Shown here one piece after another: positions 1 through 49,052 of a stretch of 49,052 bases of DNA. Position numbers and translations under genes: made by a program. The stretch is from contig PLYM01000073.1 of NCBI GenBank assembly GCA_003153375.1, forward strand, positions 1 to 49,052, read 5' to 3'. Within the stretch, counting starts at the first letter, position 1, and every line of letters starts with the position of its first letter. This DNA is from Planctomycetaceae bacterium (GTDB lineage: Bacteria; Planctomycetota; Planctomycetia; Pirellulales; PALSA-1355). The notes under the pieces were generated by a model. That model was given only the letters and a program-made list of their open reading frames with translations, was not told the origin of the DNA and ran no database searches.

Positions 1-688
1 AATCACGCGATTGAAGACTTGTTCTTAGGATTTTAGCAAGGTCGTTTTCGGGAGCTCTGTGCCTCTCTCTCGCGTAGATTCGGCCTCGAACAACGTAATA
101 CAAAACCTTTTCTAGACTGTAGATGTCCAGGCCTGCGCCGACCTCCTCTGCTCGTCCCTCTTCAGACTCTGGCGCCAAGTAGAAACGAGAGCCGACTTGC
201 TCCATGGTCTCGGTGAAGCGTTCTCCTTGATCAAAGTACACCAGGCCAAAATCGCAGAGTCGTGCGGAGGACCGATCTTCGGAAATCAAGACGTTGTCTG
301 GCTTGATATCTCGATGCACAAGGGTTTTGCTGTGAGCATGCGCCAACGCTGAACAAAGCTGCTCACACCAAACGAGTCGCTGAGAGAGCGGAATAGCCAG
401 CAACTCGTCGACCGGAATGTCGGCCAAGCTTCCACCCGGCTCGAATTCATAAACTGCGTAAAACGGCTCGTGATCAAGATTGGCATTTATCAGGCGCACG
501 ACTCCGGGATGCTCCAATAGACGGACAGCCTCCACCTCCTGATTGAATCGCCCGTGGCGATTGGAGTTCTTTAGGCGTTTGAGAGCGCCCGTTTGACCTG
601 TCTCTGAATGCTTAACTTGGAAAACGTGGCCCATCCCCCCTTCGCCAATCTGTGCCAAGTTTTTCCAAGGTCCCCAGCTCTTCGCCAT
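1..688 (-). CDS. Ser/Thr protein kinase, Hanks type (3' end outside window)
   Basis: Reading the minus strand from an ATG at 688 gives 229 open codons that run off the left edge, so the C-terminus is not seen. The kinase core is clear: glycine loop GEGGMG at residues 15-20, beta-3 lysine K37 in ALKRL, catalytic loop HRDIKPDN at 125-132, metal-binding DFG at 146-148, an APE motif in YLAPES, and subdomain IX DIYSLEK. It should be an active kinase that phosphorylates Ser/Thr. Any sensor or membrane domain would lie past the edge. The DNA is visibly poorer in GC (roughly half) than the following genes, which may mean a foreign origin. The ATG is preceded by an in-frame GTG that is also possible. 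Confidence 0.9.
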   Translation of the reverse strand, partial: MAKSWGPWKNLAQIGEGGMGHVFQVKHSETGQTGALKRLKNSNRHGRFNQEVEAVRLLEHPGVVRLINANLDHEPFYAVYEFEPGGSLADIPVDELLAIPLSQRLVWCEQLCSALAHAHSKTLVHRDIKPDNVLISEDRSSARLCDFGLVYFDQGERFTETMEQVGSRFYLAPESEEGRAEEVGAGLDIYSLEKVLYYVVRGRIYARERHRAPENDLAKILRTSLQSRD

Positions 689-778
689 CACTTTGGTCGT
701 CCTTGGTGGCGGAAAAAGGTCGGAACGACTATTTGTCCGACGGCCTTTGAAGCGATTGCGAGCTGTGCTCTGAATGCT

Positions 779-2488
779 TCACAGCTTCTCCACATTCCCC
801 GCCGCCGTTTCACGAACGCTCGGGGCCGGCAGCATCGCGGGCAGTTCGAGGGTGAAGCAACTGCCTTGGCCGGGGGTGCTGGTGACGCGGATGTCGCCGC
901 CGTGCTCTTTGAGGATCTTCTGGCTGACGGGCAGGCCCAGGCCGGTGCCGCGGCCGCCTTTGTTCGAGACGAAAATCGTAAAGATCTTGTCGATATCTTC
1001 GGCTGAAATGCCGATGCCGTTGTCCTCGACCAGGATCCGCGCCAACGATTCCTCGGGCAGATAGTGGGTCGAAACGGTCACGCGGCCGTCGGGCCGCTCG
1101 TCGCAGGCGTCCACGGCGTTGGTCACGATGTTGAGCACCGAACGGTGGATGCCCTCGGGATCGAAGGTCAGAATCGGCATCTCCTCGGCCGGTTGCCAAT
1201 CGATGGTGACCTTCAGCTCCTCGGCCCGGGCTTGCAGCAGGTCGATGACGTCGCCGACCACCTGGTTCAGGTCGCTGGGCACCGGCTCGGGCTCGCGCTC
1301 CTTGCTGAACGTGAGCATGTCCAAGACCAGCGCCGAAATGCGGCCCTGGTTCCCCTCGACCATCTTCCAGCCCTTGCGCACGATGTTCTCGTCGTGCTGC
1401 GCCAGCCCGGCCTCGATCAGGTAGCTGCCGCCGCTGATGCCTTGCAGGATGTTCTTGATGTGGTGCGACAGCATGGCGATCGTCTGGCCCACGGCGGCCA
1501 GGCGCTCAGCCTGCATCATCGCCGAGTAGTAGCGCGTGTCTTCGACCGCCAACGCCGCCTGATGGGCGATGGCGATCATCAGCTTCAGGTGCTCGTCGGT
1601 GAATTTGTTCTGATGGCCGCGCTGTTGAATCACGCGCTGCGGGCTGGTCGAGGTGTCGATATAGATCACGCCCACCACGTCATACCGCCCCTGCATCGGT
1701 ACGCAAATCGCCTCGCGAATGCCCATCTGCACGATGCTGACCGCGCTATCCCAACGCTCGTCCTGCCGGGCATCACTGGTCAGCACGCCCTCGTTGTGCT
1801 GCAACACATAGTCGAGGATCGTCTTGCTGATGGCCAGCTTTTCGCTCGAGGTAAAGCCCTGCCGGTTGCGCCGCACCTTGGGCGTGAGGGCCTTGGATTG
1901 CTGATCGAGCAGCATGATGCAGCCGCGGTCGGCCTCGACCCACTCGAAGATCAACTGCATGATGCGGTTCAGCAATTGGTCGATGTCGAGCGTGTGGCTG
2001 ACGGCCAGGGCCGTGCGATACATGATTTGCAGGTTGCTGCGGGCCCGGGCCAGCCAGGGGCTGGCGGCACTGTCGGGATCGAAATTCAGGATCTCGCTGC
2101 CGGCTTCCTGGCTCATCGAGCGGACGATGCGCGAGTTTTCGGCCTGTCCGCGATTGACGATGTCGATCTTGTCCGAGAGATCCTCGGGCAGCTCTTCGGC
2201 CGGATCGGTGAACAGCATCTTGGTGCCACCGATGAACAACTGGTCGCCGCTGGTTAACTCGTGCTCTTGGTTGATGCGGTGCCCGTTGACGAACGTGCCG
2301 TTCGAGCTGGCCAGGTCGGCCACGATGGTGGCCGTGCCGTCGTAGCGGATTTCGGCGTGGCGGCGAGAGACTTCCGTGTCGTGCAGTTGAATCTGGTTCG
2401 CCGCATCACGTCCGACGCCCGAGGTCCCCTCTTCCAAATCGAAGAGCGTCCCTTGATCCGGACCTTGATACACGAAAAGCGAGGGCAC
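779..2488 (-). CDS. FHA-GAF sensor histidine kinase
   Basis: The protein has 569 residues from a GTG at 2488, which has GGGAG seven bases upstream and starts directly at the FHA fold. An in-frame start 49 codons further out would add a sequence without domain character. The N-terminal FHA domain shows GRD near residue 26, SRRH at 41-44 and SSNGTFVNG at 62-70, so it should read phosphothreonine. A GAF domain follows at about 150-310. The dimerisation helix carries the H-box SHHIKN, with H342 the likely phospho-acceptor. The ATPase domain has N-box NIVTNAVDAC, G1 EDNGIGIS and G2 GTGLGLP. No membrane segment is seen, so it is probably cytoplasmic. FHA plus a neighbouring Ser/Thr kinase 90 bases downstream suggests cross-talk between the two phosphorylation systems, which is inference. 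No response regulator is adjacent. Confidence 0.92.
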   Translation of the reverse strand: MPSLFVYQGPDQGTLFDLEEGTSGVGRDAANQIQLHDTEVSRRHAEIRYDGTATIVADLASSNGTFVNGHRINQEHELTSGDQLFIGGTKMLFTDPAEELPEDLSDKIDIVNRGQAENSRIVRSMSQEAGSEILNFDPDSAASPWLARARSNLQIMYRTALAVSHTLDIDQLLNRIMQLIFEWVEADRGCIMLLDQQSKALTPKVRRNRQGFTSSEKLAISKTILDYVLQHNEGVLTSDARQDERWDSAVSIVQMGIREAICVPMQGRYDVVGVIYIDTSTSPQRVIQQRGHQNKFTDEHLKLMIAIAHQAALAVEDTRYYSAMMQAERLAAVGQTIAMLSHHIKNILQGISGGSYLIEAGLAQHDENIVRKGWKMVEGNQGRISALVLDMLTFSKEREPEPVPSDLNQVVGDVIDLLQARAEELKVTIDWQPAEEMPILTFDPEGIHRSVLNIVTNAVDACDERPDGRVTVSTHYLPEESLARILVEDNGIGISAEDIDKIFTIFVSNKGGRGTGLGLPVSQKILKEHGGDIRVTSTPGQGSCFTLELPAMLPAPSVRETAAGNVEKL

Positions 2489-2906
2489 TGCCCGACTCCC
2501 ATGAATGCTGCACGTTGGCCATCCTCGGGCCCCAGCGCCATCCGTCCACGCGTCCCCATTCAGCGACGCGCGAACCGATTCAGGCAACCCCTCGATTTTA
2601 CGGCCTGGCGCCAGGCAATGATAGGGTTTTGGCACTAAACTGGCCCGTCGAATCGACTTTCGATCGCGGATCGGACGTCGTGAACAACACAGTCGCTGCC
2701 GCTTTCCTAATCCGGCAAACTTTCCGCGCCAGCGACATCCGGGATCGCGACTTCCCGCGCCGCATCGCGAGCCGTCTCCGCGGTTCGCAAATTACCGCTA
2801 TCAACTCATGCTTTCTCGCGCTCGCGCCAGCCGGTAGAATGCTGCATCCCGCCCGATTTTTGGTTCGTTCGCACGCCCTAGTCATCCCAAGTCAAAGCAA
2901 ATCTCC
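2489..2906. other. Divergent intergenic region, no gene seen
   Basis: This is 418 bases between the divergent histidine kinase and M28 peptidase genes. I see no convincing reading frame. The hexamer TAGAAT at 2835-2840 is a possible -10 for the peptidase gene, but no good -35 stands at the right distance. The sequence just before the peptidase ATG lacks a Shine-Dalgarno. Confidence 0.5.
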
Positions 2907-4946
2907 ATGAAGTTTCACCTTCTTCGCAGCCGGCTCGCACTTCGCACTCTTGTCGCTCTGGTGATCTCCGCGCTGCTGTTGCCGGCGACTCCCGCTGGGG
3001 CCGTGGACGCCGCGGCGATCGAGGCGCGACTGAGCCAGTCGGCCAAATACCTGTCGAGCGATGAATTGGAAGGCCGAGGTGTGGGCACCCAAGGGCTCGA
3101 CCTGGCGGCCGATTATATCGCCAAGCAATTTGCCGAGGCCGGTCTGAAGGTCGATTCCTACGACGGGTCGCCGTTTCAAAAATTTCACATGACCACCGGC
3201 TCGAGTTTGGGCGCCACGAACGAATTGACGTTTGTCGGCCCGGCCCCGCTGGCCGGGCACGATCCGCGGCGGCTGGTCGCCAAGCTCGGCGAGGGATTCA
3301 ATCCCCTGGCCAGCAGCGGCTCGGGAAAGTTCGACTTGCCGCTGGTGTTCGTGGGCTACGGCATTACGGGCAAGGATGAAAACTATGACGACTACGCCGG
3401 CATCGACGTCAAGGGCAAGGCCGTGATCATCCTGCGGCACGAGCCGCAGCAGAACAATCCCCACAGCGTCTTCGAGGGCACCAAAACCTCGCGGCACGCG
3501 CCATTCAACCGCAAGATCTCGAACGCCTATGAACACGGCGCCGCGGGCGTCATCTTCTGCAACGACGAGTTCGACATTCAAAAGACGCTGACGAACTTGC
3601 GCACGCGGTGGCAGGCGGCCGTCGACCAGATCGCCGAGGAGAACGCGAAGTTCAAGGCCATCGAAAAGCCCACCGCGGAGCAGTGGACCAGTCACGAACA
3701 GCAGATCCAGAAGCTGGCCGACGACCTGAGAAAGTTCACAGAACAGGGCAAGGCCGCCCAGGACCCAATCCTGGGCTTCGACGGCGCCGGCACCGACTCC
3801 GAGGGCCGCGACTTTCCGGTCCTGTTTTGCCAGCGCGAGCTGATCGATCAAATCGTTCGCGCCGCGCTCAATGTGCCGCTCAGCCAGTTGGAGGCCGAAA
3901 TCGACAAGGGCCCCACGCCGCACAGCCAGGTGCTCGAAGGCTGGCGAGCCATCGGCGAAACCAGCGTCAAACGCCAGGAAGTCGAAGTGAAGAACGTCGT
4001 CGGCGTGCTCCCTGGAGAGGGGCCGTTGGCCGATGAGACCATCGTGATCGGGGCCCATTACGATCATCTCGGCTTCGGCGGCAACGGCTCGGCCGCGCCC
4101 GGCGTACACGAGATTCACAACGGCGCCGACGACAACGGCTCGGGCTCGACCGTGTTGATGGAAGTCGCCCGGCAATTGGCCGCCGGCAAGAAACTGCCGC
4201 GGCGCATCGTGTTCATCGCCTTCACCGGCGAAGAACGCGGGTTGATCGGCAGCGCTCGCTATGTGCGCAATCCGTTGTTTCCGCTCGACAAGACCGTGGC
4301 CATGCTGAACCTCGACATGGTGGGCCGGCTGCAAGACGACAAGCTGATCGTACACGGCACCGGCACGGCCACCGAGTTTGACGCGCTGGTCGATCAGTTT
4401 GCCAAGCAGGATGCGTTTCAGGTCACGAAGAAACCCAGCGGCTTTGGGCCCAGCGATCACTCGTCGTTCTATGGGGCCAAGGTGCCCGTGCTGTTTTTCT
4501 TCACCGGAACGCACAAGGACTATCACCGTCCCAGCGATGATTTCGAAAAGCTGAACATCGTCGGCATGCGCCGCGTCGGTCAGATGGTGGCAGAAATCGC
4601 CACGGTGCTGGCCGATGCCGGCGAGCGTCCGCATTTTCTGGAGGCCAAGGGCGCCGCGCCCGAGTTGGACAGCGGTGGCGATCGGCCCTATTTCGGCAGT
4701 ATTCCGGACTTTGCGCAGGACGCGCCGGGCTATGCCCTGTCGGGAGTCAGCAAGGGAAGTCCCGCCGAGCGCGGGGGGCTGAAAGCGGGCGACGCGATCA
4801 TCCAATTCGGCGACAGCAAGATTGGAAATCTCGAAGACTTCGACAGCGCGCTGCGCAAGTTCAAAGCCGGCGACAAAGTGCCGATTGTCGTCAAGCGTGG
4901 GGCCGAGTCGGTGAAACTCGAGGTGACGCTCGATCCGCCACGATAA
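2907..4946 (+). CDS. Secreted M28 zinc aminopeptidase with PA and PDZ domains
   Basis: The 679-residue protein begins with a signal peptide: basic n-region, then a hydrophobic stretch ending near residue 33. A protease-associated region fills about 110-240 and contains a helical, charged insertion at about 225-280. The M28 catalytic domain shows the full set of co-catalytic zinc ligands: H384 in AHYDH, D408 in GADDNGSG, E442/E443 in TGEERG, D470 in LNLDMVG and H518 in PSDHSS. A PDZ domain (about 605-679) closes the protein, with GSPAERGGLKAGD and a typical beta-strand tail. It should remove N-terminal residues from peptides outside the cytoplasm; the substrate is unknown. It stands alone on its strand, divergent from the histidine kinase. 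Assignment to the family is firm. Confidence 0.93.
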   Translation: MKFHLLRSRLALRTLVALVISALLLPATPAGAVDAAAIEARLSQSAKYLSSDELEGRGVGTQGLDLAADYIAKQFAEAGLKVDSYDGSPFQKFHMTTGSSLGATNELTFVGPAPLAGHDPRRLVAKLGEGFNPLASSGSGKFDLPLVFVGYGITGKDENYDDYAGIDVKGKAVIILRHEPQQNNPHSVFEGTKTSRHAPFNRKISNAYEHGAAGVIFCNDEFDIQKTLTNLRTRWQAAVDQIAEENAKFKAIEKPTAEQWTSHEQQIQKLADDLRKFTEQGKAAQDPILGFDGAGTDSEGRDFPVLFCQRELIDQIVRAALNVPLSQLEAEIDKGPTPHSQVLEGWRAIGETSVKRQEVEVKNVVGVLPGEGPLADETIVIGAHYDHLGFGGNGSAAPGVHEIHNGADDNGSGSTVLMEVARQLAAGKKLPRRIVFIAFTGEERGLIGSARYVRNPLFPLDKTVAMLNLDMVGRLQDDKLIVHGTGTATEFDALVDQFAKQDAFQVTKKPSGFGPSDHSSFYGAKVPVLFFFTGTHKDYHRPSDDFEKLNIVGMRRVGQMVAEIATVLADAGERPHFLEAKGAAPELDSGGDRPYFGSIPDFAQDAPGYALSGVSKGSPAERGGLKAGDAIIQFGDSKIGNLEDFDSALRKFKAGDKVPIVVKRGAESVKLEVTLDPPR

Positions 4947-5166
4947 CAGCCGATCTCTCGTAAGAGGCCACTCCGGCGGGCTTTGCGATCGGAATCCCCC
5001 CGGCCAAAGAGCGTTTTTTTTTGGCCTTTACGAATTCTGGGGTTCTCGGCAGAATACCGCCTCAAAATCGCCCCCGGAGCTGTCTCGGGAGTCGATTCGG
5101 TTGTCCTGCGGATGGACAGCGGAGGTCATGGAAGACCAGCCGTTATTCAGCAAGGAGCGCTCGAAC

Positions 5167-5850
5167 GTGAGAATCCACCAATTTGCGGCCGCAGGCCTGG
5201 CCGTTTTGCTCGCTGCCTGCGTCGGCACCTCGCTACACGCTCAGGGACAACCGCAAGCTCCGGCCCCGGCCCCCGGCGGTTCCGCCTCGATCAATCATCA
5301 CGGCGTGGCCGTGATCGACATCAATTACATCTTCGAGAAATATTCCCGCTTCCAGCAGGAATTTGAGCGTTGGAAGCGCGAGATGGAAGGCACCGGCGCG
5401 ACGCTGAAGAAAGAAGAAGACGCCATCGTTCGCCAGATGGAGTCGATGAAAACGCTGAAGCCCGGCACCAAGGAATTCAAGAATCTCGAAGAGGAGATCA
5501 CGCGCAAGAAGTCCGACCTGCAAATCAATGCCTCATTGAAGGACAAGGAATTCAAGGAGAAGGCCGCCAAGCTGCAGTTGGCCGCCTATCAGGAAATCAC
5601 CGACGCGGTCAAGAACTATGCCGATCGCAACAACATCTCGCTGGTCTTGCAATTCAACGGCGCCCCGGTCGACCAGGCCAATCCCCGCGCCGTCCAGGCC
5701 GACATCCAGAAACTGATCGTCTATCAGAACGGCATCGACATCACGCCGATCATTCTCGACGACTTGAATCGCCGCGCCGCATCAACGGCCAATCGGCCGG
5801 CGGCGCCGGCTCGGCCGGGCGCGCCAGCCCCGCCCACGAGGGTGAAATAG
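5167..5850 (+). CDS. OmpH/Skp-family periplasmic chaperone
   Basis: The GTG at 5167 is chosen because AAGGAG lies nine bases upstream and because the signal peptide starts there, giving 227 residues. A longer frame would add 22 residues with no signal character. After the signal comes a short Pro/Ala/Gly linker, then the OmpH pattern: the beta-strand GVAVIDINYIFEKYSRF followed by a long charged coiled coil (about 85-150) and the returning strand NISLVLQFNG. The tail is Ala/Pro-rich. Skp-type chaperones hold unfolded outer-membrane proteins in the periplasm. The gene sits directly before lpxC and lpxA, matching the skp-lpx linkage of other diderm bacteria. The signal region contains LAAC, which fits a lipobox, so membrane anchoring is possible. 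Confidence 0.85.
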   Translation: MRIHQFAAAGLAVLLAACVGTSLHAQGQPQAPAPAPGGSASINHHGVAVIDINYIFEKYSRFQQEFERWKREMEGTGATLKKEEDAIVRQMESMKTLKPGTKEFKNLEEEITRKKSDLQINASLKDKEFKEKAAKLQLAAYQEITDAVKNYADRNNISLVLQFNGAPVDQANPRAVQADIQKLIVYQNGIDITPIILDDLNRRAASTANRPAAPARPGAPAPPTRVK

Positions 5851-5931
5851 CTTCTTGTTCGTCGCCCGGCGACCGCGCTTGCGCGCCGCCTGGTTCTGGT
5901 AAGCCCTTGGCCTCGTGACACAACGGTTTTG

Positions 5932-6807
5932 ATGCACGCACTAAGAAAACAACGCACGATCAGCCGGTCGGTTTCTGTGTCGGGATTCGGTTTCTGGAGC
6001 GGGCGGGACGTCACGGTCGAGTTTCGTCCTGGCGAGCCCGACGCGGGAATCACCTTTGTCCGGCGTGACCTGGCCGGCCAGCCCCGCATTCGTGCCGTGG
6101 TGGCCAATCGAATCGAAACGCCGCGCCGCACGACCCTCAACTCGGGCGGCGTCAGCGTCGAGATGATCGAACACGTAATGGCCGCGCTCTACGGCTTGCA
6201 AATCGACAACTGCGAAGTCTGGGTCAACGAATCCGAGATGCCCGGCTGCGACGGCTCGAGCGAGCCGTTCGTCGCGGCGTTGGAAACCGTCGGTATCGTG
6301 GAGCAATCGGCGCTGCGGTCGCGACTGGTCGTGCAGAACATCACGCGATTGGGTGACGATGAAAGTTGGGTCGAGGCTCGGCCCAGCACCAACGGCGGCA
6401 TGAGCGTGAAGTTTCGGCTCGACTACGGCACCGGCAACGCCATCGGACGGCAGACGCTGCAATTGCTGGTCACGCCCGAGTCGTTCCGCCGCGAATTGGC
6501 CGCCTGTCGCACGTTTGTCCTTGAGGAAGAGGCCCAGTGGCTCGTGGCTCGTGGCTTGGGCCAGCGGGCTACTTACCAAAACGTGTTGGTGTTCGGCAAA
6601 GACGGGCCGTTGGAAAATGAACTGCGATTTCGCGATGAGTGCGTGCGTCACAAGGCGCTCGATCTGGTCGGCGACCTGGCGATGGCCGGCTGTGACCTGG
6701 TCGGACACTTCATTGCCCACCGCAGCGGGCATCGGCTGAATGCCGAATTGGTGCGGGCCTTGTTGAATGAAGAGGAAATGATTCAAAGCCGGCACCGCTC
6801 GGCCTAG
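5932..6807 (+). CDS. lpxC: UDP-3-O-acyl-N-acetylglucosamine deacetylase
   Basis: LpxC is the committed step of lipid A synthesis: a zinc enzyme that removes the N-acetyl group from UDP-3-O-acyl-GlcNAc in the cytoplasm. The 291-residue protein has the complete active site: E80-H81 in IEHVMAAL, H240 and D244 in HKALDLVGD as zinc ligands and H267 in HRSGH as the general acid. The opening motif QRTISRSVSVSGFGFWSG matches the LpxC N-terminus. The ATG at 5932 is used; a TTG one codon earlier is in frame, and no clear Shine-Dalgarno is present. It is slightly shorter than the E. coli enzyme and is not fused to FabZ. It lies between ompH and lpxA, 88 bases before the latter. Confidence 0.95.
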   Translation: MHALRKQRTISRSVSVSGFGFWSGRDVTVEFRPGEPDAGITFVRRDLAGQPRIRAVVANRIETPRRTTLNSGGVSVEMIEHVMAALYGLQIDNCEVWVNESEMPGCDGSSEPFVAALETVGIVEQSALRSRLVVQNITRLGDDESWVEARPSTNGGMSVKFRLDYGTGNAIGRQTLQLLVTPESFRRELAACRTFVLEEEAQWLVARGLGQRATYQNVLVFGKDGPLENELRFRDECVRHKALDLVGDLAMAGCDLVGHFIAHRSGHRLNAELVRALLNEEEMIQSRHRSA

Positions 6808-6894
6808 CGACAGACCACTCGACGAAAAAAGCGATTCGCGGTACGGGGGCACGGAAGCACCCGGCAAAGCGATCCATGGACGCGGAGCGACCCT

Positions 6895-7701
6895 ATGGCT
6901 ACTTACGTCGCCGACAACGTCTCGATTCATCCCCGTGCGGAACTCGATGCGGACGTGGAGATCGGGCCGTTCTGCGTGATCGGACCCAACGTTCGCGTCG
7001 GTCGCGGCACGCGGCTGGAAAACAACGTCACGCTGATGGGCCACGTGACGCTCGGTGAGCACAATCATCTCTGGCCGGGCGTCGTGCTCGGCGGCGATCC
7101 CCAGGATCTGAGCTACCGCGGTAGCGACACGCAGGTGATCGTCGGCGACCACAACATCATCCGCGAGTGCGTGACCATCAATCGCGCCACGGAAAAGGAA
7201 GACGGCGTCACCACGGTCGGCAGCCACAACTATTTGATGGCCTGCAGCCACATCGCTCATGACTGCCGATTGGGCAACCACATCGTGATCGCCAACGGCA
7301 CTCTGCTGGGCGGCCACGTCCACGTTCATGACCACGCTTCGCTCTCGGGCGCCGTGGCCGTACACCACTATGCCTCGATTGGCAGCTACTGCTTTATCAG
7401 CGGGTGCAGTCGCGTACTGCACGACGTGCCGCCGTTCATGCTCGTCGAAGGCCATCCGGCCCGGCCGCGGTGCATCAATGTCGTGGCGCTCAAGCGTAAT
7501 GAGTTTCCGCCCGACGTGATCAATTGCCTGGCCGAAGCTCACCGTCTGTTGTATCGGGCCAAGGTTGGTCTGGATCACGCCCGCGAGATTTTGCGGGGCA
7601 ACGATCAGCTCGTGCCTCAGGTGACCGAGTTGCTGAGCTTCGTGCAGCAGCAGCAGGAAGGCAAGCACGGACGCGCCCGCGAACGCAGGAGAGCCGCGTG
7701 A
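6895..7701 (+). CDS. lpxA: Acyl-ACP--UDP-N-acetylglucosamine O-acyltransferase
   Basis: LpxA transfers a hydroxyacyl chain from acyl-ACP to the 3-position of UDP-GlcNAc (or its 3-amino analogue). The first ~185 of 268 residues are the left-handed beta-helix, seen as hexad repeats such as VSIHPRA, VEIGPFC and VTLGEHN. The catalytic histidine is H122 in SHIAHDC, aligned with E. coli H125. The C-terminal helical part contains the usual RLLYRA motif. The ATG has GGAG seven bases upstream. The gene follows lpxC and its stop overlaps the start of a Gfo/Idh oxidoreductase by four bases, so the two are translationally coupled. The extreme C-terminus is rich in Arg/Gln. Confidence 0.95.
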   Translation: MATYVADNVSIHPRAELDADVEIGPFCVIGPNVRVGRGTRLENNVTLMGHVTLGEHNHLWPGVVLGGDPQDLSYRGSDTQVIVGDHNIIRECVTINRATEKEDGVTTVGSHNYLMACSHIAHDCRLGNHIVIANGTLLGGHVHVHDHASLSGAVAVHHYASIGSYCFISGCSRVLHDVPPFMLVEGHPARPRCINVVALKRNEFPPDVINCLAEAHRLLYRAKVGLDHAREILRGNDQLVPQVTELLSFVQQQQEGKHGRARERRRAA

Positions 7702-8792
7702 CCAGGTTCAAGTTGGCGGTCGTCGGGGCCGGCCACCTCGGACGAATCCACGCCCGGCTGATTACCGAAATGAACGATGCCGAGCTGATCGGCGTCGTCG
7801 ATCCCCTGCCGGCAGCACGCGACAAGCTCGCCGCCGATTGCCATGCGCGGGCCTTTGCCGATCACCGCCCCCTGATCGCCCAGGTCGACGCGGCGGTCAT
7901 TGCCACCCCCACCCAATATCACCACGCCGTCGCGCTTGATTTTCTGCGCCGCGGCATTCCATTGCTCGTCGAAAAGCCGCTGGCCTCGAGCGTCGCGGAG
8001 TCCGACGAATTGGTTCAGGCCGCCGCGCGCCACGGTGCGCTGCTGCAAGTCGGCCATATCGAACGCTTCAATCCGGCCTTCGTGGCCGCCCGTCCGCACG
8101 TCAGCAAGCCGCGCTATGTCGAGGCCGTGCGAGCCAGCGGATTCACGGGCCGCTCGGCCGACATCGGCGTCGTTCACGACCTGATGATTCACGACATCGA
8201 CCTGTTGTTGTCGTTGGTCGATGCTCCTCTGCGCAGCGTGTCGGCCGTGGGCCTGGCGCTGTTGGGCCGACCCGAAGACGTGGCGCAGGCTCGCCTGGAA
8301 TTCGCCAACGGCTGCGTCGCCAATTTGAGCGCCTCGCGCGTCAGTTTTCAGCCCACGCGGCGCCAGATGCAGATCTGGGGCGCCGACAGTTTCGCCGCGA
8401 TCGATTTTGGCGTGCCGAGCGCCTCGGTGGTACACCCCTGCCGAGCCGTGCTCGATCGACAGTTTGATTTTCAGTCGCTCAGCGCCGACGAGAAGGCCGG
8501 CTTCAAGGACCGCGTCTTTCACGACGTCTTGCCGGTCGAAGCGCTGACCGTCACGCCACGCAACGCCCTGGCCGACGAGCTGCGCGACTTTGTCGACGGC
8601 ATTCGCTCCGGCAGTACCCCTCGCGTCACTGGCGAACATGGGCGGCAGGCCGTGGCCGTAGCGGCGCAGGTTCTCGACGCTATCGCGGCCCACGCCGCGC
8701 AGGTCGGCCGTTCGAGGCCGATCGCCCCGGCCCCGATCCTCCGCGGTCCCCATTGGACCGAATCCCGCCCGGTGCGACGCGAAGCGGGCTGA
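7698..8792 (+). CDS. Gfo/Idh/MocA-family oxidoreductase linked to lpxA
   Basis: The GTG at 7698 overlaps the lpxA stop in the sequence GTGA and has AGGAG six bases upstream, so this start is strongly favoured over the longer upstream frame. The 364-residue protein has the Rossmann motif VVGAGHLGRIHARL at the N-terminus, the family EKP motif in LLVEKPLA and a C-terminal sugar-binding domain with HDLMIHDIDLLL. The family oxidises or reduces sugar rings with NAD(P). Coupling to lpxA suggests a UDP-sugar substrate; GnnA, which makes the 3-keto UDP-GlcNAc used for 3-amino lipid A, is a known Gfo/Idh relative in such a position. No GnnB-type transaminase is adjacent, so this role is inference only. 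Confidence 0.88.
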   Translation: MTRFKLAVVGAGHLGRIHARLITEMNDAELIGVVDPLPAARDKLAADCHARAFADHRPLIAQVDAAVIATPTQYHHAVALDFLRRGIPLLVEKPLASSVAESDELVQAAARHGALLQVGHIERFNPAFVAARPHVSKPRYVEAVRASGFTGRSADIGVVHDLMIHDIDLLLSLVDAPLRSVSAVGLALLGRPEDVAQARLEFANGCVANLSASRVSFQPTRRQMQIWGADSFAAIDFGVPSASVVHPCRAVLDRQFDFQSLSADEKAGFKDRVFHDVLPVEALTVTPRNALADELRDFVDGIRSGSTPRVTGEHGRQAVAVAAQVLDAIAAHAAQVGRSRPIAPAPILRGPHWTESRPVRREAG

Positions 8793-8831
8793 CGCCGCGT
8801 CGGCTGCGCCGTTGTTCACCTCGCTGTGCGC

Positions 8832-8866
8832 AAAAAAACGCCGCGATGGTCTCGCCCTCACGGCGT
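8832..8866 (-). terminator. Rho-independent terminator of the WYY-rich gene
   Basis: On the minus strand, ACGCCG pairs with CGGCGT across a loop of 17 bases and is followed by seven T. It stands about 30 bases past the stop of the small secreted-protein gene. The loop is long, so strength is uncertain. Confidence 0.55.
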
Positions 8867-8896
8867 GCGATGACTTTCCGGTCTATCGACCCGAAT

Positions 8897-9241
8897 TCAG
8901 CGGTGCTTAAACACCTCGTGCCGCGGCACCACGATTTTCGCGTGATCGGCGGGAATATGGTAGTCGCCCCGGTGAAAACCGGTCAGGCCGAAGAGCTTGT
9001 CGAACTGGTAGATCACCCAGCCGGCCCCGTTGTGATAGTACCAGTGAACTCCGTCGGTGTAGTACCAACGCTTGTCTCCGTCGTGCCAGTAACTCCAATG
9101 GCCGTCAAAATTTCGCCAGTGATCGCCGACCACCTTTTCTTGTGCGACGGCCGGTCGCGACGATAACAACTCGATCGTTGCGCAGGCGCCGATCGCCACG
9201 ACAACCACGGCGGCCAACGCCCATTTTCTGAGTCCTTCCAT
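8897..9241 (-). CDS. Small secreted Trp/Tyr-rich protein, function unknown
   Basis: The ATG at 9241 has a very strong Shine-Dalgarno (GGAGGAGG) directly upstream, giving 114 residues; an in-frame extension of 18 residues upstream is not needed. A signal peptide covers about residues 1-33 (LAAVVVVAIGACATIELL, then AVAQ). The mature part is dominated by aromatic, basic repeats: HWRNFDGHWSYWHDGDKRW, then YYTDG and HWYYHNGAGW. Repeated W/Y with D/G spacing suggests a small beta-rich surface or carbohydrate-contacting domain, but I do not recognise a characterised family. Similar WYY-type small exported proteins occur in Planctomycetota. Its own terminator follows. Confidence 0.75.
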   Translation of the reverse strand: MEGLRKWALAAVVVVAIGACATIELLSSRPAVAQEKVVGDHWRNFDGHWSYWHDGDKRWYYTDGVHWYYHNGAGWVIYQFDKLFGLTGFHRGDYHIPADHAKIVVPRHEVFKHR

Positions 9242-9352
9242 GATCCTCCTCCTTGAATAGCACAGTAGCCAGCGCCATCGATTCCAACGCCGCACGTTGT
9301 AACAAATTCGCCCCGCCAGGGCGAGCGTGAAGCGTTGATAGCAAGCCGGGCC

Positions 9353-10873
9353 CTACGCCAGATCCCGATCTTCGAACATCAACAGTCCCAGCAGCATGGC
9401 GACCGTCGTGTAGAGCAAGCAGTAGACGAGGGCCATGCCCAGATAGTCCCAGGGCACGACGGCTCCGGCGGCCACGGCGGCTTGAATATTGAAAACGTCG
9501 AGCACGGGCAGCACTGTGGCGATGAACTGGCCGACGAATCGCACGATCTCGAACTTGCCGACCGACGAGTTGACCAGCATCGGCACCAGATGCCCCAGCA
9601 CATAGATCGAAGCGCACACCAGCAGATTCGCCAGCATCGGCAGTCGCGTCGACATGGCCACGCTGATTGACGACAACACGACGGTCTCCATGAAGGCCAG
9701 CGCCAAGCCAGGCACGATGCGAATCATCTCGGTGAAACACATCTGCCAGGAAGGTTCCATCTTGGACATCTCGCGCGAGTCGTAGACAACTTTTACCGAT
9801 ACCGTGACCAGGAACAGGAATCCGAGCAGGACGAACAACACGACCACCGGTCCGAGAATTCCCAGGAACTTGCCGAGGATGAATTGCCGCCGCCGGACCG
9901 GTTTCGACAACACGGTTAGCGCCGTGCGACCTTCTACTTCCTCGGAAACCGAAACGCTCGCCGACCACACGGCCACGATCATCGACAACACCATGATCAA
10001 CGTCAGGCCCGAATCCTTGAGCATCTTCACGTCTTCGCCAAACGTGTTGTAGGGAATGAAGATGAAGGTCACGAGCGCGACCGCGCCCACGGCCAGCGCC
10101 ACATAGAACAACGGCTGCGACATCGACTCGCGGGCCGTGGTCAGCGCGATCGCCGCCACCTTGGGCATCAGCAGTCGCAAAGCCAGATAGGCCAGCACCA
10201 GGCCGACCAAAAACAAAGCCGTGCCGGGCACCACGTACACTTCCGGAAACTCGATATCGGTGATCACGTGCGCGCGCAGTTTCGCCGGCTTGTCGCCGGT
10301 GTTCGTGGCCGTCCACTTCAAGAACGGATCCGGCGGGCCGCTGGCTTTTGATCGCTCGGGGTCGATGTTGACCTGTCGGTCCCAATGAAAGGGCGAGCCC
10401 GGCGAGAGCCGTAGCGACAGCGTCTGGATCAAGCCTTGAGGGATATTCGTCGTGATCTGCAGCGGTTGGTCCGCTTCGATCGTAAAGCGCTTCAATTCGG
10501 GTTGCGGTCCCTCCAAAGCCGTCAGTTCGAAGTCATGGGTCGTCGGCGGCACCTCGATCTCAACCTCCTTCGGGCCCACGCTAGCGATCCGTGAGACCGA
10601 GCTGATGATCGCCCGATAGGGAATCTCGGGCACCACCAGCACCCCGACCAAGACAAAGGCCGTGAGTAAGAGCACGAGGTAGGCAATCGGCGCCAAAACG
10701 CCCTCGCGGACCGTGGTCACGGCCACGTCGGCCGCGGATCGTGAAATCAGAAACAGGATGCCGTACAGCACCGCCAACACCGCCACGCCGAGCGCCGCTC
10801 CGACGCTCAGAACCCACAGCGGCGTGACCCAAGTGACCATGAGGCCGACGATAAGTGGTGATCCGCCCAACAT
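9353..10873 (-). CDS. ABC-2 type transporter permease with internal duplication
   Basis: The 506-residue integral membrane protein has two N-terminal membrane spans, a soluble segment (about 90-210), and at least six further spans. The region around SVSEEVEGRTALTVLSKPVRRRQFILGK is the standard ABC-2/NatB-type cytoplasmic motif (E-EGT-xxLLSxPxxRxxxxxGK). Residues 50-86 and 240-276 resemble each other (VAVTTVREG versus IALTTARES, both followed by a hydrophobic span and an IPY motif), so an internal duplication is evident. It starts 21 bases after the acylphosphatase stop and is probably co-transcribed with it. No ATPase gene is adjacent, so its energising partner must be elsewhere. The exported substrate is unknown. 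Confidence 0.85.
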   Translation of the reverse strand: MLGGSPLIVGLMVTWVTPLWVLSVGAALGVAVLAVLYGILFLISRSAADVAVTTVREGVLAPIAYLVLLLTAFVLVGVLVVPEIPYRAIISSVSRIASVGPKEVEIEVPPTTHDFELTALEGPQPELKRFTIEADQPLQITTNIPQGLIQTLSLRLSPGSPFHWDRQVNIDPERSKASGPPDPFLKWTATNTGDKPAKLRAHVITDIEFPEVYVVPGTALFLVGLVLAYLALRLLMPKVAAIALTTARESMSQPLFYVALAVGAVALVTFIFIPYNTFGEDVKMLKDSGLTLIMVLSMIVAVWSASVSVSEEVEGRTALTVLSKPVRRRQFILGKFLGILGPVVVLFVLLGFLFLVTVSVKVVYDSREMSKMEPSWQMCFTEMIRIVPGLALAFMETVVLSSISVAMSTRLPMLANLLVCASIYVLGHLVPMLVNSSVGKFEIVRFVGQFIATVLPVLDVFNIQAAVAAGAVVPWDYLGMALVYCLLYTTVAMLLGLLMFEDRDLA

Positions 10874-10894
10874 TTCTGATAGTCTTCCCGTGTT

Positions 10895-11185
10895 TCAGTG
10901 ACGAACTTGGAAACTGCTGAATTCACCGGTTGCCGGCCGTACTTCCGCCTGGCGGTTTTCGATGTGCCGGTCCAGCTCGGCTTCGACCGCCGCGACAAAC
11001 GCGTCGAGGATGCACGCTTCGCCCTCGATGACCATTTGCACGCGACCGTCGACCAGGTTCTTGACGTACCCCGCGACGGCAAACCGCGCGGCGACCTGGC
11101 GGGTTGTGTAGCGAAAGCCAACGCCCTGCACCCGCCCGGAGAAGTGGATTTCCCGCCGCTGGCGGCCGGCCTTCGATGGTCTCAT
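10895..11185 (-). CDS. acyP: Acylphosphatase
   Basis: The 96-residue protein is the size of a single acylphosphatase domain, a small cytoplasmic alpha/beta sandwich that hydrolyses acyl-phosphates such as carbamoyl or 1,3-bisphosphoglycerate phosphate. The two catalytic residues are present: R25 in GRVQGVGFR and N43 in GYVKNL. The tail FSSFQVRH matches the family C-terminus. The ATG at 11185 lacks a good Shine-Dalgarno. It lies 21 bases before the ABC permease gene, which looks like chance operon sharing rather than functional linkage. Confidence 0.93.
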   Translation of the reverse strand: MRPSKAGRQRREIHFSGRVQGVGFRYTTRQVAARFAVAGYVKNLVDGRVQMVIEGEACILDAFVAAVEAELDRHIENRQAEVRPATGEFSSFQVRH

Positions 11186-11293
11186 GAAAAAGCGCCAGCC
11201 GACCTGCGGTTTCAGCCGACCCCGATTCGTACTCGTCGAACCCCGATGCGTTGGGGCCTTGGGCCAACGGCCGGGCCTGCCTTGCTCCGCGAG

Positions 11294-11364
11294 CTGCCCA
11301 GCTAGGATTTGAACCTAGACTAAATGGTTCAGAGCCATTCGTGCTACCGTTACACTACCGGGCA
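11294..11364 (-). tRNA. tRNA-Gln (anticodon CUG)
   Basis: The minus strand folds into a complete cloverleaf of 71 bases: 7-base acceptor stem TGCCCGG with CTGGGCA and discriminator G, D-stem GTGT/GCAC, anticodon stem AATGG/CCATT with loop CTCTGAA, four-base variable loop, and T-arm CTAGG-TTCAAAT-CCTAG. Anticodon CTG and the weak U1-A72 pair identify glutamine. CCA is not encoded. Confidence 0.96.
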
Positions 11365-11426
11365 GAATTGACCGCTTCGTTGCCACGTTTGCAACCGCCA
11401 CGTCAGCATCTCAGCGATGAACTCTT

Positions 11427-11455
11427 AGCCTAGGATCGACGGTCTGTGCCGTCAA
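11427..11455 (-). promoter_or_regulatory. Putative sigma-70 promoter for tRNA-Gln
   Basis: On the minus strand TTGACG (11450-11455) is followed after 17 bases by TAGGCT (11427-11432). The -35 matches five of six consensus bases but the -10 is poor. It lies about 60 bases upstream of the tRNA. Confidence 0.4.
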
Positions 11456-11711
11456 GTCTGGCAAGCGTCGCCGTTCAACGCGCAACATGCACGGATGATT
11501 GGACCTAGGAGTCGTGGCTTGTGGGAAGAAAAATGCGTCCCTGCTGTCCGCACCCTCCTGGTCCCCAGCGATTTATTTTTTTCAGTTTTTTCGTCCCGTT
11601 TCGCTTTTTTTTACGCCTATAGAGATAGGGGAAGCGGTTTCGAGCCTGCCCGGCCTGGCGAGGCCCGGGCGGGCTCTTTTGTCGGTGCACAGCTGGGGGG
11701 CAGGTCGTCGT
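11456..11711 (+). other. Structured intergenic region; possible small RNA or leader
   Basis: Between the tRNA promoter and the next gene I see no convincing protein. GGACCTAGGAG at 11501-11511 pairs with CTCCTGGTCC at 11555-11564 (ten pairs and one bulge), enclosing about 43 bases, and is followed by T-rich runs to 11615. A small CCTAT-AGAG-ATAGG hairpin follows at about 11626-11639, then a strong terminator. This could be a small RNA or a long structured leader. Confidence 0.4.
11642..11680 (+). terminator. Rho-independent terminator or attenuator hairpin
   Basis: GAGCCTGCCCGG (11642-11653) pairs fully with CCGGGCGGGCTC (11665-11676), twelve pairs including one G-T wobble, closed by an 11-base loop and followed by TTTT. 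It stands only 32 bases before the start of the next plus-strand gene, so it either ends an upstream RNA or attenuates that gene. Confidence 0.65.
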
Positions 11712-11894
11712 ATGGATTCGGCTTTGGAACTGCGGGCGGATATCGAGAAGAAACTGGCCGAGGTCAATGCTTCGATGCGGGCCTTGCGTGATCCGCATCA
11801 GGCCCTCCCTGCCGAACATGTCGCCCTCTGGGTCCAACTCTACAAGGAGCGACAGACCCTCGAACAGCAGTTTCTGCACGTCCTACCGATCTAA
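11712..11894 (+). CDS. Small conserved-looking protein of unknown function
   Basis: Sixty residues from the ATG at 11712. The sequence is mostly amphipathic helix (LRADIEKKLAEVNASMRALRD, broken by a HQALP turn, then LWVQLYKERQTLEQQFLHVL), so a two-helix hairpin or coiled-coil dimer is likely. A longer in-frame ORF begins at 11499, but its first 71 residues run through the terminator hairpin and look non-coding. A G-rich stretch (GGGGGGCAGG) upstream could serve as ribosome-binding site. I do not recognise the family. Confidence 0.6.
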   Translation: MDSALELRADIEKKLAEVNASMRALRDPHQALPAEHVALWVQLYKERQTLEQQFLHVLPI

Positions 11895-12035
11895 CGTGGT
11901 CGGAAATTCTAACGTGGTTGAAGATCGGACGTGGCTAATCTTGCCGTACCGGCCGTCCTGTTGACATAGTTGCGGCCCATTGACATCGCCCCGCTGCTTC
12001 TACGCAGGATCACCGCCCAGGGAGCGATCCAGAGC

Positions 12036-12083
12036 AAAAAAAGAAGCTGTCCCCCGGGTCCTGACGGACCAAGAGGACAGCTT
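12036..12083 (-). terminator. Strong Rho-independent terminator of the csrA-HU operon
   Basis: On the minus strand AAGCTGTCC pairs perfectly with GGACAGCTT (12075-12083 with 12044-12052), with an inner GGTCC-GTCA-GGACC hairpin, followed by C and seven T. It is 58 bases past the HU stop. Confidence 0.92.
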
Positions 12084-12140
12084 TCCTAGGGGACTACCCA
12101 GGTTCCTTCCCGACTGTCGCTGTTTTTACGGCAGGTGGTC

Positions 12141-12470
12141 TTAGACCATCGCCTTCAGGCTCTTGAGGGCTTGCAACTTCACGACGTTGCGAGCCGGCTT
12201 GGCCTTGAAGACGGTTTCCTGCTTGTTGAACGGGTTGACGCCGGTGCGGGCCGGAGTGGCCGGCTTGCGCACAACCTTGATCTTCAGCAGGCCGGGCATC
12301 GTGAAGATGCCGGGGCCGCCGTTGCTCAGGTTCTTGCCCACCAGCGTGGCCAGCGAATCGAACAGGCTGGTCACTTGGGCCTTGGTCAGACCCGTGCTCT
12401 CGCTCAGCGCCGCGGTGATTTCCGATTTGCTGAGGGCCTTTTCCGCGCGGTTCTTGGTCTTGGTCGTCAT
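12141..12470 (-). CDS. HU/IHF-family DNA-binding protein
   Basis: The 109-residue protein aligns with HU along its whole core: helices KSEITAALSESTGLTKAQVTSLFDSLATLV, the beta saddle with GIFTMPGLLKIKVV, and the DNA-intercalating arm containing ARTGVNPFNKQE, where the family RxGxNP motif is intact. A lysine-rich N-terminal tail (MTTKTKNRAEK) of about 15 residues and the modified C-terminus (LQALKSLKAMV) set it apart from classical ~90-residue HU. It should bend and compact DNA as a dimer. The ATG at 12470 is preferred; an ATG six codons upstream is in frame. It begins 14 bases after csrA, forming a dicistron that ends in a strong terminator. Confidence 0.88.
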   Translation of the reverse strand: MTTKTKNRAEKALSKSEITAALSESTGLTKAQVTSLFDSLATLVGKNLSNGGPGIFTMPGLLKIKVVRKPATPARTGVNPFNKQETVFKAKPARNVVKLQALKSLKAMV

Positions 12471-12484
12471 GGGATTTCCCCTTT

Positions 12485-12694
12485 TCAAGAATTCGAAGAG
12501 TCTGCTTTACGCGCATTGCTGGGACCTTCGGCGGCGCGTTTGATCGCGTCGTAGACCTCTTGGCGATGCACGGGAACTTCCTTCGGAGCTTCGATCCCCA
12601 ATCGGACCTTATCTCCACGAATATCAACGACCGTAATCACGATATTGTCGTTGATAATGATCGTCTCGTTTACCTTCCTCGATAAGACAAGCAT
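12485..12694 (-). CDS. csrA: Carbon storage regulator, mRNA-binding protein
   Basis: Sixty-nine residues with the diagnostic CsrA sequence: MLVLSRKVNETIIIND, IVITVVDIRGDKVRLGIEAPKEVPVHRQEVY. The RNA-contacting residues of strand 1 (L4, R6) and strand 5 (the VHR segment with R44) are present. CsrA dimers bind GGA motifs in mRNA leaders and change translation or stability. The ATG has a strong GAGGAGGGG upstream, itself containing GGA, so autoregulation is plausible. It is followed after 14 bases by an HU-like gene. In many bacteria csrA sits with flagellar genes; here it does not. Confidence 0.96.
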   Translation of the reverse strand: MLVLSRKVNETIIINDNIVITVVDIRGDKVRLGIEAPKEVPVHRQEVYDAIKRAAEGPSNARKADSSNS

Positions 12695-13110
12695 ACGTTT
12701 GCCCCTCCTCAGTTGGGCCTTCGCTCGTTCAATGCGCCCCAGTCACGCGGCCGATCGTCTGAATGACCGCCGTGCATCCAGAAGGCTGGAAGCCTGGGTC
12801 GGACGCACGACCGCGTCGCTGGTGGACGTTCAATTCACTATGAACATGCTAGGTCACGTTGCCGAGCCGTCGCGGGGAGGTGCGAAAAAATGCGGGATCT
12901 GGGGGATGCTCTAGCCTCATTTTAACGGATGGGAAGGCCCGAAGGTTCACTTCGGACGATTGCGGGCGGCTGAGACCACCCGCTTGGGGGCGCCCAAGAG
13001 AGCCTGGAAACGCCAAAAAACCCGAATTTCCGCCCCCCCGAGGCGCGGCGAATCCGGCGATTTCAGGCAAAAAACGGTCCTCTCGGGCCCGAACCGCGGC
13101 CGAGATGCGG
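12695..13110. other. Intergenic region with tandem hairpins, no gene seen
   Basis: These 416 bases separate csrA from the end of the MaoC gene. I find no reliable csrA promoter. Two adjacent inverted repeats stand out: GCGGG(C)GG with CC(A)CCCGC at 12962-12982, and CTTGGG-GGCG-CCCAAG at 12983-12998. The MaoC terminator lies at 13069-13096. The ORFs crossing this stretch look like noise. Confidence 0.45.
13069..13096 (-). terminator. Rho-independent terminator of the MaoC gene
   Basis: On the minus strand CGGTTC pairs with GGACCG (one wobble) around a ten-base loop and is followed by six T. It begins 15 bases past the hydratase stop. Confidence 0.65.
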
Positions 13111-13569
13111 CTACTGATAGAGCCGCGTTACCCATTCGGCGACGAGCGCCGGCTTTTCTTCGTTTTCCAACTCGACAGTAATCAACCATGTGACTTGGAC
13201 GCCGCCCGGAAAGTCGTCCACGGCCTTCACGGCGCTATGCGAGCGAATACGCGACCCCGAACGCACGGGGTTGGGAAATCGCACCCGATTGAGCCCGTAG
13301 TTAATGCCCATCTTGTGTTGGCCATCGAGCTTGATCGACTTGGCGTGCAGGTGGCTGATCAGCGACAGCGTCAGGAAACCGTGGGCGATCGTCGTGCCGA
13401 ACGGCGATTCGCGGCGGGCCCGTTCGACGTCCGAGTGGATCCATTGCGTGTCGCGCGTGACGCCGGCAAACCGTTCGATCATGTCCTGCGTCACTTCGAT
13501 CCATTCGCTGACGCCCACCTCCTGCCCCACCATCGACCTCAACGTATCCGTCGTCCGCCCTGTCGTCAT
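13111..13569 (-). CDS. MaoC-like (R)-specific enoyl-CoA hydratase
   Basis: The 152-residue protein is a single hot-dog domain of the MaoC type. The hydratase-2 catalytic pair is visible in FAGVTRDTQWIH (Asp and His five residues apart) and the following IAHGFLTLSL segment forms the hot-dog central helix. Family members hydrate trans-2-enoyl-CoA to (R)-3-hydroxyacyl-CoA, often at the edge of fatty-acid metabolism. It is a lone gene with its own terminator, divergent from the small gene at 13842. A second, divergent MaoC-type domain is found in the fusion protein at 17957. Substrate chain length cannot be told from the sequence. Confidence 0.88.
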   Translation of the reverse strand: MTTGRTTDTLRSMVGQEVGVSEWIEVTQDMIERFAGVTRDTQWIHSDVERARRESPFGTTIAHGFLTLSLISHLHAKSIKLDGQHKMGINYGLNRVRFPNPVRSGSRIRSHSAVKAVDDFPGGVQVTWLITVELENEEKPALVAEWVTRLYQ

Positions 13570-13841
13570 GAATGCACCCCAATGAACGTTAGCGTCCCAC
13601 GGTTGCGCCCCTCCAGCAGGGCGTGAACCGCCTCGAATGTCGGTCGTTTCCTCTCCTGTCCCACCACGGCCTACAGCCTACCGCGTGCGGCCTTGCATTG
13701 CCATCACCGCTGCCAGACAGCTCGAAAATCCCAGCCGCCAGCTCCAACTTACTCTTCTTCGAAAAACCGCCCGGCGGTAAGATGTCCGCCGTGAACCCCC
13801 GGCAAGGATGCCGCGGGACTGGCAACAAGGAGGTTGCGCGC

Positions 13842-14111
13842 ATGACCATTTCTCCCCATCCTGACGAAATCCGCAACATCGTGTTCCGCACGTTCCTGGA
13901 GCTCGATATCGATGAGGATAGCCTGACCGACCTGGACGAGCGGATCATGCTCGACGACGGTCGCTATGTCGCCCGCAGCTATCGGGTCGACGATTATCTG
14001 GCCATGTGGATGATCGATTGCGGCCTGGTGCAGTTTTACGATGCCGACGGCAACATGCTGCGCACCGTGAACCTGTTCGAGGAAATCGAGCCGCACCGGA
14101 TGGCTGCTTGA
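13842..14111 (+). CDS. Conserved-looking small acidic protein, unknown
   Basis: AAGGAGG eight bases upstream fixes the ATG at 13842, giving 89 residues. The protein is acidic and soluble: HPDEIRNIVFRTFLELDIDEDS, a loop with DERIMLDDGRYVARSY, and the C-terminal beta-like segment GLVQFYDADGNMLRTVNLFEE. No signal peptide or membrane span. The fold looks compact alpha/beta. I do not recognise a named family. An in-frame extension upstream is possible but poorly protein-like. It converges with the AlgH-family gene. Confidence 0.75.
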   Translation: MTISPHPDEIRNIVFRTFLELDIDEDSLTDLDERIMLDDGRYVARSYRVDDYLAMWMIDCGLVQFYDADGNMLRTVNLFEEIEPHRMAA

Positions 14112-14166
14112 GCCGATCGCGGAGAATCGTCGCCGCCCGCCTCATGGCTTGGACGCACCGCCCCGC

Positions 14167-14718
14167 TTAATTGTGCGAGGGGTCGGACGGGGCGTGCTTG
14201 ATGTGCAGCGTCGAACGCAAGGCCGCCCCGGCTACGTGCCTCGTCGCCCGCTTCCATAACTCGTCCTCGTACTCGAAGGCGTGATCCGGCACGGCCGGCA
14301 TCACCGACCACGAGCCGCGCGCGATCTCCGCTTCGAGTTGTCCAGGGCTCCAGCCGGAATAGCCGGCGAAGAACTTGATCGGGGGCCCGTCCTGCTGCTC
14401 GGCCAATTGTTCCAGCTTGTCTTTTCCGGCCGAAAAATACAGCCCGGACATCACCTCGATCTCGCTGAGTTCCGGATGCGTGTGCAGTGCCACCAACGGA
14501 CCTTCGCAGGGGCCGCCCAGGAAGATTGGCTCCGTGCGGTGACAAGGCACCTCGCTCAGCTTGTTCCAGGCTTCTTTGAGCAAGGCCGACGTGCGGCGGT
14601 TCAGAATCAAGCCCAGCGCCCCATCGTCATTGTGTCGCACGAGCAGCACGACCGATCGCGTGAAGGGCTCGGGCAGCTCGGACGAGGCGATCAACAGGTG
14701 CGATTGCAGGGAAGTCAC
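14167..14718 (-). CDS. YqgE/AlgH family protein (UPF0301)
   Basis: The 183-residue protein has the family signature throughout: LQSHLLIASSELPEPFTRSVVLLVRHNDDGALGLILNR at the N-terminus, the GGPCEGPLVALH motif, and FAGYSGWSPGQLEAEI near the C-terminus. AlgH was named for an effect on alginate production in Pseudomonas, but the molecular role of the family is not settled. It is probably cytoplasmic. It stands alone, 105 bases past a DMT-type transporter start on the same strand. The length is usual for the family. Confidence 0.93.
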   Translation of the reverse strand: MTSLQSHLLIASSELPEPFTRSVVLLVRHNDDGALGLILNRRTSALLKEAWNKLSEVPCHRTEPIFLGGPCEGPLVALHTHPELSEIEVMSGLYFSAGKDKLEQLAEQQDGPPIKFFAGYSGWSPGQLEAEIARGSWSVMPAVPDHAFEYEDELWKRATRHVAGAALRSTLHIKHAPSDPSHN

Positions 14719-14823
14719 GGCGCCAAGGATCGGCAGGGGTGCGAAGACAGTTCCTACTCAACTCATCAACACTCAGCGTACAACATTCTGGCCATCGGCA
14801 GCCAGTCGTCCGCCAAATTCTCA

Positions 14824-15705
14824 TCAAAGATCATCGGTTTGCGGTCGGCCCTGGCTGATCAAGAGCCAGGCTGTCGGCGCCATCACCAGCACCACGCCCA
14901 GCCGGCTGAGCAGGCTAAAAACGTGATTCTCGAACACCACGTCAAACAGCATTGCGAACCCGACCTGCGTCAGGGCCACGACCGAAACCTTTGCCGGCGG
15001 CCCGGCCGCGAAGGCCTTGGTCAAAAAAACCTGGCCGGTTGTCGCGCAGATACCTACCCCCAACAGCATCCATAGCGTTGGCGTCTCGAAATGCGAACTG
15101 GCCAGGGCCGTGTTCGGAATGAGCAGGATCGAGGCCAGGCAGACCAGCAGCGACACGGCCGAAAAGTGGACCACGATCGCCCGCGGGTCGATCTGTTGCA
15201 ATCGGTGCAGCCCCAGCATCGAGATCGAGGTGCTGAACGAACTAATCAACGCCACCGTGGCTGGCAGCACCGCGTCCTGGGCCAGATGCGGTTGGGCCAC
15301 CAGCACCACGCCGGTCACCCCGCAGGCAATGGCCAGCCAGGTTCCCTTGCCGGGCACCTCGCCCAACAAGGGCCAGGACAGCAAGGCGACCCAAATCGGA
15401 AAGATATTCGTCAGCGTCAGCACGTCGGCGATCGGCAGCCGGGTCAACGCATAGAAAGTACACACCAGGCTGATACTGCCAGCAATGCTGCGGACCCACA
15501 GGGCGCGCGGGCCCCAAAAAACAAGCTTGGCGCCAGCCGCCAGGGTCAGCCCGGTCGCGAAGACCAACGCCAGGGCTGTGCGGACGGCAGCGATGATCAG
15601 CCAATCGCACTGGGCCCCCAGCGCGTGGGTCAGCGCGGCCATGACGCTGAAGGCCATCGCGCCAAACAGCATCCAACCATAGGGAAGAGCCGCTTCAGGT
15701 ATCAA
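14824..15705 (-). CDS. EamA/DMT-superfamily membrane transporter
   Basis: The 293-residue protein has ten predicted hydrophobic spans arranged as two five-helix EamA halves, typical of drug/metabolite transporters. The first half ends near VTGVVLVAQPHL and the second near LVMAPTAWLLISQG. The fourth span of the first half (FPIWVALLSWPLLGE) carries the usual EamA pattern with the conserved PxxxxxxxxxxxGE. The frame begins with TTG at 15705; an ATG at 15672 would shorten it by eleven residues and is equally possible, since neither has a clear ribosome-binding site. Substrate unknown. It is divergent from the DapA-family gene. Confidence 0.85.
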   Translation of the reverse strand: MIPEAALPYGWMLFGAMAFSVMAALTHALGAQCDWLIIAAVRTALALVFATGLTLAAGAKLVFWGPRALWVRSIAGSISLVCTFYALTRLPIADVLTLTNIFPIWVALLSWPLLGEVPGKGTWLAIACGVTGVVLVAQPHLAQDAVLPATVALISSFSTSISMLGLHRLQQIDPRAIVVHFSAVSLLVCLASILLIPNTALASSHFETPTLWMLLGVGICATTGQVFLTKAFAAGPPAKVSVVALTQVGFAMLFDVVFENHVFSLLSRLGVVLVMAPTAWLLISQGRPQTDDL

Positions 15706-15883
15706 TCAATTGCCGTTCGAGGGGCTCGGCGGGAGGCAAACCGCATTATCGTAACCGAGGGGCCGAACAGCGGCCAGGGGACGGCAGCTGCGGTCCAAGG
15801 CATCGCTTTTCGAGCCGCCTTTCCGGCGTTACGCTGTACGTCTGTCGACAAACTAGACAACACCTTCTCGCTGACGCCCAACT

Positions 15884-16831
15884 GTGAAACCTTTCAACTT
15901 GCCCATTCCGTTGCGGGGCATTGTCCCGCCGATGATTACTCCTCTGGTGGATCGTGATACGCTGGACGTACCTGGGCTGGAGCGGCTGATCGAGCACGTG
16001 CTCGGCGGCGGCGTTCACGGGCTGTTCATTCTCGGCACCACCGGCGAAGCCCCGAGTCTCAGCTATCGCTTGCGGCACGATTTGATCGATCGCGTCTGTC
16101 GCCAGGTGGCTGGCCGCGTGCCAGTGCTGGTGGGCATCACGGACACTTCGTTCGTCGAATCGGTGAATCTTGCCCAGCGAGCGGCCCAGGCCGGCGCCGC
16201 CGCGGTCGTGCTTTCGGCCCCCTACTACTTCCCGGCGGGGCAGCCGGAGTTGTGGGAATACGTCGAGGATATCGCCGGCATGCTGCCGCTGCCCGTGTTT
16301 CTCTACAACATGCCCAGCCACACCAAGCTCTCGTTCGAGCCCGAAATGATCGCTCGCGCCTTGGATATTCCCAACATTGTGGGGCTCAAGGACAGCTCGG
16401 CGCAGATGATCTATTTTCATCGCGTTCGCCAGCTGACCGCCGGGCGCGAGGACTTTTCGCTCCTCGTGGGCCCCGAAGAGTTGCTGGGCGAGTCGGTATT
16501 GTCCGGGGCACACGGGGGCGTGAACGGCGGAGCCAATCTGTTCCCCCGCTTGTACGTCGACTTGTACGAAGCCGCGCGGGCCGCCGATCTGCCGCGCATC
16601 GCCACGTTGCACGCCCAGGTGATGCGGCTTGGCGCCACGATTTATTCGGTGGGCAAGCACCGTTCGGCCTTTATCAAGGGACTCAAGTGCGGCTTGTCGT
16701 TGCTGGGCGTGTGCGACGACGCCATGGCCGAGCCCTTTCGTCGGTTCGAGGCCAAACAGCGGGCTGAGGTGCTGCGCTATCTCAACGAGCTCGGCGTCAA
16801 TTCTGAGCGGCTCGCACTGCCGATTGGCTAA
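15884..16831 (+). CDS. DapA-family aldolase/lyase
   Basis: The 315-residue TIM-barrel protein belongs to the dihydrodipicolinate synthase/N-acetylneuraminate lyase family. The Schiff-base lysine is K169 in VGLKDSS, the proton-relay tyrosine is Y141 in FLYNMP, and the substrate-carboxylate loop LGTTGEAPSLS is present. Such enzymes condense or cleave pyruvate with an aldehyde. Differences from housekeeping DapA, and the lack of lysine-pathway neighbours, suggest another pyruvate aldolase such as a sugar-acid lyase or dehydratase. The start is GTG at 15884. A weak AGCCC/GGGCT hairpin (16868-16884) followed by ATTTATT may terminate it. Confidence 0.9.
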   Translation: MKPFNLPIPLRGIVPPMITPLVDRDTLDVPGLERLIEHVLGGGVHGLFILGTTGEAPSLSYRLRHDLIDRVCRQVAGRVPVLVGITDTSFVESVNLAQRAAQAGAAAVVLSAPYYFPAGQPELWEYVEDIAGMLPLPVFLYNMPSHTKLSFEPEMIARALDIPNIVGLKDSSAQMIYFHRVRQLTAGREDFSLLVGPEELLGESVLSGAHGGVNGGANLFPRLYVDLYEAARAADLPRIATLHAQVMRLGATIYSVGKHRSAFIKGLKCGLSLLGVCDDAMAEPFRRFEAKQRAEVLRYLNELGVNSERLALPIG

Positions 16832-16910
16832 ATCGCTGACCTCTCCCGCAACAGCTTCAACGGTCTAAGCCCCCCTGTTGGGCTATTTATTAAATTATCT
16901 ATAAATATTC

Positions 16911-16938
16911 TTGACAGCAGATTCGGATTGCCTATAGT
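16911..16938 (+). promoter_or_regulatory. Near-consensus sigma-70 promoter of the PEP-CTERM gene
   Basis: A perfect TTGACA (16911-16916) is followed after 16 bases by TATAGT (16933-16938). An AT-rich UP-element-like tract (16883-16910) precedes it, striking against the GC-rich background. The PEP-CTERM start is 82 bases past the -10. Confidence 0.85.
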
Positions 16939-17019
16939 CAGCTTGATCGATTCAGGCAGATCAGTAGGCGGATTGGCGTTTGCAAACCCGTGCGATTTCA
17001 CTCGTGAAGGGAGGGTCTA

Positions 17020-17706
17020 ATGCATCGAACTCGACAGACAGTTCTCCACTGTCGAAGTGTCTGTGTGCTGGCCTTGGTGTTGGCGGCCATGCTGTCGATG
17101 ATCGGCGTCTCCGTTGCTCAAGACAACGACAATGATGCCGACGATGGCTTCTATGGCATGATGTTCAACGTGCCGGCCGTGCCCGAGGCTTTCGGCAAAA
17201 GCGGCACCGGTGGCTGGGGCGCCTTGGTGCTGACGTTCAGTGGTCCGATCGAGGGCGCCACGTTCGTCTTCAACCCCGCATGTCCGACTCCGCTGTCCGG
17301 CATGATCGACCCCACCAGCAACAATCAGACAATCCAATTGGGTCCAGGCGCCTACGGGCTGGGACCAACCGGCGGCACGATCAGCAGACCGGCCAACATC
17401 GGCGGCAATCCCAACCCCTATATTGGCCAACAATATGGCGGCTTTTGGGTGGTTGTCGAATATGAAAACGATGGCAGCGCGCCGGTGCCCACCGTAACCG
17501 GCGCCTTTTGGCAATCCAAGCTCACGACCGGCGGCAACCGCACCTGGACCATCTCGGGTGATGGCTTGGCCACCGGTGACGGGCCCGATATGACCGAGAG
17601 TGCGAGACCGCAAACGGTGGCGGTGCCTGAGCCGTCGACGTTCTTGCTCTTCGCCGGTGCCCTGGTGGCGCTGGTCGAAGTCGCACGCCGGAAACGCCGA
17701 GTCTAG
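17020..17706 (+). CDS. PEP-CTERM sorted exported protein
   Basis: The 228-residue protein starts at an ATG behind a strong GGGAGGG. It has a signal peptide to about residue 34 (ending SVAQ), then an acidic DNDNDADD linker, a Gly/Pro/Thr-rich globular domain, and a C-terminal sorting tail: VPEPS motif, a hydrophobic span TFLLFAGALVALVEV and the basic end ARRKRRV. PEP-CTERM proteins are processed by exosortase and released to the surface or matrix. No exosortase gene is in the window. The body lacks a recognised domain; it has two cysteines at most. The near-consensus promoter suggests high expression. A strong hairpin follows the stop. Confidence 0.9.
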   Translation: MHRTRQTVLHCRSVCVLALVLAAMLSMIGVSVAQDNDNDADDGFYGMMFNVPAVPEAFGKSGTGGWGALVLTFSGPIEGATFVFNPACPTPLSGMIDPTSNNQTIQLGPGAYGLGPTGGTISRPANIGGNPNPYIGQQYGGFWVVVEYENDGSAPVPTVTGAFWQSKLTTGGNRTWTISGDGLATGDGPDMTESARPQTVAVPEPSTFLLFAGALVALVEVARRKRRV

Positions 17707-17749
17707 ATTCCTTTCGGACGAGCGAATCGCACGCAAATCTCGCCCAACT

Positions 17750-17778
17750 GGCGGCGCGAGCTAACCCCTCGCGCCGCC
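17750..17778 (+). terminator. Strong inverted repeat after the PEP-CTERM gene (no U-tract)
   Basis: GGCGGCGCGAG (17750-17760) pairs perfectly with CTCGCGCCGCC (17768-17778) around a seven-base loop, eleven pairs. It is 44 bases past the PEP-CTERM stop. There is no T-run on either side, so it may protect the 3' end of a mRNA rather than terminate alone. Confidence 0.5.
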
Positions 17779-17956
17779 TTGGCGAATCCCCCCTTCATGC
17801 GTTCGAGGGTGGCGTACTTTTTCCTTCGCAGCGCCTGATCCGACCTTTTGGCTTCGGCCGTCGTCCTTTGCAAGCTCTTTGGCAAGGGATACATTTGGGT
17901 GCCCGTCGACCTCATGACAGGCTACTCACACCCCCCTATTCAAGGAGGCCGAAGCG

Positions 17957-19393
17957 TTGAAGTGCCGCACCTTCACGGCGGAAGATCAGGCCGCATTCGC
18001 TGAACTGTCGGGTGATTACAACCCGTTGCACGTCGATGCCGTGGCCGCGCGGCGGTTGCTGTATCGCGCGCCGGTCGTGCACGAGCTGAATGCTCTGATG
18101 TGGGCCTTGGACGCCTGGTTGGAAGACCGCGGCGAACCGCTTGAAATCAGTTCGCTCGCAGGCCGATTCTTCCAGCCCATCCGTGTTGGCGACGCCGTGC
18201 GACTGGCCCTGACCCATCAGGACGAAAGCCACGTGGGCATGGAACTATTCGTCGGTGATACCGTTGCCGGGGAAACGGTCGTGGGCACGGTCGAGTTCGA
18301 GTGGGTCAAAGCCGAGCCCAAGCGGGCCGAGTATCTGGAAGCCCGCTTTCCCGAAAAGCACGAGCCGCGCGTGTTGGCGGCCGCTGAGATGGAGGGCCGC
18401 GGCGGTACGCTGGGCCTGTGTTTGAATACCGAGGCGACCGCCCGGCTGTTTCCGCAATTGGCTCGCTGCTGCACGCCGCTCGAGATCGCCACGCTGTTGG
18501 CCACCACGCGGCTGGTCGGCATGGAATGTCCGGGGCTGCACTCGCTGTTCAGCGAGCTGCGACTGCGAGCGGCCCCGACGGACCGCGAAAGCACCTTGAC
18601 CTATGTGGTTACCGAAGCCAACCAGCAACGCGGCACGGTCGTGATGGATATCGCAGCGCCGGGCCTGACGGGCCAGGTCAAAGCCTCGTTGCGGCCGGCG
18701 CCCGCGGAGCAAGCGAGCTACGCCGAACTTCGCGCGCGGGTCAAGGCGGACGAGTTTGCCGGACAGCGGGCCTTAGTCGTCGGCGGTTTGCGCGGGCTGG
18801 GCGAAGTGGTGGCCAAGCTGCTGGCCGCCGGAGGGTCGGACGTAAAAGTCACCTATCATCTCGGCGAACAGGAAGCCCACCATATCGTCGACGAGATCAA
18901 GTCGTGCGGCGGCTCGGCCGGCTGCGTTGCCTGCAACGTGCTGTCGACCGAGCAGCAGCCTCTGGTCGAATCGCTCAATGGCTGGCGACCCACGCACGTC
19001 TATTATTTTGCGACGCCCTACATTTTCTCGGGCACGAACGTCGCGTTTTCGCCCCCTTTGTTCCACAGCTTTTGCGATTACTATCTGACTGGCTTCTTGA
19101 ACGTCATGAACGCGATACCCACCGCCGAGGTGACCAAAGTCTTTCATCCCTCGAGTGTTGTCGTCGAGGAGCCCACCGCCGACATGGCCGAATTCGCCGT
19201 GGCAAAATCAGCGGCCGAGGCTTTGTGTGCCTACCTGGAAAGCAGCAAGCAAGGTCTGTTCGTCTATCGCCCTCGCCTGGCGCGCATGGCCACCGATCAG
19301 ACGGTGGCCATGGCACCGGCCGACCGTCAGGATCCCGCGCCGGCGATGATCGAACATTTGCGCATCTTTCGTGATACCGCCGCGGCGCGGTAG
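17957..19393 (+). CDS. MaoC hot-dog / SDR fusion protein
   Basis: A TTG start at 17957 is supported by AAGGAGG eight bases upstream. The 478-residue protein begins with a MaoC-type hot-dog domain (about 1-120) carrying FAELSGDYNPLHVD, the Asp-His hydratase pair; the following segment has VVHELN where IAHG is usual. The middle (about 135-240) is probably a second hot-dog. The C-terminal half is an SDR/ketoreductase fold with GGLRGLGE and the Asp/Asn strand ACNV. In the active-site helix the expected Tyr-x-x-x-Lys reads FAVAK, so the catalytic Tyr is replaced by Phe, while Lys and the Ser (PSS) remain. It probably acts on acyl thioesters or works as an altered reductase; the pathway is unknown. 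Confidence 0.8.
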   Translation: MKCRTFTAEDQAAFAELSGDYNPLHVDAVAARRLLYRAPVVHELNALMWALDAWLEDRGEPLEISSLAGRFFQPIRVGDAVRLALTHQDESHVGMELFVGDTVAGETVVGTVEFEWVKAEPKRAEYLEARFPEKHEPRVLAAAEMEGRGGTLGLCLNTEATARLFPQLARCCTPLEIATLLATTRLVGMECPGLHSLFSELRLRAAPTDRESTLTYVVTEANQQRGTVVMDIAAPGLTGQVKASLRPAPAEQASYAELRARVKADEFAGQRALVVGGLRGLGEVVAKLLAAGGSDVKVTYHLGEQEAHHIVDEIKSCGGSAGCVACNVLSTEQQPLVESLNGWRPTHVYYFATPYIFSGTNVAFSPPLFHSFCDYYLTGFLNVMNAIPTAEVTKVFHPSSVVVEEPTADMAEFAVAKSAAEALCAYLESSKQGLFVYRPRLARMATDQTVAMAPADRQDPAPAMIEHLRIFRDTAAAR

Positions 19394-19465
19394 GCTGCGG
19401 CACGAGCGACGTTCGCGCCGTCCAGCTTTGTGGAACAGTTCCGATCTGTAGCAAGGAGCCATGGC

Positions 19466-19960
19466 ATGCCGGTCGATCGTAAGACGGTAACGGGCCGACG
19501 CAAGTTGAGGTTCGACTCGTTTGACGCCATGCTCTTGGACGCTGAGCATCTCGTTTCCTCGCCTGGCGTGCGAACACTCGGCAACTGGCCGCTCGGTAAC
19601 TTGCTCACCCATCTGGCCGCGGCCATGAATCTTTCGGTGGAAGGCATTCCTTTCAAGGCGGCCTGGTATATTCGCCTGCTCGGTCCGCGGATCAAACGCA
19701 GGGTTCTCGCGAAGGGCATGTCTCCCGGGTTCAACTTGCCGCGCAGTCGCGATCGCGGCGCGTTCCCGGAGCCCGCTTCACCGCAAGTCGCGCTCGAATC
19801 GTTGCGTGCTGCCGTGTCGCGCGTCCAGCGCGAACAGATGACCGCCACTCATCCGGTTTTCGGCCGGTTGACCCACGACGAATGGTCGCAGTTTCACTTG
19901 CGACACGCCGAGATGCACCTCAGCTTTGCAGTACCAGCCGATGTTTCGGCCGCCGTTTGA
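19466..19960 (+). CDS. DUF1569 / DinB-like protein
   Basis: The start ATG at 19466 has AGGAG seven bases upstream; another ATG at 19461 is out of frame. The 164-residue protein matches the DUF1569 pattern: RKLRFDSFDAMLLDAEHL, NWPLGNLLTHLAAAMNLSVEG, the PGFNLPRSRD loop and the C-terminal THDEWSQFHLRHAEMHLSFA. These are the histidines of a DinB-like four-helix metal-binding bundle. The biochemical role of the family is unknown; some relatives transfer thiols. It begins 72 bases after the fusion gene and may share its transcript. Confidence 0.82.
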   Translation: MPVDRKTVTGRRKLRFDSFDAMLLDAEHLVSSPGVRTLGNWPLGNLLTHLAAAMNLSVEGIPFKAAWYIRLLGPRIKRRVLAKGMSPGFNLPRSRDRGAFPEPASPQVALESLRAAVSRVQREQMTATHPVFGRLTHDEWSQFHLRHAEMHLSFAVPADVSAAV

Positions 19961-19992
19961 GGATGTCTGTCGCCGCATCGGCCTTCGGCAAC

Positions 19993-20838
19993 TCAGGGCG
20001 CGGTCAGCCGGCGCTGATACCGTGACAACCGATCACTTCCGTTGCGCTGGTCGACATGGCCGAGCGCCAGGGCCACCAGATCGATGGACCGATACAAGTC
20101 GTGCGTCACGAGCGCGATCTTCATCAACGCCTCGCTGGAGAGCTTTGCGAAGTCCGTAAATCGTCGCACATAGACCGCGTCGGACCACAGCGTCTGGCTC
20201 AAGCCGGAGTAGATGCTGTCGCGGACCAGCATCGGCTTGAACACCCGGCTGACCATGGGGCCGAACCGATGCAGCAAGAACCCGGCGGCGCGCAACTCCT
20301 GGTCGACATCAGCGAACAGCGGCTGATTCTTGTAGAACGGAACGAACTGCGCTTCCGTTTCGACAACCAGTGTCGACGTCAACTTGCGTTGCGCCCCGCG
20401 CAGCACCGACAACTCGCTGCCTTGCACGTCGAGTTTCAAATAATCGATGCTGTCCACTTCGGCCAGGTCGTCGAGCCTGTGCGTGGTGATGCTCCGACGG
20501 TCGACGACGCGTCCCCATTCGCCGAACCCCTGAAAAGCCGCGAGAATTTCCATGTCGGGTTCATACAGCGAGCTCATGCCCGGCGACTGACAAACATGGA
20601 GCGTGGCCGCGCTTCCGTCGCCAATGGCATAGGGCAGATAGGTGGCCACGGCGCTACCTTGCGCTTGCAACTTGCGGCAGGCCTCGGCATCTGGCTCGAA
20701 GCCCACGACTCTGGCAGCGCCCCGATCGACCAATTGCTGATAGGGCGGCTCGCCGTCGACCGGGCTCGACCCGATTTCGACGATCCGCAGCGTGGGCAGA
20801 TCGTCGAATAACTTCGTCAGCGAAAAGTCGATGCCCAT
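19993..20838 (-). CDS. FkbM-family SAM methyltransferase
   Basis: The 281-residue protein has an AdoMet-binding motif near the start (RIVEIGSSPVDGEP, then VVGFEPDAEAC with the acidic residue binding the ribose) and the FkbM signature IDYLKLDVQGSELSVLRGA near residue 135. FkbM enzymes O-methylate sugars or natural products, often surface polysaccharide. A C-terminal extension of about 60 residues (YVRRFTDF onward) is helical. It starts 18 bases after the M19 dipeptidase stop and may be co-transcribed, but a functional link is not evident. No glycosyltransferase is nearby. Confidence 0.88.
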   Translation of the reverse strand: MGIDFSLTKLFDDLPTLRIVEIGSSPVDGEPPYQQLVDRGAARVVGFEPDAEACRKLQAQGSAVATYLPYAIGDGSAATLHVCQSPGMSSLYEPDMEILAAFQGFGEWGRVVDRRSITTHRLDDLAEVDSIDYLKLDVQGSELSVLRGAQRKLTSTLVVETEAQFVPFYKNQPLFADVDQELRAAGFLLHRFGPMVSRVFKPMLVRDSIYSGLSQTLWSDAVYVRRFTDFAKLSSEALMKIALVTHDLYRSIDLVALALGHVDQRNGSDRLSRYQRRLTAP

Positions 20839-20856
20839 GACCGTCTGGCCGCCTCG

Positions 20857-22179
20857 TCATTTCGACTCGGGCGAATTCTTGGGTTTTTCCGCGGCCATTT
20901 GATGGGCCGTTTGTTCGGCGCCGCGCATCGCACGCAGCACGTTGCCCCCCAGGATCTTGCGAATATCGGCCTCGCTGTAGCCGCGGTCCAACAGGCCCTG
21001 CGTAATCTTGGGATACGTCGAAACGTCTTCCAGTTGTCGCGGGACGGCTTCGATGCCGTCAAAGTCCGAGCCCAGGCCCACGTGGTCCACGCCTGCCACG
21101 CGAACGATGTGGTCGATGTGATCGAGCACCAGGTGTACCGAGCCGGCATCGATCGGGTTCTCTAGCGCCCAGCGGCGCATCTCGGCCCGAATTTTCTCGT
21201 TGTCGCGGCCGAATTTCTTTTCCAGTTCGCGGCGCACGCCGATCGCCCGTTTGCCCCGCTCGGCGGCACTGGCCACGATGAAACCCGGATAGAAGTTGAC
21301 CATCACCACACCGCCGTTGGCCGCCGTCAGCTTGAGCACGTCGTCGGGCACGTTGCGGGGATGATCCGCCAGCGCTCGGGCCGAAGAATGGGAGAAAATG
21401 ACCGGCGCACGGCTGATCCGCAGCGCGTGCTTCATCGTCGGCACCGACACGTGCGAAAGATCAACCAGCATGCCCAAGCGGTTCATTTCGCGCACGACTT
21501 CCTCTCCAAACGGCGTGAGCCCGCCGTGTCGCTCTTCGTCCGTGGCTGAGTCGGCCCAATCGAGCGTGTCGGAGTGGGTCAGGGTCATGTAGCGCGCGCC
21601 CTCGGCGTACAACTGCCTGAGCACCGCGAGCGAGTTTTCGATCGAATGCCCCCCTTCCACGCCGATCAGCGAGGCAATCTTGCCGCTCTTCGAGATCCGC
21701 TCCACGTCGTCCACCGTGCCGGCCAGTTCGAACACGTCGGGATAGCGGACCATCATGGCTTTGACCAAGGCGATTTGCTCGAGCGTGGTCGCCAGCGCCC
21801 GGCCGTCGTGTCGCGTGCTGGCCGGCACGAAGACGGACCAGAACTGGGCCTTGACGCCTCCCTGCCGCAATCGCGGAATGTCGGTGTGCAACTCAGGCTG
21901 CGGCTGCGCGATATCCAGCTTCTCGAACGACAGCGTGCCCCGCTCGCGCAACTTCCACGGCAAGTCGTTGTGGCCATCGATCAACATCGCGCCGCCGTGT
22001 ACCGCCCGCGCTTGATCGGAGACCACGATTGGCGCCTCCGGTTTCGCGGAGGTCGACGCCGGCGGCTCTGCGATGGCCCCACGCGCAAAAAGAATCAGAC
22101 CGCTAGCCGCGATGAGGTGCAAAAATTCCGCGGATGGATCGTTGCACGACGATTTGAATCTCCTCTTCAACAGGCGCAC
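20857..22179 (-). CDS. Membrane dipeptidase, peptidase family M19
   Basis: The 440-residue protein is a TIM-barrel zinc dipeptidase of the renal dipeptidase family. Ligands are visible: H70 and D72 in DGHNDLPW, the bridging E175 in GVEGGHSIE, and the histidines of DLSHVS and FSHSSAR. The HVGLGSDFDG segment closes the site. A hydrophobic stretch (HLIAASGLILFARGAIA) about 20-37 suggests export, although the n-region is unusually long. The GTG at 22179 has no good ribosome-binding site, so a start further in, such as the TTG just before the hydrophobic stretch, is possible. Such enzymes cleave dipeptides, including D-amino-acid ones. Confidence 0.9.
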   Translation of the reverse strand: MRLLKRRFKSSCNDPSAEFLHLIAASGLILFARGAIAEPPASTSAKPEAPIVVSDQARAVHGGAMLIDGHNDLPWKLRERGTLSFEKLDIAQPQPELHTDIPRLRQGGVKAQFWSVFVPASTRHDGRALATTLEQIALVKAMMVRYPDVFELAGTVDDVERISKSGKIASLIGVEGGHSIENSLAVLRQLYAEGARYMTLTHSDTLDWADSATDEERHGGLTPFGEEVVREMNRLGMLVDLSHVSVPTMKHALRISRAPVIFSHSSARALADHPRNVPDDVLKLTAANGGVVMVNFYPGFIVASAAERGKRAIGVRRELEKKFGRDNEKIRAEMRRWALENPIDAGSVHLVLDHIDHIVRVAGVDHVGLGSDFDGIEAVPRQLEDVSTYPKITQGLLDRGYSEADIRKILGGNVLRAMRGAEQTAHQMAAEKPKNSPESK

Positions 22180-22283
22180 GCGGCCATGAAAAATCAGTAT
22201 ACTGGCCTGTCACAACACCGGGTAGCGTGGCGCCGGTTGTCGCGCCCCTTGCCGCAGACTAGCGCTTACCGACCGAGGATGTC

Positions 22284-22793
22284 ATGAGTATCAGCAAATC
22301 TCTGTTGCCCGAATACGATCACGAGATGGCGAATACCCGCAAGGTCCTGGAACGCATTCCCGACGACAAGTTGACGTGGAAGGCCCATCCTAAGTCGAAC
22401 ACGATCGGTTGGGTCGGCATGCACCTGGCGGATATTCCTAGCTGGGTCGCGATGACCTTGCAGCACGACTCCTTCGATGTCGCGCCGCCCGGCAAGGAGC
22501 CCTATCGAACGCCGCCGGCCACCTCGCGGCAAGCAATCCTGGGCGTCTTTGACAAAAACGTGGCGGCGGGCCGTCAGGCCATCGCCGCCACCGACGATGA
22601 CCGCTTCGCCGAGCCCTGGTCGTTGCTCAGCGGGGGGCAAACGGTCATGACCATGCCCCGAATCGCGGTGATCCGTACCTGGGTGCTCAATCACAGCATT
22701 CATCATCGCGGCCATCTGTGCGTCTACTTGCGACTGAACGACGTCCCCGTGCCTGCGATGTACGGACCCTCAGCCGATGACTCCGGACAGTAG
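22284..22793 (+). CDS. DinB-family metal-binding protein
   Basis: A 169-residue four-helix bundle protein. The three metal-site histidines of the DinB fold are present: one in GWVGMHLADIPSW and two in NHSIHHRGHLCVYLRL. The C-terminal VPVPAMYGPSADD motif is typical of the YfiT/DinB subgroup. Members are proposed thiol-dependent transferases or hydrolases; a specific substrate cannot be told. ATG at 22284 with GAGG upstream. It is divergent from the dipeptidase and converges with mutM. Confidence 0.88.
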   Translation: MSISKSLLPEYDHEMANTRKVLERIPDDKLTWKAHPKSNTIGWVGMHLADIPSWVAMTLQHDSFDVAPPGKEPYRTPPATSRQAILGVFDKNVAAGRQAIAATDDDRFAEPWSLLSGGQTVMTMPRIAVIRTWVLNHSIHHRGHLCVYLRLNDVPVPAMYGPSADDSGQ

Positions 22794-22850
22794 ACGCATC
22801 GCGATACAGGAAGCTGACGCGGAACCCGGCGATGAACGCGGTCACGCTGC

Positions 22851-23711
22851 TTACTGCTGCCTCTGTGTTCGCGCTTTGCGTCCCTGACAATTGGGGCAGA
22901 AGAACGTCGAGCGCTGAGCCTGCACGATCCGCTCGATCTTGGCCCGCTGGCAGCCGGGGCAGAGCTCGCCGGCGCGGTCATAGACGCGGTGGTGGTTTTG
23001 ATAGCCGCCCTGCTGGTTGAGTGCGTTGCGATAGGTGCCGTCGCCCAGCGTCGAGCCCTCGTGGCGAATGGCCAGTTCCAGAACCTCGACAAGCGCCGTC
23101 TGAATGCCATCCCACTGTGCCGTTCGCAATTGATCGCAGCGCCGCCGCGGGTCGACGCCGGCCAGGTGCAGGATTTCGCTGGCGTACAAGTTACCCACTC
23201 CCGCGACGGCCTTCTGATCGAGCAGGGCGACCTTGATCGCCCGACGGCTACCGGCCAGGCGTTCTTGCAATCCTCCTTCGGCGAGCGCCAGCGCATCGGG
23301 CCCGAGCTTGTCCTCGCCGTAGAACTGTTCGAACTCCGCCGGCGTGACTAGCCGCACGAGCCCTAACCCGCGCCGGTCCCAAAACAGCAGCTCCTCGTGC
23401 TTCCTCCCGGAGAGGCTGATGCGGAGTCGCAGATGTTCGCTCGTGGGCGGGGCAGCCAGCAGCACCAGGCCGGTCATCCGCGGCTCGAAAATGATCGCGT
23501 CCGAGGAATCGAGCCGCACGACAACCCGCTTGCCGACGCGATCGATGGCGACGATCGAGCGGCCCACGACGCGTCGCCGCAGCGTGGCCGGTTTGGGCGA
23601 GATCAGGATCGGCCGCTTGCCGCAGGCCGGGATTTCGAGATCCTCGATCCGGCTGCCCACGATCGGCAAGATTCCGCGCCGCATCGTTTCGACTTCCGGA
23701 AGCTCGGGCAC
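22851..23711 (-). CDS. mutM: Formamidopyrimidine-DNA glycosylase
   Basis: MutM excises 8-oxoguanine and ring-opened purines and nicks the abasic site. The start is the GTG at 23711, because the mature N-terminus must be Pro2-Glu3 (PELPEVE), the catalytic nucleophile and acid. A longer frame to 23774 would block this. The 286-residue protein also has the family lysine in DRVGKRVVVRL, the helix-two-turn-helix motif VAGVGNLYASEILHLAGV and a C-terminal zinc finger (CPGCQ...FFCPNCQ) with R/Q before the second pair. It is on its own, convergent with the DinB gene. Confidence 0.95.
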   Translation of the reverse strand: MPELPEVETMRRGILPIVGSRIEDLEIPACGKRPILISPKPATLRRRVVGRSIVAIDRVGKRVVVRLDSSDAIIFEPRMTGLVLLAAPPTSEHLRLRISLSGRKHEELLFWDRRGLGLVRLVTPAEFEQFYGEDKLGPDALALAEGGLQERLAGSRRAIKVALLDQKAVAGVGNLYASEILHLAGVDPRRRCDQLRTAQWDGIQTALVEVLELAIRHEGSTLGDGTYRNALNQQGGYQNHHRVYDRAGELCPGCQRAKIERIVQAQRSTFFCPNCQGRKARTQRQQ

Positions 23712-23852
23712 GCGCGTGATCTCCGCGAGAATGAAGGACGGCGAATTGTATCGCCGTTCGACGGCGGCGGGCAAGGAGCCGGCATTCGCTGGCGTTCACC
23801 GCGACGGGGCGGTAAATTAGTCCGCAGCGGCGGGCGGTGCCCCAGGCCTCTT

Positions 23853-23903
23853 CCCGCTTTCAATCACGGCCCGCTTTCGATCACGCCCCGCTATCGATCC
23901 GAG
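23853..23903 (+). repeat. Three tandem imperfect 17-base repeats
   Basis: Units at 23853-23869, 23870-23886 and 23887-23903 share CCCGCT(T/A)TC(A/G)ATC and sit directly head to tail. The last ends nine bases before the start codon of the ABM gene, covering the place where its leader or operator would be. Confidence 0.8.
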
Positions 23904-23912
23904 AGACTCCCC

Positions 23913-24206
23913 ATGCTGCATCTCAATGTCTGGCTGACAGTAAAGGATCCGGCCGACGTGGCCAAGGTCCGCCAGTTGTTGTCGCAGGCGGCCGGCAAAT
24001 CGCGCGCGGAGCCGGGCTGCAAGCGGTTCGAGGTCTATCACTCGACCGCCGACGAGACGAAATTCCTGCTCAACGAGCATTGGGAGTCGCAGGAAGCGAT
24101 CGATGGCCACCGCAAGGGCTACGCCTACACGCAGATTTATCAGCCCCAGGTGCTGCCGCTGGTCACCCGCGAGGGGCACCCCTCGCACCTGGTTGAGCCC
24201 AGCTAG
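23913..24206 (+). CDS. ABM-domain (antibiotic biosynthesis monooxygenase fold) protein
   Basis: Ninety-seven residues with the dimeric alpha/beta-barrel pattern: HLNVWLTVKDPADVAKVRQLLSQ, the AEPGCKRFEVYHS strand, and NEHWESQEAIDGHRKG, where family members carry the E-W-xx-xx-A-xx-H core. Some are cofactor-free quinone monooxygenases, others haem-degrading or unknown. The start ATG at 23913 has GAGAG upstream and lies nine bases after a 17-base tandem repeat. It stands upstream of trpB by 166 bases but has no evident role in tryptophan synthesis. Confidence 0.83.
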   Translation: MLHLNVWLTVKDPADVAKVRQLLSQAAGKSRAEPGCKRFEVYHSTADETKFLLNEHWESQEAIDGHRKGYAYTQIYQPQVLPLVTREGHPSHLVEPS

Positions 24207-24372
24207 CGATTCGTGCGGCGCCTCACGCTTTTGTTGAAGGGCTGGCTCGCGCGCGGCTCGCGCCGCCACCCTTGCCCTGGACGATGGCCGTCGTAACAAT
24301 ACAATCTTGCTTGGTTTAGGCGTCTGAATGTCCTTGTCGCATGTCCTGACTTCCAGAAATTGAGATCGCCCG

Positions 24373-25569
24373 ATGCCCGCGAGTAGCAGCGTTCCCAACA
24401 GTGCCGGGCGTTTCGGCGACTTTGGCGGCCGTTATGTGCCTGAGACGCTGATTCGCGCGCTCGACGAGCTGTCGGCCGAATATGCCAAGGCCCGCGTCGA
24501 CCCGGCTTTTCAAGCGGAACTCGACGACTTGCTGCACCATTACGTCGGCCGTCCTTCGCCGCTCTACCACGCCCGACGGCTGAGCCAGGAGTGCGGCGGC
24601 GCGCAGATCTATCTCAAGCGAGAGGATCTGAATCACACCGGCGCCCACAAGATCAACAACACACTCGGGCAGGCCTTGCTCACGATCCGTATGGGCAAGA
24701 AGCGTGTGATTGCCGAGACCGGCGCCGGGCAGCACGGGGTGGCCACGGCCACGGCCTGTGCGCGATTCGGACTCGACTGCGTAGTCTTTATGGGCGAGGA
24801 GGACATTCGCCGCCAGGCGCCCAACGTATTCAGCATGAAACTGCTGGGAGCCGAGGTGCGGCCCGTGACCACCGGTTCGCGCACGTTGCGCGACGCCATC
24901 AACGAAGCCATGCGCGAGTGGATGAACTCGGTCGAGACGACTCACTACATTCTGGGCTCGGTCGTCGGTCCGCATCCGTTTCCGGTCATCGTCCGCGATT
25001 TTCAGGCCGTCATCGGTCGCGAAACGATCGAGCAGTCGCGGCAACAGCTCGGCCGGCTGCCGAGTCTGGTCGTGGCCTGCGTCGGCGGCGGCAGCAACGC
25101 GGCCGGCATGTTCTATCCGTTTGTCGAGCATACTGGGGTCGAACTGGTCGGCGTCGAAGCCGGCGGCCGCTCGTCGCAGCCCGGCGACCATGCCTCGCCG
25201 CTCTCCTATGGCCAACCCGGCGTGTTGCACGGCAGCTATAGCTATGTGATGCAGGATGAGGACGGTCAGACGTGCGACGTCCATTCCGTCTCGGCCGGCC
25301 TTGACTACCCGGGCGTTGGCCCCGAGCACAGCTATTGGAAAGACGCCGGCCGCGTGAGCTACACCTGCTGCCGCGACAACGACGCGTTGGCCGCCTTCAA
25401 CTCCTTGGCCCGCACCGAAGGCATCCTGCCAGCGTTGGAAAGCTCGCACGCCGTGGCGAAAGCCATGGAGCTGGCCCGCAGCCGTCCCGAAACCGACACC
25501 ATCGTCGTCTGCCTTTCCGGCCGCGGCGACAAAGACGCCGCCGAAATCGCCCGCCTCACCGCCAGTTAG
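24373..25569 (+). CDS. trpB: Tryptophan synthase beta chain
   Basis: TrpB condenses indole with serine using PLP. The 398-residue protein has the PLP lysine K93 in HTGAHKINN, the [10 protein letters not shown] substrate loop with catalytic Glu (ETGAGQ), the phosphate-binding glycine run [10 protein letters not shown], and the C-terminal LSGRGDKD with the serine contacting the pyridine ring. It is the canonical TrpB1 type, matching the adjacent trpA with which it forms an alpha2-beta2 complex and indole tunnel. The rest of the trp genes are not in the window. The upstream 166 bases show no leader peptide with Trp codons that I can see. Confidence 0.97.
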
Positions 25570-25591
25570 CAGTCGTCGTTTTCGCTTCTCC

Positions 25592-25631
25592 TTTTTCATC
25601 CTTCATCCTTCCGCCTTCATCCTCCTCTTCC
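25592..25631 (+). promoter_or_regulatory. Pyrimidine-rich translation leader of trpA
   Basis: Immediately before the trpA ATG is a run built on CATCCTT units with no Shine-Dalgarno. Its first 21 bases (25592-25612) are identical to 42121-42141 before pssA, and both stand 18-19 bases from the ATG. This suggests a shared leader element. Confidence 0.55.
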
Positions 25632-26432
25632 ATGCCCGTCATCGACCAACTCTTTGCCTCCCTGCGTGCCCAGCGACGCAAAGCGCTGATGCCCTTTGTG
25701 ACCGCGGGCGATCCTGACCTGGAGTTCACCGCGGCGGTCTTGGCCGAATTGGTGGCGCGGGGCAGCAGCCTGTGCGAAGTGGGCATTCCCTACAGCGACC
25801 CGATCGCTGACGGACCGGTGATTCAGGCCTCTTACACCCGCGCCTTGGCCCACAAGATCAAGCTGGCCCAGATTCTGGAAATGCTGGCCGCCGTGACGCC
25901 ACGGCTGACCGTCCCGACCGTGACGATGGTCAGCTATGCGATCATCCTCCGTCACGGCCTGGCCCGCTACGTGGCCGACGCGCAGCGGGCCGGAGTGGCC
26001 GGCGCGATCGTGCCCGATTTGCCGGTTGAAGAAACCGCCGAGCTCTCGGCCATCTGCCGCAAGGCCGATTTCAGCCTCGTGCAGCTAGTCACCCCGCTGA
26101 CTCCGCGCGATCGCGCGCTCAAGATCGCCGCTAGCTCGACCGGCTTTTTGTATTACGTCTCGGTGACTGGCATCACCGGCGAGCGCACCGAACTGCCGCA
26201 AAGCCTGATCGACAGCGTCGGTTGGCTGCGCGAGCAAACTCCCCTGCCGATCTGCATCGGGTTCGGCATCAGCACGCCCGAACACGTCAAGAAGCTCGCG
26301 CCCGCGGCCGACGGCCTGATCGTCGGCTCGGCCGTCGTCCGCCGCATGGCCCAAGCCTCGACCAAACCCCGCGACGCCGTTCTCAGAGACGTTGGCGATT
26401 ACGTCGAGAGCCTGATCAAGGCCCTGGCCTAG
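25632..26432 (+). CDS. trpA: Tryptophan synthase alpha chain
   Basis: TrpA cleaves indole-3-glycerol phosphate to indole and glyceraldehyde phosphate. The 266-residue TIM barrel has both catalytic acids at their usual numbers, E49 (CEVGIPYSDP) and D60 (IADGP), plus the phosphate-binding end GFGISTPEHV and VGSAVVRRM. The ATG at 25632 is the start; the preceding 62 bases after trpB are pyrimidine-rich and lack a Shine-Dalgarno. trpB and trpA are close enough to be one transcript. Confidence 0.97.
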   Translation: MPVIDQLFASLRAQRRKALMPFVTAGDPDLEFTAAVLAELVARGSSLCEVGIPYSDPIADGPVIQASYTRALAHKIKLAQILEMLAAVTPRLTVPTVTMVSYAIILRHGLARYVADAQRAGVAGAIVPDLPVEETAELSAICRKADFSLVQLVTPLTPRDRALKIAASSTGFLYYVSVTGITGERTELPQSLIDSVGWLREQTPLPICIGFGISTPEHVKKLAPAADGLIVGSAVVRRMAQASTKPRDAVLRDVGDYVESLIKALA

Positions 26433-26473
26433 CCGATCGGTTGTCCCGGCCATCGGCCACGCACACGATCGAG

Positions 26474-27583
26474 CTACTTCGCCGCGGCGTAGTCCTTCCA
26501 AAGCCACTGGAGCGCCGCGGGTAGCGTTTGCTGTTTCACGCTGCCGTCGCAGTGCACGGCGTTGCGAGCGAAGACGAATTGATACTTGTAGTTCTTGGCG
26601 GCCAGTGCTTTGGCCATATTCTCGTTGGCCAGCACCCAATCGTGCATGCCGTCGAGCATCGCGTTGGGGTTCAAAAGATTCCGGTCGCTCACTTCCAGCC
26701 AAATGCGTAGCGGCTTGACCGGGCTGCTGGCGATCAAATGCTCGTGAAACTCCCAGGCCCCGTGCGGCGTTGCGTCGTTGAACGGCCACTGCTGATTCAC
26801 ATAGGTGCCAGAATACGTCAGCACGCGGTGGTACAAGTCGGGACGATACCAGGCCATGATCAGGGCGCAGGAGCCGCCCGAGCTGCAACCCATGGTCGCC
26901 CTGCCCTCCGGATCCTTGGTCAGTTTCACGTTGCACTGCCGCTCGACCAGCGGCAGAACCTCGGTTTCGACGAACTCGGCATACCGCGCGGACATCGTGT
27001 CGTATTCCAAGCCGCGCTGGCTGCCTTGAGCGTCGCCACTGCCGTTGCCGATCGAGATCGCCACCATCGCCGGCACCTTCTTCTGGGCGATGAGATTGTC
27101 GAGCGCCGTGAACAGCAGCTTGTCGGGGCCATCGGCGCCGACGATGAATGGAGCCGACGTGCCGGGCTCGTATTGCCGCGGAACGTAAACCGCCACGCGC
27201 CGCGTATAAGGCGCCGGGTGGCTGGTCGTCACGATCATTTTTGCCGGCGTCGCCGGATCCACGGTGCCATGAGTATTCGGCTCCCGCGCAATTCCGGGAT
27301 AGAGCTTGCTGTCCGTGGACTGCATCGTGAGGTTATGGACCGCGCCATGCGGCACGCCCGGTTGCACGGTCATCTCGGGCGCGGGTTTATGGGTCGGACC
27401 GATGACAAAGTTGCCGTTGGCATCCACGAGCGGACCTTCGCCGTCGGGCAGCTCCTTGGCCACGACAAAACCGGGCGAGTTCGGGTCGCGTGCCGGAGGC
27501 GTCGGCCGTTCAGCCGCAACCGCGAGGCCGCTGCGAGCGATCAGGATTAATACAGAAGCGACGATCAAAGTGATTCGATTCAT
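26474..27583 (-). CDS. Secreted esterase of the enterochelin-esterase-like family
   Basis: The 369-residue protein has a signal peptide (residues 1-23, LIVASVLILIARSGLAVAA), a lead-in with GPTHKPAPEMTVQPGVPHG, and an alpha/beta-hydrolase domain. The nucleophile elbow is G-C-S-S-G with S234, in the segment ATMGCSSGGSCA. The aspartate of LEVSDRNLL and the histidine of FARNAVHCDGS are the probable other triad members. It resembles the putative esterase family (D-type feruloyl or enterochelin esterases) found in many Planctomycetota operons with polysaccharide-related genes. The substrate is unknown. It stands between trpA and the squalene-cyclase-like gene. Confidence 0.86.
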   Translation of the reverse strand: MNRITLIVASVLILIARSGLAVAAERPTPPARDPNSPGFVVAKELPDGEGPLVDANGNFVIGPTHKPAPEMTVQPGVPHGAVHNLTMQSTDSKLYPGIAREPNTHGTVDPATPAKMIVTTSHPAPYTRRVAVYVPRQYEPGTSAPFIVGADGPDKLLFTALDNLIAQKKVPAMVAISIGNGSGDAQGSQRGLEYDTMSARYAEFVETEVLPLVERQCNVKLTKDPEGRATMGCSSGGSCALIMAWYRPDLYHRVLTYSGTYVNQQWPFNDATPHGAWEFHEHLIASSPVKPLRIWLEVSDRNLLNPNAMLDGMHDWVLANENMAKALAAKNYKYQFVFARNAVHCDGSVKQQTLPAALQWLWKDYAAAK

Positions 27584-27641
27584 GGGAGCCGTTTCGTTGT
27601 GGTTGACGGTGTTAACCGCCGGTCATTGACCGGGGGCTAAT

Positions 27642-28700
27642 TCACGTCCCCCTCGGCACCAGTCTTGCCAGTCCCAGCGTGGCCCATGACGCCGAAGCGC
27701 AGTTAATCGGCGTCAGCAGTTTCGAGCTCCCGGGCGAGCCATCGGGCGTCGAGCGAGAAATCATCGGCCAACTGCCGTCGGGCAACTGTGTGGCGACTAG
27801 AAAGTCGATGGCTCGCTTGATTTCGGGTTGTTCGGCCGTATACCCAACCAGCGCGAGAACGTACAGCGTTTGGCCGGTGGCAAAGGCGTCGCTCCTCGGC
27901 TCGGGGACCGTCTGGCTCCAACCACCATCGGCACGTTGCAGCGCCAACAACTCGTCGATCGTCGATTGCATCGTGTCACGAGGCTTGCCGGCTCGCGCGC
28001 CGAGCAACACCTTCATGGCCTTGTCTTGATGGACGTCCGAGGCCGGGGCTGCCTCGAGCCAGGCAACTCCTTTCGCCAGCGCCGCACGCTGCGGTTCCGG
28101 TGCGTCGGGCCCCACTTCTCCCGCGAGCGCCATGATGATCCAGGCGGCGTCGACGGTTTGGTTTTCGTTGATCGGCGGTCGACGGAGCGTGGCAAAAAAC
28201 TCCCACGAGCCGTCGGGCTGCTGTTTGCTGACAATCTCCTCGGCGATCAATTTCAGGCTCTGCTTTTGTCCCTCTTCCAGCGAAGGCATCGATCGCGCGG
28301 CCACGGCCAGGAACGGAAGCCCCATGTTCAGCCCTCGACCCTGCGGGCGTGGGTCGGGCGGGGCGGTCGGATCCGGAAAGATTCTTGAGGCCAGCAATTT
28401 TTCCTTACTGCCCAAGAGCGACTCGATCTTATCGGTCAGGTATTTCTTGTCGATCGGATAGCCCTGTCGGTCGGCCTCGCTAAGTGCCCAAAACGGCATG
28501 CCCGCATGATGGCAAGCAGCGCACTTCCGCGTGTTCAGCCAGTTGCCACTCTCGGCTTGCAGATAAGGAATGGCGCGCTCGACCGCCTGGTGCACCTGCT
28601 CAGGTGTTGCAGCGGGAATTGGGGCCGGTTCATCGCCCATCGCCGCTTGCGAAAGGCAAAGTCCCAGAAAGAACGCCGCCATCGAGGACATGCGAGCCAT
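27642..28700 (-). CDS. Exported squalene-cyclase-like repeat protein with CxxCH haem motif
   Basis: The start at 28700 begins a signal peptide (MARMSSMAAFFLGLCLSQAAMG) and is behind a GGGGGA; a longer frame lacks sense. The 352-residue mature protein consists of alpha/alpha-barrel repeats of the prenyltransferase/squalene cyclase type, seen as repeated QQPDGSWEFF, QRADGGWSQTV and QLPDGSWPM, the QW motif. Near the N-terminus, C60-A-A-C63-H64 is a c-type haem motif (KCAACHHAG), with no further haem site. It lacks the DxDD acid motif of true cyclases. Such proteins occur widely in Planctomycetota; the job is unknown, and a redox or binding role is suggested by the haem motif. Confidence 0.8.
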   Translation of the reverse strand: MARMSSMAAFFLGLCLSQAAMGDEPAPIPAATPEQVHQAVERAIPYLQAESGNWLNTRKCAACHHAGMPFWALSEADRQGYPIDKKYLTDKIESLLGSKEKLLASRIFPDPTAPPDPRPQGRGLNMGLPFLAVAARSMPSLEEGQKQSLKLIAEEIVSKQQPDGSWEFFATLRRPPINENQTVDAAWIIMALAGEVGPDAPEPQRAALAKGVAWLEAAPASDVHQDKAMKVLLGARAGKPRDTMQSTIDELLALQRADGGWSQTVPEPRSDAFATGQTLYVLALVGYTAEQPEIKRAIDFLVATQLPDGSWPMISRSTPDGSPGSSKLLTPINCASASWATLGLARLVPRGT

Positions 28701-28971
28701 CGATCGATCCCCCTGTGCAAAACATGGGTCAACAAGGAACGCACTTGGGCAGGTAACTACTCGGGCAGCAAAGCTGCCGGGCGGTTCAATGCGTCCTAAT
28801 TTTACACCGCTTGAGACCGGCTTGCCAAACTCCAAAAGCGTTGAGTTTATTTTATTTCTTTTCTTTCACAATCGGTTGTCGCAAAGGGTTTAAGGCCAAC
28901 TTCATGAAGGAATGTGGCATAATGACCAGCGTTGGCATTGCCCGAACTCTTCCGCAAAGGGAGCCGTGCCC

Positions 28972-29895
28972 ATGTGCTCGCGACACACTGTGAAGTTATC
29001 CGGATGGTTCGTCTGTGCGCTGGCCGCCGTTTGCTCTTTTCGCATCGAGGTGTCGAAGTCGAATGAACCGGACAAGGCAGCGACACCGGCCAACGATTCG
29101 ATGCCTGCCGAAAAAGCGGGACCAGTGCGAAGTGACAACGGCCTGGCGATGAAGTTCGTCTGGTGCGCGCCCGGCAAGTTCTTGATGGGAGCCTCGTATA
29201 GCACGCGCGGGCAAGTCGAAGTGACCTTGAGGCGAGGCTTCTGGCTGGGCAAATACGAGGTGACCCAAAAGGAATATCAGCGGATCGTGGGCACGAACCC
29301 AAGTTATTTTTCGGTCGAGGGCGAGGGAAGTAAGGAGGTCTCAGGCAAGGACACCAATCGATTTCCGATCGACCAGGTGAGCTGGGACGAAGCCGTTGCG
29401 TTCTGCCAAACCTTGACCGACCTGGAGCGCAAGGCGGGGCGTTTGCCGGCCGGATGGAGTTATACGCTGCCCACCGAGGCGCAATGGGAATATGCCTGTC
29501 GAGCGGGCACGACGACGAAGTATTCGTTTGGCGACAAGCTTAGCCCGGGCGACGCGCAGATTGCCGGCGACAAACAAGGGGCCTTAGGCGGGCCAGGGCC
29601 CGATGGCGTGGAATTCTCGCTGGCGACCACCACCGTCGGTTCGTTCCGCGCAAACCCGTGGGGGCTGTGCGACATGCACGGCAATGTCTGGGAATGGTGC
29701 CGGCCTGAAGACAGCAGTCTGACGGGCGGCGCGGATTTGGAAGTGGCGTTCCTGCGCCAGACCCAGTTCTATCGGGGCGGTGGCTGGGAGTGTAACGCCT
29801 ACGACTGCGACTCGGCGATGCGTCGCGGGGGCTTGCCTAACAACCGCTATCGCTACTTGGGTTTTCGCGTCGCCCTCAGCCCGTCGAACAAGTAA
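28972..29895 (+). CDS. SUMF1-fold (formylglycine-generating enzyme-like) protein
   Basis: The ATG at 28972 has GGGAG eight bases upstream; the 307-residue protein starts with a signal-like hydrophobic stretch (SGWFVCALAAVCSF). The FGE-sulfatase domain is clear: MKFVWCAPGKFLMGA, WLGKYEVTQKEYQRI, LPTEAQWEYACRAGT, WGLCDMHGNVWEWC and the closing YLGFRVALS. Two cysteines at 274 and 279 with four residues between stand where true FGE has its copper-binding Cys pair, although the surrounding loop is shorter. Most family paralogues lack this pair. It may thus be an active formylglycine enzyme, but no sulfatase lies adjacent. It is divergent from the squalene-cyclase-like gene. Confidence 0.85.
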   Translation: MCSRHTVKLSGWFVCALAAVCSFRIEVSKSNEPDKAATPANDSMPAEKAGPVRSDNGLAMKFVWCAPGKFLMGASYSTRGQVEVTLRRGFWLGKYEVTQKEYQRIVGTNPSYFSVEGEGSKEVSGKDTNRFPIDQVSWDEAVAFCQTLTDLERKAGRLPAGWSYTLPTEAQWEYACRAGTTTKYSFGDKLSPGDAQIAGDKQGALGGPGPDGVEFSLATTTVGSFRANPWGLCDMHGNVWEWCRPEDSSLTGGADLEVAFLRQTQFYRGGGWECNAYDCDSAMRRGGLPNNRYRYLGFRVALSPSNK

Positions 29896-29949
29896 GCGCA
29901 AGCCAGTAGGTGCGGGCAAGCCGCGCCCCGGTTTGTTCAAACGACCCGC

Positions 29950-32100
29950 TCACACCGTCACGTTGTCGTCGCGCGGGCGAGGGTTGAAGGCCAGCTCGAC
30001 ATCGTCGATGCGGATGAAGGCACTGGAAATCGGGCCGCCTGCGGACAGGTTGAGCGGCGCAGCGTCGACGCGCTCGACCAGGACGGCCACGCCGATGCCG
30101 TTGCTCGTTTCCATCGCGCCGCCATCCTGGCTGCGCAGCGTCGCCGAAACTTGAAACCGCTCGTACTTGGGCTGTCCGCTGGGCGACCACGCGGGCTGGA
30201 AATCGAGCTGAGCGAAAACGCGCTGCTGGCGATGATCCTTCTTGCCGTCGACGAAACCAAAAATCAGCAGCCGGCAGGCGAACTGCTTGAGAAACACTTC
30301 GCGATACCATTCGGCCGACCCGCCCGCGCCGCTGGCGTGGACTGAGAACGTGAACCGGCCAGCCCGCGGGTTGCGCACTTCTTGCGAAAGCAGGGCGCGA
30401 GCGCCCGACGGAACGGAAAGGACGCCGCTCGCCGGGTCCAGACCGAATCCCAGGCCCGCGTGCCGCAAACCTCCCCGCGAATCGGCCGCATCGGCGCGAA
30501 TCGCGACGCCGAACCCTCCCGGCGTTTCGGCCGGAACAATCGGCGAAGCCTGCCAGCTCTTGGCCCGTTCCGCCGTGCCGTGAGGCACCAGCGCCGTGCC
30601 ACTCTCAAAATCACCGTCGTGGATCTGGCGGTCGTCATAAGACGGGACCAACGCGAGATCGCCGCCGGACGTGACACGCTCGGCCGTGGCCGGCGCGGTG
30701 CCCAGCAGTTTCCACAGCGGCTCGCCTTTGCTGACCGGCAGTGGGCGTCCGGTGCGATCGCGAAACGTGGCGTCGTGGCCAATGCCCAGCAGGTGGAAGA
30801 TCGTGGCGGTGAGTTCCGGCGGCTGCACGCGGTTCGAGGCCGGATAGCCGCCTGTCTTGTCACTCGAGCCATAGACCTGGCCGCCGCTGATGCCGGCGCC
30901 GGCCAGCGTGAACGAGAACACGGGCCCCCAGTGGTCGCGACCGCCAAACTTGTTGATCTTGGGCGTGCGTCCGAATTCGGCCACCGCCACAACCAGCGTT
31001 TCGTCGAGCAGCCCGCGCTGGGCCAGGTCTTCGATCAGGGCCGAATAGCCGACGTCGAACATCGGGCAGAGGACGTCTTGCAGCCGGTCGGCATTTTGCG
31101 AGTGCGTGTCCCACAGCGGATTATCGACCGCCGTGTCTCCCGGATCGCGTGGCCAGCCGACGTGTACCAGCCGCACCCCGGCTTCGATCAGCCGCCGTGC
31201 CAGCAGCACGCACTGCCCCCAGCGATTCTTGCCATAGCGCTCGCGAACCCGCTCGGGCTCCTGGCGAACTCGGAAGGCATCACGCGCCTGCCCCGACGTC
31301 AACAGCCCGAAAGCAGCCTGGCGGATGTCGTCGAAGTTGCGCGTGGCCGCGCTGCGTTCGGCGGCGTCCAGATGCCGGCCGACCTGGTCGAACAGTGAGA
31401 CGCGCCGCTCGAGCCGCAGGGGCGACATATCGCTTTGCAGGCCGAGCCCTTGCACCTGGTAGTTTTCGTCCGAGGGATCGCCGATGAAACGGTCTGGATC
31501 CCACTGCGCGCCCAGGAATCCGCCGGTTTGACCGGCCGGTCGGACGTTATCGTTGAGCCGCATGATGTCGGGAATCCAGACGCTGCTCAACGCCGGCACC
31601 CGCTCGCTCGGCTTCAGCATTTTGACGACCGAACCGAAATAGGGCCAATCGCTGGGTTTGATTTCCCGCGCGCTGCCCGCTTCGTACTTGTTGCCCGTCA
31701 GCACCCAGTAGCCGCTGGTGTCGTGCGTGTTGTCGTCGGTCGACATCGAACGCACGACCGCCAGTTTGTCGGCAATGGCCGCGGTGCGCGGCAACAGCTC
31801 GCAAAACTGGATGCCCGGCACATTGGTGGAGATCGGCTTGAATGGTCCGCGAATCTCGAGCGGAGCATCGGGCTTGGGATCGAACGTCTCGTGCTGCGGC
31901 GGTCCGCCTTGCAGCCAGAGATAAATGATGTTTTTGGCCCGACCAAAGGTCGGATCGCCCGACGACGCGGCCCCGCGCGCCTGGGCTTGCAGCAAAGCCG
32001 GCAGCGACAGGCCGAGCAGGTTCAGCCCGCCCACGCGCAACAGCTCGCGCCGCGAGATGCGGTCGCAAAGCGTGTACGGCCGGTCTTCCAGCGAAAACAT
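29950..32100 (-). CDS. DUF1501 protein with C-terminal extension
   Basis: The 716-residue protein begins with a twin-arginine signal (RISRRELLRVGG, then LNLLGLSLPALLQAQA) and has the DUF1501 body: NIIYLWLQGGPPQHETFDPKPDAP, LWDTHSQNADRL, VVAVAEFGRTPKIN, GRDHWGP and the closing FHLLGI. DUF1501 proteins are very abundant in Planctomycetota, often paired with a DUF1553/DUF1549 cytochrome, and have a sulfatase/phosphatase-like fold. Here the partner is absent and the C-terminus carries about 240 residues (from ~475) that look like a beta-sandwich, perhaps carbohydrate-binding. The function is unknown. A promoter candidate stands 119 bases upstream. Confidence 0.9.
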   Translation of the reverse strand: MFSLEDRPYTLCDRISRRELLRVGGLNLLGLSLPALLQAQARGAASSGDPTFGRAKNIIYLWLQGGPPQHETFDPKPDAPLEIRGPFKPISTNVPGIQFCELLPRTAAIADKLAVVRSMSTDDNTHDTSGYWVLTGNKYEAGSAREIKPSDWPYFGSVVKMLKPSERVPALSSVWIPDIMRLNDNVRPAGQTGGFLGAQWDPDRFIGDPSDENYQVQGLGLQSDMSPLRLERRVSLFDQVGRHLDAAERSAATRNFDDIRQAAFGLLTSGQARDAFRVRQEPERVRERYGKNRWGQCVLLARRLIEAGVRLVHVGWPRDPGDTAVDNPLWDTHSQNADRLQDVLCPMFDVGYSALIEDLAQRGLLDETLVVAVAEFGRTPKINKFGGRDHWGPVFSFTLAGAGISGGQVYGSSDKTGGYPASNRVQPPELTATIFHLLGIGHDATFRDRTGRPLPVSKGEPLWKLLGTAPATAERVTSGGDLALVPSYDDRQIHDGDFESGTALVPHGTAERAKSWQASPIVPAETPGGFGVAIRADAADSRGGLRHAGLGFGLDPASGVLSVPSGARALLSQEVRNPRAGRFTFSVHASGAGGSAEWYREVFLKQFACRLLIFGFVDGKKDHRQQRVFAQLDFQPAWSPSGQPKYERFQVSATLRSQDGGAMETSNGIGVAVLVERVDAAPLNLSAGGPISSAFIRIDDVELAFNPRPRDDNVTV

Positions 32101-32218
32101 GGCGACACCCGGCGGGGTTCAGGCGGTGGCGAATTCGTGCAACAAACGTCGTCGTCAGCCGGCCCTTGGCTTATTTTCTTGACTGTCCAGGTCGAACTTC
32201 CTGGGCTTCGGCAGCACC

Positions 32219-32247
32219 AGTATAGCGACCCCTCGGAGGGGATTAAG
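32219..32247 (-). promoter_or_regulatory. Putative promoter for the DUF1501 gene
   Basis: On the minus strand TATACT (32219-32224) is a good -10; CTTAAT stands 17 bases upstream as a weak -35. The spacer contains a CCCCTC/GAGGGG inverted repeat, possibly an operator. Confidence 0.4.
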
Positions 32248-32381
32248 TGGCTTTCCGCCTTCAATTTCTGGCGTGAAGTGGGATGGATTGGCCATTTCGG
32301 CTGATCTTGACCGGTGGCGCCCTGCCGATTTTACTAAGAAGGAGAGGCACGCATTACGGGCGGAATGGAGGTTCGAGATCC

Positions 32382-32915
32382 ATGACTGCTGATCATCCGG
32401 CGTTTCGCCTACGAGATTTCTTCGCGGGCGTCGCCGAATACGCTTTTGAAACCCGTTTGGGCATTGCCGACCCGCCGCTGATCGATTATCTGACCGATCT
32501 GCTGACGCGGTTCATTCATTTCGACAAGCTCTACAACGTCCGCGACCTGACCGGCCGTCGCGTCAGCGAAGTCGAGAGCATGCTGGCCGAAGCCGACGTG
32601 CGAATCGGTGATGCCCGCCGCGAAGTTCACCGGCACATTGGCGACTTCACGCTCTTTTGGACCGGGGTCTATCCAGAGGCACTGCGCAGCGTCGACAGCG
32701 GTGCCCGCGACCGGTTTGTCGACTACTGCCAGCAAGGCAAGCGTGCCTATCACATTGCCAGCACCATTCCCAGCGAGAAAGACGACGGGCCGTCCGAGGT
32801 GCTCGAACGACTCAGCCAGGAATTCGAACTCTGTGCCTACGGCTTGAACGAAGCCCGCAGGGAATGGGAACGTCGCGAACCCGGTGGACCTTGGCAACTG
32901 GTCGTCTTTAACTAG
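32382..32915 (+). CDS. Conserved hypothetical soluble protein, unknown
   Basis: The ATG at 32382 has GGAGG upstream and gives 177 residues. It is mostly helical and charged: a DFFAGVAEYAFETRLGIADP start, a LIDYLTDLLTRFIHFDKLYN helix, an RVSEVESMLAEADVR helix, and a WTGVYPEALRS loop. No signal or membrane segment. The final 60 residues are helical with a PGGPWQLVVFN end. Orthologues appear limited to Planctomycetota as far as I recognise; I do not know a function. It is divergent from the DUF1501 gene and convergent with the sulfotransferases. Confidence 0.75.
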   Translation: MTADHPAFRLRDFFAGVAEYAFETRLGIADPPLIDYLTDLLTRFIHFDKLYNVRDLTGRRVSEVESMLAEADVRIGDARREVHRHIGDFTLFWTGVYPEALRSVDSGARDRFVDYCQQGKRAYHIASTIPSEKDDGPSEVLERLSQEFELCAYGLNEARREWERREPGGPWQLVVFN

Positions 32916-32977
32916 CCGCCAACGCCTCGGTCTGTTCTGTTAGATCGGCGCGCTGTTACCATTCGGCGGCGGCCCCG

Positions 32978-33820
32978 TTACCACTCGGTGGTGGCATAGC
33001 CCAGTTCGCGCAGCAAGGGGTCGGCCTCGGCTTTGAACGCGGCCTTGTCCTCGCTTGTCATTTCCGATCGCCAGCGACCGACGGCCGAGTCGTACACGGG
33101 TTTGCTGGCCGCGCGCGTGGTCGTTTCCTCGGCCTCGTGCTGCCGACTCTTGCGGTAATGGTGCAACACCGCGTCATGCCAGGGCTCGTCCAGGAATCGA
33201 AAGACCTCGCGCAGAGTGCGGTCGGTCTCGGCCACCAAGGTCTCATAGCGCACTTCGAGCACGCGACCCTCCAACACCGGATGCGCGGCGTGCTCGCGCG
33301 CGGTTCGCACCACGTCGCGCCAATAGCGGGCGGCCGAGGCGATGTTCCGCGTGAACTCCACCGGTTGACCGCTGCTCGCGGCAATCCAATTCGAATTCAC
33401 GAGCGAGCAGGCGACGTCGCGGCCATCGCGAATGACGTGGAGAAAACGGGCCTCGGGGAAGACATAGGCCAGCGGCGCCATGACGATCGCGTTGTGCGGA
33501 GTTTTTTCGGCCCAGCGGGGCTTGCCGGACCGTTCTCGGAAATTGGCGACCAGGCCCTCGATCAGCTCGCGAAATCGATATTGCAAATCGGGCACGTCAC
33601 AATCGTAGCTCTCCATCAGCGAACCGTTCGTGGACAGGCAAGCAAAAGCCTGGGCGATCGGCGGCAGCACCTTCAATTCCGGACCGCAACAGATGTTGGG
33701 GTGGGCGTCGAGCATCATCCGCATCAGCGTCGTGCCCGATCGGCCCGCGCCACCAATGAAGATGGGTCCGCGCTGCTGTTCCACGCTCTTCATGCCACGC
33801 ACACTGGAAACGCTCGTCAT
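32978..33820 (-). CDS. PAPS-dependent sulfotransferase (tyrosylprotein-type)
   Basis: The 280-residue protein has the 5'-phosphosulfate-binding loop GAGRSGTTLM at 24-33 and the 3'-phosphate-binding segment FLHVIRDGRDVACSLVNS, where Arg and Ser bind PAPS. EKTPHNA contains the probable catalytic residue. The pattern is closest to the tyrosylprotein-sulfotransferase-like family, which sulfate tyrosine or sugars. It starts 24 bases after the second sulfotransferase on the same strand, so the two probably act together. No PAPS-synthesis gene is nearby. The C-terminal ATTEW is complete. Confidence 0.9.
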   Translation of the reverse strand: MTSVSSVRGMKSVEQQRGPIFIGGAGRSGTTLMRMMLDAHPNICCGPELKVLPPIAQAFACLSTNGSLMESYDCDVPDLQYRFRELIEGLVANFRERSGKPRWAEKTPHNAIVMAPLAYVFPEARFLHVIRDGRDVACSLVNSNWIAASSGQPVEFTRNIASAARYWRDVVRTAREHAAHPVLEGRVLEVRYETLVAETDRTLREVFRFLDEPWHDAVLHHYRKSRQHEAEETTTRAASKPVYDSAVGRWRSEMTSEDKAAFKAEADPLLRELGYATTEW

Positions 33821-33844
33821 CGAGATTGTCGAGCATTCGAACCG

Positions 33845-34828
33845 TTAGAGCCGGAAGTGCTCGCTTTCACCGTCGGAAACCGTGCCGGCATTCAGCCCGA
33901 CTTCCGGGATGGTGATCTGAATGCCCACGTGGGCACTCAAGCGGGCGGAAGTGGCCGAGTCGCTGAGATCCTCGGTGCGGAGCAACAGGATCCGTTGCGG
34001 ATGCGCCGCGGCCAACTGGCTAATGGTCTGCTGATATTCATCGACGTAACGACGGACGAGCGCAGCTTTAGCCGGCTCGGGATCGGACTCGGCGCCGGCG
34101 GGAAGCGGATACTGGGGATAAACGGGATCCCACAAGTTCGCCGGCCAAATGCCATTGCCCGGCGGCGCCCAGTGATTGACCGATTCGGTGCCGCGTCCCT
34201 TGACGTTCAGGAAGGATTGCACGCAAGCCTCGGTGTCGCGCGAGAGGACCACGACCTTGGCGCTGGGGAACTCTCGCAAAAAGCGCTCGAGCACGTTGAG
34301 CCACCAGTGGGCCGCGTCGAATACCACGCGGTAATGGTTGGCCAAACGTCGCAATCGCTCGAAATGAAATCGCGTCTGCTCTTCCTGCGGTTGCCAATAA
34401 AGGAACGGATGGTTCTCGTGCGTCGAGCAAGCGTCGTCGAGCGCCGCAAAGGCTGCCGTCAACGTAGACGAGCCGCAGCGCCCCGGGCCGACCCCCAACA
34501 CCACGGTCCCCGGCACTTCGTGCCGCGGCCGATTGGCCAGCCAGTGGTCGAGATTCGCGAAGTATGCCGCCGTCAGCCTCGCGGTCGGAAAACCCTTGCT
34601 GGTCAACATCGCGAGAAAGCGAGAGCGCTCAATCGATCCCAGCGGATACCCCGATTGCTCGAGATCGAACAGCAAATCGGCGACCCGCTCGCGCGCGTGA
34701 CGATCGAACGGCGCCCCCCGCGACAGGGTTTGCCACACGCGAGCCGAGGCGCCTGGCATCCCCGTGGTTTCGAAGAACTCGGCGACCTGGAGCGCCGTGT
34801 CGCTGGAGATTTCGAGTTGCTGACTCAT
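33845..34828 (-). CDS. Sulfotransferase-like protein
   Basis: The ATG at 34828 (M-S-Q-Q) is preferred to a frame start 16 codons further out. The 327-residue protein has an unusual N-terminal helical region (about 1-95) and then VVLGVGPGRCGSSTLTAAF, a 5'-PSB-type P-loop with Cys-Gly-Ser-Ser in place of Ser-Gly-Thr-Thr. KVVVLSRDTEACVQSFLN follows as the 3'-phosphate-binding segment. It is therefore a divergent sulfotransferase fold. The gene pair with the next sulfotransferase (24-base gap) argues for a two-step sulfation, perhaps of a surface glycan; that is inference. Confidence 0.82.
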   Translation of the reverse strand: MSQQLEISSDTALQVAEFFETTGMPGASARVWQTLSRGAPFDRHARERVADLLFDLEQSGYPLGSIERSRFLAMLTSKGFPTARLTAAYFANLDHWLANRPRHEVPGTVVLGVGPGRCGSSTLTAAFAALDDACSTHENHPFLYWQPQEEQTRFHFERLRRLANHYRVVFDAAHWWLNVLERFLREFPSAKVVVLSRDTEACVQSFLNVKGRGTESVNHWAPPGNGIWPANLWDPVYPQYPLPAGAESDPEPAKAALVRRYVDEYQQTISQLAAAHPQRILLLRTEDLSDSATSARLSAHVGIQITIPEVGLNAGTVSDGESEHFRL

Positions 34829-35077
34829 CGACGTTCGATGGGGCAGACGCCGCGACGCGTGACCCAACGTGAACAAGGAATTGTGCGGGCTAACAAACCC
34901 CTAGCGTCCTTGATTATGGCCACGGCGACTGGGGGGCTGCCAGACCCCCGCTTCGTTACAATCGTGCAAGAGATTGGGCGCGACGACTAAAAAAAATCTG
35001 CCATCGCGCAATCGAAGTTTGGTCCGCTCCAAAAAAGAGTTAACCTGAAAAGCGACTATTCTCTATGGCAAATGTGC

Positions 35078-36004
35078 CTAAATGACCAGGCCCTTGGTCA
35101 CGAGCATGAAGACGTCTTCGAGCGTGGGATCCTTTTCGTGGAAGGAGCGCATCCGCGCACTCGATTGCGACAGCTGCTGCATCAAGGTGGCGACCTGGTC
35201 GTCATCGGCCGCTAGCTCCACCGTCACCTGGTGATCTTCGATCTGCACGTCGCGCGTTTGCGGGCAGTTGCGAATGATCGAGAGGCCCACGTCCATTTGT
35301 TCGACGAACTTGATTTCGACCATCCGGTTTCCGCGAATCCGCCGATAGACCTCGTCGATCGGCCCGTGCATCAGCAGTTGCCCGCGCTCGATGATGCCGA
35401 TCGACGTGCAGCAGTCCGCCAGTTCAGTCAGGATGTGGCTCGAGATCAGAATCGTCTTGCCCATGCGGCGCAGCTCCTTGAGCAGCGCCTTGACCTCGAG
35501 CCGCGCGCGGGGATCGAGTCCGCTGGAAGGCTCGTCGAGAATCAGCACCGGCGGATCGTGTACCAAGGTCTTGGCCAGGCACAGCCGCTGCTTCATGCCG
35601 CGCGACAAGCCGTTCACGAAATCATCGCGCTTGTGCATCAGGTCCAAGAGTTCGAGCACGTCGCCGATCACCGCCTTGCGCTTGGCCCGCGGAATCTGAT
35701 AGGCCACTGCGAAGAAATCGAGAAACTCCCAGACTTTCATGCCGTCATAGACGCCGAAATTGTCGGGCATGTAGCCGATGCTGCGACGCACGGCCAGCGG
35801 GTCCTTGGTCACGCTGTGGCCATTGACGATCCCTTCGCCCTGCGTGGCCTTGAGCAGCGTGGTCAAAAAGCGAATCGTGGTGCTCTTGCCGGCGCCGTTG
35901 GGGCCGATGAAGCCAAACAGCTCGCCGGCCTCGATTTTCAGGTTCAACGAGTCGACGGCGGTGAAGTCGCCGTACATCTTCGAAAATCCGATCAATTCAA
36001 TCAT
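35078..36004 (-). CDS. ABC transporter ATP-binding protein (GldA/NatA-like)
   Basis: The 308-residue ATPase has Walker A GPNGAGKS with K40, signature LSRGMKQR at 133-140, Walker B LILDEPSSGLDP near 154-165 and the switch His in SSHIL. A C-terminal extension of about 80 residues, ending in DVFMLVTKGLVI, is typical of exporters of the ABC-2 type. Its ATG overlaps the stop of the preceding large membrane protein (ATGA), indicating coupled translation and a working pair. No permease follows. The substrate is unknown. Confidence 0.92.
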   Translation of the reverse strand: MIELIGFSKMYGDFTAVDSLNLKIEAGELFGFIGPNGAGKSTTIRFLTTLLKATQGEGIVNGHSVTKDPLAVRRSIGYMPDNFGVYDGMKVWEFLDFFAVAYQIPRAKRKAVIGDVLELLDLMHKRDDFVNGLSRGMKQRLCLAKTLVHDPPVLILDEPSSGLDPRARLEVKALLKELRRMGKTILISSHILTELADCCTSIGIIERGQLLMHGPIDEVYRRIRGNRMVEIKFVEQMDVGLSIIRNCPQTRDVQIEDHQVTVELAADDDQVATLMQQLSQSSARMRSFHEKDPTLEDVFMLVTKGLVI

Positions 36005-38661
36005 GGCTGGGGACCGGCGGCCTCGGTTTTCGCGGCGTTGGATTTCTCTTCGCGGGCGGGCTCACGCTGCAGACGCAGATTCATGTCGGGCGCTGGGATC
36101 GCCGCGGGTGCAAATTGCAGGTTGGCCACGACCAGCGTCGCCCGCCGGGCCTGCGGCGCGGCCGGCTCGATGTGGACGCCCCCCAGCGGCTGATCCTGCC
36201 AGGCCACAAGGCGCACGTCGCCCGGCTCGAGCGTCGCGTGACTCTCGGCAAAATCGAGCAAGCCACGCAGGTTCAAGCTGCCCTCGCTGCGGTCGTGGGT
36301 CGACAGGGGCGACCGGTCGCGAGCTTCGGCCAACGCGGCGGCATCGTGCGGCGCGAACTGCACGTCGATCCGGGCGCCGCTAATCACGTCGCCCAGCCAC
36401 GCCGATTCATTGACGGATTGCCCCTGATTGTCGCGGCGGCGTCGCACGACCGCCACGCCCGACAGCTTGAGTTTCGTGTTGTTTTCCAAGCTGGCCCCGC
36501 CTTCGGCATCGGGCTGCCAAACGAGCCCGCCGCCCAGGTCGATCATCTGTTCGCTGTGGACCATGCCGGTTGAGTTCGACGAAACCACATAGTCGCTCAG
36601 CACGTGCTCGGCGGCGTTGCGAAACATCACGGTGGCATGCCGCTGGCCGGAGAGCTGCGTCAAGTCGACGGCAAACGGCTGCGCCACGGCGCTCCGCTCG
36701 TCGAAACGCACGCTGTAGCTCGTCGACAACGAACTGTACAGCGCCGTGTAGCGCGTCAGGTGGGCGCGAGGAAAGTCGGATTGCACTTCGAGCACCGAGA
36801 TCTCGGTCTCGGCCCGAGCAAAGCCGATATCGAGCTGGGCCAGCCAGATCACCACGGCGCCCCAGGCCAGCGCCACGACCGGCACCGCGAACCAGGCCCA
36901 TTCGACGCGTCCCATCAGGCGGAACACCAACCAATTCACCGGCACGATCAACAGCAGATAAAGGCCCACCATCCAGAGCACGAATTCTCGCTTGGGCACG
37001 GCGATGCCCGCCGCTTCGCGCAAGGCATGCCCGGCCGTCTTCGAGACCTTGCTGAAGTCATTCCAAGCCGCCACGCCGGGGCGGGCCCGCAGGGCTTCGA
37101 TCACATCCACGTCCGAAGCCGCCTCCGGAAGGTCACCGCTCAGACTGGCGATCAATCCAGACGCGGGCTGGACTGCTTGGGGCTGACTCTGCGGCAACGG
37201 CGGGTTCGTGCCCGCCGGTTGTCCCGCATCGCTCGACGCGGTGGCGCCGGCGGCCGTGCCTGGGGGCTCCTTGGCATCGCGCGAGAAATAGCGCACGCCG
37301 GTCGTCAACTCGGAGTCGAACCGGTCCTCCGCGCGAATGCCCTCGAATTGGAAGCGATCGTGCGTCGGGTTAAAACTTCGCCGCGGCCGATGCAGCACGC
37401 AGGCATTGAAAAAACTATCGAAGCTGCGCCAATTGATCAGGTCGGGCTCGCTGAGACGAAACGCCGTGGTCAGCACGCGTCCGCGACCGACTCGGCGCTC
37501 GGCGACCAACTCGCCGGTGTCCGCGACAAACTCGGCCGACGGACTGCGAACCAGCTTGACCCCGGACCAGGGTTTCACCGGTAACAGGGGCGACTTCTCG
37601 CCGTTGGTCTCGGCAATCGTCCAATGCTCGTTCAACGCGGCGACGGCCTGCGCGCCCAGCTCCGTCGTCTCGCTGCCCGTGGCCGGCAAAATCGGTTCCA
37701 GAAAGCTGCCGCGCAGGGCATCGAGCGATTGCGGTCCGCTGACGATCAGGGCGCCGCCCCAATGGACCCAATCGACCAGCGATTGCTGCTGGTCGGGCGT
37801 GAGAGCCGACGGCAGGATGTCGTCCCAAACCACCACCGCCGCGCTCGTCCAACAAAGCGGCTGCGACGGCAGCGCCAGCGGCTGGTTGGGGCGAAGGAAC
37901 AACGTGCGATAGTACGCCGCGTCCTCGGCCAGCGTGGTCGCCGCTTCGCCCAACGGACGCACGCTATCAAGGACTCTCAAATACCGATAGCGCACCGGAT
38001 CGCGGGCCAGCACGACCATGAAATACTGGAAGCTCGGCATGTGCGGCAACAGCTCCGGATCGACGCGCGATTCGATGCCGCGCTGCGGAGATCGCAACTG
38101 GTTGTACATCCAGGTGCTGGTGCGCCGCAGCACGACCGGCGCCGATCCGTCGATGGGTGCCGTTTCCTCGACGACCGCCTGGGAGCGGTCCAACGGAGGC
38201 GCAAAGAACAGCGACTCGAGGGTTTTCTTCTGGCCCTTGGCCAAGGCTGCCGGCCGCGAGAGCACGAGGTTGAAGGCGCTGCCTTCGAGATCCACTAGAT
38301 TCTGCTGGTTGTCGCGCGGCTCGCTGGTCAACTCACCGCCGAAATCCGCCGTGTTGGCTCTGGCCTCGACCAGCACGCCGGTCCAATGTCCTGGCTTGAT
38401 TGCGTTGCGCGGCGCGAGCTGATTCTCCAGATCCTTGGGATCGGTAAACGAGCGTTCGTTGGGCTCGGCGAAAACCCTGAGCTGGTCAAACGGCGGCTTG
38501 GGCTTCTCTTTCTTCTTGAGCTTCTCAAGCTCTTTCTTGGCCTCGTCGGGCGACTTGCTGGCGCAGCCGCTGGAGCACGGCAGAATGACCACCGCCAACA
38601 GGGCCAACAATGCGCCCGTCAACCGCATACCGCGAGCCCTGCTCTGCCCCTGTGCGCCCAT
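36001..38661 (-). CDS. Large membrane-anchored ABC partner (GldG-like), function unknown
   Basis: The start at 38661 gives 886 residues; an alternative ATG at 38628 is also possible. The N-terminus is a signal or anchor (LTGALLALLAVVILPCSSGC), whose Cys could be lipidated, followed by a Lys/Glu coiled coil. A large soluble region (about 100-450) includes WTSAAVVVWDDILPSALTPDQQQSLVDWVHWGGALIVSGP, a GATase/Gldg-type fold that senses or binds a ligand. A pair of membrane spans lies near 575-630 (FVLWMVGLYLLLIVPVNWL and AWFAVPVVALAWGAVVIWL), and a beta-rich domain follows. The overlap with the ATPase implies one complex. It resembles auxiliary proteins of ABC-2 exporters rather than a permease. 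Confidence 0.75.
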   Translation of the reverse strand: MGAQGQSRARGMRLTGALLALLAVVILPCSSGCASKSPDEAKKELEKLKKKEKPKPPFDQLRVFAEPNERSFTDPKDLENQLAPRNAIKPGHWTGVLVEARANTADFGGELTSEPRDNQQNLVDLEGSAFNLVLSRPAALAKGQKKTLESLFFAPPLDRSQAVVEETAPIDGSAPVVLRRTSTWMYNQLRSPQRGIESRVDPELLPHMPSFQYFMVVLARDPVRYRYLRVLDSVRPLGEAATTLAEDAAYYRTLFLRPNQPLALPSQPLCWTSAAVVVWDDILPSALTPDQQQSLVDWVHWGGALIVSGPQSLDALRGSFLEPILPATGSETTELGAQAVAALNEHWTIAETNGEKSPLLPVKPWSGVKLVRSPSAEFVADTGELVAERRVGRGRVLTTAFRLSEPDLINWRSFDSFFNACVLHRPRRSFNPTHDRFQFEGIRAEDRFDSELTTGVRYFSRDAKEPPGTAAGATASSDAGQPAGTNPPLPQSQPQAVQPASGLIASLSGDLPEAASDVDVIEALRARPGVAAWNDFSKVSKTAGHALREAAGIAVPKREFVLWMVGLYLLLIVPVNWLVFRLMGRVEWAWFAVPVVALAWGAVVIWLAQLDIGFARAETEISVLEVQSDFPRAHLTRYTALYSSLSTSYSVRFDERSAVAQPFAVDLTQLSGQRHATVMFRNAAEHVLSDYVVSSNSTGMVHSEQMIDLGGGLVWQPDAEGGASLENNTKLKLSGVAVVRRRRDNQGQSVNESAWLGDVISGARIDVQFAPHDAAALAEARDRSPLSTHDRSEGSLNLRGLLDFAESHATLEPGDVRLVAWQDQPLGGVHIEPAAPQARRATLVVANLQFAPAAIPAPDMNLRLQREPAREEKSNAAKTEAAGPQP

Positions 38662-38777
38662 GGCCTGCTCTCGGATGGACCCTGTTCCCACGCATCCTTG
38701 AATGTACGCCCTGCCGACTCCCCTGAACAGCATCGGCCGTGGCCGTCTCACACTGTCCGAGCTAGTGGCCCAGTTGA

Positions 38778-39395
38778 CTAGCGGGTGTACCGTTCCCGCA
38801 CGCGCTGGTAGTCGCCCGGGGTATCAAAGTCCTGGCAAATAGCGTCTGGGGCCACTTCGATAAACTGCGTCGAAAAGCGATCGATCAAGGCATTCAATCC
38901 TTCGTCCTCCGCCAGACGCGCCACCTCGGCTGCCAGCGACCAGGAAAACAATACGGGGTGCCCACGTTTGCCCCGCGCACGCGGCACGATGACCGCCGGC
39001 ACGTCGCCGCCCTGTGTGACCGCGGCTCGGTAGGCGTCGAGGACGGCATCGATGGTTGTGGACTTCAGCGTCGGCATGTCGGCCGGCGCCAGCAACCAGG
39101 CGTCGTCGGGCCCGGGCCGATAACGGCCGACGGCCTCCAGTCCATAGCCGACAGACGCCTTCATGTCCGGCGGCGGCGTGGTCGGACGGACCAATTCTGC
39201 GCCGGCGGCCTCGGCCAATGCGGCCAATTGACTGTCTTCGGGATGGACGACCGCCAGGACGCGATCGACCGAACTGGCGCGCCAGACGGCGATCATCTGC
39301 TCGATCACGGTCGAATCGTTCCAGGGAAGCAGCAACTTGGGCTGTCCCATGCGTCGGCTGCGACCGGCGGCGGGAATGATGGCGAACGTTTGCAT
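38778..39395 (-). CDS. MobA/MocA-like nucleotidyltransferase (Moco cytidylyltransferase type)
   Basis: The 205-residue Rossmann-fold protein has the MobA-like start IIPAAGRSRRMGQPKLLLPW, whose AAGxSxRMGxxK loop binds the nucleotide, and metal-binding APADMP. It continues with GHPVLFS, in which MocA-type enzymes carry a GHP motif. Such enzymes add CTP or GTP to molybdopterin. It lies 12 bases after the XdhC-family gene, on the same strand; XdhC and MocA act together to finish and insert the molybdenum cofactor. The specific nucleotide (CTP or GTP) cannot be told by eye. Confidence 0.88.
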   Translation of the reverse strand: MQTFAIIPAAGRSRRMGQPKLLLPWNDSTVIEQMIAVWRASSVDRVLAVVHPEDSQLAALAEAAGAELVRPTTPPPDMKASVGYGLEAVGRYRPGPDDAWLLAPADMPTLKSTTIDAVLDAYRAAVTQGGDVPAVIVPRARGKRGHPVLFSWSLAAEVARLAEDEGLNALIDRFSTQFIEVAPDAICQDFDTPGDYQRVRERYTR

Positions 39396-39407
39396 GACGC
39401 CCCCGCG

Positions 39408-40502
39408 CTAGCCACGATCGGCAGCCAAGGTTGGCCGCTGCCGGGCATGATTGCCGACGATGCCCAGGTTGCGATGGGCCACCAGCTCGGCCGTAATGCT
39501 CACCGCGATTTCCATGACGGTTTGCGAACCGATGTCCAGACCGACCGGGGCATAGACCTGTGCCAGCGCCTCGGGCGAGACGCCCTCATCCAGCAGATCG
39601 TCGAAAATCAGCTTGATCTTGCGCATGCTGCCGATCATGCCCACGTAGCGAGCCCCGCGATCGACAAGATGAAGCAGGGCTTCTTCGTCGTGGTTGTGCC
39701 CCCGCGTGACGATCAGGCAATACGTGCTCGGTGTGATTTCGAGCTTGGGCAGCACTTCGCCAATCTTGCCGCTCAGCAGCCGCTCGGCCCGCGGAAATCG
39801 CTCGGGAGTGACGTACTCCTGGCGATCGTCGACCACCGAGACGTCGAAATCCAGCTCGGCGGCCAGATTGCCCACGGCCTGGCCCACGTGTCCGCCGCCC
39901 ACGATCACCAACCGGCAGCGCGGCAACAGCGGCAAGTAAGCCACCCCATGTCGGGCCGCCGGGCGCGGCCGGTCGATCAACGGCTGCAAGTTGTCGCGAA
40001 TTGTTTGGGGCGCCTGGCCACCTTCGAGCGGCCCCCGCGCGTGCCCGATCAGGTTGCCGTCGGCGTCGAACAGGTAGCTGGCCGTCGCCGGCAATCCACT
40101 GGCCTCGGCGTCGAAGACGATGGCTTCGGTAACCCCTTCGCCCCCGGCACTGGCTTCGTGCAACGCGTCGAAGTAACGCCGGCTTTCGGCCTCCGCGATC
40201 GGGTCGATCAAGACCTGCATTCGACCGCCACAGATCAGTCCGTCATCCCAGCCATAATCGTCGTCAAGCTGAAACTTGGCCACCTCGGCGGCGCCTCCGC
40301 CGAGCACCGCCAGCGCTCGTCGCTTCACTTCGGCTTCCACACAACCGCCGCCCAGCGTGCCGGCCTGCGAGCCATCGTCAAAGACCAACATCGACGCACC
40401 CGACTTTTGTGGCGTCGACCCCCGCGTCTCGACCAGCCGGCAGCAGGCAACCCGTCGGCCGGCGGCCAGCTTGGCGATTAGTTGTGGGAGGAGCTCACGC
40501 AT
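39408..40502 (-). CDS. XdhC/CoxI-family molybdenum-cofactor maturation protein
   Basis: The 364-residue protein has both XdhC domains: the N-terminal CoxI-like part with RGSTPQKSGASMLVFDDGSQAGTLGGGCVE, and a C-terminal Rossmann fold with LVIVGGGHVGQAVGNLAAEL. XdhC binds the molybdenum cofactor, protects it during sulfuration and delivers it to xanthine dehydrogenase-type enzymes. It is followed by a MocA-like gene, the typical pair. No molybdoenzyme is in the window. The ATG at 40502 is the first candidate. Confidence 0.9.
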   Translation of the reverse strand: MRELLPQLIAKLAAGRRVACCRLVETRGSTPQKSGASMLVFDDGSQAGTLGGGCVEAEVKRRALAVLGGGAAEVAKFQLDDDYGWDDGLICGGRMQVLIDPIAEAESRRYFDALHEASAGGEGVTEAIVFDAEASGLPATASYLFDADGNLIGHARGPLEGGQAPQTIRDNLQPLIDRPRPAARHGVAYLPLLPRCRLVIVGGGHVGQAVGNLAAELDFDVSVVDDRQEYVTPERFPRAERLLSGKIGEVLPKLEITPSTYCLIVTRGHNHDEEALLHLVDRGARYVGMIGSMRKIKLIFDDLLDEGVSPEALAQVYAPVGLDIGSQTVMEIAVSITAELVAHRNLGIVGNHARQRPTLAADRG

Positions 40503-40630
40503 CGATTGCCGGGGGAGAAGAAAGGGGCAAGTTGGCGGTCGCGGTGACCGTAAGTCAGTGTAGCCTTGGGCCGTGTGCTATGCCAACTTCCGATGATACT
40601 GCACACGCCGCGGGACCGAAACGCGGCATC

Positions 40631-40783
40631 TCATGGCCGCGCGGGCAAATTCCGACGCTGGCGCAGCTCCGCAACGAATTGATCAAACGACACCCCGGAA
40701 TCGCCGGCATCCATATCGGCGATCGCCCCGTTTAAGGCTGCGACCGAATCATCGAACTCATCTGAGGCCAGGTCGTCGGTCAT
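40631..40783 (-). CDS. Candidate 50-residue acidic protein, possible antitoxin-like
   Basis: Starting at ATG 40783 there are fifty residues: an acidic N-terminus (MTDDLASDEFDDSV), then ALNGAIADMDAGDSGVSFDQF and VAELRQRRNLPARP. The A-x-x-D-x-x-x-G-x-x-x-x-x-x-E-x-x-A-E-L-R pattern resembles the tail of small ParD- or RelB-type antitoxins that carry a -eGxxxxxxEvxaelr- helix; this is inference. The ORF can be read 65 codons further, but that part looks non-coding and clashes with the 41-residue frame upstream. No Shine-Dalgarno is evident. No toxin is adjacent. Too short for certainty. Confidence 0.42.
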   Translation of the reverse strand: MTDDLASDEFDDSVAALNGAIADMDAGDSGVSFDQFVAELRQRRNLPARP

Positions 40784-40800
40784 TAAGTTGTGTCCAACGA

Positions 40801-40926
40801 TTACTTGAAAAGCTTGTAGATGCTTTGGACGAATGGAAGGAGCAGCGCGACTGCAATTCCAATCCATATAGGAAGGAACAGCAGGAACATTGACCACCCG
40901 GGCGAGCCGATGTGTCGCATCTTCAT
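40801..40926 (-). CDS. Candidate 41-residue membrane peptide
   Basis: ATG at 40926 opens 41 codons: basic, polar MKMRHIGSPGWSM, then a single hydrophobic span FLLFLPIWIGIAVALLLPFV and a polar, basic end QSIYKLFK. This is a good small single-span membrane protein by composition. It ends 17 bases before the 50-residue frame. An in-frame ATG twelve codons inward (40890) is possible. No good Shine-Dalgarno. Type I toxin peptides look like this, as do many small membrane subunits, so identity is open. Confidence 0.45.
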   Translation of the reverse strand: MKMRHIGSPGWSMFLLFLPIWIGIAVALLLPFVQSIYKLFK

Positions 40927-41087
40927 ATGGTCGCCGTTCGCCCGATGAGTTCACGAACCGAGCAACGATAGAAATCATGCCTAGCTCATGTCTGGGGGTA
41001 CGCCTCGATTATAGCACGGCATTATCGGCAGCAACGAGCAGAGCCCCTTCCTTCTCAACCCGTCTAACAGCCGATAGGATAGGGCTG

Positions 41088-42050
41088 ATGAGCAATGTGG
41101 AAACGAAATCGGTCCGACTCGAGCCTGAGCCGCTGCCCGACAATCTGCGGTCGGTGCAACCGGGGGGCGGGTTTTGCTATCAGGTGGAACTAGCCTGGGG
41201 CCGGCTGCGGCGCTGGTTTCTGCGGACGTTTCGCCCGGGCTACGTGCGGCAGATGGGCGCGGCCCGCTATGGTTCGGCGCTGGGTGTCGGGCACGAGATT
41301 CTCGACCCGCGCGATCTCAAATACTGCCGCAACCAGTGTACGTGTGATTGGGATCCCTCGCTCGACCGATTTGCCTGGCGCGAGAAGCTGCCGTTCGCCC
41401 GCTGGGGACTGGCCGAAATGCAGTTGATGGGCCTGCCGCTGTTGGCCCTGGCCGTCGTAGGCGGTTGGTTTCACTGGTATCTGGCCATCGTGCCGGCGGT
41501 GCTGCTGGCGTTCGTGCTCTATTTCTTTCGCGACCCGCCCCGGCAAGTTCCCTTGGAGCCGGGGCTGCTGGTTTCGCCGGCCGACGGCAAAGTGGTCGAG
41601 ATCACGCGACTGGAGCACGACGAGTTCATTGGCCGGCCCGCCGTGCGAATCGGCATTTTCTTATCGGTTTTCAACGTCCACATCAACCGGGCGCCCGCCG
41701 AATCGCGGGTGATTCGCCTGGTTTATTCGCCGGGTGCGTTTCTGAACGCCCTGAATCCCGAGAGCTCCTTCAAGAACGAAAACCTCTGGATTGGCCTGGA
41801 GGAAGAGTCCCCGCCCCACCGCCGGCTGGTCGTTCGCCAGATCGCCGGACTGATCGCCCGGCGAATTGTTTGCGATTTACGCAGCGGCGAGCGGGTCGCG
41901 CGGGGACACAAATTCGGTATGATCAAGCTCGGTTCCCGCACCGAGTTGATCTTTCCCGACGATCCCGGTCTGGAAATCCTGGCCCAAATCGGCCAGAACG
42001 TCTCCGGCGGCAGCACCGTCCTGGCCCGGTATCAACTCAAGGCCGAGTGA
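41088..42050 (+). CDS. psd: Phosphatidylserine decarboxylase proenzyme
   Basis: The C-terminal ~210 of 320 residues are the short Psd form: two hydrophobic spans (MQLMGLPLLALAVVGGW and YLAIVPAVLLAFVLYFF), VSPADGKVV, FLSVFNVHINRAPA and the self-cleavage site KLGSR, where G282-S283 would yield the pyruvoyl group. It converts phosphatidylserine to phosphatidylethanolamine at the membrane. About 105 extra residues precede it, including C80, C84 and C86 in a CRNQCTCDWDP motif, not usual for the family. The ATG at 41088 is preferred to a longer frame without Psd character. pssA follows 109 bases later, so head-group synthesis genes are together. Confidence 0.9.
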   Translation: MSNVETKSVRLEPEPLPDNLRSVQPGGGFCYQVELAWGRLRRWFLRTFRPGYVRQMGAARYGSALGVGHEILDPRDLKYCRNQCTCDWDPSLDRFAWREKLPFARWGLAEMQLMGLPLLALAVVGGWFHWYLAIVPAVLLAFVLYFFRDPPRQVPLEPGLLVSPADGKVVEITRLEHDEFIGRPAVRIGIFLSVFNVHINRAPAESRVIRLVYSPGAFLNALNPESSFKNENLWIGLEEESPPHRRLVVRQIAGLIARRIVCDLRSGERVARGHKFGMIKLGSRTELIFPDDPGLEILAQIGQNVSGGSTVLARYQLKAE

Positions 42051-42120
42051 AAATCAGACTGTTTAGACTGTTTCCGAATATCGCCACCTCTTGATTGAAC
42101 CGTCAACTCCCGGGTTTCCG

Positions 42121-42159
42121 TTTTTCATCCTTCATCCTTCCTCATTCATCCTTCCACCT
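42121..42159 (+). promoter_or_regulatory. Pyrimidine-rich translation leader of pssA
   Basis: Directly before the pssA ATG is a run of CATCCTT/CATTCATCC units without Shine-Dalgarno. Positions 42121-42141 are identical to 25592-25612 before trpA, and the spacing to the ATG is nearly the same. Confidence 0.55.
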
Positions 42160-43029
42160 ATGGGTCGCATTCGCACGGTTGCTGTTTTGCCCACGGTGTT
42201 CACGCTGGGCAATTTGATCTGTGGATTCTTTGCGATCGTGGTGGCGGCACGCGTGGACCGTCCGACTTCGACCGAGATTCCGCAGGCCGGGGCGATCGCG
42301 TTTCAGCATCCAACCCGGGTGATGAAGGAGTTCGACCCGACGGATGACACGCACAACGTGATGCTCAGCGGCTGGCTGATTTTCATGGCCATGGTGTTCG
42401 ATGCCCTGGACGGCCACGTGGCCCGCTTGGCCCGCACCACGAGCGACTTTGGCGCCCAGTTGGATAGCCTGTGCGATCTGGTCTCATTTGGCGTGGCCCC
42501 AGGCTTCCTGCTTGTGAAGATGTGTCCGACATTCACTTATTCACACAACCAGGTGTGGATCATCGCGGCTTCGTTTGCCGCCTGTGCGGCATTGCGCCTG
42601 GCCCGATTCAATGTCGAAGCGAGCAACGATGACGACCACATGCACTTTAGCGGCTTGCCCTCGCCCGCCGCCGCGGCGGCTATCGCCGGCTTCGCGATCT
42701 TGTTCTATGAGCTGCGCCGCGAAGGCAACGTGCTGCAATACAAGGCCGAGATTGACTCCTGGGTGCAAACGATCCTGCCGTTTTTCGCCCTGTTTGTGGC
42801 CCTATTGATGGTCTCGCGTATTCCCTATCCGCACGTCGTCAATCAGGCCCTGCGCGGCCAGCGCAGCTTCGGCCACATCGTGGCGCTGGTGTTCACGTTC
42901 GTGGTCATCATGATGATTCACGGCTATTCGGTGCCGCTCCTGGCTTGTCTGTTCGTCCTTTCAGGTCCAGCCCAATACCTGTGGCAGCGCGGCATTGAAC
43001 GCCGCGAAGCGCAGGATCCGATCTTCTAA
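42160..43029 (+). CDS. pssA: CDP-diacylglycerol--serine O-phosphatidyltransferase
   Basis: The 289-residue membrane protein has the CDP-alcohol phosphotransferase motif D-G-x2-A-R-x8-G-x3-D-x3-D in ALDGHVARLARTTSDFGAQLDSLCD, near residue 85. About eight hydrophobic spans surround it, beginning with VLPTVFTLGNLICGFFAIVV, which is typical for PssA. It makes phosphatidylserine from CDP-diacylglycerol and serine. The product is used by the psd gene just upstream. The start at 42160 is preceded by a pyrimidine-rich leader. A polar insertion (residues ~35-60) sits after the first span. Confidence 0.92.
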   Translation: MGRIRTVAVLPTVFTLGNLICGFFAIVVAARVDRPTSTEIPQAGAIAFQHPTRVMKEFDPTDDTHNVMLSGWLIFMAMVFDALDGHVARLARTTSDFGAQLDSLCDLVSFGVAPGFLLVKMCPTFTYSHNQVWIIAASFAACAALRLARFNVEASNDDDHMHFSGLPSPAAAAAIAGFAILFYELRREGNVLQYKAEIDSWVQTILPFFALFVALLMVSRIPYPHVVNQALRGQRSFGHIVALVFTFVVIMMIHGYSVPLLACLFVLSGPAQYLWQRGIERREAQDPIF

Positions 43030-43048
43030 GCGGGTGCGCCGAGCGTCT

Positions 43049-43648
43049 ATGTTCACTGGCCTGGTCCAATCCCTGGCGACCGTCCGCGCCGTGCGAGCCG
43101 AACCACCAGGCAAGCGGCTCGTCTTGGAATGCTCCGAACTGGCTCGCGACGCGGCACTCGGCGATAGCATCGCCGTCAACGGCTGCTGCCTGACCGTCGT
43201 GGCCAACGCCGACGGCTGTCTTGAGTTCGAAGCGGGGCCCGAGACGCTCGCCCGCACGAATCTGGGCGAGCTCGTCGAAGGTCGGGCCGTGAACCTGGAG
43301 CCTTCGCTGCGGGTGGGCGACCGGCTGGGCGGCCACTTTGTTACCGGACACATCGAGGCCGTCGGCACGCTCGACGCGCGCCACGATGAGCGCGACTGGT
43401 CGACGCTGTGGTTCCGTTTTCCGCCAGTGTTGGCTCGATACATGGTCAGCAAGGGCTCGATCGCCGTCGACGGCGTGAGCCTGACGCTGGTCGAGGTCGA
43501 GGCCGACCGCTTCAGCGTGGCCCTGATTCCCCATACCCTGTCGGCTACCACGCTGGGCCAGTTACGGCCCGGCGGACGCGTCAATCTCGAGACCGATCTG
43601 CTCGCCAAATACGCCCAAAAACAAGCCGATTGGGAAAAAACCCAGTAA
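43049..43648 (+). CDS. ribE: Riboflavin synthase alpha chain
   Basis: Riboflavin synthase dismutates two 6,7-dimethyl-8-ribityllumazine to riboflavin. The 199-residue protein starts with the invariant MFTGLVQ and consists of two lumazine-binding repeats: GDSIAVNGCCLTVV in the first and KGSIAVDGVSLTLVEVE in the second, with HFVTGHIEAVG between. The final helix LLAKYAQKQ mediates trimers. It begins 19 bases after pssA and has no visible Shine-Dalgarno or FMN riboswitch upstream. No other rib genes are here. Confidence 0.96.
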   Translation: MFTGLVQSLATVRAVRAEPPGKRLVLECSELARDAALGDSIAVNGCCLTVVANADGCLEFEAGPETLARTNLGELVEGRAVNLEPSLRVGDRLGGHFVTGHIEAVGTLDARHDERDWSTLWFRFPPVLARYMVSKGSIAVDGVSLTLVEVEADRFSVALIPHTLSATTLGQLRPGGRVNLETDLLAKYAQKQADWEKTQ

Positions 43649-43700
43649 TCTCGGGCTCCCACGAGCAACTGGGTCTGTCGCCCTGAACCCCTAGCACACC

Positions 43701-44609
43701 ATGCCGCCAACCGCGACGAATCAGACGATCTCTTACCTGGCGCGGCGGTTCGCCGAGGTCGGCATTCGGCTCAATGCGCGCCACGGTCAGAACTTTCTGA
43801 TCGATTTGAACTTACAGCGACTGATCGTCGAGCGGGCCGAACTTGGGCCGGATGACGTGGTGCTCGAAGTAGGCACCGGCACGGGCGCGCTGACGGCCCT
43901 GATGGCGTCCCACGCGGCCGCCGTGGTGACCGTCGAGATCGATCCACGGCTCTTTCAATTGGCGAGCGAAGAGCTGTTCGGCTTCACCAACGTGGTGCAA
44001 CTCGGACACGACGCGCTGGCGAACAAAAGCCACTTCGATCCCCGCTTGCTGGCCGCCCTCGAGCAACAACTGGCCGCCGCCCCGGGTCGCCGGCTGAAGC
44101 TCGTGGCCAACTTGCCCTATAGCGTGGCAACGCCGGTCATTGCCAATCTGCTGGCTGGCCAGCTCGTGCCCGAGTCGATGACCGTCACGATTCAGAAGGA
44201 ACTGGCCGACCGCATTACAAGTGTCCCCGGCACCAAGGATTACGGCGCCCTAAGCGTGTGGGTGCAAAGTCAGTGCCGCGTCGAGCTGGTCCGTTTGCTG
44301 CCGCCGAGCGTCTTTTGGCCTCGTCCCCAGGTGACCTCGGCCGTCATTCACGTCGAACTCGACGAGCCACGGCGCAAGCTGATTCCCGACCGGTCGTTCT
44401 TTCACGACTTCACCCGATCGCTGTTTTTTCATCGCCGCAAGTTCCTGCGCAGCGTCTTGCAAAGCGCTTGGAAGGGGCAGCTCGACAAAGCCACGATCGA
44501 CCAGCTGATCGTCCAAGCGGGCCTGGCCCCCGAATGCCGCGCTGACCAGCTCGACGTGCCCACGATCCTCAGGCTCTGCGAGGCCGTACGGACCGCCTTG
44601 CCTGCCTGA
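43701..44609 (+). CDS. rsmA: Ribosomal RNA small subunit methyltransferase A (KsgA)
   Basis: This 302-residue enzyme dimethylates two adjacent adenines of the 16S rRNA 3'-terminal hairpin. The SAM-binding start GQNFLID, motif I VLEVGTGTGALT, the acidic E of VTVEIDPR and the catalytic NLPYSVATPV are all present, followed by the RsmA C-terminal PSVFWPRPQVTSAVIHVEL and a helical RNA-binding domain. It starts 52 bases after ribE and has no evident Shine-Dalgarno. In E. coli it is next to other genes; this linkage is not universal. Confidence 0.96.
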   Translation: MPPTATNQTISYLARRFAEVGIRLNARHGQNFLIDLNLQRLIVERAELGPDDVVLEVGTGTGALTALMASHAAAVVTVEIDPRLFQLASEELFGFTNVVQLGHDALANKSHFDPRLLAALEQQLAAAPGRRLKLVANLPYSVATPVIANLLAGQLVPESMTVTIQKELADRITSVPGTKDYGALSVWVQSQCRVELVRLLPPSVFWPRPQVTSAVIHVELDEPRRKLIPDRSFFHDFTRSLFFHRRKFLRSVLQSAWKGQLDKATIDQLIVQAGLAPECRADQLDVPTILRLCEAVRTALPA

Positions 44610-44711
44610 ACTCCGCGGAAATGCCCTGGGGATGGTTCAAATCATGGCGGTTCCTGGGTATGATAGCCCCGGCTCGACGCCTGCCGTTTCTTTCGGGATT
44701 GTGATTGCACC

Positions 44712-44933
44712 ATGAAGTTCATAGAAATCTCTGGCACGGTATTGAAGAAACTGCTGAGCGCCGACGAAATCAAGGAGCTCAGCGGGGCAGGCGTCCGCGA
44801 CGACAGCGAAATCCGCATTAATCCGCAAGGAGACATCGAGTTGCGACAAGGCAACTCCTGGACCGTGATCGGCGGGTTGCTGGGAGATTATCAGGGCCGC
44901 ATCAAGCGGCTGACCGGTCTCGAATGGAGCTGA
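44712..44933 (+). CDS. Small orphan protein, function unknown
   Basis: Seventy-three residues, probably soluble. The sequence begins MKFIEISGTVLKKLLSADEIKELSGAGV, an alpha-helix and turn, then a beta-rich RINPQGDIELRQGNSWTVIGGLLGDYQGRIKRLTGLEWS. The last part looks like a compact strand-turn-strand. Codon use matches the flanking genes. There is no convincing Shine-Dalgarno. I recognise no family. A hairpin lies 40 bases after the stop. Confidence 0.6.
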   Translation: MKFIEISGTVLKKLLSADEIKELSGAGVRDDSEIRINPQGDIELRQGNSWTVIGGLLGDYQGRIKRLTGLEWS

Positions 44934-45366
44934 GGCCGACGTTTTTTCCGTGAAACTGCAAGGAGGGTTTGCGGCGATCTTTTCGCCGCGTTTGGCACGC
45001 GATTTGGACATTTCGCGCGTCTAGTTAGTCCAGCTCAGGGAGGGCCTGGCGCTCTTTCTCCCCGCTTTGCTGGGTCGAGTTTCCATTGTTAATGTGAGTA
45101 TTTTGGGTGTTTTGGTGATATTTTGTGGTCCTGTCGCCGTTTGATGGGGGCTACGATCTCTGGTACTTTGTAGCGACTAAATGGTTTAGGTTGCCAGACT
45201 TGCTGCGGTGGATGCTAGATTCCCGTTCTCGTGATGAACCTGCACAGCTAGCAAAGACGATGTCCTGCCCGATGGCTGCGCGGACCGATGATGGAAGATA
45301 CAGTGTTTGGCGCGCAGCCAAGCGGGTGCCAGTACCCTCCTTTTCTCCCAGAGAGTTAGGATAGCC
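44934..45366 (+). other. 433-base intergenic region with hairpin and long leader
   Basis: No gene is evident. GCGGCGA-TCTTT-TCGCCGC (44971-44989) is a seven-pair hairpin followed by GTTTGG and may end the previous transcript. From about 45085 to 45130 the DNA is T/G-rich and low in GC, a candidate promoter region; TTGATG (45143-45148) and TACTTT (45166-45171) are 17 bases apart, a weak promoter. Some 190 bases of leader would then precede the fusion gene. Confidence 0.45.
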
Positions 45367-48300
45367 GTGCATCTCGATTATTTGCCTGGATCGTTCTTTG
45401 GACCTTCGAATCTGGTTGATCTGCTGCGACATCGGGCTGCCCACCAGCCCCATGATCGCGCCTTTACCTACCTGGTCGATGGCGAAACCGAAGAGCTCCA
45501 CTTGAGCTATGAGGGTTTGGACCGCCAGGCCCGCGCCGTGGCGGCCCAGTTGCAGGCCCTGAATCTGGCCGGCGAGCGGGCTTTGCTGCTCTATCCGGCC
45601 GGGCTCGACTTCATCGCGGCCTTTTTCGGCTGCCTGTACGCGGGTGTGGTGGCCGTGCCGGCCTATCCGCCGCGTCGCAACCGGTCGATGTCGCGAATCC
45701 AGGCGATTGCCGACGACGCCCAGGCCAAGATCGCGCTGTCGACCTTCCCGGTTTGGGAACGCGTGCAGTCGGTGATCGATCAGAATCCCGATCTGCGCAA
45801 GATCTCCTGGCTGTGTACCGACCAGTTGCCCCCCGCCTCGGAAGACCAGTGGCAAGTGCCGGACGTGCATGGCGACACGCTGGCATTCTTGCAATACACC
45901 TCGGGTTCGACGGGCACGCCCAAGGGCGTGATCCTCAACCACACGAACTTGATGCACAACTCGGCATCGATTTCCTACGCCTTCGAACACACCCGCAGCG
46001 GCAGCGGCGTGTTCTGGCTGCCCAGCTACCACGACATGGGGCTGATCGGCGGCATTTTGCAGCCGCTCTACATTGGCCAGGCCAACGTGCTGCTCTCGCC
46101 GATGGCATTTTTGCAAAAGCCATTTCGCTGGTTGCAGGCGATCTCTCGTTATCGTTGCACGATCAGCGGCGGCCCGAACTTTGCCTACGACTTGTGCGTT
46201 CGCAAGATCACGCCCGAGCAGCGCGACATGCTCGATCTGAGCCGCTGGTGCCTGGCGTTCAATGGCGCCGAGCCGGTGCGGGCCGAAACGATCGACCAGT
46301 TCACCAAGATGTTCGAGCCCTGCGGTTTCCGCCGCGAGGCGTTTTATCCGTGCTATGGCATGGCCGAAGCCACGTTGATCGTTTCCGGTGGCTTCAAGGC
46401 GGCCCTGCCCGTCGTGCGCACCTTTGATGCCGAAGCGTTGGAAAACAACCAGGTGGTCGATGCCTTGGGCGACGAAGAAGGCGCCCGCGAACTGGTCGGC
46501 AGCGGCGGCCACCTGCTCGATCAACGTATCGTGATCGCCCATCCCGAAAACCTGACCACGCTGCCGCCCGACCAGGTTGGCGAGATTTGGGTCAGCGGCC
46601 CCAGCGTGGCCCAGGGCTACTGGAGCCGAACCGACGAAACCGAACGCACGTTCCGCGCCTATCTGAAAGACACCGGCGAGGGGCCGTTCTTGCGCACCGG
46701 CGACTTGGGCTTCATGCAGGACGGCGAATTGTTCATCACGGGCCGCTTGAAGGATCTGATCATCATTCGCGGTTTGAATCACTATCCGCAGGACATCGAG
46801 CTGACCGTCGGCAAATGCCACGCACGGCTGCGGCCGGGCAACGGTGCGGCTTTGGCCATCGAAATCGAAGGCACCGAGCGGCTGGTCGTGGTTCAGGAAG
46901 TCGAGCGCCGTCAACAGCGCGATCTAGGCGAAGTGTTCGAGGCGATTCGCCGCGACGTGGCCATGGAGCACGAGCTTCCGGTCGAGGCGATTGCGCTGCT
47001 GAAAGCCGGCAGCATTCCCAAGACGTCGAGCGGCAAGATTCAGCGGCACGCATGCCGCCAAGGCTTTTTGGACGGGACGTTGGACACCGTGGCCGAGTGG
47101 CGCGCCTGGGCGCCCGATGCTCCCTTGGAGCCGCGCCGCCGCGTGAGCGACGTTAGCCAGGCTGACGCTGAAAGCGATGCCGAGCCACCCAAGACGGTGC
47201 GCCAGCGTCGCGTTCCGGTGAACTCCGAGCCGCCGAAAGTCAGCCCCGTCAGCCCCAATCCGGCCCTGAGCACCGCGGAGATCGTGCTCGATCACGTCCG
47301 CCGCGTGGCCAAAGAGCGGGCCATCAACATCACGCTCGATAGCTCGATCGTCGAGCTGGGTCTCGATTCGTTGGAGAGGATGGAAATCATCGCCTCGCTG
47401 GAAGATGCCTATGGCGGCCGTTTTCCCGAAGACGTGCTGCCGCAGATCGAAAGCTGCCGCGAAGTGGCGGCCGCCGTCGAGGCCTATCTCGGCCCGGCGC
47501 CGCGGGCACGTGGCGATCAGCCGCCGATCCACGAAGTCTCGCCCGAGAACTATCGCTTTGAGTGCTTTCCCGAGTATCTCAAGCTCCGCCAGATGATGGA
47601 GGAGACCAACCGCGCCGGGTTCATGAACCCCTATTTCAAGGTCCATGAGCGTGTGATCAACGACACGACGATGATCGACGGCCGCGAGATGGTCAGCTTC
47701 TCCAGCTACAACTATGTCGGCATGTCGGGCGATCCGCGGGTGGTTTCGGCGGTCAAACGGGCCGTCGATCGCTATGGCACCAGCGTTTCGGCCAGCCGGT
47801 TGGTTTCGGGCGAGAAGACGATCCACCGCGATTTGGAACAAGCGATCGCGGGCTTCATCGGCACCGACGCGGCCATCGTCTATGTCGGCGGCCACAGCAC
47901 CAATGAAACCACGATGGGCCACCTGTTTGGCCCTGGCGACCTGATCTTGCACGATTCGCTGGCCCATAACAGCATCGTGCAAGGCGCGCTGCTCTCGGGC
48001 GCCCGTCGGCGTCCTTTCCCGCACAACGATTGGGAGTCGCTCGACAAGTTGCTGGTCGAACTGCGGCCGACCTATCGCCGCGTTTGCATCGCGATCGAAG
48101 GCGTCTATAGCATGGACGGCGACATTCCCGACGTGCCCCGCTTCGTCGAGATCAAAAAACGCCACAAGGCGTTCTTGTACATCGACGAGGCCCACTCGAT
48201 CGGCGTGTTGGGCGCCCGCGGACGCGGCATCGCCGAGCATTTTTCGATCCATCCCAAGGACGTCGACATCTGGATGGGCACGCTCAGCAAGTCGTTCGGC

Positions 48301-48828
48301 AGCTGCGGCGGCTACATCGCCGGCTCCAGCGCCCTGGTCGAGTACCTCAAGTATACGGCCCCCGGCTTTGTCTATGCCGCCGGCATTTCGCCGGCCAACG
48401 CCGCCGCGGCCCTGGCCAGCATTCGGTTGCTGGAAGCCGAGCCCCAACGCGTGGCCACGCTGCACGAGCGCTGCGAGCTGTTTTTGAACCTGGCCCGCGC
48501 TCGCGGCCTGAACACGGGCATGAGCGGTGGCACCGCCGTGCTGCCGGTGATTCTGGGCAACTCGATGGACAGCTTGCGGCTGTCGCAAGCCCTGTTCGAG
48601 CGCGGCATCAACGTGCAGCCGATTCTGCACCCCGCCGTCGAAGAGAAGGCCGCCCGCCTGCGATTCTTCATCACCTCGGACCACACCGAGGCGCAGATCC
48701 GCGAAACGATCGAGGCCGTGGCCGAAGAGCTCGAGAAGATCGACCCCCGCTACTTGAACATGCCCACCACCCGCCGCAACGGCCACCACTTCGGCACCGT
48801 CCCGGCCAGCCAGGGCAGCCGCGGTTAA
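45367..48828 (+). CDS. Fatty acyl-AMP ligase / ACP / alpha-oxoamine synthase fusion
   Basis: A GTG at 45367 with AGGA upstream begins a 1153-residue three-domain protein. Residues about 1-575 are a FAAL-type adenylate ligase: YTSGSTGTPKGV from residue 177, YGMAEATL and the FAAL insertion in TDETERTF. Residues ~630-700 are an acyl carrier domain with the phosphopantetheine serine S668 in LGLDSLERM. Residues ~720-1140 are a PLP alpha-oxoamine synthase with Schiff-base K975 in TLSKSFGS, HSIGVLGARGRG and DEAHS. The likely reaction is activation of a fatty acid, loading on the carrier and decarboxylative condensation with an amino acid to a 3-oxo amine, as in serine palmitoyltransferase. Product unknown. 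Confidence 0.93.
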   Translation: MHLDYLPGSFFGPSNLVDLLRHRAAHQPHDRAFTYLVDGETEELHLSYEGLDRQARAVAAQLQALNLAGERALLLYPAGLDFIAAFFGCLYAGVVAVPAYPPRRNRSMSRIQAIADDAQAKIALSTFPVWERVQSVIDQNPDLRKISWLCTDQLPPASEDQWQVPDVHGDTLAFLQYTSGSTGTPKGVILNHTNLMHNSASISYAFEHTRSGSGVFWLPSYHDMGLIGGILQPLYIGQANVLLSPMAFLQKPFRWLQAISRYRCTISGGPNFAYDLCVRKITPEQRDMLDLSRWCLAFNGAEPVRAETIDQFTKMFEPCGFRREAFYPCYGMAEATLIVSGGFKAALPVVRTFDAEALENNQVVDALGDEEGARELVGSGGHLLDQRIVIAHPENLTTLPPDQVGEIWVSGPSVAQGYWSRTDETERTFRAYLKDTGEGPFLRTGDLGFMQDGELFITGRLKDLIIIRGLNHYPQDIELTVGKCHARLRPGNGAALAIEIEGTERLVVVQEVERRQQRDLGEVFEAIRRDVAMEHELPVEAIALLKAGSIPKTSSGKIQRHACRQGFLDGTLDTVAEWRAWAPDAPLEPRRRVSDVSQADAESDAEPPKTVRQRRVPVNSEPPKVSPVSPNPALSTAEIVLDHVRRVAKERAINITLDSSIVELGLDSLERMEIIASLEDAYGGRFPEDVLPQIESCREVAAAVEAYLGPAPRARGDQPPIHEVSPENYRFECFPEYLKLRQMMEETNRAGFMNPYFKVHERVINDTTMIDGREMVSFSSYNYVGMSGDPRVVSAVKRAVDRYGTSVSASRLVSGEKTIHRDLEQAIAGFIGTDAAIVYVGGHSTNETTMGHLFGPGDLILHDSLAHNSIVQGALLSGARRRPFPHNDWESLDKLLVELRPTYRRVCIAIEGVYSMDGDIPDVPRFVEIKKRHKAFLYIDEAHSIGVLGARGRGIAEHFSIHPKDVDIWMGTLSKSFGSCGGYIAGSSALVEYLKYTAPGFVYAAGISPANAAAALASIRLLEAEPQRVATLHERCELFLNLARARGLNTGMSGGTAVLPVILGNSMDSLRLSQALFERGINVQPILHPAVEEKAARLRFFITSDHTEAQIRETIEAVAEELEKIDPRYLNMPTTRRNGHHFGTVPASQGSRG

Positions 48829-48868
48829 GCCGATCTCGCCTCCGGTGCGGGGCGCCCCAGGTCATCGA

Positions 48869-48888
48869 GCGGCGTGCCGCGCGTTTTT
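48869..48888 (+). terminator. Weak hairpin with T-run after the fusion gene
   Basis: GCGG (48869-48872) pairs with CCGC (48877-48880), then GCG and five T. It is 40 bases past the stop. The stem is short, so it is tentative. Beyond it, to the end of the window, I see no gene. Confidence 0.35.
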
Positions 48889-49052
48889 GTGGGCCAACGG
48901 CCCAACCTGCCTAAGCCAGGGGCAGAGCGCAGCGCCGGCCCTGGACTGATTCTGCACCCTCTGCACCAACAGATCCGGAAACGCTCTGCTATTTCTGTTT
49001 CTCTGTCTTCAGGTTGGTCGCCGGCGATGTAATACCAATCCCAACATTTAAC

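Follow-up and report, generated by a model that had tools for sequence, protein, structure and literature searches.

The window analyzed here is a whole contig of 49,052 nucleotides (G000:C290) from a Planctomycetaceae bacterium of the order Pirellulales. It carries an open reading frame on the forward strand at positions 45367-48828 with a GTG start codon, directly preceded by TTAGGATAGCC, and encoding a protein of 1153 amino acids. Gene calls are mechanical, and an alternative TTG start at 45307 would add ~20 residues to the protein. The consecutive genes upstream of it, at 40890-44609, are psd, a CDP-alcohol phosphatidyltransferase gene, a riboflavin synthase gene and rsmA. The contig ends 224 bases past the gene and the downstream context was, therefore, taken from relatives. 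The protein (referred to as the fusion below) and its predicted parts are:

45367..48828, +, FAAL-ACP-alpha-oxoamine synthase fusion, 1153 aa (profile searches, AlphaFold2, catalytic residues invariant in 24 aligned sequences)
45409..47091, +, fatty acyl-AMP ligase (FAAL) domain, residues ~15-575 (Pfam, NCBIfam, residues, structure match)
45895-45915, +, adenylate loop YTSGSTG of the ligase (A10 lysine is K557)
47272..47484, +, carrier (PP-binding) domain, residues ~636-706 (Pfam PF00550, 39 bits)
47368-47370, +, phosphopantetheine serine S668 of the carrier (invariant in the 24-row alignment)
47569..48726, +, PLP-dependent alpha-oxoamine synthase domain, residues ~735-1120 (Pfam, trees, residues, structure match)
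47794-47796, +, S810, in the column of ALAS Thr83
48289-48291, +, PLP lysine K975

Pfam places AMP-binding at residues 21-419, a DIP2-like AMP domain at 463-575, PP-binding at 640-704 and Aminotran_1_2 at 774-1118, and detects neither KS nor AT domains in the protein. In an AlphaFold2 model (mean pLDDT 77), the domains are mostly confident and are connected by disordered linkers at residues 583-634 and 714-736. An earlier note on this DNA had described three complete domains with an adenylate loop at residue 177, a carrier serine S668 and a PLP lysine K975. This description is right: the loop starting at Y177, S668 and K975 are invariant in the 24 aligned sequences on which conservation was scored, as are K557, H867, D940, H943 and R1099 and the carrier positions G665, D667 and L669. 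Because the layout is found in ~105 of 118 near-complete Pirellulales genomes (see below), it is far beyond chance; the open reading frame is real.

For the N-terminus, NCBIfam ranks fatty-acid--AMP ligases ahead of CoA ligases, the best matching models and structures are those of FAALs and not of CoA ligases, and the A-motifs are complete. In structure comparison, the ligase domain is 55% identical to the FAAL of the Synechococcus olefin synthase, structures of which have been solved with palmitoyl and stearoyl adenylate. The domain resembles, in other words, a FAAL that binds C16 and C18 adenylates, and this resemblance suggests its own chain length. By domain membership, the protein is a predicted FAAL-carrier-alpha-oxoamine synthase, and the AMP ligase and carrier domains in one polypeptide are in line with the idea of the earlier note that the same chain would activate a fatty acid and load it onto its own carrier.

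The PLP domain and its relatives

The PLP domain has the residues of an alpha-oxoamine synthase, i.e. the PLP lysine K975, the stacking histidine H867, D940 and H943 at the cofactor site and the carboxylate-binding arginine R1099, and its AlphaFold2 model matches the Sphingobacterium SPT with a TM of 0.93 by target. In a quick tree of the family as well as in a careful tree of 34 rows, the domain is part of a strongly supported clade (SH-aLRT 99; 100/99 in the 34-row tree) that comprises the Pirellulales fusions, RedL, myxobacterial PKS-linked synthases and RkpG-type enzymes, and the RedL synthase is its closest characterised relative. Of the RkpG-type enzymes, the annotated one has a type I PKS and genes for a capsule as its neighbors. 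A carrier-bound acyl substrate appears to be a trait common to the contexts of this clade. In both trees, the fusion lies outside the clade of characterised bacterial SPTs and, for this reason, we do not file it as an SPT. The best tree joins its clade to the SPTs and LCB2 with weak support (84/70), tentatively placing the clade on the serine palmitoyltransferase side of the family. Forced grouping of the clade with BioF was rejected, if modestly (p-AU 0.036), and forced grouping with KBL/ALAS was rejected marginally (p-AU 0.048). Thus, in the phylogenetic comparison that the earlier note had proposed, the PLP domain stands apart from the biotin enzyme BioF, and in the column of BioF Arg349 the fusion has a leucine.

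With respect to the amino acid substrate, ALAS Thr83 helps to set glycine specificity. The corresponding column holds threonine in ALAS and RedL, serine in SPTs, LCB2 and RedN, and Ser810, invariant in the 24 sequences, in the fusion. Judged from this residue, serine or alanine would be favored over glycine; the rule is a loose one, however, because E. coli KBL, which uses glycine, has valine in this column. Serine is the likely substrate.

The fusion can be compared with three known systems. RedL of the undecylprodiginine pathway in Streptomyces, which makes a pigment precursor from glycine, starts with a FAAL-ACP and ends with an alpha-oxoamine synthase of the same PLP clade that is 52-55% identical to that of the fusion. 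RedL differs in being a longer, ligase-carrier-KS-AT-synthase chain, i.e. KS-AT is inserted, and in having Thr-Pro where the fusion has Ser-Arg at positions 810-811. RkpG-type synthases of K-antigen and capsule loci belong to the same PLP clade (48-60% identical) and are expected to use a carrier-bound acyl substrate, but are free-standing proteins whose partners are a type I PKS and the capsule genes, and they have no ligase or carrier of their own. One such enzyme lies with a type I PKS and KDO/capsule genes on the Pseudomonas plasmid pL21564-1 from poultry meat (L119:6335-15188), which carries a mobile lipid-anchor and capsule locus. Finally, the eukaryotic SPT subunit LCB2, which is part of a CoA-dependent membrane heterodimer, has the KSFGSCGGYIAG motif in common with the fusion and is positioned beside the clade; it forms a long branch in the tree, and its kinship with the clade is unsure.

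Several further synthases were observed. The source genome has a second carrier-coupled synthase (G000:C126:13200-14690; L090:9180-10730, reverse strand), an ACP-PLP protein of 516 aa that is 53% identical and lacks a ligase, and synthase frames of 547-621 aa in family f8 are probably of the same kind. In family f15 (G017, G033, G061, G066, G070, G078, G082, G086, G090 and G094), many genomes have a separate frame of ~2560-2670 aa that ends in a synthase of this kind and is similar in size to the myxobacterial PKS-synthase proteins. A divergent alpha-oxoamine synthase-like frame at G000:C48:8782-9939 is broken by a TGA codon and is perhaps a pseudogene or an assembly error.

Distribution in the Pirellulales and coupling with CerS

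A search of genome contigs recovered the layout in ~35 planctomycete records. Among 118 Pirellulales genomes of at least 90% completeness, 106 have a match at E<=1e-200, and 105 were counted as having the full fusion after inspection of weak cases, some being cut by contig ends; presence and absence were scored from draft genomes with manual reading of the fusion hits, and an absence may be an assembly gap. Even Pirellulales genomes of 3 Mb have the fusion. By contrast, in a sample of 148 Planctomycetia genomes (37 Pirellulales and 111 others), the full fusion was found in none of the 111 others; these have only separate synthases, or ligase domains that belong to other frames. Outside the Planctomycetia, the search met just ligase or synthase pieces and no full fusion.

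Across 72 loci, no conserved operon was found around the fusion and the neighbors are scattered, including rsmA (upstream in 13 of the 72), a BBP7 porin, which is the commonest neighbor (27/72), and a WXG100-FtsK set. The connection with phospholipid and lipid A genes that the earlier note had drawn from the window is, therefore, not borne out as a conserved context, even though psd and the CDP-alcohol phosphatidyltransferase gene are upstream in this genome. A near-universal gene in variable surroundings is what one expects of a core gene rather than of a biosynthetic cluster that moves between genomes, and we count the fusion among the core genes of the Pirellulales. As a separate observation, ~8-10 Pirellulales loci have an ESX/type VII-like set 3' of the fusion on the same strand that consists of a WXG100 protein, a coiled-coil-like protein and an FtsK/SpoIIIE ATPase of 1300 aa (e.g. 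L028:14252-19027 and L151:11879-12151).

The distribution of the fusion points to a probable partner. The N-acyltransferase CC_1154, of which yghO is listed as a homologue (PMC9386255), has been named CerS (PMC11324152); no NCBIfam model covers CerS, and homologues were called by BLAST to YghO. The source genome has one at G000:C142:7352-8458 that is 36% identical to YghO over nearly the full length, and homologues are present in 35 of 39 close relatives and in 107 of the 118 Pirellulales genomes. CerS has the same boundary as the fusion (34/37 Pirellulales versus 0/111 other Planctomycetia). Across the 118 genomes, 103 have both, two the fusion only, four CerS only and nine neither, the last falling into five families (genera g5, g8, g15, g44 and g65). 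The association is significant for genomes (Fisher p 4e-9, with counts not corrected on a species tree) and after collapsing to genera (p 7e-5), and an XdhC-like gene from the same window, used as a control, is unassociated with the fusion (4/13 versus 33/105; p 1.0). Two of the four CerS-only exceptions are explicable: in G004, an SPT-type enzyme adjoins CerS (L201), and G097 has an ACP-synthase protein.

Adjacency points in the same direction. The fusion adjoins CerS in G031 (L200), the sole genome in which this was seen. CerS also has an SPT-type neighbor in G001, G004, G021 and G037, and in G026 it lies beside a divergent synthase. Beyond the Pirellulales, the clade of the fusion includes synthases with a CerS homologue in the same locus; these come from six myxobacterial contigs, a MAG of the Chlamydiae and Hansschlegelia. 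In E. coli BL21(DE3), the genes for a fatty acyl-AMP ligase, an epimerase, a carrier and spt are consecutive with yghO adjoining. Thus, co-presence, co-absence and adjacency with CerS homologues all indicate a sphingoid-type product, one of those the earlier note had considered. Two variants were also seen: open frames of ~790-890 aa with two CerS homologues in tandem that look like fused duplicates (G035:C166, G062:C109, G067:C80, G071:C23, G083:C146 and G115:C96), and myxobacterial clusters (L052, L053, L054, L055, L067 and L075) with a CerS homologue, a stand-alone FAAL and a KS-AT-KR-DH-synthase protein.

For the reduction of a ketone, the source genome has, in addition to CerS on C142, NAD-dependent epimerase-family candidates on C273 and C29. 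In G003 and in G001, to which locus L042 belongs, the fusion adjoins one such epimerase, EpiA; in 23 genomes, EpiA and CerS are no more than 4 kb apart. EpiA is no more than a candidate ketone reductase: it is nearest to the HpnA family, and closer to HpnA than to CerR. E. coli CerR is also nearest to HpnA, if more weakly, and EpiB (L210 and L218) is somewhat nearer to CerR (29-30%). Because RedL loci also have an epimerase-family gene adjoining the synthase, the association is not ceramide-specific.

A proposed route to ceramide-like lipids

Based on these data, we suggest that the fusion is a self-loading serine-palmitoyltransferase-like synthase that feeds CerS-type N-acylation and gives rise to a ceramide-like product, a reading to which we assign a probability of roughly two in three. 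In this model, as the domain anatomy and conserved residues suggest, the N-terminal ligase would convert a free long-chain fatty acid to acyl-AMP and transfer the acyl group to the carrier domain of its own chain. The PLP domain would then join a small amino acid, most probably serine, to the acyl group on the carrier in a decarboxylative condensation that yields a 3-keto long-chain base. Based on co-occurrence and adjacency, the CerS/YghO-type N-acyltransferase (G000:C142:7352-8458) would N-acylate this base, and an NAD-dependent epimerase-family reductase, with the candidates on C273 and C29, would reduce the ketone to give a ceramide-like lipid. The order of the later steps and the final lipid are our inference. 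Alternatively, CerS could serve a separate SPT-type enzyme in the few Pirellulales in which one adjoins it.

The model has a close precedent in other bacteria. Rhodobacterial SPTs prefer acyl-AcpR, which is loaded by the dedicated ligase AasR (PMC9386255), and AasR, AcpR and Spt of Caulobacter crescentus and E. coli BL21(DE3) have the same three activities as the fusion and also a CerS/YghO partner (PMC9386255). However, these are encoded by separate genes, Spt is in another clade, and the ligase and synthase are ~33-34% identical to the domains of the fusion. Most likely, the fusion takes the place of AasR, AcpR and Spt with one chain and makes the 3-keto-sphingoid base for CerS.

Among other explanations, we consider it unlikely, but deserving of attention, that the fusion makes a 1-deoxy or other non-serine alpha-oxoamine from alanine or cysteate that is still N-acylated to a deoxyceramide or sulfonolipid analogue. 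The serine in the ALAS Thr83 column also suits alanine, B. amyloliquefaciens BioF having serine there, Spt can take alanine to yield 1-deoxyceramides (PMC11334938), and the coupling to CerS fits equally well; against this, serine is the usual substrate of the closest sphingolipid enzymes. We regard as improbable a RedL-like role in secondary metabolism, in which a glycine-derived aminoketone is cyclised or exported and does not become a membrane lipid. The shared ligase-carrier start and the similarity of the PLP end speak for it, but the fusion is near-universal and coupled to CerS, has Ser instead of Thr in the ALAS Thr83 column, and lacks the KS and AT domains of the RedL-type layout; no prodiginine or other conserved biosynthetic cluster was found at the 72 loci.

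Somewhat less probable again is the role proposed for RkpA/RkpG systems, in which the lipid anchors a surface polysaccharide, with the aminoketone being reduced and glycosylated and no bulk ceramide being made. RkpG-type sister enzymes do adjoin PKS and KdsA/KdsB/KpsF/capsule genes, but capsule export genes do not recur beside the fusion at the 72 loci. CerS co-occurs with the fusion but is missing from the stretch around most RkpG-type loci examined. Finally, the NCBIfam model that scores highest on the PLP domain is that of BioF (343 bits, under its cut-off of 426), as would suit an 8-amino-7-oxononanoate synthase of the biotin pathway with its own pimelate loading module. We consider this highly improbable and rejected a biotin role on the basis of the AU test and the leucine in the Arg349 column; a separate BioF-like gene of the genome (L004) keeps the arginine, and the ligase of the fusion resembles long-chain FAALs.

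The core idea of the earlier note is thus largely supported. Its single-chain arrangement stands but is less novel than supposed there, given RedL, the acyl-ACP-preferring SPTs (PMC9386255) and the A-CP-PLP2 layout listed for Blastopirellula marina (A3ZWL3) and Microscilla marina (A1ZVW4) by Milano et al. in 2013 (PMC3870968). The protein of B. marina DSM 3645 at L030, which is 59% identical, is presumably the one listed. A-CP-PLP2 has the layout of the fusion and was listed without product, cluster, distribution, partner or pathway (PMC3870968). The earlier note had named a published product for relatives of this layout as an outcome that would count against it; we found none in the open-licence PMC literature. 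A study of metagenomes, in which 138 MAGs had Spt-like genes, has suggested that Planctomycetota may make sphingolipids (PMC11334938, 2024). In the same open-licence literature, we found neither a described planctomycete sphingolipid pathway nor papers on a FAAL with an oxoamine synthase or with a serine palmitoyltransferase. The layout itself was, therefore, already known; what we did not find in this literature are the order-wide occurrence of the fusion, its coupling to CerS and the carrier-coupled clade.

For the Pirellulales as a whole, we see an even chance that ceramide-type lipids are a standard membrane component made via one CoA-independent polypeptide whose PLP domain falls in a clade other than that of any characterised bacterial SPT. 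If our reading of the fusion is correct, it would name the entry enzyme of planctomycete sphingolipids together with its partners and the order that bears it, explain how fatty acids are routed into sphingolipids without CoA, and provide a convenient one-protein enzyme for long-chain bases. The reading is testable in culturable species and would have a bearing on the unusual envelopes of planctomycetes.
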